A DNA stretch of 64,000 nt from Bacillota bacterium (lineage in GTDB: Bacteria; Bacillota; Clostridia; Peptostreptococcales; Anaerovoracaceae), in contig JAFWZZ010000005.1 in NCBI GenBank assembly GCA_017522185.1, forward strand, positions 121,447 to 185,446, read 5' to 3'. Positions 1 to 64,000 of this stretch are shown here, piece after piece (position 1 is the first letter of the stretch; each line of letters starts with the position of its first letter). Below the pieces are notes generated by a model. That model was not told where the DNA came from. It made no database searches and saw only the letters and a program-made list of their open reading frames with translations. The position numbers and the translations under genes are program-made.

Positions 1-513
1 GGCTACAAGGTGATTGAAATCGATCCCGGCATGGCCTTCGGTACCGGTACCCATGAGACAACTTCTCTTTGTGTGAAGATGCTGGACAAGTATCAGAAGG
101 AATCTGATAAGGTGCTGGACGTAGGCTGCGGCAGCGGCATCCTGTCCATCGCAGCAGCACTGCTGGGTGCAAAGGACGTTCTGGGCGTAGACATCGATCC
201 GATTGCAGTGGAAGTCGCAGTGGAAAACCTGGAACTGAACAAGGTAAACGACGTAGCAAGAGCCCAGTACGGCGACCTGACGAAGGGCATCGACTACAAA
301 GCCAATATCGTCGTTGCCAACCTGATGGCTGACCTGGTTATGATGCTGTCCGGCGACGTGGCAAAGCACATGGAACCGAACGGTTACTTCATTTCTTCCG
401 GTATCCTGGTGGAAAAAGAAGAAGTGGTTGCAAATCACCTGAGAGAACAGGGCTTTGAGATTGTAGAAATCAAAGAAGACGGCCTGTGGTGTGCCATCGT
501 GGCAACCATCTAA
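1..513 (+). CDS. prmA: Ribosomal protein L11 methyltransferase, C-terminal part
   Basis: The reading frame is already open at base 1, so the gene starts outside the window and about 170 residues of the C-terminal catalytic domain remain. The visible part begins just before the family motif DPGMAFGTGTHETT. It continues with the SAM-binding motif I (VLDVGCGSGILSIAAA) and the acidic loop VDIDP, and then the VVANLMADL stretch that matches the substrate-side motif of class I N-methyltransferases. PrmA trimethylates ribosomal protein L11. In clostridia it usually stands between dnaJ and rsmE, and rsmE does follow one gene later here. The family assignment is secure; the N-terminal L11-recognition domain cannot be checked. 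Confidence 0.95.
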   Translation, partial: GYKVIEIDPGMAFGTGTHETTSLCVKMLDKYQKESDKVLDVGCGSGILSIAAALLGAKDVLGVDIDPIAVEVAVENLELNKVNDVARAQYGDLTKGIDYKANIVVANLMADLVMMLSGDVAKHMEPNGYFISSGILVEKEEVVANHLREQGFEIVEIKEDGLWCAIVATI

Positions 514-538
514 GTGAAAAAAGGGGAGGATGACAGAT

Positions 539-1135
539 TTGGCAAAAAGACATAGCAGAAATAAATATGACGTGGTATTCGCGTTGTTTTCCCTGGTGCT
601 GGGCATGCTCATGGGATGGCTGGCCTATGATCTGGGCGGCAGCGGCGTCGTTGGCGCCATCATCGCAAACAGCGGCCTTTGGATTTTCGTATCTGCCCTG
701 CTGGCATACTATTCACAAAGCGGACTCGGTGCAGCACTCAACGCATTCCTGTATTTCGCAGGGGTGGTGCTGGCTTACTATACTCATTTCGCACTGGCAG
801 GCGGCGACATCGCCCTGGGCACCTTCATCAGACCGCTGATTTTCGCGGCCATCGGTGCGTTGCTCGGTTTTATAACCTGGCATGCCGGCGCGAAAGAATG
901 GCTGGGCGCAATCTGTGCGGCAGTACCGGTTTCCCTGCTTATCGCAGAGGGCTATCCGATTTACCACAGCCGTTCCATGTCACTGGCATTCGATATAATC
1001 TGTGCCATCGTGCTTTACATCTTATTATGCAATGGCAAGGTGCAGCGCCTGATGGCACTGCCGTTTATCATCATTTTTGTAGTCGCACTGGTGTACTTTG
1101 ATGCCTTTGCGAGAATCTTTGGAGGATGGATCTAA
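539..1135 (+). CDS. Polytopic membrane protein, DUF6518-like
   Basis: A protein of about 198 residues made almost entirely of hydrophobic segments, roughly six membrane helices with short polar loops. The pattern NSGLWIF...LLAYYS...ALNAFLYFAGVVLAYY resembles my memory of the DUF6518 family, whose function is unknown. An ATG at 530 directly abuts the ribosome site AAGGGGAGG (521-529), with no spacer. The in-frame TTG at 539 lies nine bases downstream, a normal spacing, so I prefer the TTG start. The gene sits between prmA and rsmE and its stop touches the rsmE start codon, so the genes are probably co-transcribed. A role in ribosome modification is not implied by the sequence. Confidence 0.7.
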   Translation: MAKRHSRNKYDVVFALFSLVLGMLMGWLAYDLGGSGVVGAIIANSGLWIFVSALLAYYSQSGLGAALNAFLYFAGVVLAYYTHFALAGGDIALGTFIRPLIFAAIGALLGFITWHAGAKEWLGAICAAVPVSLLIAEGYPIYHSRSMSLAFDIICAIVLYILLCNGKVQRLMALPFIIIFVVALVYFDAFARIFGGWI

Positions 1136-1876
1136 ATGAGACTCTTTACAGACGCAGCCAACATCGGCGACAAATACATCAAAATCACGGACAAAGGCGA
1201 CATCAAACACATGATCAAGGTCATGCGTCTTGCAGAAGGCGACAGCGTAGACGTCTCCGACTCCATGGAGTGGGAATACAGTACGGAAATCGTCAGCATC
1301 GATGCCGACGAAGTGCTTCTGGCCATCGTGGACAAGCAGAAGTTTGCCAGAGAGCCTGAGGTAAGGGTAACCCTGTTTCAGGGCGTGCCGAAGGCCGGCA
1401 AGATGGAAACCATCATCCAGAAATGCGTGGAGTTGGGGGTATACGCCATCGTTCCGGTGTTTATGGAAAGAACCGTCGTGGTAGAAAAAGGCAACTTCGG
1501 AAAGAAGCTGGACCGCTGGCAGAAAATCAGCGACGAGGCTGTCAAGCAGTGCAAGCGCGGCGTAATCCCGCAGATCGAAGAACAGAGAAGTTTCAAAGAA
1601 ATGCTGCCGGCACTGGCAGACTTTGATCTGATTCTGTTCCCATATGAGAATGAAACCGGATACTCCATCAAAGACTGTCTCCGCAGTATCCCGGCAGACA
1701 AAAAGCCGGAAACCGTGGCTATCGTCATCGGACCGGAAGGTGGTTTCTCCGACAAGGAAGCAGAACTGATGGACGAGGCAGGTGCAGCCCGCGTGACACT
1801 GGGCAAGACCATCCTGCGTACAGAAACTGCAGGCATGGCGGCACTGGCCATGACCATGTATGAATTGGAATTATAG
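1136..1876 (+). CDS. rsmE: 16S rRNA (uracil-1498-N3)-methyltransferase
   Basis: The 246-residue protein is a full-length RsmE of the SPOUT (knotted) methyltransferase superfamily, which methylates N3 of U1498 in helix 44 of 16S rRNA. The N-terminal PUA-like RNA-binding part covers about residues 1-70. The C-terminal knot carries the family signatures VTLFQGVPKAGKMETIIQKCVELG, IGPEGGFSDKEAELM and LGKTILRTETAGMAAL, the last forming the SAM-binding loop. The ATG at 1136 immediately follows the upstream stop (1133-1135) and is preceded by GGAGG at 1121. It is part of the prmA-rsmE-mtaB translation operon. Confidence 0.96.
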   Translation: MRLFTDAANIGDKYIKITDKGDIKHMIKVMRLAEGDSVDVSDSMEWEYSTEIVSIDADEVLLAIVDKQKFAREPEVRVTLFQGVPKAGKMETIIQKCVELGVYAIVPVFMERTVVVEKGNFGKKLDRWQKISDEAVKQCKRGVIPQIEEQRSFKEMLPALADFDLILFPYENETGYSIKDCLRSIPADKKPETVAIVIGPEGGFSDKEAELMDEAGAARVTLGKTILRTETAGMAALAMTMYELEL

Positions 1877-1887
1877 AGGTTAAAAAT

Positions 1888-3186
1888 ATGAAAATAGCAT
1901 TTCACACACTAGGCTGCAAGGTCAACCAGTACGAGACCGAGGCCATGAAAGAGCAGTTCACCGCTGCCGGCCACGAAATCGTCGGAGAAGAAGACTTTGC
2001 CGATGCCTATGTGATCAATACCTGTACGGTGACCCATATGGCCGACCGTAAATCCAGGCAGTATATCAGGAAGATGAAGCGTGTGAATCCGGAATCCATC
2101 GTGGCAGTCACAGGCTGCTATGCCCAGGTGAGTCCGGAAGAAGTACGCAAAGTAGAAGGCGTCAACGTGGTGGCAGGAACCGGTGAGAAGCAGAATCTGC
2201 TCCGCTACATCGAGGAGTTCTACGAAGAACGCCAGCCTCAGTGCCACATCAAGGCCTATGAGGACCTGACAGAGTACATCTCCGACGGCATCATCACCTC
2301 CATGGAGACCCGTACCCGTGCCTACATCAAAATCCAGGAGGGTTGTAACCGATTCTGCTCTTACTGCATTATTCCTTATGCGAGGGGGAAGGTAAGAAGC
2401 CGCAACCTGGATGAAATCATCGAGGAGGCAAAGGGTCTCATCGAGAACGGGTTCAAAGAAATCATCCTGTCCGGTATCAACACGGCACTCTACGGCGAGG
2501 ACCTGGGCTACGGCGGGATCGAGCCGCTGATCCGGAAACTGGACGCCCTGGAAGGCGACTTCCGTATCCGCCTCAGTTCCCTGGAACCGACGGTAATCAA
2601 TGCGGAGTACGTCAAGGGTCTGTTGCAGTACAAGAAGCTTTGTCCACACCTGCATCTATCCATTCAGAGTGGTGCTGACAACGTGCTGAAACTGATGAAC
2701 CGGAAGTACGATAGACAGGAATACCTGGACATCGTCAAAGTCCTGAAGGAACACGATCCGCTGTACGGCATCACTACCGACATCATCTCCGGATTCCCGG
2801 GAGAAACGGAGGAAGACTTTGCGGACAGCCTGGACATCATCGACAGAGTGGGATTCTGCAAGGTCCACGCTTTCAAATATTCCGTGCGAAAAGGCACGCC
2901 GGCTGAAAAGATGAAGCAGGTGCCTGGAGACATCAAAAACGCCAGAGCGCAGAAACTGAACGAAAAGGCAGAAGAAGATGCACTGCGCTTCTTTGATCTG
3001 TGCAGGGGCGCAGTGAGAAGAGTTTTGTTTGAGGAGACGGCAGGAGACGGTTATGTTACCGGCTACACCGACAACTACATCAAAACCTACGTCCCAGGGG
3101 ACGAAAGTATGTTAAACCGGTTTTACGATGTAAAACTTACAGATAGGTTTAAAGATGGAATGAAAGGAGAAATTGCAAATGGCTGA
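1888..3186 (+). CDS. mtaB: tRNA threonylcarbamoyladenosine methylthiotransferase
   Basis: A 432-residue radical SAM methylthiotransferase that converts t6A37 to ms2t6A37 in ANN-decoding tRNAs. The N-terminal MTTase domain has its three cluster cysteines at Cys10 (LGCKVNQ), Cys46 (INTCTVT) and Cys77 (TGCYAQ). The radical SAM cluster motif CxxxCxxC is Cys153/157/160 (CNRFCSYC). A TRAM-like RNA-binding tail occupies about residues 370-430. The LGCKVNQYETEAM start and the RKSRQYIRK stretch are typical of MtaB rather than RimO or MiaB. The gene overlaps the hinT start by 8 bases, indicating translational coupling. Confidence 0.95.
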   Translation: MKIAFHTLGCKVNQYETEAMKEQFTAAGHEIVGEEDFADAYVINTCTVTHMADRKSRQYIRKMKRVNPESIVAVTGCYAQVSPEEVRKVEGVNVVAGTGEKQNLLRYIEEFYEERQPQCHIKAYEDLTEYISDGIITSMETRTRAYIKIQEGCNRFCSYCIIPYARGKVRSRNLDEIIEEAKGLIENGFKEIILSGINTALYGEDLGYGGIEPLIRKLDALEGDFRIRLSSLEPTVINAEYVKGLLQYKKLCPHLHLSIQSGADNVLKLMNRKYDRQEYLDIVKVLKEHDPLYGITTDIISGFPGETEEDFADSLDIIDRVGFCKVHAFKYSVRKGTPAEKMKQVPGDIKNARAQKLNEKAEEDALRFFDLCRGAVRRVLFEETAGDGYVTGYTDNYIKTYVPGDESMLNRFYDVKLTDRFKDGMKGEIANG

Positions 3187-3520
3187 TTGTATTTTTTGTA
3201 TGATCGGAAATCATGATATTCCATCCAACGTTGCTTACGAAGATGATCAGATCATCGCATTCCATGACTTGGAACCACAGGCACCGGTTCACGTGCTGGT
3301 GATTCCAAAGAAGCACATCACAGGTCTTGACGATGTGAAGGAAGAAGATAAGGAACTGATGGGTCATATCATGTTCAAGATTCACGAAATCGCTGCAGAT
3401 CTGGGACTGGAAAACGGTTACAGAGTAGTCAGCAACAACGGCGAAGATGCCTTCCAGACAGTGAAGCATCTCCACTTCCATATTCTCGGAAAGAGAAAGA
3501 TGACCTGGCCACCAGGCTAA
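3179..3520 (+). CDS. hinT: HIT-family nucleotide-binding protein (HinT-like)
   Basis: A small histidine-triad protein of 113 residues, the usual length for the family that hydrolyses AMP-linked amines and aminoacyl-adenylates. The triad is His97-x-His99-x-His101 in HLHFHILG, and the N-terminus CIFCMIG has the CxxC pair of many bacterial HIT proteins. I place the start at ATG 3179, not at the upstream TTG 3173, because AAAGGAGA (3163-3170) lies eight bases before it. The start codon is inside the end of mtaB. A hairpin terminator follows, so this is probably the last gene of the prmA-mtaB operon. Confidence 0.95.
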   Translation: MADCIFCMIGNHDIPSNVAYEDDQIIAFHDLEPQAPVHVLVIPKKHITGLDDVKEEDKELMGHIMFKIHEIAADLGLENGYRVVSNNGEDAFQTVKHLHFHILGKRKMTWPPG

Positions 3521-3541
3521 AGGTCAGACAGGCAGTTTGTT

Positions 3542-3560
3542 AAGGCAGGCTGCCTTTTTT
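3542..3560 (+). terminator. Intrinsic terminator after hinT
   Basis: The stem AAGGCA / TGCCTT closes a three-base loop and runs into a T-rich tract. It separates the hinT operon from the RNA gene that follows. Confidence 0.7.
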
Positions 3561-3598
3561 CTTTTTTAAAAAATATTTGAATTTTCCGAAATTTTCTC

Positions 3599-3626
3599 TT
3601 GACATTCCTGAAAGAAGTGCTATACT
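3599..3626 (+). promoter_or_regulatory. Sigma-A promoter of the structured RNA
   Basis: A perfect -35 TTGACA (3599-3604) and a -10 TATACT (3621-3626) are separated by 16 bases. No open reading frame follows; the expected transcript starts near 3633 and ends at the terminator at 3847-3856. Confidence 0.85.
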
Positions 3627-3632
3627 TTAGCC

Positions 3633-3856
3633 AAGAAAAGCGATGAAGTGATTCTTAGAGACACAAATAAACGAGAGGATGAGTTCTCGGAAAGAAAGAG
3701 GTGAGACCACCAGAAGTGTTTAGCCAAGTACAGAAGAGAGTACCGGCTGCGAAGTAGAACTGATATTTATAAAGTGAAAGCTTAGACGAGAAGCTAAGAC
3801 GGAAGCTTTATCCAGGGAAGAAATATCGGTCAGGAGCAGGCGGTACTTTATTTTTT
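3633..3856 (+). ncRNA. Unassigned structured small RNA, about 224 nt
   Basis: This stretch has its own strong promoter and its own terminator, no ribosome site and no long open frame. The 3' domain is closed by AGTACCGGCTGC (3739-3750) pairing 11 of 12 positions with GCAGGCGGTACT (3836-3847), followed by a T tract (3847-3856). Inside it GATATTT (3762-3768) pairs with AAATATC (3821-3827), ATAAAG (3769-3774) with CTTTAT (3806-3811), and CTTAG (3781-3785) with CTAAG (3794-3798). The 5' domain is a three-way junction: AGACAC (3659-3664) with GTGTTT (3716-3721), CGAGA (3672-3676) with TCTCG (3685-3689), and the hairpin GGTG/CACC (3700-3711). TTTAGCCAAG occurs twice (3626-3635 and 3719-3728). It does not show the signatures I know for RNase P, SRP, tmRNA, 6S, T-box or the common riboswitches. 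The pairing was worked out by eye. Confidence 0.75.
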
Positions 3857-3894
3857 GTTGCTAAACTTTTTTGCGTTTTTGGCAAAAAATGTCC

Positions 3895-3923
3895 TTGCCT
3901 TATTTTTGCAAAAATAGTATAAT
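3895..3923 (+). promoter_or_regulatory. Sigma-A promoter of rpsU
   Basis: TTGCCT (3895-3900) and a perfect TATAAT (3918-3923) are spaced by 17 bases. The transcript would have an untranslated leader of about 60 bases before rpsU. Confidence 0.8.
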
Positions 3924-3990
3924 AGCTCTGTTATAGGCTTAAGACTGTTCACTGCTATAGATTCAAGTTGGTCAGGAGGTGAATTGGAAT

Positions 3991-4170
3991 ATGGCACAGG
4001 TAATTGTTAGAGAAAACGAATCCTTAGAAAGCGCTCTGAAGAGATTCAAGAGATCTTGCGCAAGAGATGGCGTAATGAGCGAACTGAGAAAGAGAGAACA
4101 TTACGAAAAACCAAGCGTAAAGAGAAAAAAGAAGTCTGAAGCTGCTAGAAAAAAGGCTAAGAAGTACTAA
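3991..4170 (+). CDS. rpsU: 30S ribosomal protein S21
   Basis: A 59-residue, strongly basic protein with the S21 sequence [20 protein letters not shown] and the lysine/arginine-rich tail expected of the family. S21 joins the 30S platform and helps base pairing between mRNA and the anti-Shine-Dalgarno region. The start is ATG 3991; an in-frame GTG at 3979 is inside the ribosome site AGGAGGTG (3974-3981) and is rejected. yqeY follows 28 bases later, the common clostridial arrangement. Confidence 0.98.
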
Positions 4171-4198
4171 GTCATTTAGGATCGAGGTGAGTGAATAA

Positions 4199-4645
4199 AT
4201 GGCACTAAAAGAACAATTAATGGCTGATTTCAAAGAAGCGATGAAAGCTAGAGATGAAATCGCTAAGAATACAATCAATCTGGCGCGTGCGGCAATCAAG
4301 CAGTACGAGGTAGATAATAGAGAAGAACTAGACGATGCAGGCATTATTGCAATTTTATCCAAGCAGGTAAAAATGCGTAAGGATGCCCTCGCTGATTTTG
4401 AAAAAGCTGGAAGAACAGATCTTGCGGACGCGTATAACAAAGAAATTGAAATTTTAACAAAGTACTTACCGGAACAGTTATCTAAAGAAAAACTGCAGGT
4501 AATCGTTCAGGAAACTGCAGCTGCACTTGGTATCGAAGGCGGCAAGCAGAATATGGGTAAACTGATGGGACCAGTGATGGGTAAGGTCAAAGGCCTTGCA
4601 GACGGCAACCTGGTAAAGGAAGTCGTTCTCGAATTCCTGGGATAA
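4199..4645 (+). CDS. yqeY: GatB/YqeY domain protein
   Basis: A 148-residue stand-alone YqeY protein: an alpha-helical domain homologous to the C-terminal tRNA-binding tail of amidotransferase subunit GatB. The family start ALKEQLMADFKEAMKARDE and the tail ending in GKLMGPVMGKVKGLADG are both present. The length is normal for the family. It follows rpsU in one operon and ends at a strong terminator. The exact function is unknown; a role in tRNA-dependent amidation or tRNA binding is inferred only from homology. Confidence 0.93.
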   Translation: MALKEQLMADFKEAMKARDEIAKNTINLARAAIKQYEVDNREELDDAGIIAILSKQVKMRKDALADFEKAGRTDLADAYNKEIEILTKYLPEQLSKEKLQVIVQETAAALGIEGGKQNMGKLMGPVMGKVKGLADGNLVKEVVLEFLG

Positions 4646-4663
4646 TTTCAATATGAAGACGGA

Positions 4664-4692
4664 CAACCTGATGGAAACATCAGGTTGTTTTT
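4664..4692 (+). terminator. Intrinsic terminator after yqeY
   Basis: CAACCTGATG pairs perfectly with CATCAGGTTG across a GAAA tetraloop, and a T-rich tract follows. This ends the rpsU-yqeY transcript, so yqfC needs its own promoter, which I could not identify with confidence. Confidence 0.93.
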
Positions 4693-4741
4693 ATGTTTTT
4701 GCATCTGCATACACGAACGCCCTCCGGCATATACATCTACC

Positions 4742-5005
4742 ATGAAAATCTTAAACGAAATGACTTTTGACTTTGATATCACCGGCCCGAAGATCATTGC
4801 ATCGGCCAAAGCGGCAGTCATCGACAATATCACGAAGATTATTTTGATCGGCGACGATGGGGTAACCGTGGACACGGGGAAGTTCTTTGTGACCGTCAAA
4901 GGACGTAATTTTATCATCAGCGAAATCTGGGAAGGCAGGTTGGAACTTGAGGGGAACATCGAGGGAATCGAATTTTATCAGGCACCGGGTACGGATCCGC
5001 ATTGA
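4742..5005 (+). CDS. yqfC: YqfC-family sporulation protein
   Basis: An 87-residue protein that matches the YqfC family in length and in its conserved central and C-terminal parts (TGKFFVTVKGRNFIISEI and LEGNIEGIEF). YqfC is made in the mother cell under sigma-E in spore formers and is needed for efficient sporulation; its biochemistry is unknown. I use the ATG at 4742, although no clear ribosome site precedes it; an upstream TTG at 4685 lies inside the terminator. Its end overlaps the start of yqfD, as in other genomes. Confidence 0.8.
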   Translation: MKILNEMTFDFDITGPKIIASAKAAVIDNITKIILIGDDGVTVDTGKFFVTVKGRNFIISEIWEGRLELEGNIEGIEFYQAPGTDPH

Positions 5006-5975
5006 CGGTTACCGGCCGGAACGGCTGCTGAGCAGGGCACTGGAGAAGGGCCTTGCCTGCCGCAACGTCATCTGTCACGATGAGACGGAAATCTACTGCA
5101 CCCTCAGCATGACAGACTATAGAAAACTGAAGAAACTGGCCGGACACGGATACCGCCTGACCATCATCAAAGAAGGCGGCACCCGTCCGGGACTGAGAAG
5201 CTTACGAATGAACAAACTGATGCTTTGCGGCATGATGTTGTTCATTCTTTTTTATCTGCTGCAATTCTGCTTTATCAGGGAAATCAGCGTCCTGGGCTGC
5301 GAGACCATACCGGAAGATGAACTGCGGACCATCCTGAGAGAAGAAGGCCTCTACGAGGGCTGCCCGAAGACCTTTGACTGTGAGAGGATCGAGAAGCGCA
5401 TCTTTGATGCCTATGAGCAGGTTGTATGGACACGGGTAGCGTACCAGGGAAGTTTTGTGCAGGTGGAGGTCGCGGAAGGAAAGCTGCAGCAACAAAAGGT
5501 CCTGAACCGGGAGAAGCCTTGCCATCTGGTTGCGGAACAGGACTGCTATATCGAGACCGTGCGGACATTCAAGGGCCGTGCGAAGGTGGAAAAAGGTGAT
5601 TTTGTACGAAAAGGGGGCATACTGATATCGGGGAAGGTGCCTATCGAACATCCGACTTATCCGGTAGACGAGGAGACACCGAAGCACCACTATGTCCATG
5701 CCGAGGGAGAGGTAACGGCCCGTGTGCCGTACTATTATTCCATCTACGTGGAGCACTCTGCGACGGAGGCCCGGCAAAAGGCAGAAATCCGCAAATGGAT
5801 GAAGAAAAATATCCCTGAAAACGCTGAAATTTTAAATAAAGACTTTCATTTTGAGGCGAAAAAAAATATAATAAAACTATATGGAATGATAGAAACCCGG
5901 CAACCAGTCGGGATAGAAAAGGAGATCAGTATTGACAAACGACAAAGCACAGGAAATGAGAAAAATGCAGATTGA
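4947..5975 (+). CDS. yqfD: Sporulation protein YqfD
   Basis: A 342-residue protein of the YqfD family, a sigma-E-controlled sporulation protein paired with YqfC. It has a short N-terminal domain starting with the family stretch VRIRIDGYRPERLL. A single membrane helix lies at about residues 88-110 (LMLCGMMLFILFYLLQFC), and an extracytoplasmic part follows. The start is uncertain: the only normal start codon upstream of the conserved block is TTG 4947, which overlaps yqfC by 59 bases. The 3' end overlaps the phoH start by 44 bases. It is somewhat shorter than the family members I remember. Confidence 0.85.
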   Translation: MRGTSRESNFIRHRVRIRIDGYRPERLLSRALEKGLACRNVICHDETEIYCTLSMTDYRKLKKLAGHGYRLTIIKEGGTRPGLRSLRMNKLMLCGMMLFILFYLLQFCFIREISVLGCETIPEDELRTILREEGLYEGCPKTFDCERIEKRIFDAYEQVVWTRVAYQGSFVQVEVAEGKLQQQKVLNREKPCHLVAEQDCYIETVRTFKGRAKVEKGDFVRKGGILISGKVPIEHPTYPVDEETPKHHYVHAEGEVTARVPYYYSIYVEHSATEARQKAEIRKWMKKNIPENAEILNKDFHFEAKKNIIKLYGMIETRQPVGIEKEISIDKRQSTGNEKNAD

Positions 5976-6918
5976 GGAGGACGTGGACCGCATCGAACTG
6001 TTCGGTATCATGGACAGCCACCTCAACCTGATTGAGGAGCATACAGGCGTGGAAATTTTCCAGAGAGACGACGGCCTGCTGCTTCGCGGTGAGAAACAGG
6101 ATCTGGCAGAAGGCATCCTCCAGGAGCTGATGGAAGTGCTCCGTATCGGAGAAAAACTGGATACCCAGAAGGTCAACTACATCATCAGCCTGAAGGAACA
6201 GGGCCTCTCTTACAAAGAGAATAACGTCAGCCGTGACATCATCTGTTTCACATGCAAAGGCAAGCCGCTGAAGCCAAAGACCATCGGTCAGAAGGCTTAC
6301 GTCAACGCCATCCGCAAGAAGGACATCGTCTTCGGCATCGGGCCTGCCGGCACCGGCAAAACCTATATCGCCGTAGCCATGGCCATCAACGCATTTAAGA
6401 ACAAAGAAGTGCAGAAAATCATCCTGGCAAGACCTGCCGTGGAAGCGGGAGAACGACTGGGCTTTCTGCCCGGCGACCTGCAGGAAAAGGTGGATCCGTA
6501 CTTGAGACCGCTGTATGATGCGCTTTATGATATTCTGGGAAGAGACAATGCCCTGCGTCTGAGAGAAAAAGAAGTCATCGAAGTGGTGCCTCTGGCATAT
6601 ATGAGAGGCCGTACTTTAGACAATTCCTTTATCATCCTGGACGAGGCACAGAATACAACCAGAGAACAGATGAAGATGTTCCTGACACGTATGGGCTTCG
6701 GCTCCAAGGTGGTCATCACCGGGGACGTGACCCAGGTGGACCTGCCGAGAGGCAAGAAGAGCGGACTCATCGAGGCGGAACGCGTTCTGAAACACGTGAA
6801 GGACATCGACTTCTGCTACCTGAAAGACGTGGACGTTGTGAGACATGAACTTGTGAAACAGATTATCAACGCCTACGACGAATACTACAGACACCATCCA
6901 CAGGAGATGGAAGAATAG
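5932..6918 (+). CDS. phoH: PhoH-family ATPase
   Basis: A 328-residue PhoH-like P-loop ATPase. Walker A is GPAGTGKT at 137-144 and Walker B is FIILDEAQ ending at about 240, with the conserved NTTREQMKMFLTRMGFGSK stretch after it. The N-terminal part resembles a KH-like RNA-binding region. The start is TTG 5932, seven bases after AAAAGGAG (5917-5924). In Firmicutes phoH precedes ybeY and era, as here, and the protein is thought to act in RNA metabolism together with YbeY. It is translationally coupled to yqfD by overlap. Confidence 0.95.
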   Translation: MTNDKAQEMRKMQIEEDVDRIELFGIMDSHLNLIEEHTGVEIFQRDDGLLLRGEKQDLAEGILQELMEVLRIGEKLDTQKVNYIISLKEQGLSYKENNVSRDIICFTCKGKPLKPKTIGQKAYVNAIRKKDIVFGIGPAGTGKTYIAVAMAINAFKNKEVQKIILARPAVEAGERLGFLPGDLQEKVDPYLRPLYDALYDILGRDNALRLREKEVIEVVPLAYMRGRTLDNSFIILDEAQNTTREQMKMFLTRMGFGSKVVITGDVTQVDLPRGKKSGLIEAERVLKHVKDIDFCYLKDVDVVRHELVKQIINAYDEYYRHHPQEMEE

Positions 6919-6938
6919 GAGGCCGGAGAGTAAGACTT

Positions 6939-7391
6939 ATGTATATCTATTTTGAAGAGGGCCAGCAGGTCACAGAAGAGATTCTAAATACCATGGAAGC
7001 AGCAGCCAAGTACTGCCTCAAGCTGGAAGGCATCGACGAGGAGAGAACAGAAATCAGCGTGACCTTTGTGGAAGCGGAGGAAATCAGGGAACTGAACAGA
7101 GACTACCGTGATAATGATAAGGTTACGGACGTGTTGTCTTTCCCACAGTTCGATGATCTCAATGATATTCCGGACTTCGGTGAAATCTGTCTGGGCGACG
7201 TGGTAATCTGCAAAGACAGGGCAGAAGAACAGGCGGAAGAATTCGGCCACAGTTTTGAGAGAGAAATCATCTATCTCTTCACCCACAGCATCCTCCATCT
7301 GCTCGGCTACGACCATATGGAAGAAGACGAAAAGAAGGAAATGCGGGCAAGAGAAGAAGAAGTCATGACCCACTTAGGCATTGGCAGATAG
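6939..7391 (+). CDS. ybeY: Endoribonuclease YbeY
   Basis: A 150-residue zinc-dependent endoribonuclease used in 16S rRNA 3'-end maturation and ribosome quality control. The metal motif H-x3-H-x5-H is His116, His120 and His126 in HSILHLLGYDH. The upstream block NRDYRDNDKVTDVLSFPQ is the other family signature. GGAGAG lies eight bases before the ATG. In many Firmicutes a diacylglycerol/undecaprenol kinase gene separates ybeY from era; here era follows after only 15 bases. Confidence 0.97.
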   Translation: MYIYFEEGQQVTEEILNTMEAAAKYCLKLEGIDEERTEISVTFVEAEEIRELNRDYRDNDKVTDVLSFPQFDDLNDIPDFGEICLGDVVICKDRAEEQAEEFGHSFEREIIYLFTHSILHLLGYDHMEEDEKKEMRAREEEVMTHLGIGR

Positions 7392-7406
7392 AAAGGATTC
7401 GAACAA

Positions 7407-8303
7407 ATGATGAAATCAGGATTTATCGGCATTATCGGCCGACCAAACGTGGGAAAGTCCACGTTGTTAAACAGCATTCTTGGCGAAAAAATCGCTATTA
7501 CGACGGACAAGCCCCAGACGACCAGAAACAGCATCCGTGGCATCTATACCCGTTTTGATGAAGACGGAGGCGGTACCCAGATGGTGTTCATCGACACACC
7601 TGGCATCCACAAGGCCAGAAACAAGCTGGGCGCAGCCATGACGGATATGGCCATCAACACATTCAAGGAAACAGACGTGGTGCTGTTCCTGGTTGACGGC
7701 AGTATCAAGAAGGGTCCCGGCGACAAGTACATTCTGGACATGATCAAAGACCTGGATACACCAAAGATCCTGGTAATCAACAAGATTGACACCATGACAC
7801 CGGAAGAATACAAGGAAATCTTTGATGAATACGAGGAAATGAACGTCTTCGACGGCATTTTCGGAACATCTGCATTAGAGGGCATCAACGTTGGCGACCT
7901 GCTGGACAAGATCGAGTCTTACCTGGAGGAAGGTCCGATGTTCTTCCCGGAAGACATGGTAACCGACCATCCGGAACGCTTCATCGTCAGCGAAATCATC
8001 CGTGAAAAGGTGCTCAACTACCTGCAGGATGAAGTGCCTCACGGTGTTGCCATCGAAATCGAAAGCTACAAAGAAGAACCCAACATTACCCGCATCGGCG
8101 CGGTGATTTACTGCGAAAGAAAGTCCCACAAAGGCATCATCATCGGAAAACAGGGCAAGAAGCTGAAGGGCATCGGTAAGAGTGCCCGCCTGGAAATCGA
8201 GGCGCTGCTGGGTACAAAGGTCTTCCTGGAGCTTTGGGTAAAAATCAAAGAAAACTGGAGAGACAGCGACTTCGCACTGTCTAACTTCGGATACAAGGAA
8301 TAG
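7407..8303 (+). CDS. era: GTPase Era
   Basis: A full-length 298-residue Era GTPase, needed for 30S assembly and 16S rRNA 3'-end processing. G1 is GRPNVGKST (residues 11-19), G3 is DTPG near residue 65, and G4 is NKID near residue 126. The C-terminal type II KH domain carries the GIIIGKQGKKLKGIGKSAR loop that binds RNA. Two adjacent ATG codons (7407 and 7410) both fit the weak upstream AAAGGA. It lies between ybeY and recO, the standard order in this lineage. Confidence 0.97.
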   Translation: MMKSGFIGIIGRPNVGKSTLLNSILGEKIAITTDKPQTTRNSIRGIYTRFDEDGGGTQMVFIDTPGIHKARNKLGAAMTDMAINTFKETDVVLFLVDGSIKKGPGDKYILDMIKDLDTPKILVINKIDTMTPEEYKEIFDEYEEMNVFDGIFGTSALEGINVGDLLDKIESYLEEGPMFFPEDMVTDHPERFIVSEIIREKVLNYLQDEVPHGVAIEIESYKEEPNITRIGAVIYCERKSHKGIIIGKQGKKLKGIGKSARLEIEALLGTKVFLELWVKIKENWRDSDFALSNFGYKE

Positions 8304-8306
8304 TTT

Positions 8307-9053
8307 ATGCACATCAACTCAGAAGGAATTGTTTTCAGACAGGTGAAGATCGGCGGCGGCCGGAAGATGCTCCACCTGTTTACAAAGAAATACGGGAAAA
8401 TCAGTGCAGGCAGCAGCATCACGGAGAAAGCCAGAACCAAGTCAGCTATGGCGACCCAGCTCTTTACCTACAGCAACTACGAGATTTTTAAGAGCAAGGA
8501 TTACTACAACATCAACAGCGGCGAGGTAAAGAAAAGCTACTATAAAATCGCCGAAGATGTGGACAAGTACATGCAGGCTTCATTCGTGCTGGAACTGACG
8601 GAAAAGATGCTTCCTGAAGAGGTGCCGCAGCCCCGGCTTTTCAACCTTCTGGTGGATTTCTTCGCCGCCATGGAGAAACGGGAAAAGAAGCATGAGACCC
8701 TGGTGCTGGCCTACGAGACAAAGGCTTTGTCACTGATGGGATCCTTCCCACAGCTGGACCAGTGCAGCTGCTGCGGAACCCGGGAAAACCTGTCCCATTT
8801 CAGCGTGAAAGACGGTGGCATGATTTGCAGGAATTGCGCAAATAAAGCCAATGATACATTGATTTATGAACCGAAATTTGATATAGTTAATATATTAAAG
8901 TATTTTTTGAAAACACCCCTGCACGGCTTTGAAAAGATCGCCTTGGACGAGGCTGCAGCAAAGGATTTGCAAGGGATTTTGAGAAGCTACATGTCCTACT
9001 ATCTGGATATTGGGACGTTGAAAAGCGAGAGTTTTTTGAAAGAGATTTTTTAG
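8307..9053 (+). CDS. recO: DNA repair protein RecO
   Basis: A 248-residue RecO, which anneals DNA strands and loads RecA with RecR on SSB-coated gaps. The N-terminal OB fold covers about residues 1-80 and a helical part follows. The zinc site typical of Gram-positive RecO is Cys153-x2-Cys156 and Cys174-x2-Cys177. The gene starts three bases after the era stop, using the AAGGAA at the end of era as its ribosome site. The 3' third is more AT-rich than the rest of the gene. Confidence 0.95.
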   Translation: MHINSEGIVFRQVKIGGGRKMLHLFTKKYGKISAGSSITEKARTKSAMATQLFTYSNYEIFKSKDYYNINSGEVKKSYYKIAEDVDKYMQASFVLELTEKMLPEEVPQPRLFNLLVDFFAAMEKREKKHETLVLAYETKALSLMGSFPQLDQCSCCGTRENLSHFSVKDGGMICRNCANKANDTLIYEPKFDIVNILKYFLKTPLHGFEKIALDEAAAKDLQGILRSYMSYYLDIGTLKSESFLKEIF

Positions 9054-9064
9054 GAGGTAAAACC

Positions 9065-9760
9065 ATGGAAATTACTTTAGAAAAAATTGAATTAGTCAAA
9101 GACAGAACAGGCGTGACTTATAAGGAAGCAAAGGATGCTTTAGAAGCAGCAAACGGCAACGTAGTTGACGCAATCATCGCGATTGAAGAAACTGTAGACG
9201 TAAAGGGCACCAAGAAGATCGGCGCACAGGGCGAAGAACTGGTTGCAAAGATGAAGGAAGTTGTGAAGAAGGGCAATATTTCCAGAATCTTAGTAAAGAA
9301 GGAAGACGAAGTTCTGATTAACATTCCGCTGAATGTTGGCCTGTTAGGTACTGTTGTTGCACCTTGGGGCATGATTGCCGGCGTAGTTGCAGCATTTGGT
9401 TTCAAGTGCACCATCGAATTCGTAAAGACTGACGGCTCCGTTGTGGATATCACAGATAAGGCTGTGGGTTACTATGAAGACGCAAAGGAAAAGGGTACAG
9501 AAGTGTATGCTGATCTGAAGGAAAAGGCTCCTGGTTTCTACGAAGATGCCAAGGAAAAAGCCGGAGAAGCTTTCGAAAAGGCAAAGGACGCAGCTGAAGA
9601 CCTGAAGGATAAGCTGAAGAAGGAAGTAGACGATTTAGATATCGAATGCATCAACCTTTGTGACAAGGACTGCGCAGAATGCGAAGAACCTTGCGAAGAC
9701 AGATGCGACGACTGCAAGTATGATGAATATCACCCTGCAGAAGCAAAAGACGAAGAATAA
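9065..9760 (+). CDS. UBA and DUF4342 domain protein with cysteine-rich tail
   Basis: A 231-residue protein in four parts. Residues 3-42 form a UBA-like fold similar to the N-terminus of EF-Ts (VKDRTGVTYKEAKDAL...GNVVDAI). Residues 50-125 match my memory of DUF4342, with a hydrophobic patch IPLNVGLLGTVVAPWG. Residues 133-190 hold charged amphipathic repeats (YYEDAKEKG, FYEDAKEKAGE). The tail has seven cysteines at 195, 199, 203, 206, 210, 214 and 217, spaced C-x3-C-x3-C-x2-C-x3-C-x3-C-x2-C. The start is ATG 9065 after AGGAGGT. The function is unknown; the tail could bind metal. It lies between recO and glyS in the housekeeping operon. Confidence 0.8.
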   Translation: MEITLEKIELVKDRTGVTYKEAKDALEAANGNVVDAIIAIEETVDVKGTKKIGAQGEELVAKMKEVVKKGNISRILVKKEDEVLINIPLNVGLLGTVVAPWGMIAGVVAAFGFKCTIEFVKTDGSVVDITDKAVGYYEDAKEKGTEVYADLKEKAPGFYEDAKEKAGEAFEKAKDAAEDLKDKLKKEVDDLDIECINLCDKDCAECEEPCEDRCDDCKYDEYHPAEAKDEE

Positions 9761-9801
9761 GAGACAGACAAGAATTTTTTAGAATGGAAGGTATGGCATA
9801 A

Positions 9802-11202
9802 ATGAGTAAAGTAACAATGGAAAAAATCGTTGCACTTGCAAAGAACAGAGGATTTGTATATCCGGGCTCCGAAATCTACGGCGGTCTGGCTAACACATGG
9901 GATTACGGTCCTCTGGGTGTGGAATTTAAGAACAACGTAAAGAAAGCATGGTGGAAGAAGTTCGTACAGGAATCCAAGTACAACGTTGGTTTAGACGCAG
10001 CAATCCTGATGAACCCAAGAACATGGGAAGCATCCGGCCACGTTGGCGGCTTCGCAGATCCACTGATCGACTGTAAGGAATGTAAGGCAAGATTCAGAGC
10101 TGACAAGCTGATCGAAGAGTACATGCAGGAACAGGGTATGGAAGTGGTACCTGTTGACGGATGGTCCAACGAAAAGTTAGAAGGCTATATCGCAGAAAAG
10201 GGCATCGTATGTCCGGAATGCGGCAAGAGCAACTTCACAGGCATCAGACAGTTTAACCTGATGTTCAAGACTTTCCAGGGCGTAACAGAAGATTCCAAGG
10301 CTGAAATCTACTTAAGACCGGAAACTGCACAGGGTATCTTTGTAAACTTCAAGAACGTACAGAGAACATCCAGAAAGAAGATTCCGTTCGGTATCGCACA
10401 GATCGGTAAGTCCTTCAGAAACGAAATCACACCAGGTAACTTCACATTCAGAACAAGAGAATTCGAACAGATGGAATTAGAATTCTTCTGCAAGCCTGGC
10501 ACAGACTTAGAATGGTTCGAATACTGGAAGGAATACTGCGTAAACTTCCTGAAGTCCCTGAACATGAACATGGAAAACATCAGAACCAGAGACCACGAAA
10601 AGGAAGAATTATCCCACTACAGTAACGCAACTACTGACTTAGAATACTTATTCCCATTCGGCTGGGGCGAACTGTGGGGTATCGCTGACAGAACAGACTT
10701 CGACCTGAAGCAGCACAGCGAATTCTCCGGTGAACAGATGGTTTACGTGGATCCTGTAACTAACGAAAAGTACATCCCATACTGTATCGAACCATCCCTG
10801 GGTGCTGACAGAGTTGCGTTAGCATTCCTGGTAGATGCGTATACAGAAGAAACATTAACCGATGCAAAGGGCAAGGAAGACACCAGAATCGTGATGAAGT
10901 TCCACCCTGCCTTAGCTCCATTCAAGGCTGCAGTACTGCCGCTGGCAAAGAAACTGGGTCCTGTTGCGGAACCAATCTTCGAAGAACTGTCCAAGTACTT
11001 CCCGGTTGATTACGACGAAGCAGGCTCCATCGGTAAGAGATACAGAAGAGAAGACGAAATCGGTACACCATTCTGCATCTGCGTAGACTTCGAAACAGAA
11101 GAAGACGGATGTGTAACAATCAGAGACCGTGACACAATGGAACAGGTAAGATTACCGATTTCCGAAGTGAGAGGATACATCGAAGAAAGAATGGTATTTT
11201 AA
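9802..11202 (+). CDS. glyS: Glycyl-tRNA synthetase, single-chain type
   Basis: A 466-residue class II glycyl-tRNA synthetase of the alpha-2 (single-chain, eukaryote/archaea-like) type, not the two-gene alpha/beta form. Class II motif 2 is visible in [25 protein letters not shown] and motif 3 in [14 protein letters not shown]. The zinc knuckles CKECKARF and CPECGKSN lie in the insertion near residues 92-145, and an anticodon-binding domain fills the C-terminus. Codon choice is strongly biased (AGA, TTA, GAA), as in pyc and the arginase gene of this window, suggesting high expression. ppdK follows after 12 bases. Confidence 0.97.
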
Positions 11203-11214
11203 GGAGCACTTACT

Positions 11215-13803
11215 ATGCAAAAATTAGTTTATTCCTTTAACGAAGGTTCCAAAGATATGCGAAACCTTCTGGGCGGTAAAGGGGCAAACCTGGCAGAGAT
11301 GACAAAGCTCGGCTTGCGCGTGCCTTTCGGATTTATCGTCACAACAGATGCATGTAAAGCTTATCATGCAGATGGAGGAAAACTGAGCGAAGACCTGAAA
11401 ACTGAGATTGCATACCAAATGGAAGTGCTGGAAAATGTAGCTGGTAAGAAATTCGGAGACAGGGAGAATCCTCTTCTTGTCTCTGTTCGTTCTGGAGCAC
11501 CAATTTCCATGCCCGGTATGATGGATACAGTTTTGAATTTAGGATTAAACGACGAGACAACGGAAGGGCTGGCAGCTTTGACAGATAATCCGGCTTTCGC
11601 TTATGACAGTTACCGGAGATTCATCCAGATGTTCGGCGATGTGGTTCTAGGTATTCCAAAGAGCCGCTTTGATGAGATTTTCCGCAGGCTGCAGGATGCA
11701 GACCAGAAGGAGATTATCGCAGCGTACAAGGCTTTGATCGTGGAAGAGACCGGAATGCGTCTGCCGCAGGATCCGAAGGAACAGCTGCTGGAAGCAGTGC
11801 AGGCCGTATTCCGTTCCTGGAATAACGAAAGAGCCGTGCTGTACCGTCAGCTCAACGACATTCCGGATGATCTGGGTACAGCGGTAACGGTGCAGGCCAT
11901 GGTTTTCGGAAACATGGGGGATACTTCCGGTTCCGGCGTGGCGTTCTCCAGAAACCCGTCTAACGGGGAAAAAGAACTGTTCGGAGAATTCCTAGTCAAT
12001 GCACAGGGGGAAGACATCGTCGCAGGCATCCGCACACCGCTGCAGATTGCCGAGATGGCAGAGCAATTCCCAAGTGTATATCAGGACTTCCAGCGCATTG
12101 CAGAAGTATTAGAAAAGCATTACAAAGACATGCAGGATATGGAGTTTACCATTGAGAACAATAAGCTCTATATGCTGCAGACGAGAGCGGCAAAGCGCAC
12201 TGCAGAATGTGCGGTCCGCGTTGCGGTAGATATGGTAAAAGAAGGTCTGATTTCCAAGGAAACTGCGGTTGCCCGCATGGACGTGGGTCAGATCGACCAG
12301 CTGATGCATCCGGCCTTTGATCACGAGGCGGAAGCCAAGGCGAAGATTCTGGCAAAGGGTCTGCCTGCCTCTCCGGGCGCGGCATCGGGAAGAATCTTCT
12401 TTGAGGCAAAGGATGCGGTTGCAGCTGCGGAGAAGGGCATCAAAGCCATCCTGGTCCGCCAGGAAACTTCTCCGGAAGACCTGTCCGGCATGGCTGTGGC
12501 AGCCGGAATTCTGACTGCGAGAGGCGGCATGACTTCCCACGCGGCGGTAGTTGCCAGAGGCATGGGAAAGTGCTGCATCACAGGATGCAGTGAGATCCAG
12601 GTCAATGAAGAAGCGAAGACCCTGACCATTGGAGAAACCGTTCTGGACGAAGGAGACAGCATTTCCCTCAACGGTACCATGGGACATGTTTACTTCGGCG
12701 AGGTTAAGAATACAGAGACAGCCTTTTCTGAAGAATTCAACCAGATTATGGCGTGGGCAGATGAGATTCGCATACTGAAGATCAGAACCAACGCCGACAA
12801 TCCGAGAGACGCCAAGCAGGCACTGGAATTCGGCGCAGAAGGCATCGGCCTTTGCAGAACAGAGCATATGTTTTTCCAGGAAGAGCGCATTCCGCTGATT
12901 CGTCAGATGATTATGGCCACATCAGAAGAGGCGCGCAGAGAAGCACTGGATAAGCTGCTTCCGTTCCAGAAAGGTGATTTTAAGGGCATCTATGAGGTGA
13001 TGGAAGACCTGCCGGTAACCATCAGACTTCTGGATCCGCCATTGCATGAGTTCCTGCCGCAGACAGAGGAAGATACCAGAGAACTGGCAGAACTGACAGG
13101 TATTCCTTACGAAAATCTTGCCCGCAGAGCGGAAGAACTGCAGGAGTTTAATCCGATGCTGGGACACCGTGGCTGCAGACTGGCCATTACCTATCCGGAA
13201 ATCGCCGAGATGCAGACCAGGGCAATCATGGAAGCTGCCATCGAGGTTTCCAGAGAGAAGAACATCGTCATCGTGCCGGAAATCATGATTCCGCTGGTAG
13301 GTGTGGATGCAGAACTGGCAGAAGTTAAGAAGGCAGTCGTAAAGGTCATTGAAGACTGCAAGAAAGCATACGATGCTGAAATCGATTATTTCATCGGCAC
13401 CATGATTGAAGTGCCGAGAGCGGCACTGACCGCAGGAGAAATCGCAAAAGAAGCAGAGTTCTTCTCCTTCGGTACCAACGATTTGACACAGATGGTATTC
13501 GGCCTGTCCAGAGACGATACAGGTAATATCATCCGCGATTATGTGGAAAAAGGCATCTTTGCTGCTGATCCGTTCCAGACCATCGACCGGAAGGGTGTTG
13601 GCAGTCTGATGGAAATCGCGGTAAAACAGGGCAGACAGGCGAGAGCAAACCTGAAGCTGGGTATCTGCGGTGAACACGGCGGCGACCCGAAGAGTATCGA
13701 GTTCTGTCACCAGATTGGACTCCATTACGTTTCCTGCTCCCCTTACAGGGTGCCGGTTGCGAGACTTGCGGCGGCGCAGGCAGCTATCAGAAATGAACAA
13801 TAA
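11215..13803 (+). CDS. ppdK: Pyruvate, phosphate dikinase
   Basis: An 862-residue enzyme that interconverts pyruvate, ATP and Pi with PEP, AMP and PPi. The N-terminal ATP-grasp domain begins with the family stretch GGKGANLAEMTKLGL. The phosphohistidine swivel domain has GGMTSHAAVVARGMGK with the catalytic His near residue 442. The C-terminal PEP barrel has the active Cys near residue 818 in GICGEHGGDP. In many Firmicutes a DUF299 kinase/phosphatase that regulates PPDK is encoded between glyS and ppdK; it is missing here. With pyruvate carboxylase elsewhere in the window, it suggests flexible flux at the PEP-pyruvate node. Confidence 0.97.
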   Translation: MQKLVYSFNEGSKDMRNLLGGKGANLAEMTKLGLRVPFGFIVTTDACKAYHADGGKLSEDLKTEIAYQMEVLENVAGKKFGDRENPLLVSVRSGAPISMPGMMDTVLNLGLNDETTEGLAALTDNPAFAYDSYRRFIQMFGDVVLGIPKSRFDEIFRRLQDADQKEIIAAYKALIVEETGMRLPQDPKEQLLEAVQAVFRSWNNERAVLYRQLNDIPDDLGTAVTVQAMVFGNMGDTSGSGVAFSRNPSNGEKELFGEFLVNAQGEDIVAGIRTPLQIAEMAEQFPSVYQDFQRIAEVLEKHYKDMQDMEFTIENNKLYMLQTRAAKRTAECAVRVAVDMVKEGLISKETAVARMDVGQIDQLMHPAFDHEAEAKAKILAKGLPASPGAASGRIFFEAKDAVAAAEKGIKAILVRQETSPEDLSGMAVAAGILTARGGMTSHAAVVARGMGKCCITGCSEIQVNEEAKTLTIGETVLDEGDSISLNGTMGHVYFGEVKNTETAFSEEFNQIMAWADEIRILKIRTNADNPRDAKQALEFGAEGIGLCRTEHMFFQEERIPLIRQMIMATSEEARREALDKLLPFQKGDFKGIYEVMEDLPVTIRLLDPPLHEFLPQTEEDTRELAELTGIPYENLARRAEELQEFNPMLGHRGCRLAITYPEIAEMQTRAIMEAAIEVSREKNIVIVPEIMIPLVGVDAELAEVKKAVVKVIEDCKKAYDAEIDYFIGTMIEVPRAALTAGEIAKEAEFFSFGTNDLTQMVFGLSRDDTGNIIRDYVEKGIFAADPFQTIDRKGVGSLMEIAVKQGRQARANLKLGICGEHGGDPKSIEFCHQIGLHYVSCSPYRVPVARLAAAQAAIRNEQ

Positions 13804-13811
13804 CATAGCGT

Positions 13812-13840
13812 AAAAAGCAGAGGATTTCCTCTGCTTTTTT
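13812..13840 (+). terminator. Intrinsic terminator after ppdK
   Basis: AAAAAGCAGAGGA pairs with TCCTCTGCTTTTTT, giving a long stem and a six-T tract. It closes the large housekeeping block. Confidence 0.93.
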
Positions 13841-13841
13841 G

Positions 13842-13870
13842 TTGTAGTTCCTGCTTTAACGTGTTAAAAT
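13842..13870 (+). promoter_or_regulatory. Probable promoter of the deacetylase gene
   Basis: TTGTAG (13842-13847) and TAAAAT (13865-13870) are spaced by 17 bases, directly after the ppdK terminator. Confidence 0.55.
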
Positions 13871-13906
13871 GTAGACCATATGACTTGACAAAAGGGAGGG
13901 TGTATT

Positions 13907-15328
13907 TTGAAAAAGATAATTAGTATTTTCATGATGGCAGCATTGGTTTTGACAACGGGATGCGCCCTGGGAGGAGGCAACAGAGAAGGAGAGAAACTAC
14001 TGGAATCTTATCTGGAAAACGTAGATGCCTATGAGACATCTACCAGGGAACTGGGCGAGCCTGCCAGCTACATCTATATGGATGACCGTATTGCGGTGGC
14101 AATTTTGTATCCGGAAACAGGAATCGGCCAGCTGGATACAGAAATCACTGCATGGACAGAGGCTGTCGCGGAAGAATATAAGGGGATGGTGAAGGAAGCA
14201 ACCATCCAGGGAGAACCATTGAAAACAGAAGATGGTGAAACCGTGGAAAACCGTGCGGAACTGACTGTCTCTTATGAGAGCTATTACGCAGGGGAACAGA
14301 AGGTCGGCGTCAAACTGACCGGGACTTTCTTGTCACCGGCACTGGCACATCCCGTCGATTTGATCAAAACGTTTAACGCCGATGTACAGAGCGGCGAAAT
14401 CATTTCCATTGAGGATGTCCTGACGGAGGACGGAAAATCTGCGCTCGTGCATATGCTGACTGTGCAGACCGGCGTGGCAGAAGCAGATCTGGATCAGCAC
14501 GTATTTGATTACGGTGTATTGACGGATTCCGGCATAGAAATCGTATTAAACCGTGGAGACTATCTTCCAATGTCGGAGGGCACGAAGACGGCCTTCTTTG
14601 CTTACAAAGACATCAGAAATCTGCTCGTAGACAGCTTTGATGATACGAGAGAGCGGCCTGAACCGCCAGAAGATGAATCTGTGGAAACATCAGCCCCACT
14701 GGAAGCGCGTGCAATTGATCCGGATAAGCCGATGGTTGCGCTGACCTTTGATGATGGACCTGGTGCCCATACGGATCGTCTGCTGGATGTGTTTGAGAAA
14801 CACGGTGGGAAAGGCACCTTCTTTGTTTTGGGAAATCTCATAGAGGGAAGAGAAGAAACCCTGCAGAGGACCGCTGCGGAGGGCCATGAGGTTGCCGGTC
14901 ACAGCTGGAACCACCGACAGCTGACAAACCTGACGGAAGAAGAAGTGAAAGACCAGATTATGATGACGAGGGCAAAGATTTATGATGTGACAGGAAAAGA
15001 CAGTCTGGTCGTAAGGGCACCATACGGAGCCTGTGATGAAATGGTACAGGGCGTTGGGAAAAAGCTGGGCGTGTCTTTTTATAACTGGTCCATCGATACG
15101 CTGGACTGGCTGACCAGGGATCCGGCCGCAATAGAAAAGGAAATTATGGACAACGTTTCCGATGGAGATATCATCCTGTGTCACGATCTTCATGAGACTA
15201 CGGTGGATGCCATGGAATCCGTGATACCTAAACTGATTCAGAAGGGATACCAACTGGTAACTGTATCTGAACTCATGTCGTATTCTGATGAAAAGGTGCA
15301 GGCAGGAGGCCTGTATACCCAGCAGTAA
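13907..15328 (+). CDS. PdaC-like lipoprotein polysaccharide deacetylase
   Basis: A 473-residue cell-surface lipoprotein. The signal peptide ends in the lipobox LTTGC (Cys19). Residues about 50-240 resemble the DUF3298/RsiV-type domain, and residues about 270-465 are a NodB polysaccharide deacetylase. The NodB motifs are TFDDGPG (metal and base aspartates), HSWNHRQL (H-x3-H metal ligands), RAPYG, and ILCHDLHETT near the end. The same two-domain order occurs in Bacillus PdaC, a peptidoglycan N-acetylmuramic acid deacetylase, so peptidoglycan is the likely substrate. The start is TTG 13907, six bases after GGGAGGG. All catalytic motifs look intact. Confidence 0.88.
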   Translation: MKKIISIFMMAALVLTTGCALGGGNREGEKLLESYLENVDAYETSTRELGEPASYIYMDDRIAVAILYPETGIGQLDTEITAWTEAVAEEYKGMVKEATIQGEPLKTEDGETVENRAELTVSYESYYAGEQKVGVKLTGTFLSPALAHPVDLIKTFNADVQSGEIISIEDVLTEDGKSALVHMLTVQTGVAEADLDQHVFDYGVLTDSGIEIVLNRGDYLPMSEGTKTAFFAYKDIRNLLVDSFDDTRERPEPPEDESVETSAPLEARAIDPDKPMVALTFDDGPGAHTDRLLDVFEKHGGKGTFFVLGNLIEGREETLQRTAAEGHEVAGHSWNHRQLTNLTEEEVKDQIMMTRAKIYDVTGKDSLVVRAPYGACDEMVQGVGKKLGVSFYNWSIDTLDWLTRDPAAIEKEIMDNVSDGDIILCHDLHETTVDAMESVIPKLIQKGYQLVTVSELMSYSDEKVQAGGLYTQQ

Positions 15329-15330
15329 TC

Positions 15331-15359
15331 TTTACTTTTTTCGTAAAAAAAGGTATACT
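15331..15359 (+). promoter_or_regulatory. Possible promoter of the small export protein gene
   Basis: TTTACT (15331-15336) and TATACT (15354-15359) are spaced by 17 bases, just after the deacetylase stop codon. Confidence 0.5.
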
Positions 15360-15392
15360 AAAGATATCAACTACATTAGGAGAAAAGACAGA

Positions 15393-15848
15393 ATGTATCA
15401 CGTTATCATGACGATGCTGATTGCTGCGGTTCCGATTATTGAGCTGCGTGGCGCCATTCCCATCGGTGTCGCTGCAGGTCTGGATGTACCGACGGCTCTC
15501 ATCGCATCCATCATCGGCAACATGCTGCCAGTGCCAATTATCATATTATTTGTAAGAAAAGTATTCGCCTGGATGCGCGGTATCAGCGAAAAACTGAATC
15601 GCTTCGTTTGCAAGATGGAAGCAAAGGCTGCATCCAAGAAAGAAGTCATCGATAAGTACGAATGGTGGGGCCTGGTGATTCTGGTAGCCATCCCGCTGCC
15701 TGGAACCGGTGCCTGGACAGGTGCGCTGGTTGCGGCTATGCTGGATATGAGTCTGCGTCGTGCGCTTCCGGCAGTCTTTACCGGGGTTGTCATCGCAGGT
15801 ATCATCGTGACGACCATTACTTACGGGGCGGCGGTATTCCTGTTTTAG
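15393..15848 (+). CDS. Small multidrug export family membrane protein
   Basis: A protein of 151 residues with four or five membrane helices. It matches the pattern of the Sm_multidrug_ex family (PF06695): an early IELRGAIPIGVAAGL, a central helix with GNMLPVPIII, and the late PLPGTGAWTGALVA loop. The family name is historical and transport activity is not established. I use ATG 15393, nine bases after AGGAGA; the open frame extends upstream into the deacetylase gene and that extension is not real. Confidence 0.85.
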   Translation: MYHVIMTMLIAAVPIIELRGAIPIGVAAGLDVPTALIASIIGNMLPVPIIILFVRKVFAWMRGISEKLNRFVCKMEAKAASKKEVIDKYEWWGLVILVAIPLPGTGAWTGALVAAMLDMSLRRALPAVFTGVVIAGIIVTTITYGAAVFLF

Positions 15849-15864
15849 GCTAATTCCCCGAAAC

Positions 15865-15895
15865 AGGTGGTTTAGGAGACGTATTTCCACCTTTT
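15865..15895 (+). terminator. Weak terminator-like hairpin
   Basis: AGGTGG and CCACCT are separated by 16 bases and followed by TTTTG. The short stem and short T tract make this a modest candidate. Confidence 0.35.
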
Positions 15896-15959
15896 GTGTG
15901 TGGAAGGACAGTAACAAAAGCGATATAATGAAGGCGTATTAAGGAGAGGAGGAACGCAC

Positions 15960-16424
15960 ATGTTAGGGATTGAAGGAATGTCCGTTGTGGAACTGATGCC
16001 TGCATTCTGGCTGATCGTCGGTGTTATCTTTGCTGTAGCCGAAGCACTGACCGTTGGGCTGGTAACTATTTGGTTTACAGGCGGTGCCATCGTGGCGCTG
16101 GTTGCAGCACTGCTGGGAGCCGGCATTCCGGTGCAGATTGTCCTGTTCCTGGTTGTTTCTATCGGTTTGATTCTGACGACAAGGAAACTCTTTGTGGGCA
16201 AGCTGAAGACCGGTCGGACGAAAACCAACGTAGACGCTTTGGTCGGTGAAGAGGCCAAGGTTTTAACCGATATCAAACCTTTTGAACCGGGAAGTGTCAA
16301 GCTGAAGGGACAGGAATGGACTGCAGTAGCAAAAGACGATAATCTGGCCATTGCGTCAGGTGAAATTGTAAAAGTTGTTGCCATAGAAGGGGTAAAGGCA
16401 ATCGTAAAGCCCCTGGAAAAGTAA
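15960..16424 (+). CDS. nfeD: NfeD-family membrane protein
   Basis: A 154-residue short NfeD: two or three membrane helices (residues about 15-80) followed by a soluble OB-fold domain (about 90-154, with LVGEEAKVLTDIKP and GEIVKVVAIEGVKAIVKPL). NfeD proteins pair with SPFH proteins in membrane microdomains, and the SPFH gene follows directly here, 12 bases later. GGAGAGGA precedes the ATG. A second in-frame ATG at 15978 is possible but has a worse spacing. Confidence 0.9.
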   Translation: MLGIEGMSVVELMPAFWLIVGVIFAVAEALTVGLVTIWFTGGAIVALVAALLGAGIPVQIVLFLVVSIGLILTTRKLFVGKLKTGRTKTNVDALVGEEAKVLTDIKPFEPGSVKLKGQEWTAVAKDDNLAIASGEIVKVVAIEGVKAIVKPLEK

Positions 16425-16436
16425 AGGAGACTAGTA

Positions 16437-17369
16437 ATGGGACTGATTAAACTGATTATTATTTTGGCAGTGATTATTCTGCTGGTAGCACTGATTGTAA
16501 CCAACATCCGTATCGTGCCGCAGGCAAGAGCCTATGTTATCGAACGTTTAGGTGCATATAACGGCACATGGCAGGTAGGTCTGCACTTCAAGGTACCGCT
16601 AATTGACAAGGTAGCGAGAAAGGTATCCCTGAAGGAAAAAGTTATCGACTTCCCTCCACAGCCGGTTATCACAAAGGATAACGTAACCATGGAAATCGAC
16701 ACCGTTGTATACTTCCAGATTACAGATCCAAAGAGCTATACTTACGGCGTGGAAAGTCCAATGGACGCCATCGAAAACCTGACAGCAACCACACTGAGAA
16801 ACATCATCGGTGATCTGGAACTGGATGGTACGCTGACCAGCCGTGAGCTGATCAACAGCAAGATGAGAATGGTTCTGGACGAAGCGACTGACCCATGGGG
16901 TATCAAAATCAACCGTGTGGAAGTAAAGAACATCACTCCACCAAGAGATATCCAGATGGCCATGGAAAAGCAGATGCGTGCAGAAAGAGAAAGAAGAGAA
17001 GCCATCCTGCGTGCGGAAGGTGAAAAGAAGTCTGCAATCCTGATTGCAGAAGGTCAGAAGGAATCCATGATCCTGCAGGCGGAAGCCAACAAAGAATCCA
17101 AGATTCTGGAAGCCGAAGCGAAGAAGGAAGCTGCTATCCGCGAAGCGGAAGGGGAAGCAGAAGCAATCAGAATGGTACAGCAGGCGACAGCCGACGGTAT
17201 CAAAATGCTGGTAGAATCCCAGCCTAACAAGGAAGTCATCGCCCTGCAGAGCTTAGAAGCATTCGAAAAGGCTGCAGACGGACAGGCAACCAAGATTATT
17301 ATCCCGTCCGACATCGCGAGCCTGGCAGGCCTGGCAACTTCTGTTGGAGAACTGGTAAAAGAAAAATAA
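16437..17369 (+). CDS. SPFH/stomatin-family protein (QmcA-like)
   Basis: A 310-residue SPFH protein. One N-terminal membrane helix (residues about 3-25) is followed by the SPFH/band 7 domain (VPQARAYVIERLGAYNGTW...). A long alanine/glutamate-rich coiled coil begins near residue 175, with repeated KES-x-ILxAEA units. Such proteins form large membrane rings that organise lipid domains and restrain membrane proteases. Its pairing with NfeD in one operon supports this. It is not flotillin length and best fits the stomatin/QmcA group. Confidence 0.93.
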   Translation: MGLIKLIIILAVIILLVALIVTNIRIVPQARAYVIERLGAYNGTWQVGLHFKVPLIDKVARKVSLKEKVIDFPPQPVITKDNVTMEIDTVVYFQITDPKSYTYGVESPMDAIENLTATTLRNIIGDLELDGTLTSRELINSKMRMVLDEATDPWGIKINRVEVKNITPPRDIQMAMEKQMRAERERREAILRAEGEKKSAILIAEGQKESMILQAEANKESKILEAEAKKEAAIREAEGEAEAIRMVQQATADGIKMLVESQPNKEVIALQSLEAFEKAADGQATKIIIPSDIASLAGLATSVGELVKEK

Positions 17370-17386
17370 AACTATATGGCATAAAG

Positions 17387-17415
17387 AAAGAGACGGCTCT
17401 TAAGCCGTCTCTTTT
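17387..17415. terminator. Bidirectional terminator between convergent operons
   Basis: AAAGAGACGGCT and AGCCGTCTCTTT form a 12-bp stem over a CTTA loop, with T tracts on both strands. It ends the nfeD-SPFH transcript and the leftward operon at 17431-21191. Confidence 0.93.
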
Positions 17416-17430
17416 GTATGTCCGCAAATA

Positions 17431-18462
17431 CTATTTCGCCTGATAAATCTTCAGCTGTTTTCTATAATCAGCCAGGTTCTTCTTCAACAGGTTTGGTGTG
17501 TCCAGACCGTATGGGCAGTGGGACTTGCACTGGCCGCATTCCAGACACTGTTCGATCAGTTCCATATCGGCCTGGTGTGCTTCGTCCATGTACACATTCA
17601 GCGGTGCACGACGAATCATAAGAGACATTCTCGCGCAGTCGTTGATCTTGATGCCTACAGGACATGGCATACAGTAACCGCAGCCTCTGCAGAACTCGCC
17701 GGATAACTGCTGACGCTCTTCTTCGATGTAAGCGCGCATTTCGTCGTCCAGTACCGGCGGATTTTCGTAACAGTCGATGAACTGCTGCAGCTCTTCCGGT
17801 CTCTGTACGCCCCAGATTGGCAGGACGTGGTCGAACTGATCCTGGAAGGCATATGCGACTTCCGCTCTGGTAATCAGACCGCCGCTCATGGCTTTCATGG
17901 AGATGAAGCCCATGTCGGCTTCTTTGCACATCTTTACCAGTTCCATTTCTTCCTCTGTCGCAAGGTAGCAGAATGGGAACTGCAGGGTTTCATAAAGACC
18001 GCTTTCGATGGCTTCCTTTGCCACTTCCACGCGGTGGTTGGTCAGACCGATGTGGCGGATTTTTCCCTGTTCCTTTGCTTCCAACATGGCTTCATATAAG
18101 CCGGTGCCGTCGCCAGGCTTCGGTACGAAGGACAGGTTATGGAACTGGTATAAATCCAGATAATCCGTCTGTAAATTCTTCAGGGTCGTCTCCAGGTGGG
18201 ACCAGAAATCCTCTACGGAATTACACATGGTCTTGCTGGCGATGTAGACTTTGTCGCGAAGGCCTCTGGCAACCAGAGACTGGCCCAGCTTCTCTTCGCT
18301 GTCTGTATAGAATCTCGCCGTATCAAAGAAGGTAATGCCGCTCTCATAAGCCTGCATAATCAACTTGTCTGCTTCTTCGAAGGAGATTCTCTGAATCGGC
18401 AGGGCACCGAATCCGTTTTTGATGGTGGTGATGCCGGTCTTTCCTAATGTTACCTTTGTCAT
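17431..18462 (-). CDS. Aldo/keto reductase with C-terminal ferredoxin domain
   Basis: A 343-residue protein in two parts. The TIM-barrel aldo/keto reductase part (about 1-250) begins with VTLGKTGITTIKNGFGALPIQR and has the catalytic region FFDTARFYTDSEEKLG. The C-terminal part carries two cysteine groups, CRGCGYCMPCPVG (from about 258) and CLECGQCKSHCPYG (from about 306), that fit two [4Fe-4S] clusters. This fused family is common in anaerobes and probably takes electrons from ferredoxin rather than NADPH alone; substrates are unknown. It is the last gene of the leftward operon. Confidence 0.92.
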   Translation of the reverse strand: MTKVTLGKTGITTIKNGFGALPIQRISFEEADKLIMQAYESGITFFDTARFYTDSEEKLGQSLVARGLRDKVYIASKTMCNSVEDFWSHLETTLKNLQTDYLDLYQFHNLSFVPKPGDGTGLYEAMLEAKEQGKIRHIGLTNHRVEVAKEAIESGLYETLQFPFCYLATEEEMELVKMCKEADMGFISMKAMSGGLITRAEVAYAFQDQFDHVLPIWGVQRPEELQQFIDCYENPPVLDDEMRAYIEEERQQLSGEFCRGCGYCMPCPVGIKINDCARMSLMIRRAPLNVYMDEAHQADMELIEQCLECGQCKSHCPYGLDTPNLLKKNLADYRKQLKIYQAK

Positions 18463-18474
18463 AAAATAAACTCC

Positions 18475-19833
18475 TTAGTTCTTCAGACTCTGCAGCGGTG
18501 CAGGGATGCGTCCGCCACGGTTAATCATCTTAGCCGGGGACTTTGTGCGAACCGGCATAACAGGGCCGTAACCCAGCAGGCCGCCGAAGTTCAGCTCTTC
18601 GCCTTCTGCAAGGCCGATGGCAGGGATTGCTCTCACAGCTGTAGTCTTGGAGTTGACCATGCCGATAGCCGCTTCGTCTGCGATGATGGCTGCGATGACT
18701 TCGCTCGGTGTATCGCCTGGGATAACGATCATATCCAGACCTACGGAGCAGACTGCAGTCATGGCTTCTAACTTTTCGATGGACAGCACGCCGTCTCTTG
18801 CAGCTGCAATCATGCCTGCGTCTTCGCTGACAGGAATGAAAGCACCGGATAATCCGCCTACGCTGGAGGATGCCATGACGCCGCCTTTTTTTACTGCGTC
18901 GTTAAGCATTGCCAGAGCAGCTGTTGTGCCGTGGGCACCGCACTGTTCCAGACCGACTTCTTCTAAGATATGTGCAACGGAGTCACCGATGGCTGGTGTC
19001 GGAGCCAGGGATAAGTCGATGATACCGAACTGCACGCCCAGCATGTTAGCTGCTTCTGTACCGATCAGCTGGCCTACACGTGTAATCTTGAATGCTGTCT
19101 TCTTGATGACTTCCGCGATTTCTGTCATGGAAGCTTCTGCGGGCATCTTTGATAAGACGCTGCGTACTACGCCTGGGCCGGAAACGCCTACAGACAGAAC
19201 GGTATCTGCTTCGCTGACACCGTGGAAGGCGCCTGCCATGAACGGATTGTCTTCTACCGCGTTGCAGAAAACAACCAGTTTCGCAGCACCGATACACTGT
19301 TTGTCTGCTGTCAGTTCTGCCGCCAGACGAACTTTTTCGCCCATCAGCTTCACTGCGTCCATGTTGATGCCGGCCTTGGTGGAACCGACGTTAACGGAAG
19401 AGCAAACCAGCTCTGTTTCGGCCAGTGCTCTTGGAATAGCCTCAATCAGCTCGCGATCACCGGCACTGAAACCTTTCTGCACCAGAGCGGAGAATCCGCC
19501 GATGAAGTTTACGCCCACTTCGTGAGCCGCTTTGTCCAGCACCTTCGCATATTTTACAGGGTCGCCGCCGGACACGCCAACCAGCATGGAAATCGGTGTC
19601 ACGGAGATTCTCTTGTTTACGATAGGAATGCCGTATTTCTTTTCTAAAAATTCACCTGTCGCAACCAGATCCTTGGCGCGTGTTGTAATCTTGTTATATA
19701 CCTTTTCACAGGACTTATCGATGTCGCTGTCTGCACAGTCGATCAGAGAGATGCCCATGGTAATGGTTCTGATATCTAAATTTTCTTCCTGAATCATGGT
19801 GATGGTTTCCATGATGTCGCTCATGTTTAACAT
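18475..19833 (-). CDS. PFL-like DUF711/UPF0210 protein
   Basis: A 452-residue member of the UPF0210 (DUF711) family, which has a pyruvate-formate-lyase-like ten-stranded barrel and no known reaction. It starts with the family stretch [14 protein letters not shown] and ends with [17 protein letters not shown], so it looks complete. It lies 36 bases after the ACT-domain gene; this pair is conserved together across many Firmicutes and archaea, suggesting that the ACT protein senses a ligand for it. A strong ribosome site GGAGG precedes it on the minus strand. Confidence 0.92.
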
Positions 19834-19869
19834 TCTTGCCTACCTCCTTTTCTCTAACTGCACTAAAAA

Positions 19870-20145
19870 CTAAATTCTGTGCATGGAATTGAAGATATTT
19901 TCATGCATTACATGAACCTGCATTTCAGGCACTTCTGCCTGGATTGCTGCCTGTAATTCGTCCAGCTGCTTGTTGGCTTCTTTGATGTCGATAATCATGA
20001 TCATGCAGAAGAACTCTTCCAGTACGGACTGGGTTACTTCGATGACATTGGCGTTGGATGCTGCGCATGCGCCGCTTACTTTTGCCAGGATGCCGACGGT
20101 GTCTTTACCGATAACGGTTACTACTGCTCTTGCTGTGTCTTTCAT
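19870..20145 (-). CDS. ACT domain protein (UPF0237)
   Basis: A 91-residue stand-alone ACT domain. The family start AVVTVIGKDTVGILAKVSGACA is present, as is the middle stretch ANVIEVTQSVLEEFFCMIMIID. ACT domains bind amino acids or other small ligands and regulate partner enzymes. The partner here is most likely the DUF711 protein encoded immediately downstream. The gene starts 5 bases after the stop of the radical SAM gene. Confidence 0.93.
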   Translation of the reverse strand: MKDTARAVVTVIGKDTVGILAKVSGACAASNANVIEVTQSVLEEFFCMIMIIDIKEANKQLDELQAAIQAEVPEMQVHVMHENIFNSMHRI

Positions 20146-20150
20146 ATTGA

Positions 20151-21191
20151 TTACTCCTTTATTTCTATTTCATACTGATTATTTAACAATGAATCGTTCA
20201 CCTTATATAATACATCTAAATGCGGGTATTTTTCAAGGAAATACCGTTTGTTTTTTTGCTTGTGGCCGATGAGGGTGGACATGGATCTGCGGTTGGCAAA
20301 GAAGTCAACCTTTGTCTTTCTTGATGGATCAAAGTCGGTAGCGCTGAGCTTCTCCTCGATGCGCTCTCTGGCAATTTCACCTTCGACCAGCTGACGGAAT
20401 GCCGGATGATAGGTACCGCCGTTGATCTCACCGTCTTCACCGTCGTTGATGAAATCCGTGCTCTTCAGGCCGACGCGGATGATGTTGATGCCGGCATCGT
20501 CCAGAATCTTATACATCTCCTTGGTTCTTCGGATTGCTTCGTCCTGCGTAAGGGGCTCGTATTCTCCGCGTTTGTACTGGTTATAAAGCTCCGTGTCATT
20601 GATGACGATGGTCGGGTAGAGGCGGGCGATGGTAGGGCCTATCCTGATTGTTTCGTGGGCCGAGTAGATGCACTTTTCCAAAGTGTCGCCAGGCAAGCCA
20701 ATCATCAGCTGGATACCAAGTTCGAATCCGTAGTCTTTGATGAGCTGGCTGCTTTCGTAGACCACGGCCGCGTCATGGCCGCGGCCGGCTCTGGTCAGAA
20801 CCTCGTCGTCTAATGACTGGACGCCCAGTTCGATGGTATCCACATCATAGGCCTTAAGATTGTCGAGAATCTCTTTGCTGATATAGTCGGGACGTGTGGA
20901 CATGTGAATCTTGTGGATTCGTCCCGCATCCTTGTAGGATTTGGCAATTTTCAAATAGGCAGACTGTTCCTCCATTGGAATGCCCGTAAAACTGCCGCCG
21001 AAAAAGGCCACCTCGATGGTTTCTACACCTCGCGGTTCCAGGGTGGAAAGCCAGGTTTCTATGGTGTTTTTCACATCTTCAACCGTTATCGCCGCCTGTC
21101 TTGCCGTAATCTTCTTCTGATTGCAGAAGATGCAGTCGTTAGGACAGCCTTTGTGGGGGATGAAGATGGGGATGATTGCGTGGGTTTTCAC
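20151..21191 (-). CDS. Elp3-like radical SAM protein
   Basis: A 346-residue radical SAM protein with the cluster motif CxxxCxxC in CPNDCIFC near residues 16-23. It resembles the Elp3 radical SAM core (VAFFGGSFTGIP, STRPDYIS, ELGVQSLDDEVLTRAGRGH) without the acetyltransferase domain. This stand-alone family is common in clostridia, usually near rnc or smc; neither is adjacent here, which is unusual. The start is GTG 21191, a few bases after a GGAGG that lies in a predicted leader structure. Its role is unknown, possibly tRNA modification. Confidence 0.88.
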   Translation of the reverse strand: MKTHAIIPIFIPHKGCPNDCIFCNQKKITARQAAITVEDVKNTIETWLSTLEPRGVETIEVAFFGGSFTGIPMEEQSAYLKIAKSYKDAGRIHKIHMSTRPDYISKEILDNLKAYDVDTIELGVQSLDDEVLTRAGRGHDAAVVYESSQLIKDYGFELGIQLMIGLPGDTLEKCIYSAHETIRIGPTIARLYPTIVINDTELYNQYKRGEYEPLTQDEAIRRTKEMYKILDDAGINIIRVGLKSTDFINDGEDGEINGGTYHPAFRQLVEGEIARERIEEKLSATDFDPSRKTKVDFFANRRSMSTLIGHKQKNKRYFLEKYPHLDVLYKVNDSLLNNQYEIEIKE

Positions 21192-21196
21192 TTGTC

Positions 21197-21299
21197 TTTT
21201 GCCTCCATTGCTTCAGTTTCCCGCATGTTCTGCGGTACTCACGTACTTCGGGTACGCTCCGATCCTCGACATTTGTAAACCTGTGCACTGAAGGCAAAA
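21197..21299 (-). promoter_or_regulatory. Structured leader that may sequester the ribosome site
   Basis: Just upstream of the radical SAM gene, plus-strand TTTTGCC (21197-21203) and TTCAGT (21212-21217) pair with ACTGAA (21287-21292) and GGCAAAA (21293-21299). This gives 13 bp with an eight-base one-sided bulge. The Shine-Dalgarno GGAGG (complement of 21202-21206) lies across the stem and bulge. Two hairpins sit inside: CCGCA/TGCGG (21221-21235) and CGTAC/GTACG over a TTCGG loop (21242-21256). I do not recognise a known riboswitch class. Confidence 0.5.
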
Positions 21300-21336
21300 T
21301 CCTGCGTGAAGATGTTAAGGTTGCCTCCATTGCTTC
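21199..21336. repeat. 16-bp direct repeat flanking the leader
   Basis: TTGCCTCCATTGCTTC occurs at 21199-21214 and again at 21321-21336, 122 bases apart. The downstream copy (minus-strand sense) contains the ribosome site of the radical SAM gene. The segment between could be an inserted or duplicated unit. Confidence 0.8.
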
Positions 21337-21360
21337 GTAACTGATTTGTTTCGTACAGGC

Positions 21361-21602
21361 AAAGTTCTAGAAATGTATACCGATAAAACCGTTTTCTAGA
21401 ACTTTTAGTCTTGGATTTCTAGAAATCTGCATATGAAATGGGTAATTTCTAGAATTTTGGCAGGGGAAGTTCTAGAAACTATGTGCTTATAATCTTAATT
21501 TCTAGAATTTCGACTGGAATTATTCCAGAAACGCGGACCGGGCGGCACGTTTTCTGGAAAAAGTTCTAGAAAACCGCGGAATCAGCTCCGTTTTCTAGAA
21601 CT
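21361..21602. repeat. Array of five TTCTAGAA hairpins
   Basis: Ten copies of the palindrome TTCTAGAA or a one-base variant start at 21365, 21394, 21417, 21447, 21470, 21500, 21523, 21552, 21564 and 21593. They alternate at 29-30 and 23 bases, except the last unit, which follows after 12. Read as pairs they give five hairpins with stems such as AGTTCTAGAAAAC/GTTTTCTAGAACT and variable loops of 21-22 bases. In the fourth unit the boxes are TTCCAGAA and TTCTGGAA, a compensatory change that keeps pairing. The array begins 12 bases beyond the stop of the leftward gene at 21614. Confidence 0.93.
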
Positions 21603-21613
21603 AAACATATTAT

Positions 21614-22267
21614 CTATATGATCGATCCGATATCGGTCAGGGGATACTGGTCGAACCAGGTGCACTTCAGGCCGCGTTCCTCGATGAAGGAATGGATCGC
21701 GGCAAAATCGGGATGGGCAGCCAGGTCTCCGTTAAAGATGACCTCGTCGTCGACGCGGCCACTGCAGCCACCGATGAATCCGGTTTTGTAACCGGGCAGC
21801 AGAACATGTCCAGGTGAGACGAGAAGCACATCCGGACCGCCGGACGCGGTCTCAGTGCAGGCTCTTGCGATGCCCCGGTCATAGGTAATGATGGATCGCT
21901 CATCTATAATCACCGTACTGCATTTGGCATAGCCCTGCGGTACGTGGATCAGCTCCATGCCGGCAGTATGGGCAGCATCCAGCAGGCGGGGACTCGTAAT
22001 CTTCAGGTTATGAATAAAGTAACGCCCCGTGCAGGTTCCGTTAAAAGCTGCCTCGGCAGGATAGCCGCACCCCAGTTCGCTTTCCGTAGCCCGAACTAGC
22101 GGCGCGTCGGTACCGATGCCCAGACGGCAGAAAAAAACGTCCGGATGACAGGCGATAGCAGGATCCACCAGACCTTCCGACGAAACCAGTTCCAAATCAT
22201 AGCCTTTCGCCGTCAGGTAATCCTGTAGTATTTTGTTTGCGTCTTTTGCAAGATATATCTTTCTCAT
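21614..22267 (-). CDS. GME-fold protein, DUF6873-like
   Basis: A 217-residue protein that I recognise as similar to the DUF6873 family, predicted to have the guanidino-group-modifying-enzyme fold. Supporting stretches are HPDVFFCRLG, YFIHNLKITSP, HVPQGYAKCSTVIIDERSIITYD, KTGFIGGCSGR and the terminal PLTDIGSII. The function is unknown. No ribosome site precedes the ATG, and a -10-like TACAAT (minus strand, 22279-22274) ends seven bases before it, so the mRNA may be leaderless. It is divergent from the MATE gene and its 3' end is directly followed by the hairpin array. Confidence 0.7.
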   Translation of the reverse strand: MRKIYLAKDANKILQDYLTAKGYDLELVSSEGLVDPAIACHPDVFFCRLGIGTDAPLVRATESELGCGYPAEAAFNGTCTGRYFIHNLKITSPRLLDAAHTAGMELIHVPQGYAKCSTVIIDERSIITYDRGIARACTETASGGPDVLLVSPGHVLLPGYKTGFIGGCSGRVDDEVIFNGDLAAHPDFAAIHSFIEERGLKCTWFDQYPLTDIGSII

Positions 22268-22274
22268 GGGACTA

Positions 22275-22306
22275 TTGTATCATAAAAAAATGTGATATAC
22301 TATAAT
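22275..22306 (+). promoter_or_regulatory. Promoter region of the MATE gene
   Basis: TTGTAT (22275-22280) is followed by overlapping -10 candidates TATACT (22296-22301) and TATAAT (22301-22306); spacings of 15 and 20 bases are not ideal. It overlaps the promoter of the divergent gene. Confidence 0.45.
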
Positions 22307-22325
22307 TTTGGGAGGCCCAAAGACT

Positions 22326-23690
22326 ATGAAAGAAAAAACACTGATGACCTCAGGGTCCATCGGCCGGAAGATGCTGTATTTCAGCATTCCGCTGATTCTG
22401 GGGAATCTGTTTCAACAATTATATAATCTGGTAGACTCTGTGGTGGTAGGCCAGTTTGTAGGCGACAATGCCCTGGCGGCGGTTGGCGCAGGCGGTTCCA
22501 TCATACAGCTTTTGATCGGTTTCATCATCGGGGCATCTGCCGGTGCCGGGGTTGTGACATCCCAGTATTACGGTGCACAGGACCATGAAGGTGTACGCAA
22601 GGCGGTACATACCACGCTGGCCATTTCCATCGTGTGCGGCATCATCGTATCGGTTATGGGTGTTTTGGCGACGCCTTGGATTTTGCACGCTATGGGTACG
22701 CCGGAAGAGGTGTTTCGTGAGGCGGAAGTGTATCTGAAGGTTTTCTTTGCAGGTCACTTCTTTGCGGTAATCTATAATCTGATGGCCGGTATCCTCAATG
22801 CGGTGGGAAACTCCAAACGATCTCTGATATATCTGATTATCGCGGCGGTTTCCAACATGATCCTGGATATTCTCTTTGTGGCGGTGTTCGACTGGGGCGT
22901 AATCGGTGCCGCATTGGCCACTGACCTGAGCCAGGCAATTTCCTGTGTCTTCATTCTGCACTATATGCATAGAAGCCGGGAGTCTTATCAGATCCGTTTC
23001 CGTGAAATCAGATTCTACGACCATCTGCTTTCACGCATTATCAGAATCGGGATTCCGACGGGTATCCAGAACATCGTGGTCTCTTTTTCCAACGTATTCG
23101 TGCAGACCGCGGTCAACAGTTTCGGTGCGACAGTTATGGCAGCTTATGCAGCCTTTAACAAAATCGACGGATTTATCCTTCTGCCGATTCTGAGCTTGAA
23201 TATGGCGGCGACCACCTTTGCGGGCCAGAACTATGGCGCACAAAAATATGACCGCATCCATCGCGGGCTGAAGATTTCCATCTGGATGGGCGTGATTTAT
23301 TCCGTGGCGGCCGGCGCTGTCATGCTGGTGCTTTCACCGTATCTTGTCCGGATTTTCACCGACAGCCAGGACGTCATCGATGCCAGCATCTACATGATGT
23401 ACCTGATGTATCCGTTCTACTGGATTCTGGGCATCTTCCATATCGCTCTGGGAACCATCCGTGGCGTGGGTAAGACCTTTGCGGCCATGGTTATGTCCCT
23501 GGTCAGCCTTTGTGCCGTGCGTATTCTGTGGATTTCCGTAACCATGGAGATCAACCACAGCCTGGCTCTTTTGGTTTTGAATTATCCGTTTACGTGGCTG
23601 GTCGGCGCGATGATTATCGCAGTCTACATCAAAAAAGCCAACTGGCTGGACGTACCGAAGATAGAAAGAGAAGGAGACAAACAATGGTAA
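22326..23690 (+). CDS. MATE-family efflux transporter
   Basis: A 454-residue integral membrane protein with twelve predicted helices and the MatE family N-terminus [39 protein letters not shown] proteins expel cationic drugs or metabolites using Na+ or H+ gradients. The repeat symmetry is visible as a second half beginning near residue 235 with [19 protein letters not shown]. The start is ATG 22326, ten bases after GGGAGG. Its last codons overlap the ung start by 7 bases, so both genes are translated from one mRNA. Confidence 0.95.
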
Positions 23691-24352
23691 ACTTAGGAAA
23701 CAGCTGGGACCGCGCTCTGGAGGGCGAGTTCGAGAAAGAATATTATCAGAAACTGCGCCAGTTCCTCATCGGGGAATACCACAGTAAGACGATTTATCCC
23801 GGGATGCACGATATTTTCAATGCACTCAAGGCGACGGGCTACGACGAAACGAAAGTCCTGATTCTGGGACAGGACCCTTATCATGAGCCGGGACAGGCCC
23901 ACGGCATGGCCTTTTCCGTGCAGCCGGGCATCAAGACACCGCCGTCTTTGGTAAACATCTATAAGGAGCTGCTGGACGATCTGGGCATTCAGCCGGCTTC
24001 CCACGGATACCTGCAGAAGTGGGCGGAGCAGGGGGTTCTGCTGCTCAACACCTGTCTCACCGTGCAGGCTCACAAGGCCAACTCCCACAAAGGCAAGGGC
24101 TGGGAGATCTTCACCGACAGGGTCATCGAGCTGCTTAACGAAAGAGAAAAACCGGTGGTGTTCATTCTTTGGGGTGCCAACGCCAAGGCGAAAACAAAGC
24201 TGATTACCAACCCGAACCACCTGATTCTGACAGGCGCTCATCCGAGTCCGCTGTCAGCCTATAACGGTTTCTACGGGGGCAAGTATTTCTCCAGGGCTAA
24301 CGAATTCTTAGAGGCCAATGGGGAAGGGGCCATCGATTGGAGATTAGAATAA
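23684..24352 (+). CDS. ung: Uracil-DNA glycosylase
   Basis: A 222-residue family 1 uracil-DNA glycosylase that removes uracil from DNA to start base-excision repair. The catalytic water-activating motif [13 protein letters not shown] and the C-terminal [11 protein letters not shown] minor-groove loop are both intact, and LLLNTCLTV matches the uracil-recognition region. The ATG at 23684 follows AAGGAG and overlaps the MATE stop. An upstream in-frame extension inside the MATE gene is not real. Confidence 0.97.
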
Positions 24353-24368
24353 CAAGAGGAGTATTTGA

Positions 24369-24962
24369 ATGAGAAAAGACGTAATCAATTTATCAATAAA
24401 ACTGGGCTGCATCTTCATCCTGATGACGGTGCTTTTTGCCACAACCTACTATCAAAACGCGGAGCTGGCAAAGGAACTGCTGGAGCCTTACTTTGAGAGT
24501 TTAGAAGGTTTTATGACCGACGAGGGTGACATCAGCTTCAGAGTGCTGTGGCTGAACAACCTGTTTGCATGTGTCAAGACCATCGCCATGGGGACCCTCC
24601 CACTGGTATATCTGCCCCTGCTTTCTCTGCTGTCCAACGCCACCGTAATCGGAACGGTACTGGGCCTGACAGCTGCAGAAGCACAGATCAGCCTGACGGA
24701 TACCATTCTGTATATGATCCTGCCACACGGCATCTTCGAGCTGCCGGCACTGTTCCTGGCCTTCGGACTGGGCTTCTACCTGTGTAAATGGATGACAAAG
24801 AGATTCTTCCGCAGGAATCTGGATGATCCGAGATCCTTTACCGATGTCATGAACAGCATTGCGAAGGGCTACGTGCTGGTGGTGATTCCACTGCTTACCA
24901 TCGCGGCGCTGGTAGAATGCTTCGTAACACCGCAGATTATGGCCTGGGCAGGGCTGGCGTAG
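24369..24962 (+). CDS. SpoIIM-family (DUF95) membrane protein
   Basis: A 197-residue protein with about five membrane helices. The conserved core LWLNNLFACVKTIAMGTLPLVYLP and PHGIFELPALFLAFGLGFYL is characteristic of the SpoIIM/DUF95 family, whose namesake helps membrane migration during engulfment in sporulation. In this genome it stands apart from other spoII genes, next to ung, so it may be a non-sporulation paralogue. It follows ung by 16 bases and ends at a strong terminator. Confidence 0.85.
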   Translation: MRKDVINLSIKLGCIFILMTVLFATTYYQNAELAKELLEPYFESLEGFMTDEGDISFRVLWLNNLFACVKTIAMGTLPLVYLPLLSLLSNATVIGTVLGLTAAEAQISLTDTILYMILPHGIFELPALFLAFGLGFYLCKWMTKRFFRRNLDDPRSFTDVMNSIAKGYVLVVIPLLTIAALVECFVTPQIMAWAGLA

Positions 24963-24992
24963 GCCGCCTTTAGAAGAATTACTATAGTAAAC

Positions 24993-25033
24993 AAAAAAGA
25001 CGAAAAAGTGTATAAACTTTTTCGTCTTTTTTT
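24993..25033 (+). terminator. Strong terminator after the SpoIIM-like gene
   Basis: AAAAAAGACGAAAAAGT pairs with ACTTTTTCGTCTTTTTT, a 17-bp stem followed by T residues. Confidence 0.95.
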
Positions 25034-25064
25034 ATGTTTCTACGCTATGGAAAGGAAAGAAAAA

Positions 25065-25106
25065 AGGAAAGTGTATATTTTCTTTGAGAAAACTGTACAC
25101 TTTCCC
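25065..25106 (-). terminator. Leftward terminator of the methyltransferase gene
   Basis: GGAAAGTGTA (25067-25076) pairs with TACACTTTCC (25096-25105), with inner TTTTC/GAAAA pairing. Read leftward it is followed by TTTTTTC, so it should end the transcript from 26305. Confidence 0.8.
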
Positions 25107-25150
25107 TTAAATACTTCTAACTATAGTAATTCTAACACCGATGAAGTCCT

Positions 25151-26305
25151 CTACAGCTGCTCAATGGTCGGTTTCACCTGATAGAAATCCCTTAGGGCCT
25201 CGTACTGTGCCTGGGCTTTTGCTGCCTTGACAGAGTCCGGGGAGCCGGACTTGACGGCTTTGATCATAATGTTACGGGCAGTGTGTTCCAGAGACGTAAA
25301 TTCGATCATGGCGACATCGTAGCCGCGGGCTTCCAGCTTGAGTCCGCGGAGACCATCGGTGAGATACTCCGTCAGTCTATCCTTCAAAATGCCGTACTTC
25401 AGCATCGGTTGGTGTACCTCATTGTCAATCTGTGAAAACAGCTCGTGCTGGCAGCATGGAACGGACAGGATGACACGGGTGTTCCAGGATACGGCGTTGA
25501 TTAGCGCGTAGTCCGTAGCCGTATCGCAGGCATGTAGTGTCACCACCATGTCTGCATGGTCATTGGTATAATCTGCGATATCGCCCATCAGAAACTCCAG
25601 CCCGTCGTAGCCCAGGTCTGCAGCTACCTTGCTGCAGAAGGCGATGACGTCCTTCTTCAGATCCAGACCGATGATCTTCACATCCCGGTTCTTCATCACC
25701 CGCAGATAGTAGTACAGGGCGAAGGTCAGGTAAGCCTTGCCGCAGCCGAAGTCGATGATCTTCAGCTGTTTATCAGAAGGAAGGTAAGGGAAGACGTCTT
25801 CCACGATTTCCAGATACCGGTTGATCTGACGGAATTTGCTGTAATGGCGGTGAATGACCTTGCCGCTTTCGTCCATGACGCCAAGATGGATGAGAAAGTC
25901 ACAAGGGACGCCGTCAGGAATCACATACTGCTTGGTCTTGTTGTGTTCCAGAGTCGGCAGGCCGCGGGTGGCAGCTTTGCGGGTAATGCGGGCTTTCTCC
26001 GGCTTCGTCGGTTTGGAAGCCAGAATCTGAATGTCTTCTGCCGTCGTAAAGATGTTTACCTGCTTGAAATCATCCGTCACCAGAGCCATACACTTATCAA
26101 AAACGGCAGCCGGATCCAGATTCTCGTGAGTCACCTTCTTCTCGAAAGTATACTCTGCCTGATACTGCAGCACCCCGGAAATCTTCACCGGACGGATGGT
26201 GACTTTGTTGTATTCCAAAAGCTTCTTTCTTTTATTTGAAAAAATCATGCGCACCAGCTGGCCGTCATCAAAGACGTCAGCAAAGCATTTTTCTAAAATG
26301 TTCAT
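25151..26305 (-). CDS. METTL25-like SAM-dependent methyltransferase
   Basis: A 384-residue protein. Residues about 185-330 form a Rossmann methyltransferase with motif I IDFGCGKAYLTFALYYYL, acidic loop GLDLK, and the HACDTATDYAL and SVPCCQHELFSQI motifs. The last two are typical of the PF13679 group that includes METTL25. The N-terminal 170 residues are a less familiar domain. Substrates of bacterial members are not known; RNA is a reasonable guess from the homology. It lies 48 bases downstream of the amidase gene and probably shares its transcript. Confidence 0.85.
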   Translation of the reverse strand: MNILEKCFADVFDDGQLVRMIFSNKRKKLLEYNKVTIRPVKISGVLQYQAEYTFEKKVTHENLDPAAVFDKCMALVTDDFKQVNIFTTAEDIQILASKPTKPEKARITRKAATRGLPTLEHNKTKQYVIPDGVPCDFLIHLGVMDESGKVIHRHYSKFRQINRYLEIVEDVFPYLPSDKQLKIIDFGCGKAYLTFALYYYLRVMKNRDVKIIGLDLKKDVIAFCSKVAADLGYDGLEFLMGDIADYTNDHADMVVTLHACDTATDYALINAVSWNTRVILSVPCCQHELFSQIDNEVHQPMLKYGILKDRLTEYLTDGLRGLKLEARGYDVAMIEFTSLEHTARNIMIKAVKSGSPDSVKAAKAQAQYEALRDFYQVKPTIEQL

Positions 26306-26353
26306 TTCGGGTTTCTCCTATGTCATAAAATCATACCTATTCTAACATACTTA

Positions 26354-26899
26354 TCAGGAAGGTTCAACAAAAGCGACACCTAAGATATCGGCAACGGAAA
26401 GGGCCAGGTTGCGTCCAATGGCATCGATGTTGCCGCGGATCCAGTCGGCATCTTCTACGTTGTCGTGATAGGCCACTTCTACCAGAACGGCTGGCGCCTT
26501 TGTCCGGCGTAGTTCGGCCAGAGTCGTCGTCGGTACCACCGTAACCCGGGACGGGATCGGATAGATTAGTTTCAGGTTGTTGGCGATGATTTCCGCATCC
26601 CGGCGGCTGGCAGAAGAATCCCGGTAGTAGTAGGCGTCGGAACCGCGGAGCATGCCGGAGAGACTTTCTGGTGCAGCGTTGCTGTGAATGGCCAGATGAA
26701 AATCGTAGTTTCCTGCGTTGGATTCTGCGATGGAATTGCTTACCGTGCCGCCCGGGTTGTTGCGGCCAAAGGTGATGCCGCTGGCCCTAAGGTAGGGAAT
26801 CATGGCATCGGTAATCAGATTTGCGTAGTATTCCTCGTTGCCGCCGCCGGCGTACAGGTTGTACTGCTGGGTAGACGGGCTTAAAAATACACTGGGCAT
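26354..26899 (-). CDS. N-acetylmuramoyl-L-alanine amidase (Amidase_3)
   Basis: A 181-residue single-domain amidase of the Amidase_3 fold, which would cleave the amide between MurNAc and the stem peptide. The HLAIHSNAAP motif supplies a zinc histidine and VLVEVAYHDN the catalytic glutamate. The usual first motif DPGHGG is replaced by LSPSTQQYN, so the first zinc histidine is absent; I recall this substitution from other clostridial members, with EE in GGGNEEYY as possible ligands. There is no signal peptide, so release may need lysis or mother-cell lysis. Confidence 0.85.
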   Translation of the reverse strand: MPSVFLSPSTQQYNLYAGGGNEEYYANLITDAMIPYLRASGITFGRNNPGGTVSNSIAESNAGNYDFHLAIHSNAAPESLSGMLRGSDAYYYRDSSASRRDAEIIANNLKLIYPIPSRVTVVPTTTLAELRRTKAPAVLVEVAYHDNVEDADWIRGNIDAIGRNLALSVADILGVAFVEPS

Positions 26900-27021
26900 G
26901 GGATGAATCCTCCAATCAAAATTTCTTCCCTCTATTTTATGCCAGGACGAGCAATTTGGTTACAATACACAAAAAAATATGTATTTTTTGTGTATTATCA
27001 ATGGGAAATTGCCAAATCCTA

Positions 27022-27050
27022 TTGAACGGAGGGGGCTTCTATGGTAGAAT
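27022..27050 (+). promoter_or_regulatory. Promoter of bipA
   Basis: TTGAAC (27022-27027) and TAGAAT (27045-27050) are spaced by 17 bases. Upstream, AATACACAAAAA and TTTTTGTGTATT (26964-26996) form a near-perfect AT-rich palindrome between the divergent amidase and bipA genes; it could be an operator. Confidence 0.6.
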
Positions 27051-27084
27051 ACACTTGTCAATTTATGTAATAAAGGAGAACTAC

Positions 27085-28956
27085 ATGGCAGACAAACAGA
27101 AAATCATTAACATCGCGGTCATTGCCCACGTTGACGCGGGAAAATCCACCCTGGTAGACGCCTTTCTGAACCAGAGCGGGGTTTTCAGAGCCAACGAGGA
27201 GGTTGCCGACTGCGTTATGGACAGTGATGACATCGAAAGAGAACGAGGCATCACCATTTACTCCAAGAACTGCTCCATCATGCATGGAGATGTGAAGATA
27301 AATATCGTAGACACACCGGGCCACGCGGACTTCTCTTCTGAAGTTGAGCGTATCATGAAGACGGTAGACACCGTGATCCTGCTGGTCGACTCCAGCGAAG
27401 GCCCGATGCCGCAGACCAGATTCGTGCTGAGCAAGTCCTTAGAACAGGGGCTGAATCCGATTTTGTTCATCAACAAAATCGACAAGAAGGACGCCCGTAT
27501 CGATGAAGTCGTAGACGAAGTATACGAGCTGTTTATGGACTTAAACGCCAACGACGAACAGCTGGACTTCCCAATCTTGTACGGTATTGCAAGACAGGGC
27601 ATCGCGGTGAGAGATCCGGAAGATGCGGCAGGCCTTTCCGTAGAAGAAGGCGGCGTCAAGATCAAGCATACGCCGGCAGGCTATGGCGGTCTGGACATCA
27701 CACCGCTTTTCGAGACCATCATCGACCACTGCGAAACTTATCCTGATCTGAGAGAAGAACCGCTGCAGCTGCAGGTTTCCACTTTAGGCTACGATGACTA
27801 TATCGGCAGACTGGGTATCGGACGCATCACCCAGGGCAGAATCAAAACCGGCCAGACTGTGGCAGTTGCCAAGGAAGACGGCCAGATCGTACAGCGAAAG
27901 ATCAATCAGGTCTTCGTGTACAGAGGCCTCAAGAGAATGGCGGTGGAAGAAGCCGAATGCGGCGATATCGTCGTGGTATCCGGTATTTCCGACATCTCTA
28001 TCGGCGAAACCATCTGCGACCCGGCAAATCCGCAGCCGATGGAAATGATCCACATCGAAGAGCCGACCCTGTCCATGAACTTCATGGTTAACAAATCCCC
28101 GTTTGCAGGCAAAGTCGGCAAATTCGTTACATCCAGACACATCAAAGAACGTCTGGAAAAAGAATTAGAAGTCAACGTCGGTCTCATGGTAGAAGAGACA
28201 GACTCAACAGACAGCTTCAAGGTTTCTGGCAGAGGGGAACTACATCTGTCTATTTTGATCGAAAACATGCGTAGAGAGGGCTACGAGCTGGCCGTTTCCA
28301 AACCGGAGGTCATCTACCACCGTGACGAAAACGGTAAGAAGCTGGAGCCGGTGGAAGAAGTGGTGATTTCCGTGCCGGACGAATACGCGGGAACCGTGAT
28401 TTCCAAGCTGAACCTGCGTAAGGGTATCATGGTTCAGATGTCCGGGGAAAACGGCTACTCCAAGCTGGAATACCACGTGCCGACAAGAGGCCTTCTGGGA
28501 TATAGAAGTGAGTTTATCAACGACACCCGCGGCGAAGGCACTATGGAACGTCGTTTCCTGGAATTCCAGCCATACAAAGGTGATATCCAGGGACGTACCA
28601 ACGGCGTTGTCATCGCCATTGAAGAGGGGGTTGCCACACCGTATGCGCTGGATAACATCAGCGAACGTGCCCAGATGTTCGTGGAACCTGGTACAAAGGT
28701 ATACGAAGGCATGATCGTAGGCATGAATTCCAGAAGCGACGACATGGAAGTGAACCCATGTAAGGCGAAGAAGGCGACCAATATGCGTGCGGCAGGTAAC
28801 GACGATGCGGTGAAGCTGTCGCCGCCGAGAATCTTCACCCTGGAAGAAGCGCTGGAATTCATCGAAGACGACGAACTGGTGGAAATCACACCGGATGATA
28901 TCAGACTCCGCAAGAAGCTGCTGAGAGAAATCGAAAGAAGAAGGGCGGGGCGTTAA
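27085..28956 (+). CDS. bipA: Translational GTPase TypA/BipA
   Basis: A 623-residue ribosome-associated GTPase of the EF-G family needed for late 50S assembly, especially in the cold. The G motifs are AHVDAGKST (G1), DIERERGITI (G2), DTPGHADF (G3) and NKIDKKDARIDEV (G4, a BipA signature). The C-terminal part has the BipA-specific STRGLLGYRSEF-like block (PTRGLLGYRSEFINDTRGEG). G1 has AGKS where most BipA have HGKT, which recalls ribosome-protection factors, but the rest is clearly BipA. The start is ATG 27085 after AAAGGAG; the open frame extends upstream without a ribosome site. Confidence 0.95.
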   Translation: MADKQKIINIAVIAHVDAGKSTLVDAFLNQSGVFRANEEVADCVMDSDDIERERGITIYSKNCSIMHGDVKINIVDTPGHADFSSEVERIMKTVDTVILLVDSSEGPMPQTRFVLSKSLEQGLNPILFINKIDKKDARIDEVVDEVYELFMDLNANDEQLDFPILYGIARQGIAVRDPEDAAGLSVEEGGVKIKHTPAGYGGLDITPLFETIIDHCETYPDLREEPLQLQVSTLGYDDYIGRLGIGRITQGRIKTGQTVAVAKEDGQIVQRKINQVFVYRGLKRMAVEEAECGDIVVVSGISDISIGETICDPANPQPMEMIHIEEPTLSMNFMVNKSPFAGKVGKFVTSRHIKERLEKELEVNVGLMVEETDSTDSFKVSGRGELHLSILIENMRREGYELAVSKPEVIYHRDENGKKLEPVEEVVISVPDEYAGTVISKLNLRKGIMVQMSGENGYSKLEYHVPTRGLLGYRSEFINDTRGEGTMERRFLEFQPYKGDIQGRTNGVVIAIEEGVATPYALDNISERAQMFVEPGTKVYEGMIVGMNSRSDDMEVNPCKAKKATNMRAAGNDDAVKLSPPRIFTLEEALEFIEDDELVEITPDDIRLRKKLLREIERRRAGR

Positions 28957-28957
28957 G

Positions 28958-29761
28958 ATGGATAAGACAATAGAAAAAACCATGGAAAAACTGACGGATG
29001 GGCTTTTTGATGTGGCAATGGCAGTGGTGATTCTCCTCATCGGTGCCATCCTAATCAAACTGCTGCTGCGGTTTACAAAGAAGATTCTGGAGAAATCCTC
29101 TTTAGACGAATCCGTGTACCTTTTTGTGATGCGGGCTGTGAAAATCGCCCTTTGGATCGTCCTTATCGTCGCTGTGCTGCCGATGATCGGTATTCCGGCG
29201 GCGTCCCTGGTAACCGTGCTGGGTGCAGGGGGTGCGGCCATCGCACTTGCACTGAAAGACAGTTTAGGAAACGTGGCAGGGGGTATATTAATATTAATCA
29301 ATAAACCTTTTGTCAAGGGTGATACCATCGAGCTGGCAGAAGTCACCGGCGTCGTAGATTCCATCGACCTTTTGACCACCCAGCTGCACACCTTTGACAA
29401 CAAAATCGTCACCGTTCCAAACGGAACCATCACAACCTCTGTACTGATCAACTACTCCAGAGAGGAACTGCGCAGGGTAGACTGCCAGTTTACCATCAGC
29501 TATGACTCGGATATCGCAAAGGCGAAAGAGCTGCTGTACAATGTTGCTGATTGCAACGAGCTGATTCTGAAGGACAGAGAGCCGGTAATCGGCGTGGCAG
29601 AACAGGGAGACAGTGGAATTTTACTGGATTTGAAAGTTTGGTGTTCCACTTCTGACTATTTTGATGTAAAATATTATCTGGAGGAAAATGTGAAAATTGC
29701 CTTTGATGAGGCTGGCATCGATATTCCGTATAAGACGATGGACGTTCACATTATCAAATAA
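28958..29761 (+). CDS. mscS: Small-conductance mechanosensitive channel
   Basis: A 267-residue MscS channel: three N-terminal membrane helices (about 15-120), with the glycine/alanine-rich pore helix VTVLGAGGAAIALALKDSLGNVAGGI, then the beta-rich cytoplasmic vestibule starting at FVKGDTIEL. It opens under membrane tension to release osmolytes. Its start lies one base after the bipA stop, so it is translated from the bipA mRNA. Confidence 0.95.
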   Translation: MDKTIEKTMEKLTDGLFDVAMAVVILLIGAILIKLLLRFTKKILEKSSLDESVYLFVMRAVKIALWIVLIVAVLPMIGIPAASLVTVLGAGGAAIALALKDSLGNVAGGILILINKPFVKGDTIELAEVTGVVDSIDLLTTQLHTFDNKIVTVPNGTITTSVLINYSREELRRVDCQFTISYDSDIAKAKELLYNVADCNELILKDREPVIGVAEQGDSGILLDLKVWCSTSDYFDVKYYLEENVKIAFDEAGIDIPYKTMDVHIIK

Positions 29762-29872
29762 TTTTTTTCTGAAACACTTTAACACGTTATCATTTTAATT
29801 TTTTTATACACCCACTGGTACGTATTGAGGGGACTCAGGGCGGCCAAAGGGAAGAGAAATGGGAGAAAAAAG

Positions 29873-32800
29873 ATGAAAGAAATTAAAAAATTTAAGAGAG
29901 TCCTTGTTGCGAACAGAGGCGAAATTGCGATCAGAATCTTTCGTGCCTGCAAAGAATTAGGCATCAGAACTGTAGCAATCTACTCCGAAGAAGACAAGAA
30001 TGCGCTGTTCAGAACAAAGGCTGACGAAGCTTATCAGATTGGTAAGGGAAAGGCACCGGTTGCTGCATATTTAGGCATCGACGAAATCATCGAGCTGGCA
30101 GTATCCAAGGGCGTTGACGCAATCCATCCGGGCTATGGTCTGTTATCCGAAAACGAAGACTTCGCGGCTGCATGTGAAGCTGCAGGTATCGAATTCATCG
30201 GACCTACTAAGGAAATGATGGGAAGCCTGGGCGATAAGATTCAGTCCAAGTTAGTTGCGATGAAGGTTGGCGTTCCAACCATCCCTGGTGTGGAAAAGGC
30301 AATCGAAACAGAAGAGGAAGCTGTTGAATTCGCAAGAAAGTGCGGCTACCCTGTTATGCTGAAGGCTGCTGCAGGCGGCGGCGGAAGAGGTATGAGAATC
30401 GTAAGATCCGAAGAAGACCTGCTGCCAGAATACAGAAGTGCAAAGAGCGAAGCCGGCAAGGCATTCGGTATCGATGACATCTTCATCGAAAAGTACTTAG
30501 AAAACCCTAAGCACATCGAAGTACAGATCTTAGGCGACAAGTACGGAAACGTTGTACATCTGTGTGAAAGAGACTGCTCCATCCAGAGAAGACACCAGAA
30601 GGTTATCGAATTCACACCTTCCCTGTGTCTGACAGAAAAGAAGAGAAAGGCGATCTGCGAAGACGCTCTGAAAATCGCAAGATCCGTAAACTATAGAAAC
30701 GCTGGTACCATTGAGTTCCTGATGGATAAGTATGACAACCACTATTTCATCGAAATGAACCCAAGAATCCAGGTAGAACATACTGTAACAGAAATGGTAA
30801 CAGGCATCGACCTGGTACAGTCCCAGATCCTGGTTGCACAGGGCTATCCACTGGACTCCGAAGAAATCGGTATCAAGAGCCAGAAGGACATCAAGATGAC
30901 AGGCTATGCAATCCAGTGCAGAATCACAACAGAGGACCCTGCTAACGGTTTTGCACCTGACACAGGCACAATCGAACTGTACAGATCCGCATCCGGCTAC
31001 GGTATCAGATTAGACGGCGGCAACGGCTTCACCGGCGCTGTGGTTTCCCCATACTACGACAGCTTACTGGTTAAGCTGACTGCTTATGCGAGATCCTTTG
31101 AAGCTGCTACAAACAAGGCAATCAGAGCCCTGAGAGAAACGGAAATCAAAGGCGTTAAGACGAACATCGGCTTCCTGCTGAACGTACTGAACCACCCAAC
31201 TTTCCGTGCAGGTAAGTGTGATACTACATTTATCGCAAACAACCCTGAACTGATGAACATCAGAAAGGTTGATGACAGAGAACTGAAGATTCTGAACTAC
31301 ATTGGTGACAAAGTTGTCAACGAAACAAAGGGTAAGAAGCCGCAGTTCAGCGTGCCTGTATTCCCTAAGATTCCGATGACAGAAATCAACACCCTGTCCG
31401 GCACAAAACAGCTGCTGGATATGAAGGGTCCTGAAGCAGTTGCAAAATGGACATTAGACCAGAAGAAACTGTTAATCACGGATACAACCATGAGAGACGC
31501 ACAGCAGTCCCTGATGGCTACAAGAGTCAGAACTATCGACATGGAAAAGATTGCACCTGCTGTTGCTTTATACGGCAAAGACCTGTTCTCCTTAGAAATG
31601 TGGGGCGGTGCAACCTTTGACACTTCCTTCAGATTCCTAAAGGAAAACCCATGGGAAAGATTAGAAACCCTGAGAACAAAGATTCCAAACGTAATGTTCC
31701 AGATGCTGATCAGAGGTGCCAATGCGGTAGGTTATAAGAACTATCCTGACAACGTAATCAGAGAATTCGTGAAGGAAGCTGCGAAATCCGGTATCGACGT
31801 ATTCCGTATCTTCGACTCCCTCAACTGGATTCCAGGTATGGAAGTTGCACTGGAAGAAACACTGAACCAGGGCAAGCTGGCAGAAGCATGTCTGTGCTAC
31901 ACTGGCGATATCTTAGATGACAGCAGAACAAAGTATAACTTAGACTACTACATCAGAATGGCTAAGGAACTGGAAAAGAGAGGTTCCCATATGCTGGGTA
32001 TCAAGGACATGTCCGGTCTGCTGAAGCCAATGGCTGCTTACAAGCTGGTACACGCACTGAAAGAAGAAGTTGGCATGCCAATTCACTTACATACACATGA
32101 TACTTCCGGTAACGGTGTTGCAACAATCCTGATGGCAGCACAGGCCGGCGTAGACGTAGTAGACGCAGCATTCAACAGTATGTCCGGACTGACTTCCCAG
32201 CCGGCTCTGAACTCCGTTGTTGCGGCATTAGAAAACTCCGACAGAGATACAGGTATCGGTCTGGACGGTATCCAGAAGATTTCCGAATACTGGAGAGACG
32301 TAAGACCTGTTTACAAGAAGTTCGAATCTGACCTGGTAACATCCACAGCGGAAATCTACAAGTACGAAATCCCTGGCGGTCAGTACTCCAACCTGAAGCC
32401 ACAGGTTGAATCCTTCGGCTTAGGCCACAAGTTCCAGGAAGTAAAGGATATGTATAAGTCCGTAAACCAGATGCTGGGAGATATCGTAAAGGTAACACCA
32501 TCCTCCAAGGTAGTTGGTGACCTGGCAATCTTCATGGTACAGAACGGTATGACACCTGAAAACATCCTGGAAAAGGGTCAGGGCATCGACTTCCCAGACT
32601 CCACAGTATCCTACTTCGAAGGTATGATGGGTCAGCCGGAAGGCGGATTCCCAGAAGACCTGCAGAAGCTGGTTCTGAAGGATAAGGAACCAATCACATG
32701 CAGACCTGGTGAATTATTACCGGATGAAGATTTCGAATACATCAGAAGCGGCCTGCAGAAACACTTCGACTTAGAAGGTACTGATCAGGAAGTCATCAGT

Positions 32801-33349
32801 TACGTGATGTATCCAAAGGTATACGAAGATTATCAGAACAGCCTGAAGAAAGACGGTAACTTCAGATACATGGGTTCCGACATCTTCTTCCACGGCTTAG
32901 AAGAAGGCGAAACCTGCGAAGTAAAGTTAGAAGAAGGTCACGTTCTGGTTATCAAGTTACACGAAATCAGAGGTCTGGATGCAGAAGGTAAGAGAGACCT
33001 GGTATTCGAAGTAAACGGTAACAGAAGAATCATCAAGATCAAGGACAACGACATGGCTTCTTCCGTACACGCTGTAGCGACAGCACGTATGGCAGACGAA
33101 AACAATCCAATGGAAGTTGGCGCAAACATCCCAGGTAACATCATCAAGGTTCTGGTATGCGAAGGTGAAACTGTAGCTGAAAAGCAGCCTATCGCAGTCA
33201 TCGAAGCTATGAAGATGGAAACAAACATCCTGGCAACTGCAGACGGTATCGTAGATACAATCTACGTAGACGAAGGTCAGCAGGTAAAGGCCGGCGAACT
33301 GGTTGTGAAGCTGAGAGAAGCTGAAACAGAAGCAAAAGAAGAAAAATAA
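29873..33349 (+). CDS. pyc: Pyruvate carboxylase
   Basis: A 1158-residue single-chain pyruvate carboxylase that makes oxaloacetate from pyruvate, bicarbonate and ATP. The biotin carboxylase half starts with VLVANRGEIAIRIFRACKELGI and has the ATP-binding AAAGGGGRGMR. The carboxyltransferase barrel has TTMRDAQQSLMATR and QPALNSVVAALE. The C-terminal biotin carrier has EAMKMET with biotinylated Lys near residue 1114. The length is normal. The start is ATG 29873 after GGGAGA; a longer frame begins upstream at 29825. Strong codon bias suggests high expression. It provides anaplerosis and complements PPDK. Confidence 0.97.
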   Translation: MKEIKKFKRVLVANRGEIAIRIFRACKELGIRTVAIYSEEDKNALFRTKADEAYQIGKGKAPVAAYLGIDEIIELAVSKGVDAIHPGYGLLSENEDFAAACEAAGIEFIGPTKEMMGSLGDKIQSKLVAMKVGVPTIPGVEKAIETEEEAVEFARKCGYPVMLKAAAGGGGRGMRIVRSEEDLLPEYRSAKSEAGKAFGIDDIFIEKYLENPKHIEVQILGDKYGNVVHLCERDCSIQRRHQKVIEFTPSLCLTEKKRKAICEDALKIARSVNYRNAGTIEFLMDKYDNHYFIEMNPRIQVEHTVTEMVTGIDLVQSQILVAQGYPLDSEEIGIKSQKDIKMTGYAIQCRITTEDPANGFAPDTGTIELYRSASGYGIRLDGGNGFTGAVVSPYYDSLLVKLTAYARSFEAATNKAIRALRETEIKGVKTNIGFLLNVLNHPTFRAGKCDTTFIANNPELMNIRKVDDRELKILNYIGDKVVNETKGKKPQFSVPVFPKIPMTEINTLSGTKQLLDMKGPEAVAKWTLDQKKLLITDTTMRDAQQSLMATRVRTIDMEKIAPAVALYGKDLFSLEMWGGATFDTSFRFLKENPWERLETLRTKIPNVMFQMLIRGANAVGYKNYPDNVIREFVKEAAKSGIDVFRIFDSLNWIPGMEVALEETLNQGKLAEACLCYTGDILDDSRTKYNLDYYIRMAKELEKRGSHMLGIKDMSGLLKPMAAYKLVHALKEEVGMPIHLHTHDTSGNGVATILMAAQAGVDVVDAAFNSMSGLTSQPALNSVVAALENSDRDTGIGLDGIQKISEYWRDVRPVYKKFESDLVTSTAEIYKYEIPGGQYSNLKPQVESFGLGHKFQEVKDMYKSVNQMLGDIVKVTPSSKVVGDLAIFMVQNGMTPENILEKGQGIDFPDSTVSYFEGMMGQPEGGFPEDLQKLVLKDKEPITCRPGELLPDEDFEYIRSGLQKHFDLEGTDQEVISYVMYPKVYEDYQNSLKKDGNFRYMGSDIFFHGLEEGETCEVKLEEGHVLVIKLHEIRGLDAEGKRDLVFEVNGNRRIIKIKDNDMASSVHAVATARMADENNPMEVGANIPGNIIKVLVCEGETVAEKQPIAVIEAMKMETNILATADGIVDTIYVDEGQQVKAGELVVKLREAETEAKEEK

Positions 33350-33372
33350 TAAGACCGAAAGGTGTATTTGAA

Positions 33373-33402
33373 GAGGGAGAGGCGGGAGCTTCTCCCTTTT
33401 TG
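33373..33402 (+). terminator. Terminator after pyc
   Basis: GGGAGA (33375-33380) pairs with TCTCCC (33391-33396), followed by TTTTT. The stem is short but the position and T tract fit. Confidence 0.75.
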
Positions 33403-33434
33403 CGGTCTGATTTAGAAACTATGGAGAATTTTAC

Positions 33435-33465
33435 TTGACCTTCCGCCTTGTGGAGGGTTTATGAT
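33435..33465 (+). promoter_or_regulatory. MerR-type promoter with 19-bp spacer and dyad
   Basis: TTGACC (33435-33440) and TATGAT (33460-33465) are 19 bases apart, the long spacer used by MerR-activated promoters. The near-palindrome ACCTTCC-N7-GGAGGGT (33438-33458) fills the spacer. It lies directly before the MerR gene, indicating autoregulation. Confidence 0.75.
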
Positions 33466-33504
33466 GTGTACAGAACCATCAAAGACAGAAGGGGGAATCT
33501 GGTC

Positions 33505-34155
33505 ATGAAGATTCATGAAGTGGAAAGCCGGACCGGCATCACGAAGAAGAATATCCGGTTCTACGAGGAACAGCGTCTTCTGAACCCAAAACGTAACACG
33601 GAGAACGGATACCGGGAGTATAGTGAGGAAGATGTGATGATATTGCAGCGGATTAAGTTCATGCGGAAGCTTGGCGTTTCCATAGAAGAAATCCGCCAGA
33701 TGCTGTCAGGTCATCATACCGTTGGGGATGGGATGGGACGACATCTAATTACGTTGGAACGAGAAAAAGAGAATCTAAACCATTCCATCGCAATCTGTAA
33801 AGAACTGGTGGAAATACAGAGGCCTTTGGGGGAATTCGATGTGACCGAAATCCTGTATCAGATGGAAGAAATCGAGGCTGCGGGGGCTACTTTCAAGGAC
33901 AAACAGAAGGAGGACATCCGTGTGCAGTATGTCGTTCCAGTGGTCATCGCGGCTTTAGCAATCGCCTTCATCGCAGGCGGCATTGCTTTGATTATTTGGT
34001 CCTATGGGGCTTATCCGGAAGATGCACCGCCTATGGCTTTTGTGGTGTTCTGTGTATTACTGCTGCTAGGTGTTGCGGGCGGCATTGTTCTGGCTCTGAT
34101 ACAGAGAATCCGGGAAATTGGGAAAGGAGAGGTGCATGATGCGAGACGATACTAA
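33505..34155 (+). CDS. MerR-family regulator with two membrane helices
   Basis: A 216-residue protein. Residues 1-70 are a MerR winged helix (HEVESRTGITKKNIRFYEEQRLL and NGYREYSEEDVMILQRIKFMRKLGVSIEEIRQML). A dimerisation coiled coil extends to about residue 140. Two membrane helices follow (VVPVVIAALAIAFIAGGIAL and FVVFCVLLLLGVAGGIVLAL). The C-terminus RIREIGKGEVHDARRY resembles those of the two small membrane proteins encoded next. A membrane-attached MerR protein could sense an envelope or membrane signal. The start is ATG 33505 after GGGGG; an upstream in-frame ATG at 33448 lies in the promoter region. Confidence 0.85.
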   Translation: MKIHEVESRTGITKKNIRFYEEQRLLNPKRNTENGYREYSEEDVMILQRIKFMRKLGVSIEEIRQMLSGHHTVGDGMGRHLITLEREKENLNHSIAICKELVEIQRPLGEFDVTEILYQMEEIEAAGATFKDKQKEDIRVQYVVPVVIAALAIAFIAGGIALIIWSYGAYPEDAPPMAFVVFCVLLLLGVAGGIVLALIQRIREIGKGEVHDARRY

Positions 34156-34399
34156 ACAGAATAAGAAGAAAAAAGGCGCGTGGATTTGTGCGCTGGTTGT
34201 GATTGGTGCAGCGCTGGCCTACCTTGCTTTCGCACTGATTCCACTTGTCAGCGAAAGCTTTGGAGATGGTTTTGTGATAGCGTTTCTGATACTTTACGGA
34301 TTGATTTTCCTGACAATTATTGCTGGCGTTTTGATTGCCCTGTACCAAAGGTTGAAAGAAATCGAAGGCGGTGAAGAGGAAGATGCGAAGAAATATTGA
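34136..34399 (+). CDS. Small membrane protein with shared C-terminal motif (first)
   Basis: An 87-residue protein with a basic N-terminus (TKQNKKKKG) and two membrane helices (about 16-38 and 46-68). It ends in the tail LYQRLKEIEGGEEEDAKKY. I do not recognise a named family. The start is one of two adjacent ATGs (34136 or 34139) after AAGGAG, overlapping the MerR gene by 20 bases. The tail is homologous to the tails of the MerR protein and of the next gene, suggesting a common binding partner or membrane-proximal module. Confidence 0.7.
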   Translation: MMRDDTKQNKKKKGAWICALVVIGAALAYLAFALIPLVSESFGDGFVIAFLILYGLIFLTIIAGVLIALYQRLKEIEGGEEEDAKKY

Positions 34400-34649
34400 C
34401 GAAGCCGCACAGGAGAAAAGACGCAGGGAAGCATGGCACAGTGCATGGCTGGCCAGTGGATGGATGCTGCTCACAGGCATACTCATCTTGTTGCTGCGTA
34501 GCCATTTTCAAATTCGCGGACTGGGCGGATTTCTGATGCTATGCACGGCGATCATCAATTTCGGGGGAATTGCCCCCGTGTGGATATTACTGAAAACGAG
34601 GCTAAAAGAGATTGAAGGAGGAGAAGAAGATGCTGCTACTGAATATTAA
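34383..34649 (+). CDS. Small membrane protein with shared C-terminal motif (second)
   Basis: An 88-residue protein with a very basic, helical N-terminus (MRRNIDEAAQEKRRREAWH), two membrane helices (about 25-45 and 50-72) and the tail KTRLKEIEGGEEDAATEY. It is a paralogue in layout of the preceding gene. It overlaps that gene by 17 bases and the next by 20, so the four-gene set is translationally coupled. No function can be assigned. Confidence 0.7.
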   Translation: MRRNIDEAAQEKRRREAWHSAWLASGWMLLTGILILLLRSHFQIRGLGGFLMLCTAIINFGGIAPVWILLKTRLKEIEGGEEDAATEY

Positions 34650-34941
34650 CTATGTACCGGGAAAGGAAATCGATGCACTTGGACTGGTAAAAGGCACTGT
34701 CGTACAGTCTAAAAATATCGGAAAGGACTTTATGGCTGGCATGAAGACCATCGTCGGCGGCGAGCTGGCCGGCTATACGGAAATGCTGGTAGAAGCGCGT
34801 CAGATTGCAACGAAGCGAATGGTGGACGAGGCTATGGCCATGGGTGCAGATGCCGTGATCAACGTGAAATATGGGTCTTCTGCATTGATGCAGGGTGCTG
34901 CCGAAATCGTGGCATACGGCACAGCCGTGAAATATAAGTAA
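34630..34941 (+). CDS. YbjQ-family (PF01906) protein
   Basis: A 103-residue YbjQ-type protein with the family stretches VKGTVVQSKNIGKDFMAGMKTIVGGELAGYTEMLVEAR and MGADAVINVKYGSSALMQGAAEIVAYGTAV. The family is annotated as putative heavy-metal-binding on weak grounds and forms pentamers in known structures. The start is ATG 34630 after AAGGAGGAG; it overlaps the preceding gene. Being last in the MerR operon, it may be an effector of the same response. Confidence 0.9.
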   Translation: MLLLNINYVPGKEIDALGLVKGTVVQSKNIGKDFMAGMKTIVGGELAGYTEMLVEARQIATKRMVDEAMAMGADAVINVKYGSSALMQGAAEIVAYGTAVKYK

Positions 34942-34945
34942 TCTT

Positions 34946-34973
34946 AAAAAGCACTGCGCGCAGTGCTTTTTTT
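34946..34973 (+). terminator. Terminator of the MerR-YbjQ operon
   Basis: AAAAAGCACTGC and GCAGTGCTTTTT form a 12-bp stem followed by T residues. Confidence 0.95.
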
Positions 34974-34995
34974 CATGGTCTCATGCTCCAACTTC

Positions 34996-35024
34996 TTGAC
35001 ATATGCTATGGAACTTTATAAAAT
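34996..35024 (+). promoter_or_regulatory. Sigma-A promoter of the OFA transporter gene
   Basis: A perfect TTGACA (34996-35001) and TAAAAT (35019-35024) are 17 bases apart. The leader carries a perfect dyad TTTGATG-N6-CATCAAA (35041-35060), a possible operator or hairpin, before the ribosome site AAAAGGAG. Confidence 0.85.
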
Positions 35025-35078
35025 GAAAGTTAGGAAAAAGTTTGATGCTGTGACATCAAAGGAAAAGGAGTCGGTTTT

Positions 35079-36302
35079 ATGACAAATAATAAGAGATGGT
35101 TGTACCTGGGTGTAGGTACACTGCTATTGGTATTTTGCGGGCTGATCTACGGATGGTCCCTGTTTAGAGCTCCATTCGGTGAAGTATATCCGGATTGGAC
35201 GGTATCTCAGTTATCCATGACCTTTACGATTTCCATGATTTTCTTCTGCCTGGGCAGTTTTGTGTCCGGTCAGCTGGCGAAGAAATTCCCGGCAAGAGTG
35301 ATTATCATGATCGCTGCAGCGTGTCTGCTTGTTGGATTCTTTGGCGTTTCCAGAATGAATCCGGAAGCCGGCAGCCTGCCACTGCTGTACATCTGCTACG
35401 GCGTCCTGGGCGGCAGCGGCGTAGGTCTGACATACAACGCAGTTATCGGTACCATGAACAAATGGTTCCCTGACAAACCGGGTCTGTGCAGCGGTATTAT
35501 GATGATGGGCTTCGGTCTGGGTGCGCTGGTACTGGGCAGTATCGCAACCAGTCTGATTGCATCTGTAGGTATCTTTAAGACCTTCATGATTCTGGGCATT
35601 ATGATTTTCGTTGTGCTGATGGCCGGATCCTTTATGATTAAGGCGCCGGAAGCACCACAGGGCAAGGGAGGCCCGGCAAAGGAACTGTACGGCGAAGGTC
35701 CTGCAGTTATGATGAAATCCGTATCCTTCTGGGTATTCATGGTTTGGTGTGTTGTCGGCAGTATTGCCGGCCTGATGGTTGTAAACAGTGCGGCTACCAT
35801 TGCAGTTGCTTTTGGTGCACCTGCCATCATGGGTATGATCGTATCCGTATTCAATGGTGCGGGTCGTATGATCATGGGCAACGTATATGATAAGAAGGCA
35901 GGTAAGTTCTCCATGCTGGTTGACATCCTGTTCATGGTTGCCGGCGGCGTGCTGCTGATTGCCGGTGCAAAGGCAGACGGTATGGTACTGATCCTGTTAG
36001 GTCTGCTGTCCATGGGTCTGTGCTATGGTGGTAACCCTACAATCTGTTCTACATTTATTAACAGATATTATGGTCCAAAGTATTTCACACAGAACTTCAG
36101 TATCGGTTTATTCAACCTGGTACCTGCAGCAATCTTAGGACCTATGATTTCTGCAAAACTGATTGAATCCTCCGGTGGAAGCTACGATTCTACTTTCTTT
36201 GCGATTATCGTGTGTGCTGTAATCGCCACCGTATTGTGGTTCGCAATGATTGCCATCGTTAAGAAGGAGAATGCAGCGAGAGGCGAAGAAAGACCTTTCT
36301 AA
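35079..36302 (+). CDS. OFA-family MFS transporter
   Basis: A 407-residue major facilitator with twelve predicted helices. The N-terminus RWLYLGVGTLLLVFCGLIYGWSLFRAPF and the loop PDKPGLCSGIMMMGFGLGALVLG are characteristic of the oxalate:formate antiporter (OFA) group. OFA transporters exchange or import small carboxylates, but the substrate cannot be read from the sequence, and no oxalate-degrading genes are nearby. It is a single-gene unit with its own promoter and terminator. Confidence 0.9.
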   Translation: MTNNKRWLYLGVGTLLLVFCGLIYGWSLFRAPFGEVYPDWTVSQLSMTFTISMIFFCLGSFVSGQLAKKFPARVIIMIAAACLLVGFFGVSRMNPEAGSLPLLYICYGVLGGSGVGLTYNAVIGTMNKWFPDKPGLCSGIMMMGFGLGALVLGSIATSLIASVGIFKTFMILGIMIFVVLMAGSFMIKAPEAPQGKGGPAKELYGEGPAVMMKSVSFWVFMVWCVVGSIAGLMVVNSAATIAVAFGAPAIMGMIVSVFNGAGRMIMGNVYDKKAGKFSMLVDILFMVAGGVLLIAGAKADGMVLILLGLLSMGLCYGGNPTICSTFINRYYGPKYFTQNFSIGLFNLVPAAILGPMISAKLIESSGGSYDSTFFAIIVCAVIATVLWFAMIAIVKKENAARGEERPF

Positions 36303-36316
36303 TTCTATATTAGCGT

Positions 36317-36348
36317 GAAAGAGCCTGGCGTGCTGCCGGGCTCTTTTT
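36317..36348 (+). terminator. Terminator after the OFA gene
   Basis: AGAGCC-TGGC pairs with GCCG-GGCTCT, followed by TTTTT. Confidence 0.85.
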
Positions 36349-36360
36349 GAGGAGATTTAC

Positions 36361-36999
36361 ATGAAAAACAAACAATTATGGAAGAATTATCTATTGCTTG
36401 CAGTGGGGCTTTCCATTCTTGCTTTGGGCGTGGCTTTTTCCATCAAAGGCGCCTTGGGGACATCCCCTATATCCAGCCTGCCCTATGTGCTCAGTCTGAT
36501 GATCCCGTCTTTGACTGTTGGAAACCTGACCATCATGATGCATATCGTGATGATCCTGTTACAGATTTTGTTGCTTCGCAAAGATTTCGAATGGATGCAG
36601 CTGATGCAGCTTCCTGTGGCGTTTTTCTTTGGGTATTTGACAGATTTCTGGGTCTGGGTGACCAATGGTATTGCAGTCAGCAGTTATTTCGGACAGTGGA
36701 CTGCCTGTGGTATCGGAATTCTCCTTGTGGGAATCGGCGTCAGTTTTGAGGTAAAGGCAGGCGTAGTGGTTTTGGCCGGGGAAGGATTGATTCTTGCGTT
36801 ATGTAAAGTCCTGGATGTGGAGTTTCCAAAGATGAAAATCATCAACGATGTGACATTGGTATCTATTGCAGCCGTACTGTCTTTGATCTTTCTCAAAGGA
36901 CTGTATGGCGTACGCGAAGGGACAATTGCAGCTGCGGTTTTAGTCGGGGCCGTGGCGAAACAGTCTAGACGAATAATCGACAATTTTGTAAAAATATGA
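36361..36999 (+). CDS. YczE-like membrane protein (DUF6198)
   Basis: A 212-residue protein with five or six membrane helices. The N-terminal pattern LLLAVGLSILALGVAFSIKGALGTSPISSLPYVLS and the later VRWGTAI-like REGTIAAAVLVGAVAK fit the YczE/YitT-related DUF6198 family. The family has no proven function. It begins 12 bases after the OFA terminator with a GGAG ribosome site, so some read-through from the OFA gene may express it. Confidence 0.8.
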   Translation: MKNKQLWKNYLLLAVGLSILALGVAFSIKGALGTSPISSLPYVLSLMIPSLTVGNLTIMMHIVMILLQILLLRKDFEWMQLMQLPVAFFFGYLTDFWVWVTNGIAVSSYFGQWTACGIGILLVGIGVSFEVKAGVVVLAGEGLILALCKVLDVEFPKMKIINDVTLVSIAAVLSLIFLKGLYGVREGTIAAAVLVGAVAKQSRRIIDNFVKI

Positions 37000-37050
37000 T
37001 GAAAAAATGAAAAAATATTCATCGGAATACTTTTTTTACGGAAAAAACTG

Positions 37051-37059
37051 TGCTATAAT
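37051..37059 (+). promoter_or_regulatory. Extended -10 promoter of purC
   Basis: TGCTATAAT (37051-37059) is an extended -10 element; the -35 region is only a T-rich run. Transcription would start near 37066, about 55 bases before purC. Confidence 0.7.
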
Positions 37060-37120
37060 CTTTAGCGGAAAAAATATTGTTCATTATAGCTTTGATTTTA
37101 TATAAAAAGGAGATAAACAT

Positions 37121-37810
37121 ATGGAAAACTTAAAACTGTTATACACAGGTAAGACAAAGAACGTTTACGAACTGCCAAACGGTAACGTATTACTGAAGTT
37201 CAAAGATGACTGCACTGGCAAAGACGGTGTATTCGATCCAGGTGAAAATGCAGTTGGCCTGACAATTGAAGGTGTTGGCGATGTAAACCTGCGTATGTCC
37301 ATCTACTTCTTCGAAAAGATCAACGCAGCTGGCATCCGTACACACTACGTATCCGCTGACTTAGAAAATACAACTATGGAAGTTCTGCCTGCAAAGGTAT
37401 TTGGTAAGGGCCTGGAAGTTATCTGCCGTCATAGAGCAGTAGGTTCTTTCTACAAGAGATACTGTGATTACTGTGAACTGGGTCAGGAACTGCCAGCTTA
37501 CGTAGAAACTACATTCAAGAACGACGCATTAGGCGATCCACTGGTAACAAAGGATGGTCTGGTAGACTTAGGCGTTATGACTGCTGAACAGTATGACTCC
37601 CTGAAGGCACAGACACAGGCTATCACAAAGATCGTAGCAGACGACCTGAAGGAAAAGGGTCTGGACCTGTACGACATCAAGTTCGAATTCGGTTACGATG
37701 CAGAAGGCAAAGTTATGCTGATTGACGAAATCGCTTCCGGTAACATGAGAGTTTACAAGGACGGCGAATACGTAGATCCATTAACACTGAACGAATTATT
37801 CTTCGCATAA
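37121..37810 (+). CDS. purC: SAICAR synthase
   Basis: A 229-residue phosphoribosylaminoimidazole-succinocarboxamide synthase, which ligates aspartate to CAIR in purine synthesis. The family signatures [11 protein letters not shown], the central [14 protein letters not shown] and [17 protein letters not shown] are present. It stands alone with its own promoter and terminator, away from other pur genes. The codon bias is that of a highly expressed gene. A strong ribosome site AAAAAGGAG lies seven bases before the ATG. Confidence 0.95.
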
Positions 37811-37823
37811 AAATTAGTATGAC

Positions 37824-37857
37824 AAAGGGAACCCAAGGTGGGTTCCCTTTTTATTTT
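37824..37857. terminator. Bidirectional terminator purC / LysR gene
   Basis: AAAGGGAACCCA and TGGGTTCCCTTT form a 12-bp stem over AGG with T tracts on both sides. Its right edge touches the LysR stop codon. Confidence 0.93.
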
Positions 37858-38753
37858 TAGCGTTCTGCGTTGTAATGCTGTATGATATGCTTTTTAAAAG
37901 CCAGATATACACCACCTTCTTTTCTCTTTTTCAAAGATGCGATGATGGTAACAAAAGTCTGTGGAGGATCAAGTGGAATAGAAGTAACGTTTTCGTTACT
38001 GCACTTAGCGCCAATATCCTGTGTTACCAAAAGAATGCCAGCATTCGCCTTTACCATTTCCATCATAATATCGGTTTCGTTAGTATTCATAAAAGCAACA
38101 TTAAAATTGATATTGTTTTTTTCATAGAGTTCTTTCATCTCATTATAGTAATGAGAATCTATATCTCCAGTCAGCAAAGGCATTTCTCCCAATGCTTTTA
38201 CCGGAAGAATTTCTTTTTGTGCATTTGGATGATCCTTGTGAATTAATGCACATAGTTTTTCACTTTTCAAAATATCAAATTTGATAGAAAGTGGAATATT
38301 TTCTTCTCGGCCTTTAATGATGATAAAATCAAGGTCTCCGTTTTCCAGCATTTCATAGCCCTGATAGTTTTCTATTACTTTTACACTTCCAATAACGTTA
38401 TGATTTGAAGCAAAAAAACCATTAATCACAGAGACAAGTCCAGCTGTTTTATAAAATGGAAAAATACCGATACGGATAACTGCCTTATCTCTGGATGTCT
38501 TTTGCTGGAATGCTTCCATTAACTTATCCATGCTTTCCATAACATCTTTGCCGTAAGAACAAAAACGTTCGCCATCAGGTGTAAGTGCAACACCGTGGGT
38601 ATCACGCTTAAAGATTTTGATGTTCAGCTCTTCTTCTAATGCAAGAATTTGTTTTGAAATTGCAGGTTGTGAAACAAAGAGCGTTTCTGCAGCCTTAGAG
38701 AAACTGCGCCTTTTTGCTACTTCGAGGACATAAGCGATTTGTCTTATTTCCAT
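37857..38753 (-). CDS. LysR-family regulator
   Basis: A 298-residue LysR regulator. The N-terminal helix-turn-helix is MEIRQIAYVLEVAKRRSFSKAAETLFVSQPAISKQILALEEEL, and the C-terminal two-lobed periplasmic-binding-like domain runs from about residue 90. It is divergent from the M20 amidohydrolase and transporter genes, the classic LysR layout, so it very likely controls them with a hydrolase or transporter substrate as inducer. Base composition is more AT-rich than in the surrounding DNA, suggesting transfer as a unit. Confidence 0.93.
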   Translation of the reverse strand: MEIRQIAYVLEVAKRRSFSKAAETLFVSQPAISKQILALEEELNIKIFKRDTHGVALTPDGERFCSYGKDVMESMDKLMEAFQQKTSRDKAVIRIGIFPFYKTAGLVSVINGFFASNHNVIGSVKVIENYQGYEMLENGDLDFIIIKGREENIPLSIKFDILKSEKLCALIHKDHPNAQKEILPVKALGEMPLLTGDIDSHYYNEMKELYEKNNINFNVAFMNTNETDIMMEMVKANAGILLVTQDIGAKCSNENVTSIPLDPPQTFVTIIASLKKRKEGGVYLAFKKHIIQHYNAER

Positions 38754-38873
38754 ATCAATCTCCTAGCTAACGATGGTTATTACTTATGGTTATAGGCACA
38801 TTATATCTAATTATTTCCTTTTTTGTAAAGAGTAATTTAAAATTTTCTTAACAAGATGAAGGAGGTGAAGAAA

Positions 38874-40049
38874 TTGAATCGATTTCTCGTAGAAGCTAAT
38901 GAGATGAAGGAAACGATTATTTCTAACAGAAGATACATTCATCAAAATGCAGAAGTTGGTTTTAAACTTCCCAAAACCATAGCCTACGTTTCTCAGAAAC
39001 TGAAAGAAATAGGTTATGAACCAAAAGCTTTAGGCGGAGGTTTGACTTGCACTGTCGGAACTGGCAGTCCGGTTTTATTGCTTCGTGCGGATATGGACGC
39101 CTTACCACAGCTAGAAATGTCCGGAGAATCTTTTGCATCAGAAACTGGTGCCTGTCATTCCTGCGGACATGATGGACATACAGCTATGATGCTGGCAGCA
39201 GCTGAAATCCTAAAAAAGCATGAAGAAGAATTAGAAGGTACTGTGAAATTCATGTTCCAGGCTGCAGAAGAAACCTTAAAAGGCTCACAGGCTATGATTG
39301 ATGAAGGAATCCTGACAGAACCAGATGTTGATGCAGCTATGGCTTTTCATTTAAATTTTGGCCCTTGTGGAGACTTTGACCTGCATCCCGGATGTCTTAC
39401 TTATGCAGAACACAAAATGATGCCATCTGCTGATGAATTTCAGATTACGGTGAAAGGAAAATCTTGTCATAGTAGTACGGCTTTTCTTGGCGTATCTGCA
39501 GTAAGTGCAGCAGCACATATCATCATTGCATTACAGGAACTAATCCAGGCAGAGTTTCCAAGTGATGAAACTGTATTGCTTGCAATCGGTCAAATGATAT
39601 CTGGATCTACATCCAACATCATTCCAGATGAAGCAATTATAAAAGGTAATTTCAGAGCGTACACCAATGAGAGCAGAGACAAGTTAAGAGAGCGTTTAAC
39701 TGAAATATCTACATTGGTAGCACAAACATTCAGGGCAACTGCAGAAGTTGAAATTCTGGCAGGTGTTGCACCAAATATTAATCATCCTGCTTTTGCAAAA
39801 GAAATGGCAGGTTACTGTGAAGATGTTATGAATAAGGTCATTGTCATTCCTCCGGTAAAAGGATCTGAGGATTTTGCAAACCTTTGCAAACATGTGCCGA
39901 CATTCTTTGCAAATGTGTGTGCAGGAAGCCCGGAAGACGGCTATGAGTACAGCATGCATCATCCGAAAGCACGTATTGATGAACGTGCACTGCCATATGG
40001 TGCTGCAGCGCTTTGTAACTGTGCTTATAATTGGTTGAAAAACCATTAG
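38874..40049 (+). CDS. M20-family amidohydrolase
   Basis: A 391-residue metal-dependent amidohydrolase of the M20D group (hippurate hydrolase, N-acyl amino acid or indole-acetyl conjugate hydrolase type). Metal and catalytic motifs are LLRADMDALPQ, GACHSCGHDGHTAMMLAAAEIL and FQAAEE, with a late MHHPKARIDERAL histidine. The start is TTG 38874: AAGGAGGTG (38859-38867) lies six bases before it, and the ATG at 38856 is upstream of that site. The substrate is unknown; the adjacent transporter suggests uptake of an N-acylated or amide compound. Confidence 0.92.
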   Translation: MNRFLVEANEMKETIISNRRYIHQNAEVGFKLPKTIAYVSQKLKEIGYEPKALGGGLTCTVGTGSPVLLLRADMDALPQLEMSGESFASETGACHSCGHDGHTAMMLAAAEILKKHEEELEGTVKFMFQAAEETLKGSQAMIDEGILTEPDVDAAMAFHLNFGPCGDFDLHPGCLTYAEHKMMPSADEFQITVKGKSCHSSTAFLGVSAVSAAAHIIIALQELIQAEFPSDETVLLAIGQMISGSTSNIIPDEAIIKGNFRAYTNESRDKLRERLTEISTLVAQTFRATAEVEILAGVAPNINHPAFAKEMAGYCEDVMNKVIVIPPVKGSEDFANLCKHVPTFFANVCAGSPEDGYEYSMHHPKARIDERALPYGAAALCNCAYNWLKNH

Positions 40050-40086
40050 TGTTCGTTGTCGTTTAAGAGAGCAGAAAGGAATTATT

Positions 40087-41256
40087 ATGAACGGTTTAAT
40101 CGCATTGACAATCGTCCTCGTTGTTTACGCAGTGGGGGATATAATTGCAACAAAAACAAAAGCTATCATTTCCATGTTATTTGTAGCCTCCGTTGTATTT
40201 GCAGTTGCATTTTGGAATGGACTGCCTGCAACTATCTTTGCAGACTCTGGCCTACAAGGCTTTGCTGCTGTAACAGTTGGCTTACTGTTAGTGCATATGG
40301 GTACTACCATTAAGCTCTCTGATTTTATTCAGGAATGGAAGACTGTAGTTATCGTACTTTGTTCTACTGTCGCAATCTGTTTAGGTGTTTACTTCTTAGG
40401 ACAAGTATTCATTCAACCAGAAATGGCATTAATCGGTGCACCAATTTTAGGCGGTGGTGTTGTCGCATTTCTGGTTATGTCTGAAGCATTGGCATCTGCA
40501 GGAGACAATGTTATTGTTTTCGGCTCTTTGGTTCTGGTTGTCCAAGGCGTTGTTGGCTTCCCAATCGCATCGTTCTTATGCAAAAAAGAAGCATTGCGTT
40601 TAAAGGGTGAATACGCAGCAGGCAATATTACAGTGGTAAAACCTTTAGAAGCTACGGATGGTAAAGCTAAGTGGAAAATTTTCCCTGAAACACCTGCAGC
40701 ATATAATGGTCCTAACTATATTATCGCAAAATTAGCTTTAGTGGCTTGTCTTGCACAGTGGATATCTGGTCTTACTGGCGGAAAAGTAAATATGTTGGTT
40801 ATTTGCTTAATCCTTGGTGTATTATTAAGAGAAATTGGATTCTTGGATGAAGGATCTTTAACCAAAGCAAATGGATTCACTTTCGTTATTGGTGCAGTAT
40901 TAGTCAACGTATTCGCAAGTCTTGCAAATACAACCCCTGCATTAGTATTGTCCATGGTGAAACCTTTAGCAATTGTTGTTGTCGTTGGATTATTATGTTG
41001 TGCAGTTGTTGCTATTCTGGTGGGTAAGATTTTCAAGCAGAGTTGGTATATGTCTTTTGCATTAGGCGTAACCGCATTGTTTGGTTTTCCAGGAACCTTT
41101 ATTGTACCAACAGAAGTAGCAAACGCAGTTGCTTCCAATGAGGAAGAAAAAGAAGTTATCTTACAAAAGATTCTTCCAAAGATGTTAATCGCTGGTATGG
41201 TTTCTGTTTCTATCGTATCAGTTGTTGCAGCTGGCATTATGGCAGGCTGGGCATAA
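40087..41256 (+). CDS. Polytopic membrane transporter linked to the M20 gene
   Basis: A 389-residue protein with about ten or eleven membrane helices in two similar halves. Glycine-rich reentrant-like stretches IGAPILGGGVVAFLVMSEAL and LFGFPGTFIVPTEVANAV suggest a secondary transporter of the glutamate:sodium symporter-like kind. I cannot name the family with confidence. It follows the amidohydrolase by 37 bases and shares its AT-rich composition, so it probably imports the hydrolase substrate or exports a product. Confidence 0.75.
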   Translation: MNGLIALTIVLVVYAVGDIIATKTKAIISMLFVASVVFAVAFWNGLPATIFADSGLQGFAAVTVGLLLVHMGTTIKLSDFIQEWKTVVIVLCSTVAICLGVYFLGQVFIQPEMALIGAPILGGGVVAFLVMSEALASAGDNVIVFGSLVLVVQGVVGFPIASFLCKKEALRLKGEYAAGNITVVKPLEATDGKAKWKIFPETPAAYNGPNYIIAKLALVACLAQWISGLTGGKVNMLVICLILGVLLREIGFLDEGSLTKANGFTFVIGAVLVNVFASLANTTPALVLSMVKPLAIVVVVGLLCCAVVAILVGKIFKQSWYMSFALGVTALFGFPGTFIVPTEVANAVASNEEEKEVILQKILPKMLIAGMVSVSIVSVVAAGIMAGWA

Positions 41257-41296
41257 AAATCAGATTTATCCTTCCTTTGAAGAAAATAAATGCAAG

Positions 41297-41328
41297 AAAC
41301 CCCTGACATATAATTTGTCAGGGGTTTT
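41297..41328. terminator. Bidirectional terminator
   Basis: AAACCCCTGACA pairs with TGTCAGGGGTTT, with T and A tracts on the two sides. It separates the transporter from the convergent Crp/Fnr gene. Confidence 0.93.
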
Positions 41329-41341
41329 ACGTTATCTTTTA

Positions 41342-42001
41342 TTATCGTAATGTGAACTTATTCCGGTAACATTCCAGGACGCCTTCTTTTCGTAGTTTGC
41401 TGATTTCTGCAGATAAGCCGCTGCGGTCCACCTCCAGATAATCGGCCAAGGTCTGACGGTCGAAAGGAATCTCAAACGAATCACTCTGATGCATCTTGGC
41501 CTGTGCTAAAAGATATGCCATCAGCTTCTCCCGGGTGGTCCGCTTGGATGTGATTTCTATTTTTTGATGGAACCCCAGGTTCTTACGGGCCATAATCTGC
41601 AGCAGGTTGAAAATCAGCTTGGTATGGAATCCGCAGGCATTGCTGCATGGGGAGATGATGCGGCTGCTGTCGATGAGCATGACGTCACAGGCTGCAGAAG
41701 CGGTGACACTGACCGGCAGTGTTTCGACGCCGGCAAAGGCGAAAGACTCTCCGAAGAGGTCTCCCGGTTCCAGTCTGCTCATCAGCGTCCGGTTTCCATA
41801 GTAATCGTCCCGGCTGACCTGAACGCTGCCGGAAAGAACGATGCCAATCTGCTTTGCGGGGTCTCCTTCTGAAAAGATATACCGGCCTTTGTCAAAAAAG
41901 AGGCGGCGTGCACCCAGACAACCCAGGATTGCAGAGAGTTCCTCCTCTTTGATGCCCTGAAACAGCGGGCATTCTTTGATGATATTGATAAAATTTCTCA
42001 T
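41342..42001 (-). CDS. Crp/Fnr-family regulator
   Basis: A 219-residue regulator. The N-terminal cyclic-nucleotide-like domain has the GDLFGESFAFAG turn, and the C-terminal winged helix is FDRQTLADYLEVDRSGLSAEISKLRKEGVL. It lacks the N-terminal four-cysteine set of FNR; cysteines at about 118 and 122 (PCSNAC) are in the middle. It resembles HcpR-like or other anaerobic Crp-type regulators that respond to redox or nitrosative signals. It is divergent from the ferredoxin gene with a perfect palindrome between them. Confidence 0.92.
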   Translation of the reverse strand: MRNFINIIKECPLFQGIKEEELSAILGCLGARRLFFDKGRYIFSEGDPAKQIGIVLSGSVQVSRDDYYGNRTLMSRLEPGDLFGESFAFAGVETLPVSVTASAACDVMLIDSSRIISPCSNACGFHTKLIFNLLQIMARKNLGFHQKIEITSKRTTREKLMAYLLAQAKMHQSDSFEIPFDRQTLADYLEVDRSGLSAEISKLRKEGVLECYRNKFTLR

Positions 42002-42016
42002 AATCTTCTCCTGTTT

Positions 42017-42058
42017 GTTGAATTTTCAACATACTGTTTGAGAGGATTATATTATACT
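42017..42058 (+). promoter_or_regulatory. Crp/Fnr operator and promoter of the ferredoxin gene
   Basis: GTTGAA-TT-TTCAAC (42017-42030) is a perfect palindrome. A -10 TATACT (42053-42058) follows with no good -35. The palindrome centre is about 41.5 bases before the expected start site, the standard class II activator position. Confidence 0.7.
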
Positions 42059-42089
42059 GTGATTACAGAATCAAGAGGAGGATTTGAAA

Positions 42090-42866
42090 ATGAAAAGAAG
42101 AATTATCAAGATAGATGAAAGTAAATGTAACGGATGCGGCTTGTGCGCGGCTGCCTGTCACGAAGGAGCCATCGGCATGGTAGACGGCGTGGCGAAACTG
42201 CTGAGAGACGACTACTGTGACGGTTTAGGTGACTGCCTGCCTGCATGCCCGATGAACGCCATTTCCTTTGAGGAAAGAGAAGCCCTGCCTTATGACGAGG
42301 CGGCAGTGAAAGCGGCCATGGCTGAACGCGCTAAGCTGGCAGAAATCGCAAAGCGGGCGGAAGAAGCGGCTGCAGAAGTGAGACAGAATCCGACACTGGG
42401 CTGTGGTTGTCCGGGCAGCATGGCCAAAGCTATTGAAAGGGAAGAAGAACGTGACTGCAGCGGCCAGGTGGCAGAAGCAGCACATCCGACAGCGAAACCA
42501 CAGAGCCAGCTTCGTCAGTGGCCGGTACAGATCAAACTGGTTCCAACCAATGCGCCATACTTTGACGGTGCGAAACTGCTGGTTGCAGCGGACTGCACGG
42601 CTTACGCTTACGCCAACTTCCACGAAGACTTTATCAAAGGCCGGATCACCCTGGTCGGCTGTCCAAAGCTGGACATGGTGGATTACGCAGAAAAGCTGAC
42701 TGAAATCATCGCAAACAACGACATCAAAGACGTGACAGTAGTCAGAATGGAAGTACCTTGCTGCGGCGGCATCGAGATGGCGGTAAAACGCGCCCTGCAG
42801 GCCAGCGGCAAGTTTATCCCATGGCAGATTGTAACGGTTTCTTCCGATGGAGAAATTGTGGATTAA
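42090..42866 (+). CDS. 4Fe-4S ferredoxin-type protein
   Basis: A 258-residue protein. The N-terminal ferredoxin domain has the standard CNGCGLCAAACHEGAI group and a second, atypical group YCDGLGDCLPACPMNAI. A charged alpha-helical linker follows, then a C-terminal domain (about 140-258) with further cysteines (ADCTAYAYANFHED, LVGCPKLD, VPCCGGIE). The start is ATG 42090, seven bases after AGAGGAGGA, rather than TTG 42084. Its promoter carries a Crp/Fnr site, so the divergent regulator probably controls it. Such proteins often occur with hybrid-cluster genes, absent here. Confidence 0.85.
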   Translation: MKRRIIKIDESKCNGCGLCAAACHEGAIGMVDGVAKLLRDDYCDGLGDCLPACPMNAISFEEREALPYDEAAVKAAMAERAKLAEIAKRAEEAAAEVRQNPTLGCGCPGSMAKAIEREEERDCSGQVAEAAHPTAKPQSQLRQWPVQIKLVPTNAPYFDGAKLLVAADCTAYAYANFHEDFIKGRITLVGCPKLDMVDYAEKLTEIIANNDIKDVTVVRMEVPCCGGIEMAVKRALQASGKFIPWQIVTVSSDGEIVD

Positions 42867-42899
42867 AGATACAAAACCTTTCAAAGACGGCTCTCTGCG

Positions 42900-42908
42900 T
42901 GCTATAAT
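42900..42908 (+). promoter_or_regulatory. Extended -10 promoter of the methyltransferase gene
   Basis: TGCTATAAT (42900-42908) lies 31 bases before the start codon; the -35 is not obvious. Confidence 0.6.
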
Positions 42909-42939
42909 TGAAAAAGAAGACTAGACGTAAGAGGTTGTA

Positions 42940-43515
42940 ATGAACAAAAAAGAAATCATTCGTTTTTTTGATGAAAGGGCATCGCAGTGGGATGCAGAAA
43001 TGGTATTCAACGCATCTGTCGTGGAACAGATTCTGGACAATGCCCATATTACAAAAGGGATCCACGTGCTGGATGTTGCATGCGGGACAGGGGTATTGTT
43101 CCCGGAATACCTGAAGCGGGACGTGGCATCCATTACTGCCATTGACATTTCCAGCGAAATGGTAAGAATCGCAAGGGAAAAGTTCCCACAGATTGATATA
43201 CTTTGTGGTGATGCAGAACGCTTTTCCTTTCCAAGGAAATTTGACAGAATCATGATATATAATGCTTTTCCTCATTTTCCAAATCCGGAAGCGCTGATCA
43301 GGAATCTGTCAAGACATCTGGCTTCGGAAGGTACGATTACGATTGCGCACAGCATGAGCAGAGAAGCGTTACAGAGACACCATGCCGACAGGGCGGATCA
43401 AGTTTCCGTTGAACTGCCGGAACTGGAGATCCTGAAAGAAATGCTTGCTCCGTATGTACAGGTGGAGACCGCAATTTCCAATGAAAGGATGTATCAGATT
43501 ACAGGAACTATATAA
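42940..43515 (+). CDS. Class I SAM-dependent methyltransferase
   Basis: A 191-residue Rossmann methyltransferase of the Methyltransf_25/UbiE-like group. Motif I is VLDVACGTGVLFPEYL, the acidic end of strand 2 is AIDISSEMV, and motif post-I is CGDAERFSF. The substrate is unknown. It follows the ferredoxin gene but has its own promoter and terminator. Confidence 0.88.
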   Translation: MNKKEIIRFFDERASQWDAEMVFNASVVEQILDNAHITKGIHVLDVACGTGVLFPEYLKRDVASITAIDISSEMVRIAREKFPQIDILCGDAERFSFPRKFDRIMIYNAFPHFPNPEALIRNLSRHLASEGTITIAHSMSREALQRHHADRADQVSVELPELEILKEMLAPYVQVETAISNERMYQITGTI

Positions 43516-43523
43516 ACACATAA

Positions 43524-43555
43524 AAAAGGCCGTAGCGTGATCGCTGCGGCCTTTT
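43524..43555. terminator. Bidirectional terminator
   Basis: AAAAGGCCGTAGCG and CGCTGCGGCCTTTT pair across TGAT. The six-base A run on the left gives a good T tract for the leftward thrC transcript. Confidence 0.9.
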
Positions 43556-43571
43556 GGCTGTTCATATGTAT

Positions 43572-45050
43572 TTATTTCACTGCTTCTTCCACAGTCGCCA
43601 TCATCTGATCGATGTCGATGACGCCGGTATGTCTGATTTCTTTCTTGTCTAAGTCCTTCAGGCCTCCAGGGATGCGGACGCTGGTTTCTGCAGCCAGGGC
43701 TTCTACATACTTGAAGCCGTTTTCTTCCTCGCCCAGACCGATGGATTTTGCTACGCTTTCCGCGAACTTGTATGCACTTGCAGTGGATGCGATGACAGTT
43801 GGTGTGGTGTCGCCTGTCGCAGCCTTATAGTCTTCGTAAACCTTGTAAGCAACCGCAGTGTGGGTATCCATCAGATAGCCCGCTTCCTTGTACAGTTTTG
43901 CCACCGCTTCGTTGGTTTCTTCTATAGAAGCACAGCCGCCGTAGAAGTCTGCAAGACCTGCTTTGATGGCGTCGCTGACTTCGTAACGCTTTTCTGTGTC
44001 AAGCTGCTGCATGAGGGCTTTGATCTCTTCACCGTTGCCACCGGACAAGTGGTACAGCAGTCTTTCCAGGTTGCTGGAAATCAAAATGTCCATGGATGGC
44101 GTATTGGTCAGATAGAAGTCTCTGTTGATGTCGTATACGCCGGTGTTGATAAAGTCTGTGAGAACTTTGTTTTCGTTGGACGCGCAGATGAACTTGTTCA
44201 CAGGAATGCCCATCAGTTTTGCGTAGTAGCCGGCCAGGATGTTGCCGAAGTTGCCGGTAGGTACCACGATGTTCATCGGTTCGCCGTTTTTGATTACGCC
44301 TCTTTCCACCAGCTTGATGTAGCTGTAAACGTAGTAAGCTACCTGTGGTACCAGACGGCCGATATTGATGGAGTTGGCGGAGGATAGCTTGCAGCCGTGA
44401 GCCGCCAGTTTTGCAGCGAAAGCGTCGTCATTGAAGATCTTCTTCACGCCTGTCTGTGCATCGTCAAAGTTACCGTTGATGGCATAAACGTGGGTATTTT
44501 CACCTTCCTGGGTTACCATCTGTCTTTCCTGCACCTGGCTCACGCCCTGGTTTGGGAAGAATACGATGATTTCTGTGCCAGGCACATCAGCAAATCCCTC
44601 CAGTGCAGCTTTGCCGGTGTCGCCGGAAGTAGCTGTCAGGATGCAGATTTTCTGTTCTTCCTTTTCTTTCTTTACGGCAGTTGTCAGCAGATAAGGCAGG
44701 ATGGACAAAGCCATGTCCTTAAAGGCAGCAGTTTTGCCGTGGTATAATTCTAAGAAATGAGCGCCGCCCGCTTCCACGATTGGAGCGATTTCTTCCGCTT
44801 CAAATTTGGCATCGTATGCGCCGTCGATGCAGTAATGCATTTCTTCGTCGGTATAGTCATCAAAGAAAGCGCCGATCACTTTGAAGGCGATTTCCTGATA
44901 GGACTTGCCGATCATTTCTTCTATAGTAAATGGCAGCTTTGGCAGTTCTGTTGGTACGAACAGGCCCTTGTCGTCAGACAGACCTTTGATGATGGCCTGT
45001 GCGCCGGTCAGCTCCATATTGTTTCCGCGTGTGCTCTTAAATTTTCTCAT
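43572..45050 (-). CDS. thrC: Threonine synthase
   Basis: A 492-residue PLP enzyme making threonine from O-phosphohomoserine. Family features are the N-terminal KSTRGNN, the PLP-lysine motif HGKTAAFKDMALS near residue 110, LTATSGDTGKAALEGF, and the glycine-rich VPTGNFGNILAGYYAK that binds the cofactor phosphate. The length matches the long fungal/bacterial type. It is a single leftward gene with its own promoter; hom and thrB are not in the window. Confidence 0.95.
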   Translation of the reverse strand: MRKFKSTRGNNMELTGAQAIIKGLSDDKGLFVPTELPKLPFTIEEMIGKSYQEIAFKVIGAFFDDYTDEEMHYCIDGAYDAKFEAEEIAPIVEAGGAHFLELYHGKTAAFKDMALSILPYLLTTAVKKEKEEQKICILTATSGDTGKAALEGFADVPGTEIIVFFPNQGVSQVQERQMVTQEGENTHVYAINGNFDDAQTGVKKIFNDDAFAAKLAAHGCKLSSANSINIGRLVPQVAYYVYSYIKLVERGVIKNGEPMNIVVPTGNFGNILAGYYAKLMGIPVNKFICASNENKVLTDFINTGVYDINRDFYLTNTPSMDILISSNLERLLYHLSGGNGEEIKALMQQLDTEKRYEVSDAIKAGLADFYGGCASIEETNEAVAKLYKEAGYLMDTHTAVAYKVYEDYKAATGDTTPTVIASTASAYKFAESVAKSIGLGEEENGFKYVEALAAETSVRIPGGLKDLDKKEIRHTGVIDIDQMMATVEEAVK

Positions 45051-45087
45051 TTGTCTTTCTCCTTTATGTAGACCATAATTGACAAAT

Positions 45088-45116
45088 ATTATACATCAAA
45101 ACCGGCAGAGTTTCAA
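45088..45116 (-). promoter_or_regulatory. Sigma-A promoter of thrC
   Basis: On the minus strand TTGAAA (complement of 45111-45116) and a perfect TATAAT (complement of 45088-45093) are spaced by 17 bases. Confidence 0.85.
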
Positions 45117-45138
45117 GTAGGGAGGTGTGTGCGTTTCG

Positions 45139-46086
45139 TTATTGCAGGCAGTTCATGATAACTGTAACCATCATTTCTTTCTCTTCCGGCTTGGACTCTG
45201 CAATCATGATGGTCAGCGCAACCAAAGTGTGGTCATCGATTAGTTTTTCGCCGTTCAAAAACAGCACGCCGTTCTTGTCCAGGAAATACAGGAACATTGT
45301 TGCCGCGATTCTTTTGTTGCCATCGAGGAAACTGTGATTCTTGGTTATGAAATACAGCAGATGTGCTGCTTTTTCTTCGAGACTAGGGTATAGATCCCGA
45401 CCGCCGAATGACTGGTGGATATTGCCGATGCTGCCCCGGAAGGAGTCGTCCTTTTCTTTTCCAAACAAATCAGATTCTGCGCCAAAACGCATGTGTGAAA
45501 TCACTTCCATGCATTCCTCATAAGTCAGCTTGTAAGTAGAGGTATTTCCTTTTGGCCGCTGCATCGTCTGATGATCGTAAGCATCCAGCAGTTCCAGTGC
45601 CTGACTGTACTTTTGGATTACATTAAGAACCTGCTTGGAGTCCAATGAATTTTGCGTTCTTTTCATAATCTGTATCACTTCCCCAAGTTGTGCGATACGA
45701 TTATGATTGACTGCATAACCTTGCAATATGTATTGTTTCAGGACAGAGTTTGCCCATTTGCGGAATTCTATGCCGCGTTTAGATTTCACACGGTAGCCGA
45801 CAGAGATGATGACGTCGAGGTTGTAGAATTCGGTCATGTGTGTTTGTGTTTTCCCTTCGATTGCACCGTGTGGAGTGGTTGTCGCAAATTTTGCGACAAC
45901 CACTTGATCGGAAAGTTCTTCCTGCAAGGCGTTGTTAATAAGTTTTCCAATTGTCTTAACATCTCTGTCAAAGAGTTCTGCCATCTGTTGGCGATTTAGC
46001 CAAACCGTCTCACCCTCAATTGGGACTTCCAGTGTAAGTGCATTGTCTGCAGTTTCAAAAATAACTAATAGGTTTTCCTTTTTCAT
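45139..46086 (-). CDS. RhuM-Fic fusion protein
   Basis: A 315-residue accessory protein. The N-terminal 200 residues match the virulence RhuM family, including WLNRQQMAELFDRDVKTIGKHI-like and FYNLDVIISVGYRVKSKRGIEFRKWAN blocks. The C-terminal part is a short Fic/Doc domain with the motif HSFLDGNKRIA near residue 251, closer to Doc (H-x-F-x-D-x-N-K-R) than to the AMP-transferring HxFxxGNGR form. The substrate may therefore be phosphorylated or AMPylated, or the domain may be regulatory. RhuM-Fic genes are scattered among bacteria and are probably mobile; no antitoxin gene is adjacent. Confidence 0.88.
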   Translation of the reverse strand: MKKENLLVIFETADNALTLEVPIEGETVWLNRQQMAELFDRDVKTIGKLINNALQEELSDQVVVAKFATTTPHGAIEGKTQTHMTEFYNLDVIISVGYRVKSKRGIEFRKWANSVLKQYILQGYAVNHNRIAQLGEVIQIMKRTQNSLDSKQVLNVIQKYSQALELLDAYDHQTMQRPKGNTSTYKLTYEECMEVISHMRFGAESDLFGKEKDDSFRGSIGNIHQSFGGRDLYPSLEEKAAHLLYFITKNHSFLDGNKRIAATMFLYFLDKNGVLFLNGEKLIDDHTLVALTIMIAESKPEEKEMMVTVIMNCLQ

Positions 46087-46131
46087 TTTGATTTCCTCCG
46101 TTTTTCTTTTAGTATAGAGAAAAAGAAAATC

Positions 46132-46159
46132 AAAAAGGTCGCCTGCGAAGCGACCTTTT
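46132..46159 (-). terminator. Leftward terminator hairpin upstream of RhuM
   Basis: AAAGGTCGC and GCGACCTTT pair across a seven-base loop, and the leftward reading is followed by TTTTT. It would stop transcripts coming from the tRNA-Ser region before the RhuM gene. Confidence 0.75.
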
Positions 46160-46227
46160 AAGTTTTTTGCATATAATTATTAACAGCGTCTGTTTAACTC
46201 TAGAATCCCTTGAAATTCCAACAAAAA

Positions 46228-46417
46228 CGAAAAAACGGAAGTGAAATTCACTTCCGTTCAATATGGCGGAGGACAACGCTCCGCACATTGTGCTCCGCTC
46301 CTCCGGTCATCTGCCTACAATCGGCAGATTCCCTTCGCTGTCCTGATTTACACTCCAGCTGAAGCTGGGCAAATCAGGCATGGGACTTCCTCACCCACGC
46401 GTGGGTTCTCGTCCCAT
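46228..46417 (-). repeat. Dense hairpin element beside tRNA-Ser
   Basis: This stretch is almost entirely inverted repeats: ACGGAAGTGAA/TTCACTTCCGT (46235-46257, with a leftward T tract), ATCTGCC/GGCAGAT (46309-46329), CCTGATTT/AAATCAGG (46342-46378) enclosing CCAGCT/AGCTGG, and ATGGGAC/GTCCCAT (46380-46417) enclosing ACCCAC/GTGGGT. It contains TATGGCGGAGGACA (46262-46275), an exact copy of the tRNA-Ser 3' end at 46475-46488. Minus-strand ATGGGACGAGAACCCACG also resembles the tRNA T-arm region. A 73-residue frame at 46241-46462 crosses it but is probably not real. It may be a small mobile or repeated RNA-like element. Confidence 0.7.
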
Positions 46418-46431
46418 TTTGACCACCTCGA

Positions 46432-46468
46432 CAAAAAACAAAAGAGCCACCCGATTGGGTAGCTCTTT
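46432..46468 (-). terminator. Terminator of tRNA-Ser
   Basis: AAAGAGCCACCC pairs with GGGTAGCTCTTT across GATT. Read leftward the stem is followed by TGTTTTTTG, right after the tRNA. Confidence 0.93.
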
Positions 46469-46476
46469 GTTTTTTA

Positions 46477-46564
46477 TGGCGGAGGACATGGGACTCGAAC
46501 CCACGGGGCTGTTACACCTTACTTGATTTCCAATCAAGCTCCTTAGCCACTCGGTCAATCCTCC
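46477..46564 (-). tRNA. tRNA-Ser(GGA)
   Basis: The minus strand gives an 88-base class II tRNA with encoded CCA. The acceptor stem is GGAGGAT with GTCCTCC, the discriminator is G, and the long variable arm is present as expected for serine. The anticodon stem is CTTGA/TCAAG with loop TTGGAAA, so the anticodon is GGA (reads UCC and UCU). The T-arm has GGTTCGAGTCC. Confidence 0.97.
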
Positions 46565-46577
46565 AAACAACTTCTAT

Positions 46578-46606
46578 AATATATCACGGATTTGAGGGTA
46601 ATGCAA
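46578..46606 (-). promoter_or_regulatory. Promoter of tRNA-Ser
   Basis: On the minus strand TTGCAT (complement of 46601-46606) and TATATT (complement of 46578-46583) are 17 bases apart, about 14 bases before the tRNA 5' end. Confidence 0.7.
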
Positions 46607-46757
46607 GTACTTTTTTGAAGTTTTTTCGACTTTTTTAGAAAATCTTCGATAAGAAGCAGCAATAGGAATCAAGAGAATAGCGTGTCGAGTGATTGATGCA
46701 TCGTCAACACCCCCCTGCAGCTATCGCGAATTCCATCCGAAACTCCGTCCATACCAT

Positions 46758-46786
46758 TTGACATTTTCTCCCGCAAACAGTATAAT
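46758..46786 (+). promoter_or_regulatory. Consensus promoter of pheST
   Basis: A perfect TTGACA (46758-46763) and a perfect TATAAT (46781-46786) with 17-base spacing. The 46607-46757 stretch upstream shows nothing I can assign. Confidence 0.95.
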
Positions 46787-46792
46787 AGAAAT

Positions 46793-46886
46793 GTTAATTT
46801 TAATTTGAAAATCAGACGTTTGGCCTAAAGCAAAGACACCAAAAACGCCGACTGCCAGCGTCTCAAAATAGGTGGAGGAATTGACT
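46793..46886 (+). promoter_or_regulatory. Short pheST leader with a possible stem
   Basis: The leader is about 94 bases, too short for a T-box and without its AGGGTGG/ACCGCG motif. AGACG...TGGC (from 46815) can pair with GCCA...CGTCT (ending near 46863). No short phenylalanine-rich leader peptide is evident. Confidence 0.4.
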
Positions 46887-47924
46887 ATGAAAGAAAAATT
46901 AGAATCCCTGCTCCAAGACGGTATTGCAAGAATTAACGCTGCAAAAACAGAACCTGAATTACAGGAAGTAAAGGGCAGCCTGCTGGGTAAGCAGGGCTCT
47001 GTTACACTGCTGATGAAGGAAATGGGCAAAATTCCTGCAGAAGAGCGTCCCGTAGTAGGTCAGCTGATCAACCGCGTAAAGAACGAACTGAGCGCACTGG
47101 TTGACACAAGAAGAGAAGAACTGAAACTGAAGGCATCCGAAGTTTCTGAAGACTTTGACTGCACAGTTCCAGGCCTGCCGCCAATGAGTGGTGGTCTGCA
47201 TCCAATTATCCAGATGTGCTATGACCTGAACGATGCATTCCGTTCTATGGGTTTTGAGATCTTTGAATCTACAGATATTACAAGCGAACACTATGCTTTT
47301 GATAACCTGAACTTCCCGCCAAACCATCCTGCAAGAGAAAGCATGGATACATATTGGTTAAAAGACCATGACAAGGGAACAGCTTGGGAAAAATTATGTC
47401 TGCGTCCGCACTTAACAGGAGACAGCGTTCGTTACCTGCAGACACACAAGGCACCATACAGATTCGTATATCCTGGCCGTGTTTACAGAAACGAAACAAC
47501 AGACGCACGTCACGAAAGAGCTTTCTATCAGTATGAAGCCCTGATCGTTGACAAAGACTTTACTTTCACTGCAGGTAAGGTTATGATTCAGGCAATCCTG
47601 TCCAAGGTATTCGGAAGACACGTAAACGTAAGAATGCGTTCCGGTTTCTTCCCATTCGTAGAACCTGGATTCGAAATCGACATGGAATGTCAGGTTTGTG
47701 GCGGCAAGGGTTGCTCCGTATGTAAGAATGTAGGCTGGATCGAAGTTATGCCGGGCGGTACACCACATCCAAATGTACTGCGTGCGGCAGGCCTGGATCC
47801 TGATGAATATACTGGTTTCTATGTAAACATCGGTTTAGACAGACTGGTTATGATGCGCTACGGCGTTGATGACGTGCGTCTGTTCCACTCCGGTGACCTT
47901 AGATTCCTGGAACAGTTCCGTTAG
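46887..47924 (+). CDS. pheS: Phenylalanyl-tRNA synthetase alpha subunit
   Basis: A 345-residue class II synthetase alpha subunit. The N-terminal coiled coil covers about residues 1-90. Motif 2 is visible in YPGRVYRNETTDARHERAFYQYE, and the phenylalanine pocket in FRSGFFPFVEPGFEID-like RSGFFPFVEPGFEIDMECQVCGGKGC. Motif 3 is GLDRLVMMRYG. The start is ATG 46887 after GGTGGAGG; the in-frame GTG at 46872 is in the ribosome site. pheT follows after 18 bases. Confidence 0.97.
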   Translation: MKEKLESLLQDGIARINAAKTEPELQEVKGSLLGKQGSVTLLMKEMGKIPAEERPVVGQLINRVKNELSALVDTRREELKLKASEVSEDFDCTVPGLPPMSGGLHPIIQMCYDLNDAFRSMGFEIFESTDITSEHYAFDNLNFPPNHPARESMDTYWLKDHDKGTAWEKLCLRPHLTGDSVRYLQTHKAPYRFVYPGRVYRNETTDARHERAFYQYEALIVDKDFTFTAGKVMIQAILSKVFGRHVNVRMRSGFFPFVEPGFEIDMECQVCGGKGCSVCKNVGWIEVMPGGTPHPNVLRAAGLDPDEYTGFYVNIGLDRLVMMRYGVDDVRLFHSGDLRFLEQFR

Positions 47925-47942
47925 AAAGGAGGCAGATAGACA

Positions 47943-50384
47943 ATGTTAGTATCATTAAACTGGATTAAAGATTTTGTAAAACTGCCTGAAGACATGGACC
48001 TGAAACAGCTGGCTTATGACTTAACTATGTCTACTGTAGAAGTAGAAGACGTTGAAGTATTAGCTGAAAGATTTGAAGGTCTGGTTGTAGGTGAAATCAA
48101 AGAAGTTCTGCCTCATCCAAACGCTGACAAGCTGCGTGTTTGCAAAGTAGACATCGGAGCTGACGAAATCAAAGATATCGTTTGCGGCGGCTCCAACTTA
48201 GAAGTTGGCCAGAAGGTCTGCGTTGCTGTACCTGGTGCTATGGTAAAGTGGCACGGAGAAGGCGAACCTGTAGAGATCAAAGCTTCCAAGCTGAGAGGCG
48301 TAGAAAGCTTTGGTATGATTTGTGCTTCCACAGAAGTTGGTTTAGAAGAACTCATGCCATGTGGCGATCACGAAATCATGAACTTAAACGCGTTCGACTG
48401 CAAAGCAGGTGACAGCCTGGCAGATGCATTGGACTTAAACGACGTAATTTTAGAAATTGATAATAAATCCATGACAAACCGTCCTGACATGTGGGGCCAC
48501 TATGGTATGGCGAGAGAAATCGCTACACTGTACGACCTGCCGCTGGAAGAAATCCCAGCGTTCGAACTGGGCGAAGTTGCAGAAGCAGATGTAAGAATCG
48601 AAGATGCAGAAAGATGCCGCAGAATGACTGGCACAAAGATTGAAGGTCTTTTCGTAAAGTCTGCTCCATTTTATATGCAGAGCCGTCTGTGGAGAGTGGG
48701 TCTGCGTCCAATCAACGCACTGGTTGATATCACAAACTATGCGATGATGGCAACAGGTCAGCCTTCCCACGCTTATGACTTGGATCATATCCATGACTTC
48801 TTAGGCGTAAGAAAAGCAACAGAAGGTGAAACTCTGACTCTGTTAAACGACGAAGAACTGCCGCTGACAGAAGACGATTTAGTAATCGTAGACAGCACAG
48901 GTCCTGTAGGTCTGGCCGGTGTTATGGGCGGTAAGAAGGATTCTATCTTAGACACAACAAGCAGCGTTCTGCTGGAAGTTGCAAACTTTGAGCCAAAGGG
49001 CATCAGAAGAGTTATGCAGCGTTACGACAGCCGTACAGACGCAGCAACAAGATATGAAAAGGGTGTAGATCCTGAAAGAGTAGATCTGGGCTGGAACATG
49101 TGCATGAACTTGTTCGCAGAGTTATATCCTGAAATGAAGGTCACTGCATACAAGGATGTTTACCCAACAAAGATTGAAAGACCGGTTATCGACGTAAGCT
49201 TAGCATGGCTGGAAAGACGTCTGGGCCAGAAGATGACTAACGAGTACATCGAAAACAAGCTGGGCAGACTGGGCTTTGAAGTGAAAATCGAAGGTGACAA
49301 CCTGAACGTTGTGACACCATCCTGGAGATCCACAGGCGACATCTCCATGAAGGCAGACATCATGGAAGAAATCGCAAGAATCTACGGTTACGATAATTTC
49401 GAAGCAACTGACATCACAACATCTTTCTCTGCGGCAATCAACCAGGTAGACGTTGATCTGTCCAGAAAGATCAAAGAATACTTCGCATTCCGTTGCAACA
49501 TGCAGGAAATCTTCTCCTATCCTTGGATGAAGGACAAGACAGTAGAAGCTGTTTTAGGCTCCACGGAAAACCTATTAGAGCTGGCTGCACCGCCTGCACC
49601 AACAGAAAGATTTGTACGTTCCTCCCTGCTGCCAAACATCGTAGACGCAGTAGCAAAGAATGAACGTTTCTACAGCGAATTTGCCATCTTCGAAGAAGCA
49701 CAGATCTTCGCTGACAAGGATTACGTAAGCAAGTACAACGAAAACGAAAAGATTCCTGGCTATACAAAGAGCATCTCTGGTGCTTTTGCCGGCGACGCAA
49801 AGGATCTGGTAACCCTGTTCCGTAAGGCAAAGGGCGTACTGGAAATGCTGCCTAGATACACACACATGGAAGGCTTCACTTTCAAGAAGGAAGAAAAGCC
49901 TGTTTGGGCAGATAACACTGTATGGCTGAACATCTACTTAGGCGATCAGAAGATCGGTAACATGGGTCTGCTGGCAAAGAAGGCATCCATGGACTGCGGT
50001 ATCAAGAACCTGGCAACCATCCTGTTCGATCTGGATTACTATGCACTGCAGCCATTCAAGTCCAGAATCAACACATTCGAACATCTGGCTGAATTCCCTG
50101 AAAACGAATACGACTTCTCCTTACTGTTCGATGTGAACACAAAATGGGAAGACATCTACGCAGCCATCGAAAAGAAGATCGCTTCTGACAAGCTGCTGAA
50201 GAGCGCATCCTTCATCGGTGAATACAGAGGTAAGCAGATTCCGGAAGGCAAGAAATCCGTTACAATCCGTCTGGTAATCGGTTCCGATACAAAGACGCTG
50301 ACTTCTGAAGAAATCGAAAAGGCAGCTGCTAAGATTTCCAAGACATTAGAACATGTACTGGGCGCACAGGTGCGTACTGCATAG
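47943..50384 (+). CDS. pheT: Phenylalanyl-tRNA synthetase beta subunit
   Basis: An 813-residue beta subunit with all usual parts: an N-terminal EMAP/tRNA-binding domain (GLVVGEIKEVLPHPNADKLRVCKVD, about 40-150), the B3/B4 editing domain, B5 (about 400-475), the class II-like core and a C-terminal FDX anticodon-binding domain ending in the typical KTLTSEEIEKA region. It forms the alpha-2 beta-2 enzyme with PheS. Coding bias is that of highly expressed genes. Confidence 0.97.
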   Translation: MLVSLNWIKDFVKLPEDMDLKQLAYDLTMSTVEVEDVEVLAERFEGLVVGEIKEVLPHPNADKLRVCKVDIGADEIKDIVCGGSNLEVGQKVCVAVPGAMVKWHGEGEPVEIKASKLRGVESFGMICASTEVGLEELMPCGDHEIMNLNAFDCKAGDSLADALDLNDVILEIDNKSMTNRPDMWGHYGMAREIATLYDLPLEEIPAFELGEVAEADVRIEDAERCRRMTGTKIEGLFVKSAPFYMQSRLWRVGLRPINALVDITNYAMMATGQPSHAYDLDHIHDFLGVRKATEGETLTLLNDEELPLTEDDLVIVDSTGPVGLAGVMGGKKDSILDTTSSVLLEVANFEPKGIRRVMQRYDSRTDAATRYEKGVDPERVDLGWNMCMNLFAELYPEMKVTAYKDVYPTKIERPVIDVSLAWLERRLGQKMTNEYIENKLGRLGFEVKIEGDNLNVVTPSWRSTGDISMKADIMEEIARIYGYDNFEATDITTSFSAAINQVDVDLSRKIKEYFAFRCNMQEIFSYPWMKDKTVEAVLGSTENLLELAAPPAPTERFVRSSLLPNIVDAVAKNERFYSEFAIFEEAQIFADKDYVSKYNENEKIPGYTKSISGAFAGDAKDLVTLFRKAKGVLEMLPRYTHMEGFTFKKEEKPVWADNTVWLNIYLGDQKIGNMGLLAKKASMDCGIKNLATILFDLDYYALQPFKSRINTFEHLAEFPENEYDFSLLFDVNTKWEDIYAAIEKKIASDKLLKSASFIGEYRGKQIPEGKKSVTIRLVIGSDTKTLTSEEIEKAAAKISKTLEHVLGAQVRTA

Positions 50385-50400
50385 GATTACAGAAAAAACA

Positions 50401-50427
50401 AAAGAGACAGGTTTTACCTGTCTCTTT
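50401..50427. terminator. Bidirectional terminator pheT / cyclophilin
   Basis: AAAGAGACAGG and CCTGTCTCTTT form an 11-bp stem over TTTTA, flanked by an A run on the left. Confidence 0.93.
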
Positions 50428-50444
50428 CTGCGTTCTGGAAAGAA

Positions 50445-51104
50445 TTATTCAGTTCTGATCTTTACGGATGTCATAACCGGCTGTTCCTCGGCAGGAATCG
50501 TGCCGTTGTCATCTGTAGGCTGTGCCTTTTCGCAGACCGCATCTACTACGTCCAGGCCTTCCGTTACTTCACCGAATGCGGCGTACTGGCCGTCCAGGAA
50601 TTCGCTGTCAGCATGACAGATGAAAAACTGAGAGCTTGCGCTGTTCGGGTCGTTTGCACGGGCCATGGAAATCACTCCACGCTTGTGGGAGATGTTGTTT
50701 TCGTAACCGTTGTTTGCGAATTCGCCAACGATATTGTTTTCACTGCCGCCCATGCCGGTGCCCTCCGGATCGCCGCCTTGCATCATGAAACCGGCCATGA
50801 TACGGTGGAATGTGATGCCGTCATAGAATCCGTCATTTGCCAGCGCCACGAAGTTGGCACAGGATACAGGTGCTTCCGCCTGGTTCAGTTTCACGGTGAT
50901 TACGCCGTAGTCTTTGATGTCAATGTCAGCGTAGTAAGTCTTGGACTCGTCCAGAAGCTCCGGTGTATACGTGCCCGGGATGTTCGCATCCGCGCTGCTA
51001 CCGCCGGTTCCGCTTGTAGTTTCGTTGCCGCCGCATGCAGCCATGGAGAATGCCATTGCTGCAACCATAGCGGCTGCAAATAATTTTTTGATCATTTTGT
51101 TCAT
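50445..51104 (-). CDS. Cyclophilin-type peptidyl-prolyl isomerase lipoprotein
   Basis: A 219-residue lipoprotein with a signal peptide ending in AFSMAAC (lipobox Cys about residue 26) and a serine/glycine-rich linker. A cyclophilin domain follows, with FHRIMAGFMMQGGDPEGTGMGG and SASSQFFICHADSEFLDGQYAAFG, which contain the catalytic Arg and the peptide-binding residues. It should assist folding of secreted proteins on the outer face of the membrane. The start is the second methionine of the frame (51104, minus strand), after AAAGG. Confidence 0.92.
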   Translation of the reverse strand: MNKMIKKLFAAAMVAAMAFSMAACGGNETTSGTGGSSADANIPGTYTPELLDESKTYYADIDIKDYGVITVKLNQAEAPVSCANFVALANDGFYDGITFHRIMAGFMMQGGDPEGTGMGGSENNIVGEFANNGYENNISHKRGVISMARANDPNSASSQFFICHADSEFLDGQYAAFGEVTEGLDVVDAVCEKAQPTDDNGTIPAEEQPVMTSVKIRTE

Positions 51105-51197
51105 AGGTAATCCCTTTCCTTTCAAAAATATTATCTACCATTATATCGCAACTATGTGTTACAATCAACCTAACAAAGATAAGAAAAGAGGCTTACC

Positions 51198-52393
51198 ATG
51201 AACACCGACATCATCAAAAAATACGCGAAGGAACACGACAGCTTCTACCTATATGACGAGGCAGTCATCGCAGAAAATATCAAGTGCCTGCAGGATAGCT
51301 ACCCCCACGCAGAATTCCTTTATTCGGTGAAATGCAACCCGAACAAAGACGTCATCGACGCAATCTTCTCCCGGGGTTTCGGTGCCGATGCGGCCAGCGC
51401 CGGGGAAGTGAAACTGGCGGTTGAAGCAGGTCTCTCAAAAGACAGAATCTATTACTCCGCACCGGGAAAGACTCTCGCGGACATCAAAAACACCATGGAT
51501 TATGCAGTCCTCATCGCGGACAGCCTGCGCGAAGTTGCACGCATCCAGAAGGCGGCAGAAGAGAAGGGCATCGTGCTGGACATCGGCCTGCGGATCAATC
51601 CTTTGTTCTCTTATCCCGACGGAGAGCCGATGCCGGCCAAATTCGGTATCGACGAAGAGGACGCGGCGGAACTGATTAGAAACAATCCGTATCCAAACGT
51701 GAGAATCAATGGCCTGCACATCCATCTGCGCAGCCAGTCTCTGGACGGAGAGCCTTGGCGGCCTACTACAAAGGCATTTTTGCGGCTGCAGAAAGGCTGC
51801 GGGAAATTAGTCCGGTGGACTTTGATTACCTGAACATGGGCTCCGGCATGGGCATTACCTATGGGCCGGATGACGAACCTTTGGATATTCCGGCATTGGC
51901 AGAGGTCGTTTGTGCGGAGTCGGCAGTGTTTGCAGGAAAGCATCCGCAGACCAAGATTTTGATGGAAACGGGACGCTACGTGACGGGACACGCCGGCCTG
52001 TATGTAACCAAAGTGGTGGACAAGAAGACTTCCAGGGGAAAGACCTTTGTGCTGCTGAAGAATACGCTCAACGGCTTTATAAGACCGTCCATGGCGCGGA
52101 TGGCGGAATTCTTTGCGGGGGACGAGGAACCGAAGAGCAACGAGCCGTTCTTCACCAGTTCCGATGCTTTTGCGTTCATCCCGCTGTCAGACAGTGAGGA
52201 AATCGAGTGGGTAACCCTGGTAGGAAACCTTTGTACGGCATCGGACGTCATTGCCGAAGACGTGTGGATGCCGGTGCTGGAAGAGGGGGATCTGGTGGTG
52301 ATGACCAACGCAGGAGCCTATGCAGCATCTATTACGCCGATGCAGTTTTCCAGCCAGGAAAAACCGGCCGAAATATTTTTGCCATTATTCTGA
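51198..52393 (+). pseudogene. Fold-III PLP decarboxylase gene, frameshifted
   Basis: Two frames together make one alanine-racemase-fold decarboxylase of the diaminopimelate/ornithine decarboxylase group. The first (51198 to about 51750) has the PLP-lysine motif EFLYSVKCNPNKDV and ends at HIHLRSQSLDGE. The second (from about 51752 to 52393) continues with LAAYYKGIFAAAERL, NMGSGMGITYG and the C-terminal TASDVIAEDVWMP and TNAGAYAASITPMQ. Joining them needs one base more than the sequence has near 51750, so a single-base deletion or a sequencing error is likely. Both halves are otherwise well conserved. The following arginase suggests the substrate may have been ornithine or a related diamine precursor. 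Confidence 0.85.
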
Positions 52394-52401
52394 AAAAAAT
52401 G

Positions 52402-52430
52402 TTTTCAAGGCATAGGCGAAGTGTTATAAT
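52402..52430 (+). promoter_or_regulatory. Promoter of the arginase gene
   Basis: TTTTCA (52402-52407) and a perfect TATAAT (52425-52430) are 17 bases apart. Confidence 0.65.
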
Positions 52431-52476
52431 TTCCGCAATAGGCAAAATTTTCTATTAGTATATTGGAGGAAAAGAA

Positions 52477-53367
52477 ATGAACAAGAGAATCGATTTAATT
52501 GGTGTTCAGATGGACTTAGGCGCTGCAACACGTGGCGTAAACATGGGTCCGGCTGCAATCAGATATGCAGGTGTTGCACAGGGCGTAAGAGATTTAGGAT
52601 ATGAATGTAAGGACAAGGGCGACATCATTCCAATCTCTGAAGGCGCAACTGCTGATGATATGAGAAACTATGAACAGGTTATCGATGCAAATACAAAGTT
52701 ATATCAGGCTGCTTTAGCATCTCACGAAGAAGGTGCATTCCCTGTTGTTTTAGGTGGCGACCACTCTATCGCAGCAGGCAGCATCCAGGCTACAGCAAAG
52801 AAGTTCGGCAAGATCGGTATCATCTGGATCGACGCACACGGCGACTGGAACAGCCCTGAATCTTCCGAATCCGGCAACATGCACGGTATGCCATTCTCCG
52901 CAGTATGCGGCGCTGGTCCTGACTGCATGATTGACTTCGGCCAGGGTCCTGTCATCGTAGATCCTAAGAACTGCGTACAGATTGCCGGCAGAGACATCGA
53001 CAGAGAAGAAAGAAAGAGAATGAAGGAATACGGCGTAACTGTATTCTCCATCGCTGACGTTGACAGAATGGGTATGCCTGCAGTAATCGAAGAAGCAATC
53101 AAAATCGCTACAAACGGCACAGAAGGTATCCACGTTTCCTTCGACGTAGACGCAATCACTCCAGAAAGCGCACCAGGAACAGGTACAAGAGTACACTCCG
53201 GTTTAACACTGAGAGAAGCATTCTACTTAGTAGAAATGTTATACGAATCCAAGAAGGTTCTGGCATTAGACATGGTAGAAGTAAACCCAATGTTAGATAT
53301 CAGAAACCAGACAGGCGAAGTTGCAAGCGAACTGATCCTGGCTACAATCGGTAAGACTGTATATTAA
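52477..53367 (+). CDS. rocF: Arginase
   Basis: A 296-residue ureohydrolase. Manganese ligands are seen in GGDHSIAAGS, DAHGDWNSPESSESGNMHGMPF and SFDVDAITPESAPGTGTRVHSGLTLREA. The SGNMHGMP and the tail of the last block favour arginase over agmatinase. It would split arginine into ornithine and urea. The gene has a strong ribosome site (GGAGGAAAAG) and pronounced codon bias (AGA, TTA, GCA), like pyc and glyS, which suggests it is highly expressed. The broken decarboxylase upstream could have used its ornithine. Confidence 0.92.
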   Translation: MNKRIDLIGVQMDLGAATRGVNMGPAAIRYAGVAQGVRDLGYECKDKGDIIPISEGATADDMRNYEQVIDANTKLYQAALASHEEGAFPVVLGGDHSIAAGSIQATAKKFGKIGIIWIDAHGDWNSPESSESGNMHGMPFSAVCGAGPDCMIDFGQGPVIVDPKNCVQIAGRDIDREERKRMKEYGVTVFSIADVDRMGMPAVIEEAIKIATNGTEGIHVSFDVDAITPESAPGTGTRVHSGLTLREAFYLVEMLYESKKVLALDMVEVNPMLDIRNQTGEVASELILATIGKTVY

Positions 53368-53377
53368 TCTACATAAG

Positions 53378-53409
53378 AAAAACCCTGCGGCATGGCTGCA
53401 GGGTTTTTT
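53378..53409 (+). terminator. Terminator after arginase
   Basis: AAAAACCCTGC and GCAGGGTTTTT pair across GGCATGGCT-type loop bases, followed by T residues. Confidence 0.93.
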
Positions 53410-53436
53410 GTATGGTGTGGCTGGCATATCAAAGCA

Positions 53437-53658
53437 AAGTTCTAGAAAATAGAAGATTATATGCTGTTTTCCAGAAAAAATGTCACGAGTGTTCTAGAAT
53501 TACAGTCAATCCAAGGTGTTTTTCTAGAACTTTGGCGACAAAATCTCCATTTCTGAAGCAGTAGTTCTAGAAAATAACCTGTTCAGTCTTTGTTTTCTAG
53601 AACTCAATTATAAAAAGTTCTAGAAATATAACTGTATCCTGCCAGTTTTCTAGAACTT
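53437..53658. repeat. Array of four TTCTAGAA hairpins
   Basis: Boxes start at 53440, 53469 (TTCCAGAA variant), 53492, 53522, 53565, 53595, 53618 and 53648. Paired boxes are 29-30 bases apart and neighbouring pairs 23 apart, except a 43-base gap after the second pair, which contains a degenerate TTCTGAAG at 53551. The stems are AGTTCTAGAAA with TTTTCTAGAACT and the loops are unrelated in sequence. It shares GCAAAGTTCTAGAAA at its left end with the array at 21361. It begins 15 bases beyond the stop of the leftward gene at 53674. Confidence 0.93.
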
Positions 53659-53673
53659 TTCATATCTTACTTC

Positions 53674-54186
53674 TTATTTCCGCTTTGCGCGGACTTCCTT
53701 CAGCGCCGTTTCGTCGATGGCGCCGGAGGCGATGGTGTTGTTGACCCACAGCTGCAAGGAATCCACAGTCAGGGAAAGCTGTTCCAGCTGATCCTGGATG
53801 TTCGCGAAATCTTCCAGCTCGTGGCCTTCGATTTTGCCGTCGGCAACGATTTCGATGAGACGGTCTTTTTCTTTATTCAAAGCGTTTAGTGACGCCAGAA
53901 TCTCGATTGTAATCTGAGACAGGTCCTTTGCCTGGATGGCAGGCACGTATTCCTGACCAATCTGGCAAACGTGAGAGCAGTAATAGTTACAAAGTCCCGG
54001 ATCGCCGTAGGCTTTAGACATCTGGTAGACGTCTTCCGGATGAGGTTCGATTTTTCCGCTTTCGATCTTTTCGATGCGGCTTTCGGAAATAAAAGTAGCC
54101 TCGCTGGCCTGGGCCCGCGTCATCTCGGCCTTCTGTCTTCTGTCGCAATAGATGTTGTCTGCTAAGTTTAGTGATTTCTTTCCCAT
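53674..54186 (-). CDS. XRE-family helix-turn-helix protein
   Basis: A 170-residue protein. The N-terminal XRE DNA-binding domain is in MTRAQASEATFISESRIEKIESGKIEPHPEDVYQMSKAYGD. A cysteine group follows (CNYYCSHVC), then a helical C-terminal half (about 95-165) likely to dimerise. The start is the ATG at 54186 on the minus strand, after GGGAG; a longer frame extends upstream without support. It is a single gene whose 3' end is followed directly by a hairpin array. Targets are unknown. Confidence 0.88.
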   Translation of the reverse strand: MGKKSLNLADNIYCDRRQKAEMTRAQASEATFISESRIEKIESGKIEPHPEDVYQMSKAYGDPGLCNYYCSHVCQIGQEYVPAIQAKDLSQITIEILASLNALNKEKDRLIEIVADGKIEGHELEDFANIQDQLEQLSLTVDSLQLWVNNTIASGAIDETALKEVRAKRK

Positions 54187-54373
54187 GTCGTTCTCCCTTT
54201 TTTCCCACGCCGGTGCCGGCTTGTTCGTTCTTTCTGCCCACATTATACCCTATAAACCCTAATTCGTCAAAAAGAGCAAAATACACCCAGCTATTCCTCT
54301 GCATTGTGCCTTTATTTCCCCCGCAGGGCGCGATACAATAAAGATGCAAAAGGGAAAAGAAAGGAGAAAAACA

Positions 54374-54736
54374 ATGAGTGTACTCGGCAATTTTTTATGG
54401 TTTGTCTTTGGAGGCTTCATAAGCGGAGCACTTTGGTTGATCTCCGGACTTCTATGGTGCGTTACCATCATCGGGATTCCGTACGGAATCCAGTGCTTCA
54501 AATTTGCAGGGCTGTCATTCTTCCCATTCGGGAAAGAGATAGAGTACGGCGGTGGGGTGCCGTCCTTCCTCATCAACCTGATCTGGATTACACTTTTCGG
54601 CGTTGAAATGGCAATCGTTAATTTGGTAATCGGTGCAATGTGGTGCGTCACCATCATCGGGATTCCATTTGGGATGCAGTTTTTCAAGATTGCAAAATTG
54701 TCACTGCTCCCATTTGGGGCCAGAGTCCATTCCTAG
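54374..54736 (+). CDS. yccF: YccF-family membrane protein
   Basis: A 120-residue protein with two copies of the YccF/DUF307 repeat: GNFLWFVFGGFISGALWLISGLLWCVTIIGIPYGIQCFK and a second WCVTIIGIPFGMQFFKIA unit. Each has helices ending in the conserved WCxTIIGIPxGxQxFK block. The function is unknown. The gene stands alone after a GAAAGGAG ribosome site. Confidence 0.92.
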   Translation: MSVLGNFLWFVFGGFISGALWLISGLLWCVTIIGIPYGIQCFKFAGLSFFPFGKEIEYGGGVPSFLINLIWITLFGVEMAIVNLVIGAMWCVTIIGIPFGMQFFKIAKLSLLPFGARVHS

Positions 54737-54809
54737 TAAACCATCCCACAACAATACAACTAAGAGAATAACGAACTACCTAAAAATAAACCTAATAAAA
54801 ATGCAAAAG

Positions 54810-54843
54810 AAAACCGGCCCTTCCTGATGGAAGAGCCGGTTTT
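54810..54843. terminator. Terminator shared by yccF and the ABC operon
   Basis: AAAACCGGC...CTTCC pairs with GGAAG...GCCGGTTTT across TGAT; the leftward reading has TTTTCTTTT after the stem. Confidence 0.85.
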
Positions 54844-54851
54844 AACTTGAA

Positions 54852-57800
54852 CTATTCTATCGATTTCAAAGATTCTGTCATGCTGATCTTATCCAGCTTG
54901 CCGTACATGGCCATGCTGACCAGGGCCGAGAAGACGAAGGTCAACAGGAATGCCAGGCAGTAGCTCAGCAGGGAAATCTCGTCTTTGAAACACATCAGAT
55001 CCACCTGAATCTGATCGACGATGAAGGCCAGGAGCCATTTGCCAAGAGCAAGCCCCACCAGAGCACTGATGGCTGTCAGGAAGATGTTTTCCCTGAACAC
55101 GTAGGCCGAGGTTTCCTTCGGGAAGAAGCCCAGGACTTTGATCGTCGCGATCTCACGGATTCGTTCCGTGATGTTGATATTGGTCAGATTGTATAACACG
55201 ATGAATGCCAGGGCACCCGCGCAGACAACCACCAGGATGATCACGTAGTTCATACTCTGCATCATGTTGTTGACACGGTTTCTGAGGTCGTTGTTCACCG
55301 TCACTGTAACCACGCGGTCCAGATCCATGATGTTTGCAGCCGCCTGATGGATGGCCGCATCGTCATCTTTGTCAGCCTTAAGGTGAACATAAGCCGTCTT
55401 TTCCAAAGGCGCATATCCCCAGCCGTCCTCCAGCGTGGAAGGCGCCGTCAACACGTAGTTATATACGAAGTTCTGGTAGATGCCGCTGATGGTAACTTCC
55501 AGTTCCTTCATGTCCTCGTCACGGAGCGTAATCTTGTCCCCGACGCCCAAGTTGTAGTCGTCGGCCAGGTTGTTGCAGATGACCGCTTCCCCGGCGCCAG
55601 GCCAGGAGAGAGGTTCACCGTCTTCCGTGTGGAGATCGATGTAGGATTTCATGGCTGCAGGGTCGTCGGTTGCGATCAGGTTTACGTCCTTTTCACGTCC
55701 GCCGGCAACCATGTCCGCCGTGTTCTGATAAACAAAGAGTACATCTTCCACATCCCGGGCCGTCCGCTCTACGAAACGGGCCTGACGTTCCGGCGTCATT
55801 TCCTTATCAAAGGTAACACTGCAGTCGTACAGCTGAATCTGATCGTACTGGTCGTTGACCACATTTTTTACCGAGTCGTTGATGCCCAGGCCGGCAACCA
55901 GCAGGGCCGTACAGCCGCTGATGCCCAGGACCATCATGAAGAAACGTTTCTTGTAACGGAAGATATTTCTAAAGGAAACCTTATACAGGAATCCCATGCG
56001 GTTCCAGAGGAATCCGATACGTTCTAACAAAATCCGCTTGCCGTCTTTTGGGGCTTTTGGTCTGATCAGCTGTGCCGGTACTTCGCCGAAGTCCGCATAA
56101 CAGGAGAACAGGGTCGCACCCATGGAGCAAAGCAGTGCCACTGCCAGACACACAGCGCCCAGGGCAGGGTCCAGAATATATACCAGCTTACCGCTGAAGT
56201 CGTACATCATGCCGTAAGCAATCCAAATCACTTTCGGGAACAGGTAGCATCCGCCGAAGAAGCCGATGATGCAACCGATTAGCGCGCCGCTTCCCGAGTA
56301 GAACAGGTACTTGGCGCTGATGGCAGAGTTGCTGTAACCCAGGGCTTTCAGGATGCCGATCTGGGTTCTTTGTTCATCTACCATTCTGGTCATGGTGGTC
56401 ATGCAGACCAGCGCAGCAACCAGGAAGAAGAAAATCGGGAAGACCTTGGCGATGCCGTCTACGATGGCAGAATCACTTTCAAAGCAGGCATAGCCTACAT
56501 TGGTCATGCGGTCCAGCAGGTAAGTGTCCGGTGCCTCGATGTCGTCGATTTCGTCTTTCGCTTCTGCCAGATCCAGACGGGCATCAGCAAATTCCGCTTC
56601 CGCGTCTGCAAACTCCGCTTCCGCCTCTGCTTTACCCTCATAGTATTCTTCCTCGCCCTCGGCCAGTTCTTTTTCTGCAGAAGCCAGGTCCGCCCGGCCT
56701 TCTTTGATTTTCTTAAAACCGGAGGCAATCTGTTTCTCACCTTCCCCGATCTGGGCAAGTCCGGCAGCAATCTGCGGTAGTGCGGCGTTGACTTCGATCA
56801 GGCCCTGGTCGACAGCGGCTTTCTGGGCCGTGAGTTCCTGCTCCGTAGCATTCAGCTGTGCTTCCACAGCCGCCGCCTGTTCAGGAGGCATATAGGCTTT
56901 TCCTGCCTCAAACTCCGCGCGTTTGGTCGCCAGTTCCGCAAGACCTGCTTCCAGCTGGGTCTGTGCTGTCGTCAGCTCTGTCAGCTTCGTCTGCAGATCC
57001 GTCTGGGTGGCAAGGGTATCCTTCTTCTGCTTCGCCAGATCCTTCTGGGATTTCTTCAGTTCTTTTTCGTTCTTATCCAGTTCAGCCTTGCCGTCGGCGA
57101 TTTCCTTCCGGCCGGAGACGATATCCTCCCAGGCTTTGTCCAGTTCCGCCTCGGCATCGGCCTTCTCACGGGTGTATTCCGCCCAGTTCTCGTCGTATTC
57201 CGCCTGTCCGTCTGCCAGCTCCTTCAGGGCATCACCGCGAATCGATTCGTAGCGGCGTGTGCCGCAGGCTTCTGCAGCTGCTTTGAGTTCGCTCTCAGCC
57301 GCGTCCACCGCGCCGGTATACTCGTCGGAGTAAATCTCGCCCGGTGCGTCCAGGTCCACATACACTTCTGTGAAGTAGTCTGTATCAAAACCGTCGGCCG
57401 TCAGATAAGCGAATCCGGAGATGGTGCCATTGCCTAAGGACGTGGTGCCTCTCTCGAAATTCAGGTAGAGAGGGGATACCACCGTGCCTACGACCTTGTA
57501 TTCTTTGCGGGCGAACATATCTGCCCGGTCCTCGTCGTTCATATCCGAAAGCACAATCACCGATCCGATGTCCGAGGCACCCATCAGGCCGTGGTCCACG
57601 ACCACCTCGTCAGCCTTTGATGGCAGGCGTCCTTCCTTCAGGATCAGCCGGTTGATGTCACCCGGCAGAGAGTGGAACATCATGACGCTGTCGTTTTCTT
57701 CACCCTTCAGGTGGTACAGTGCGTCGGTGGAAACAGATCCTTCCGCCGATTTCACGCCGTCTACCGATGCAAGCGTCTTAACGTCTTCTTCCTCCAGCCC

Positions 57801-57989
57801 CAAAGTCGACAGCACCCGGTAATCGAAGAAGTTCTGCTCCTCCAGATAATTCCCCGTGGTGGCGACCATGGCGTCCTGGGTGACCTTCAGCCCCGCAAAG
57901 AAGCCAACCCCCAGGGCGACGATGGCGAGAATGGCCAGGTATCGTCCAAGGCTGTTTCGGATTTCTCTAAAAGTCGATTTCTTTAACAT
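54852..57989 (-). CDS. FtsX/MacB-type ABC permease with long coiled coil
   Basis: A 1045-residue permease with one N-terminal helix (about 15-37), a first extracytoplasmic region, three helices (about 515-640), a second extracytoplasmic region (about 690-880) and final FtsX-domain helices (about 905-1035). The first extracytoplasmic region holds an alanine/glutamate-rich coiled coil from about 245 to 475, with repeats such as AEAEFADAEAEFADA. This architecture is known in clostridial LolCDE/MacB-like transporters; the coiled coil may reach into the wall or hold a substrate. It is encoded 9 bases after the ATPase. Confidence 0.92.
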   Translation of the reverse strand: MLKKSTFREIRNSLGRYLAILAIVALGVGFFAGLKVTQDAMVATTGNYLEEQNFFDYRVLSTLGLEEEDVKTLASVDGVKSAEGSVSTDALYHLKGEENDSVMMFHSLPGDINRLILKEGRLPSKADEVVVDHGLMGASDIGSVIVLSDMNDEDRADMFARKEYKVVGTVVSPLYLNFERGTTSLGNGTISGFAYLTADGFDTDYFTEVYVDLDAPGEIYSDEYTGAVDAAESELKAAAEACGTRRYESIRGDALKELADGQAEYDENWAEYTREKADAEAELDKAWEDIVSGRKEIADGKAELDKNEKELKKSQKDLAKQKKDTLATQTDLQTKLTELTTAQTQLEAGLAELATKRAEFEAGKAYMPPEQAAAVEAQLNATEQELTAQKAAVDQGLIEVNAALPQIAAGLAQIGEGEKQIASGFKKIKEGRADLASAEKELAEGEEEYYEGKAEAEAEFADAEAEFADARLDLAEAKDEIDDIEAPDTYLLDRMTNVGYACFESDSAIVDGIAKVFPIFFFLVAALVCMTTMTRMVDEQRTQIGILKALGYSNSAISAKYLFYSGSGALIGCIIGFFGGCYLFPKVIWIAYGMMYDFSGKLVYILDPALGAVCLAVALLCSMGATLFSCYADFGEVPAQLIRPKAPKDGKRILLERIGFLWNRMGFLYKVSFRNIFRYKKRFFMMVLGISGCTALLVAGLGINDSVKNVVNDQYDQIQLYDCSVTFDKEMTPERQARFVERTARDVEDVLFVYQNTADMVAGGREKDVNLIATDDPAAMKSYIDLHTEDGEPLSWPGAGEAVICNNLADDYNLGVGDKITLRDEDMKELEVTISGIYQNFVYNYVLTAPSTLEDGWGYAPLEKTAYVHLKADKDDDAAIHQAAANIMDLDRVVTVTVNNDLRNRVNNMMQSMNYVIILVVVCAGALAFIVLYNLTNINITERIREIATIKVLGFFPKETSAYVFRENIFLTAISALVGLALGKWLLAFIVDQIQVDLMCFKDEISLLSYCLAFLLTFVFSALVSMAMYGKLDKISMTESLKSIE

Positions 57990-57998
57990 AGCCTCACC

Positions 57999-58703
57999 TT
58001 ACCATTCAATTTCTTCCACTGGTGTGATGTGTTCGTTCTTTTCCATGGCATAAACCGTGCCGTTTTTGATGTGGATGACCCGGTCAGCCATGGCGGTCAG
58101 CGCCTGGTTGTGGGTGATGATGACCACCGTCATGCCGCTTTTGCGACAGGTATCCTGCAGCAGCTTGAGGATGGCCTTCCCGGTCTGATAGTCCAGGGCC
58201 CCGGTCGGCTCGTCACAAAGAAGCAGCTTTGGATTCTTTGCCAGGGCGCGGGCGATGGCCACACGCTGCTGCTCGCCGCCGGACAGCTGGGCAGGGAAGT
58301 TGTTGATGCGGTGTCCCAGGCCGACTTCCTCCAGGGTCTTCTTCGGATCCAGGGGATCCTTGCAGATCTGGGTAGCCAGGGATACGTTTTCCAGGGCCGT
58401 CAGGTTCTGTACCAGATTGTAGAACTGGAAGACGAACCCGATGTCGTAGCGACGGTATTCCGTCAGCCTGCGGCTGTTGAATTTGGAAATCTCTTCGCCG
58501 TCCAGCAGGACAGCGCCTTCGGTCAGGGTATCCATACCGCCAAGGATATTCAGCAGGGTGGTCTTGCCGGCGCCGGATTGTCCGACGATGACACAGACCT
58601 CACCTTTTTCTATCTCAAAAGTCGCATCGTGGAGGGCTTCGATATCCACTTCCCCCACGTGATAGACCTTCTTTACTTCTTTGAACTCTACATATGCGCT
58701 CAT
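57999..58703 (-). CDS. ABC transporter ATPase, LolD/MacB type
   Basis: A 234-residue ATPase. Walker A is GQSGAGKTT, the signature is [15 protein letters not shown] and Walker B is [12 protein letters not shown]. The TGALD ending and [16 protein letters not shown] fit the MacB/LolD group, which drives extrusion or mechanotransmission rather than bulk transport. It is the first gene of the pair, after GGAGG, and would energise the adjacent permease. Confidence 0.95.
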
Positions 58704-58745
58704 AGCCGCCTCCTACCTAAGTCATATTCATAGAAATATATGCAT

Positions 58746-58774
58746 ATTCTAGCACAAAAATATACGGGGGTAAA
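58746..58774 (-). promoter_or_regulatory. Promoter of the ABC operon
   Basis: On the minus strand TTTACC (complement of 58769-58774) and TAGAAT (complement of 58746-58751) are 17 bases apart; TGC before TAGAAT makes it an extended -10. Confidence 0.65.
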
Positions 58775-58834
58775 CTGAAGACAAGTTGTATTTTTTGTGA
58801 TAGACTAATGAAAGTAACGAAAGAAGGTAAGAAA

Positions 58835-59602
58835 ATGAGATATACGAAAGAATTTGAAGTTTCCAGCCACGACGTAGACGTCAACGACCACATCAAACCG
58901 TCCTCCCTGCAGAGATACATGATGGAGACGGGGATGTGTCAGATGCGGGACCGTAAGCCGACCTACGGGGAGCTGTTTCACAAGGACCAGGCCTTCATTC
59001 TGACCCGGGTGACCATCGAGGTTTTTCATCAGATCCGTCAGTTTCAGGCCATCAGGGTCCAGACCTGGAACTGCCCGGCCAAGGGTGTGACTTTCAACCG
59101 GTGTTTCGAGGTTTACTGCGGAGATGTACTGATGGCGAGAGCCCACACGGTCTGGGCCGTTGCCAGCCCGTCGACCGGGAAACTGTGGAAATCCAGCGAG
59201 GTGGACATCTCCAACTACGAGGCTGAAGAGGCGCTGGACATGACGCTTCCAACCAGACTGCGGTTTCCGAAGGACCTGACGTTTGCCCCAATCGGCACAA
59301 AGAAGGTCCTGTTCGGCGAGGTGGACATGAACATGCACATGAACAACACCTATTATATGGACGTGTTGTGGAACTACATCCCGGACGTACTCAACAGGGA
59401 AATCACCTCCGTCTGCCTGCGTTACCATGCAGAGGCGCCTCTGGGCGCGGAGCTGGAGCTGACCATGGGCAGACCGCCGGAGCCGCTGGCAGAGGACGAC
59501 AAGGCCGAAGAAACCTACTGCTTCAAGACCTTTGTGGGTGGACAGCTCAACCTGGAAGCCATGGTAGGCGTACGAAAGACAGAAAGCTGGAGAACGGAAT
59601 AG
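58835..59602 (+). CDS. Acyl-ACP thioesterase (FatA-like)
   Basis: A 255-residue double-hotdog thioesterase. The first hotdog starts with YTKEFEVSSHDVDVNDHIKPSSLQRYMMETG and the second has the catalytic-type stretch FGEVDMNMHMNNTYYMDVLWNYIPDV. It would release fatty acids from ACP. The start is ATG 58835 after GAAGG, eight bases upstream; an in-frame ATG at 58808 has no ribosome site. It is divergent from the ABC operon and ends at a terminator. Confidence 0.92.
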   Translation: MRYTKEFEVSSHDVDVNDHIKPSSLQRYMMETGMCQMRDRKPTYGELFHKDQAFILTRVTIEVFHQIRQFQAIRVQTWNCPAKGVTFNRCFEVYCGDVLMARAHTVWAVASPSTGKLWKSSEVDISNYEAEEALDMTLPTRLRFPKDLTFAPIGTKKVLFGEVDMNMHMNNTYYMDVLWNYIPDVLNREITSVCLRYHAEAPLGAELELTMGRPPEPLAEDDKAEETYCFKTFVGGQLNLEAMVGVRKTESWRTE

Positions 59603-59620
59603 AGCTATTATCGTGAAGAT

Positions 59621-59651
59621 GAGCCCTGTGCATGATGCGCAGGGCTCTTTT
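59621..59651 (+). terminator. Terminator after the thioesterase gene
   Basis: GAGCCCTGTGC pairs with GCGCAGGGCTC across ATGAT, followed by TTTT. Confidence 0.9.
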
Positions 59652-59670
59652 GATGGGTTGGGATATTCAC

Positions 59671-59699
59671 TTGACTAAAATACCCCCTAGGGGTATAAT
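59671..59699 (+). promoter_or_regulatory. CsoR-repressed promoter of the copper operon
   Basis: TTGACT (59671-59676) and TATAAT (59694-59699) are 17 bases apart. The spacer holds the near-palindrome ATACCCCCTAGGGGTAT (59680-59696), which closely matches known CsoR operators, so repressor binding would block RNA polymerase. Confidence 0.9.
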
Positions 59700-59743
59700 T
59701 TAGCTACCAAAGGGAAGACTATACCCGGAGAGGAGAAATACAT

Positions 59744-60052
59744 ATGACAGACAACAAATGCCCAATGTGTGGGGAACGGTCCAAACACAGAGAAGGCGAG
59801 GAATACAAGAAGTTAATCAACCGTCTTAACAGGATTGAAGGGCAGATCCGCGGGGTGAAGAAAATGGTAGAAGAAGACCGCTACTGTATCGACATCATCA
59901 ACCAGGTCAGTGCTATCAGCTCCGCCCTCAACTCTTTTAACAAGGTCCTGTTGGCGGATCATATCCAAAGCTGCGTGGTGCAGGATGTGGAGGCAGGCGG
60001 CAGCGACAAGATAGACGAGCTCTGCGAGACGTTGCAGAAGCTGATGAAATAG
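59744..60052 (+). CDS. csoR: CsoR-family copper-sensing repressor
   Basis: A 102-residue all-helical repressor. The Cu(I) ligands are Cys48 (DRYCIDI), His73 and Cys77 (DHIQSC), the exact C-H-C set of CsoR. An extra CxxC (Cys6, Cys9) stands at the N-terminus. The stretch NRLNRIEGQIRGVKKMVEEDRYCIDI is the family signature. With Cu(I) bound it would leave the operator at 59680-59696 and allow expression of itself and copA, which follows after nine bases. Confidence 0.95.
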   Translation: MTDNKCPMCGERSKHREGEEYKKLINRLNRIEGQIRGVKKMVEEDRYCIDIINQVSAISSALNSFNKVLLADHIQSCVVQDVEAGGSDKIDELCETLQKLMK

Positions 60053-60061
60053 GGGGTAAAG

Positions 60062-62578
60062 ATGAAAGAAAAATTCAAGGTAACAGGCATGACCTGTTCG
60101 GCGTGTTCCTCCCGCGTGGAGCGGACGGTAGACAAGCTGGACGGCACCAGTCAGGTCATGGTCAATCTGCTGACCGGATCCATGCAGGTGGATTTTGATG
60201 AGGGGCAGATTACGGCAGAAGAAATCTGCCAGGCCGTGGAGAAGGCCGGTTATGGCGCTTCTGTAGACAGCGGCGAGGGACCATCAGAGACTGCACAGAA
60301 GAAAGAAAGCGCTTCTGCCGATGCAGAAGAAGAAACAAAGAAGATGAAGCGGATACTCATCTGGTCTGTGGCGCTGTTGGTTCCTTTGATGGTGGTTTCC
60401 ATGGGTCACATGGTGACGGGAGTTCACGTACCGGAACGTCCACTGACCAATATCCTGCTGCAGGTGGTATTTCTGATACCGATTGTGGTATTGAACCGGA
60501 AGTATTTCCTGAAGGGCTTCCCGAGTCTGTTCCGGGGCGCACCGAACATGGACAGCCTCATCGCCATCGGCTCTGCGGCGGCCATCGTTTACGGTGTCTT
60601 TGTCATGTTCCGCATTACGACGGGATATGAGACGGGAAACATGGAGCTGGTGCATCACTATGCCGGGGACGTGTACTTCGAGTCGGCGGCGATGATTTTA
60701 ACTTTGATTACCGTGGGAAAATACCTGGAGACCAGGTCCAAAGGAAAAACCAGCCAGGCCATCGAGAAGCTGATGGATCTGGCACCAAAGACGGCAACGG
60801 TCCTGCGTGACGGTGTAGAGACAGAGGTGCCGGCCGAGGAACTGCTTGTCGGTGATATTATGGTCATCCGTCCCGGAGAAAGTATTCCGGCAGACGGTGT
60901 CATCGTCAGCGGCAAAACCAGCATCGACGAGTCAGCCATCACCGGTGAGAGCATCCCGGTAGAGAAGACGGAAGGCGACCAGGTGGTTTCGGCCACACTG
61001 AATAAGACGGGTTTTGTGCAGGTCCGTGCAACCCGCGTAGGTGCGGACACCACCATCAGCCAGATTATTAAACTGGTGGATGAAGCCAGTGCCAGCAAGG
61101 CACCGATTGCAAGGCTGGCAGACAGGATCGCGGGCGTATTCGTTCCGACGGTCATCTGCATTGCTCTGCTTGCAGGGGCGGCATGGCTCCTTGCGGGAGC
61201 AGGATTTGAGTTCGCCCTGTCCATTGCGATTTCCGTGCTGGTGATTTCCTGTCCGTGCGCACTGGGCCTTGCGACGCCGGTTGCCATCATGGTAGGTACG
61301 GGCAAAGGTGCCGAAAACGGCATCCTGATCAAGTCCGGCGAGGCGCTGGAAACGGCTCATCATGTGGACACGGTTGTGCTGGATAAGACGGGAACCATTA
61401 CAGAAGGTGCACCGAGGGTAACGGATGTCATCGCCCTGGGCGCGCCGGAAGAACTGCTTCTTAAGATCGCATGCGGCCTGGAAAAGGGAAGCGAACATCC
61501 GCTGGCAGAGGCAGTTTTAACTTACGGAAAAGAACGCGGTGTTGTGGAATTTGAAGTTAAGAATTTTGAGGCTGTCTTCGGACGGGGCGTTTGCGGCATG
61601 ATCGACGGCCGGAAGTCCCTGGCTGGAAACGAAGCGTTGATGACGGAAAACGGTATTGTCATGTCCGATGTGAAACCGCAGCTGGATGCGCTGGCAGACC
61701 AGGGGAAGACGCCTTTGATCTTCGCAGATGAAGAGAAAGTGCTGGGCGTCATCGCGGTCGCTGACGTGGAGAAAGAAAGCAGCAGGGAGGCCATCGATGC
61801 CTTTGCTGCCATGGGCATCGACGTGGTCATGCTGACGGGTGACAACGAGAGAACGGCGGAAGCTGTCCGCAGAAGACTGGGCATTCCGAGGGTTATCGCA
61901 GGCGTGCTGCCGGCGGACAAAGAGCGTCACATCGCATCATTACAGGCGGAAGGCCATCGCGTTGCCATGATTGGTGACGGCATCAACGATGCACCGGCTT
62001 TGGCAAAGGCTGACGTGGGCATTGCCATCGGCGCAGGAACCGATGTGGCCATCGAAAGTGCTGATGCCGTGCTGATGAGAAGCGATCTGCGTGATGCGGT
62101 AACGGCGGTCAAACTGTCAAAGGCAGTCATTAAGAATATCAAGGAGAACCTGTTCTGGGCCTTCTTCTATAACATCATCGGCATCCCGGTGGCGGCAGGT
62201 GTCCTGTATCCGCTCTTTGCCATCAAGCTATCTCCGATGATCGGGGCAGCGGCCATGAGTTTATCCAGCGTCTGCGTAGTAAGCAATGCGCTGCGGCTGC
62301 GCAGGTTCAAAGTTAAATATAAAGAAAAAGTTAATAATCAGGTTCCGCAGGAACCTGTAACAGAGGAGGAAAAAGAAATGAAGTATGAATTAAAGATCGA
62401 AGGTATGATGTGTATGCACTGTCAGAGACACATGACAGAAGCCCTGAACAAGATGGAAGGCGTGCAGGCGGAAATCAATCTGGAAGAAAAGACTGCATAC
62501 GTTACAGCGGACAGAGAAATCTCCATGGATGAATTCCAGGCTGTTGTGGATGAAGCAGGTTACACACTGGTAAGATAG
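60062..62578 (+). CDS. copA: Copper-exporting P1B ATPase with C-terminal CopZ domain
   Basis: An 838-residue copper ATPase. An N-terminal HMA domain has the metal motif MTCSAC (Cys12, Cys15). The membrane CPC motif is Cys397-Pro-Cys399 in [12 protein letters not shown], the phosphorylated Asp is 441 in DKTGTITEG, and [10 protein letters not shown] forms the hinge. A second HMA domain is fused at the C-terminus (about 773-838, Cys784 and Cys787 in GMMCMHC), an unusual place. Directly before that domain lies GAGGAGGA followed by an in-frame ATG, so the domain may also be made separately. Regulated by CsoR. Confidence 0.95.
62378..62578 (+). CDS. Possible internal CopZ-like product
   Basis: An in-frame ATG at 62378 within copA lies seven bases after GAGGAGGA (62363-62370) and would give a 66-residue HMA protein with GMMCMHC, the size of CopZ copper chaperones. 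A perfect hairpin CAGGTTCC-GCA-GGAACCTG (62339-62357) precedes the site. In many genomes copZ is a separate gene after copA, so this may be a fused copZ that kept its own start. Separate translation is an inference. Confidence 0.55.
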
Positions 62579-62603
62579 GCCCGCGGGATAACAGGAGGCG
62601 TAT

Positions 62604-62632
62604 TTGCAAAGGACCTTTTGTTGTGGTAGAAT
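62604..62632 (+). promoter_or_regulatory. Promoter of the AI-2E family gene
   Basis: TTGCAA (62604-62609) and TAGAAT (62627-62632) are 17 bases apart, with an extended TGG before the -10. Confidence 0.8.
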
Positions 62633-62660
62633 ATACCGTAACTTAAAAGGGGGAAAACCT

Positions 62661-63812
62661 ATGGATTTTAATGACAAGAAAAATGTAAAAAACTTAATGC
62701 TGATTGTATTCGGCGCGATTCTGTTTTACCTGGGCGTGAAGAACATCACCGTCGTGGCGTCTGCCGCAGGCTGGCTGTTCGGGGTTATTTCCCCGTTCGT
62801 GCTGGGCGCAGTGATTGCCTTCATTGTCAACGTACCGATGAGCAGAATCGAATATCATCTGTTTGAGAAACGTGGCAGTAAGATGAAAGGACAGAGAGGC
62901 ATTTCTTTCATCGTAACGCTGGCCTTGGTCATCGCGGCACTGGTTGTTGTGGTCTACATCGTCGTACCACAGCTGGCTGACACCATCAAAATGATTGCGG
63001 TCCAGCTGCCTGGTGCTTTCGAAGCGGCCAAAGACTGGATGCTGACCAAGATGAGCTACTGGGATGACCTGCGTGTACTGCTGGAGAAAATCACCATCGA
63101 CTGGGATGAAATCATCAAGAAGGTTTCTGCAGTACTACAGGACGCAGCCGGTGCCATGGTTGACAGCGGCATCGGCGCTGTAACAAACATCGTAGGCGCC
63201 ATCGTCAACTTCTTCATCGGTTTTGTGTTTGCTATCTATATCCTGCTGGCAAAGGAAAAACTGGGCGGCCAGGGCAAGCAGATTCTCTATGCGCTGCTGT
63301 CTGAGAAGCAGGCGGACAAGGTTCTGGAAATCTGCAGCATTTCTTATCGTGTGTTCTCCAAGTTCCTGTCCGGACAGTGTCTGGAAGCCTGTATTTTAGG
63401 CGCACTGTTCGTAGTAACCATGACCATCTTCAGACTGCCATATGCGATGCTGATCGGTGTGCTGATTGGATTCTGTGCACTGATTCCAATCGTAGGCGCG
63501 TTCATCGGCTGCGGTGTGGGAATCTTCCTGATTCTCATGGTAAGCCCTGTGAAAGCACTGATTTTCCTGGTGCTGTTCCTCGTACTGCAGCAGTTAGAAG
63601 GCAATCTGATTTATCCGAAGGTAGTAGGTAATTCCGTAGGCCTGCCATCTATCTGGGTGCTGGCGGCCGTGACCATCGGTGGAAACCTGATGGGCGTTGT
63701 GGGCATGCTGGTTTTCATTCCGCTCTGCTCCGTCTGCTATATCCTGTTCCGGATGTACGTGAAGGGCAAGCTGGAAGAAAAGCAGATTCCTGCCGAAAAG
63801 TATTTACCATAA
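62661..63812 (+). CDS. AI-2E family transporter
   Basis: A 383-residue membrane protein with about eight helices. It has the family features: an early paired helix ISPFVLGAVIAFIVNVP, a central amphipathic soluble part (about 125-190), and the late blocks LIGFCALIPIVGAFIGCGVGI and VLQQLEGNLIYPKVVGNSVGLPSIWVL. The family includes AI-2 exporters and Na+/H+ antiporters, and the substrate here is unknown. The start is ATG 62661 after AAGGGGGA; the longer frame from 62604 overlaps the promoter. Confidence 0.93.
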   Translation: MDFNDKKNVKNLMLIVFGAILFYLGVKNITVVASAAGWLFGVISPFVLGAVIAFIVNVPMSRIEYHLFEKRGSKMKGQRGISFIVTLALVIAALVVVVYIVVPQLADTIKMIAVQLPGAFEAAKDWMLTKMSYWDDLRVLLEKITIDWDEIIKKVSAVLQDAAGAMVDSGIGAVTNIVGAIVNFFIGFVFAIYILLAKEKLGGQGKQILYALLSEKQADKVLEICSISYRVFSKFLSGQCLEACILGALFVVTMTIFRLPYAMLIGVLIGFCALIPIVGAFIGCGVGIFLILMVSPVKALIFLVLFLVLQQLEGNLIYPKVVGNSVGLPSIWVLAAVTIGGNLMGVVGMLVFIPLCSVCYILFRMYVKGKLEEKQIPAEKYLP

Positions 63813-63822
63813 AGAAAGTGAA

Positions 63823-63857
63823 AAAACCGTCTTTGGATTGACCAAAGGCGGTTTTTG
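63823..63857 (+). terminator. Terminator after the AI-2E family gene
   Basis: AAAACCGTCTTTGG pairs with CCAAAGGCGGTTTT across ATTGA, followed by T residues. Confidence 0.9.
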
Positions 63858-63873
63858 ATTAAACTACTACCTA

Positions 63874-64000
63874 TGTCAAGGACACGGAGCTTTTAATTTA
63901 GGTTAATTTCCGTTCCTTGCATGAAAACTGGATATTTGCCTGTCAAAATATATTGATAGTATTCGTTAGGGGCTAGATTTTCTAGCCTCTTTTGATATCT
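63874..64000 (-). mobile_element. IS3-family insertion sequence, right part outside window
   Basis: TGTCAAGGACACGG at 63874-63887 looks like the terminal repeat of an IS3-family element, whose ends are TG...CA. It is followed inward by the end of a transposase gene on the minus strand. The element continues beyond base 64000. Confidence 0.7.
63893..64000 (-). CDS. IS3-family transposase OrfB, C-terminal end
   Basis: The minus strand is open from the window edge to a TAA at 63893-63895, giving 35 residues. They include RLENLAPNEYYQYILTGKYP, which matches the C-terminus of the IS150-like rve integrase of IS3-family OrfB proteins. The catalytic DDE part lies outside the window. A hairpin-like palindrome at 63969-63989 is inside this coding sequence. 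Confidence 0.8.
   Translation of the reverse strand, partial: RYQKRLENLAPNEYYQYILTGKYPVFMQGTEINLN

Follow-up and report, generated by a model that had tools for sequence, protein, structure and literature searches.

What is the regular series of short palindromic boxes at positions 21361..21602 of the window (the whole 64,000-nucleotide stretch of DNA analyzed here), and what might read it? A preliminary description had recognized an array of ten paired boxes and had offered three roles for it: 3' UTR stem-loops, a protein-binding array or single-strand recombination sites.

Structure of array W1

The array, designated W1, was delimited by a box search and by its flanking genes, a radical SAM gene (20151-21191, strand -) and a DUF6873 gene (21614-22267, strand -). 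Neither W1 nor any other array feature described below is assigned to a strand. The boxes start at 21365, 21394, 21417, 21447, 21470, 21500, 21523, 21552, 21564 and 21593. Eight of the ten are exact copies of TTCTAGAA, and the remaining two are TTCCAGAA and TTCTGGAA. They form five inverted pairs: W1.1 (21365..21401; TTCTAGAA N21 TTCTAGAA with the outer flanks AAAG and CTTT), W1.2 (21417..21454; loop 22), W1.3 (21470..21507; loop 22), W1.4 (21523..21559; TTCCAGAA N21 TTCTGGAA) and W1.5 (21564..21600; loop 21), which begins 4 bases beyond W1.4. The ten-box array of paired palindromes is, thus, real, with its boxes mapped at 21365-21600.

From box start to box start, the within-pair steps are 29, 30, 30, 29 and 29, and the between-pair steps are 23, 23, 23 and then 12, the last (from W1.4 to W1.5) approximately one helical turn under 23. 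The regularity originally reported accordingly holds for most of the array and breaks down at its end. The alternation of 29-30 and 23 bases fits all within-pair and the first three between-pair steps, but not the fourth; the 15-base linkers are the first three, whereas the last has 4 bases; and the pair-to-pair period of 52-53 describes three steps, with the fourth being 41. The loops were correctly described as 21-22 unrelated bases, since those of W1 have 21 or 22 bases and none is among the related loop pairs that we found. Stems had been given as 10-13 bp, while a hand count on the pair list gives 9-13 bp. The compensatory change at W1.4 was also confirmed; however, it argues only weakly for selection on pairing because W1.4 is the sole compensatory pair among the eight diverged pairs of the genome. 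At the gathering score, Rfam returned a tRNA as the sole match in the window, and neither of the arrays in it matched a family.

A 16-bp direct repeat, TTGCCTCCATTGCTTC, occurs beside W1 at 21199 and 21321 (window 21199-21336). The approximately 100 bp that it encloses resembles the sequence at the same junction of the congener locus L167, and there is no second copy of the 21199-21336 sequence on the contigs of the same genome examined.

Arrays across the genome

The genome (2.12 Mb, 35 contigs) holds eight arrays, all in gene-free spots: four on contig C21, two on C31, and one each on C33 and C34. No skew switch was found on C21. The arrays comprise 35 inverted pairs and one orphan box (in array B11), namely, 71 boxes, 61 of which are exact. 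The preliminary description had overlooked the second array in the window (boxes at 53440-53655), the six further arrays of the genome and the versions in relatives.

TTCTAGAA is present 72 times in the genome, 61 times in arrays and 11 times outside, against 45 copies of a reversed control pattern, and all of the exact inverted pairs of the genome (28/28) lie inside arrays. Within the window, TTCTAGAA with up to one mismatch was found 46 times versus 27.7 (sd 4.2) in shuffles, and 18 of these 46 belong to the two arrays. CTAG, the core of every box, is 5- to 14-fold rarer than expected from base composition on the four contigs examined (40, 49, 38, 70 and 36 seen versus 216, 256, 527, 460 and 247 expected); therefore, raw counts understate how distinct the arrays are. 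No ninth array emerged when boxes separated by 15 bases were sought at a tolerance of up to three mismatches. The exact three-box pattern gave 14 forward and 15 reverse matches, which are the same arrays on both strands, and none with the reversed control or in 40 other genomes. This genome scan upheld the view that the spacing does not arise by chance.

Spacing is nearly fixed throughout. Loops have 21 bases in 19/35 pairs and 22 in 16/35, and the 27 between-pair steps are 23 (19 cases), 22 (two), 43 (four), 33 (one) and 12 (one). Boxes are oriented by their flanks, with AAAG outside and A inside: the outside G is present at 23/35 left and 20/35 right boxes, and the inside A at 30/35 left and 34/35 right boxes. 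The left-box to left-box distance is 51-53 in 21/27 cases. The other six distances (41, 63, 72, 73, 73 and 73) all fall within 1.5 bp of multiples of 10.5. In a post hoc simulation, which rests on three or four independent events and counts the 72/73 group as one, three independent distances lay within 1 bp of a 10.5-bp grid with a p value of approximately 0.01.

The gaps that hold arrays are convergent, divergent and co-directional, and have no flanking gene or orientation in common; flanking genes were called as open reading frames, and the assignment of the right neighbor of array B40 is tentative. A role in 3' UTRs does not suit every site, with one array standing in a divergent promoter region and another lying among genes that form an operon in relatives. 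Array A79 has an HTH gene on either side (L010:3851-4726 and 5030-5251), W2 has one on a single side, and a DeoR/GlpR-like gene adjoins array A58. The HTH genes beside A79 and W2 are possible candidates for box readers, or their position may be a coincidence.

Array W2 and its diverged copy

The second array in the window, W2 (53436..53668 including its right edge, ACTTTTCATATCTTACTT), lies between two convergent genes, an arginase gene (52477-53367, strand +) and an HTH gene (53674-54243, strand -). Its eight boxes, seven of which are exact TTCTAGAA, span 53440-53655 and form the pairs W2.1 (53440..53476; TTCTAGAA N21 TTCCAGAA, uncompensated), W2.2 (53492..53529; loop 22), W2.3 (53565..53602; loop 22) and W2.4 (53618..53655; loop 22). 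A long linker (53530..53564) separates W2.2 from W2.3; its start-to-start step of 43, approximately two helical turns over 23, is common to W2 and B11, which is located on another contig. These two arrays also have the edge ACTTTTCATATCTTACTT in common, and an outer edge is common to W2, B11 and B40.

W2 and B11 are diverged copies that match over approximately 200 bp. Identity is 55/56 positions in the boxes versus 117/143 elsewhere (Fisher p 0.001). When loops were compared, two pairs clearly exceeded the control shuffles, each joining a loop of W2 to one of B11 (W2.2 with B11.3, and W2.3 with B11.4), a third was borderline, and no relation was detected among nearly all other loops of the genome. 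In this genome, therefore, boxes and distances are retained as spacers change. Blastn of W2 against plasmids and against phages gave no match.

Evidence for insertion

Proteins of congeners are only 45-63% identical to those of this genome, and, thus, intergenic DNA is unalignable and we compared gene junctions instead. Array D116 fills the junction between an M50-like gene (a Pfam match below the cut-off) and an Spx/ArsC gene, starting a few bases past the stop. These two genes abut or overlap in six of the seven relatives fetched, the gene end of the seventh having been misread. D116 stands shortly before a gene start, within what relatives have as an operon. At the W1 junction, the 420 bases that follow the DUF6873 gene contain no such array in any of the 11 relatives fetched; the radical SAM gene follows approximately 30-45 bases on in three, and the neighbor is not recognizably that gene in at least four. 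No arrays were found in the 12 congeners searched. Two junctions that lack the array in relatives point to insertion.

Typical marks of transposition were sought in the eight arrays. Repeats in the two flanks of the same array average 5.75 nt versus 5.2 between arrays, and hence reveal no target-site duplication. The arrays end in inverted boxes, but have no longer terminal repeat in common. Among 22 chosen genomes searched for PF01797 (RAYT, Y1), this genome has one 41-position fragment with stops, below the cut-off; G016 and G477 (relatives described below) have none, and G497 has two. No transposase or integrase was tied to the arrays by this search, which covered PF01797.

The broken Y1 transposase fragment (G000:C34:118803-118925; L303) is located approximately 2.3 kb from D116. 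The congener loci L162, L165 and L169 have an intergenic repeat in common, CCGTAAAAATnACAAAATC..AGATTTTGGATTTTCTGGC, near the place that corresponds to W1.

The same spacing with another box letter in relatives

The family survey covered 349 genomes, including this one (G000), with the pattern TTCTANAA N18-25 TTNTAGAA, which allows pair spacings of 26-33. It matched 51/349 genomes, mostly once. Matches numbered 31 in G000, 11 in G016, 10 in G477 and 7 in G497 against control counts of 0, 0, 0 and 1, respectively. Looking for the pattern in related genomes, as previously advised, thus bore fruit in part: 3 of the 348 other genomes have many pairs at the 29/30-bp spacing, whereas the 12 congeners have none. 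A structure-aware model gave at least 17, 15, 17 and 14 matches in G000, G016, G477 and G497, respectively (lower bounds, with 17 candidates scored per genome and both strands counted), and one or two weak matches each in 12 other genomes of the 349; the box-pair pattern was present in 4 of the 14 loci viewed in these 12, once each. A profile search of 391 genomes of the class, a sample in which G477 and G497 were not visibly included, found this genome, G016 and single weak matches in 12 others. Model R2 over 398 genomes of the phylum found this genome, G016 and weak matches in two others.

The same pair spacing, with another box letter, is present in two other genera. Position six of the box is G in this genome, T in G016 (C in four boxes of one element) and A in G477 and G497; the boxes of the relatives are TTCTATAA in G016, with one element mostly TTCTACAA, and TTCTAAAA in G477 and G497. 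That TTCTA-AA does not vary among genera was imposed by the search pattern and carries no evidential weight. The free letter was not tied by the pattern, and it is matched on the partner box in 18/18 distinct places of the three relatives. Spacing is 29/30 in 18/18 listed places, where 26-33 was allowed, and in 23/23 pairs read, where 27-32 was allowed. In the pooled alignment A4 (41 rows, including 17 of the 35 pairs of this genome), the free position is Watson-Crick in 40 rows and T/G in one; this figure arises partly by selection, since the G477, G497 and most G016 rows were preselected at no more than one partner mismatch.

In G477 and G497, the pairs belong to elements of approximately 265 bp that are bounded by terminal inverted repeats, AAAAGGAGTTT...TTCTAAAAA, and have one box pair at either end. 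The end pairs are 197-199 bp apart in all seven elements with both pairs readable (L334 included; elements C83 and C84 of G477 end at contig ends and are outside this count), and an eighth element retains one box of its far pair, also at 199. Two of these seven cores, which are all from a single genus (C62 of G477 and C25 of G497 being the two), are at most weakly similar to the others in either orientation (z up to 3.4). Pair distances in G016 are 270, 270, 271 and 291, where the longest includes an insertion of 21 bases. Two pairs stand only 40 apart in a further G016 copy, and a lone pair is found at one place. In the C10 element of G016, the left pair is mismatched (TTCGATAA with TTGTAGAA). 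The unit TTCTANAA is not self-palindromic in G016, G477 or G497, and the copies of the relatives lie between open reading frames. Blastn of a G497 element against phages gave no match, and that of a G016 element against plasmids gave three short weak matches. The kinship of the elements of the four genomes rests on geometry and the box, with spacers that are not alignable.

Several G477 and G497 elements (L276, L277, L279, L280 and L282) are near contig ends. By eye, the end of C19 of G497 reappears inverted at the start of C69, which suggests a larger multi-copy repeat. Among other genomes of the survey, the matches in G441 and G536 (four each) vary in letter and spacing, and were attributed to chance. 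Those in G551 (seven) have conserved loops and spacings of 27-30 in the four pairs read, and were assigned to another hairpin family, with dispersed hairpins TTCTAAAAACC...GGTTTTTAGAA and a conserved GC-rich loop (L283-L286).

A proposed phased, protein-bound element

The explanation that we prefer, and rate as just short of probable, is that W1 and the seven other arrays are copies of a short intergenic element, non-coding and inserted, similar to BIMEs or MITEs, the boxes of which are bound by a sequence-specific protein in a phased complex. Its functional components would be oriented boxes (AAAG-TTCTAGAA-A), arranged as inverted pairs with a 29/30-bp spacing that recur close to the helical grid. 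Each inverted pair would be read by a sequence-specific DNA-binding protein, most probably in dimeric form; neighboring pairs would present the same helix face, such that the bound protein may form one phased complex in the cell. This putative protein would most likely be the enzyme, a recombinase or transposase, responsible for inserting the element by transposition; failing that, it would be a DNA-architectural protein. Spacing would be the main role of loops, linkers and cores, the lengths of which are retained and the sequences mostly not.

Drifting spacers with retained lengths, the pair spacing found in three genera and the near-helical steps together suggest a protein that reads double-stranded DNA in a phased complex. 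Of the roles offered in the preliminary description, a protein-binding array consequently fits best, with the 29/30 spacing in three genera and the near-helical odd distances as its evidence. From one genome to another, the box letter changes in almost every box together, which is the pattern expected of a letter set by a trans-acting reader. Insertion, patchiness and duplicate copies suggest that the element is mobile. Some distances are at odds with phasing: the adjacent pairs of G016 that are 40 apart miss the grid by 2 bp, and neither 270 nor 197 corresponds to a whole number of turns, whereas the step from 270 to 291 does.

More broadly, we consider it possible, albeit doubtful, that a putative protein reads TTCTANAAA in inverted 29/30-bp pairs; that selection retains the box and the helical distance while spacers turn over; and that the protein and the letter (G, T, C or A) switch together. 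The arrays would then represent an intergenic mobile or scaffold family, a non-RAYT counterpart of REPINs and BIMEs in this bacterial family with its own mobilizing or architectural protein. No maker is known for many of the short interspersed palindromic repeats that fall outside the REP/RAYT system. The conserved part here is a ruler, 29/30 bp within pairs and near-whole helical turns between them; therefore, a designed array could serve directly as bait to pull down the responsible protein, and mutants with altered spacing may separate a DNA complex from an RNA hairpin. The letter switch between genera is a natural experiment on the co-evolution of a protein and its site.

Alternative explanations

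The alternative that survives best, although we regard it as unlikely, is that the pairs act as hairpins of RNA or single-stranded DNA, either stabilizing or processing transcripts or serving as targets of a single-strand recombinase. The inverted pairs are perfect, D116 immediately precedes a gene start and separates genes that are contiguous in relatives, and both W1.4 and the partner-matched free letter (18/18 places; 40/41 rows of A4, with T/G in the remaining row) are also compatible with selection on pairing. Since there is mostly one letter per genome, a lone trans-acting reader accounts for the matched letter equally well. The predicted fold of a W1 transcript is far stronger than those of shuffles (z -6.8) because inverted repeats necessarily fold. 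However, seven of the eight diverged pairs of this genome are uncompensated, the left pair of the G016 C10 element is mismatched, and RNAalifold predicted no pair and no consensus structure for the alignment A1. Covariation, the check proposed in the preliminary description, gave a marginal outcome: percent paired and covariation in A1 are slightly above shuffles, but 13/500 and 18/500 shuffles are equal or higher. Helical spacing is meaningless for RNA, and the arrays are found in gaps of all three gene orientations.

We also consider it rather improbable that the arrays serve the host as binding sites in nucleoid organization or regulation, having spread and been retained for their usefulness and not as mobile DNA. 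The conservation of boxes against drifting spacers, the helical phasing, and the HTH genes beside W2 and on both sides of A79 and the DeoR/GlpR-like gene beside A58 all agree with such sites. Absence from the 12 congeners searched, a patchy distribution in the family, the lack of a common flanking gene or orientation, and the presence of only 11/72 boxes outside arrays do not.

It appears very unlikely that the arrays constitute a genuine REP/BIME/REPIN family, mobilized by a RAYT (Y1 transposase). Alternating palindromic units, intergenic clusters and unrelated inter-unit segments, the last as in some BIMEs (PMC2817692), resemble such a family. However, PF01797 is present here only as the broken 41-position fragment and is distributed among the relatives as two in G497 and none in G016 or G477, and the box, at 8 bp, has no GTAG head and does not form a stem-loop by itself.

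Chance or a decayed tandem repeat, for which A/T-rich boxes and the irregular steps of 12, 33 and 43 may speak, has a negligible probability and was refuted by the genome searches, with no matches to the control or in 40 genomes and the same pair spacing in three genera.

Comparison with known repeat families

BIMEs are described in PMC2817692 as palindromic units that alternate in orientation, sometimes with unrelated inter-unit segments, and REPs and BIMEs are reported there to bind protein. The arrays are similar to BIME/REP clusters in their alternating orientation and intergenic clustering. They differ in their unit, an 8-bp box (approximately 14 bp with flanks) versus a stem-loop of 20-40 nt with GTAG; in their number, 8 clusters versus over 100 copies; in the lack of an intact RAYT; and in linkers quantized near helical turns. 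The layout is, thus, like that of a BIME or MITE, yet an intact RAYT is lacking in the genome and the unit is not itself an imperfect-palindrome stem-loop with a GTAG-type head. We do not class the arrays as REP, BIME or REPIN because no box protein, target duplication or intact RAYT was found.

REPINs, as outlined in PMC3116915, are extragenic inverted REP doublets with a spacer that also occur in tandem clusters. An inverted doublet with a spacer is likewise the apparent unit of the arrays. In contrast to REPINs, they are without an intact RAYT, their spacer is fixed at 21-22 with little sequence conservation, and the exact pairs of this genome are confined to arrays.

MITEs are short elements with inverted repeats at both ends (PMC2229807 and PMC10969869), and their target-site duplications fade with age, as PMC10969869 states. 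Similar to MITEs, the G477 and G497 elements have terminal inverted repeats, are shorter than 500 bp and are non-coding. Unlike with MITEs, no target duplication was seen at the arrays of this genome, and repeated box pairs replace the body. A parent transposon with the same ends did not come up among the exact pairs of this genome (none outside arrays), the plasmid and phage comparisons of W2 or the search for PF01797.

BOX elements of Streptococcus pneumoniae are composed of boxA, boxB and boxC modules, in which they differ from the arrays. PMC3049150 judges these species-restricted interspersed repeats to be likely parasitic; the arrays are alike in being species-restricted and interspersed, a likeness by description only. 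The arrays do not have the layout of CRISPR arrays, which is one of direct repeats with unique spacers; their repeats of 8-14 bp are inverted in alternation with two classes of spacers. Literature searches, including one for the box itself, returned no paper on such arrays among the records listed.

Other CTAG-containing repeats

Scans with a wide-gap pattern yielded at least 112 stretches in genome contigs and 25 in viral contigs, and a stricter scan of viral contigs gave no matches. Many of the clusters of three or more exact boxes in these stretches are tandem repeats of 18 or 21 bp, and others have other layouts; they were set aside. A stretch of a Campylobacter MAG (L083), crowded with such boxes, has the steps 29 and 23 once, which was taken as chance. 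CAMCEN contigs, L025, L026, L029 and L032 among them, come from a Campylobacter MAG that abounds in GGAATTCTAGAATTCC-type repeats with irregular spacing.

Rhodobacteraceae genomes contain three tandem perfect palindromes centered on TTCTAGAA, 27-28 bp apart, with arms that differ among palindromes but match within them (L055:805-890, L075:2220-2305 and L068:3135-3215). This is a separate CTAG-centered family with strong arm covariation. Those of L055 and L075 adjoin apparent stop codons or a ribosome-binding site, and the same steps, the only feature compared, were found in L036, L050, L078, L085, L097, L104, L107 and L117. In a Roseburia MAG (L069:2040-2125), two inverted repeats are interlocked in the order A B A' B'; each arm ends in TTTTCTAGAA, and the box steps are 23 and 23.
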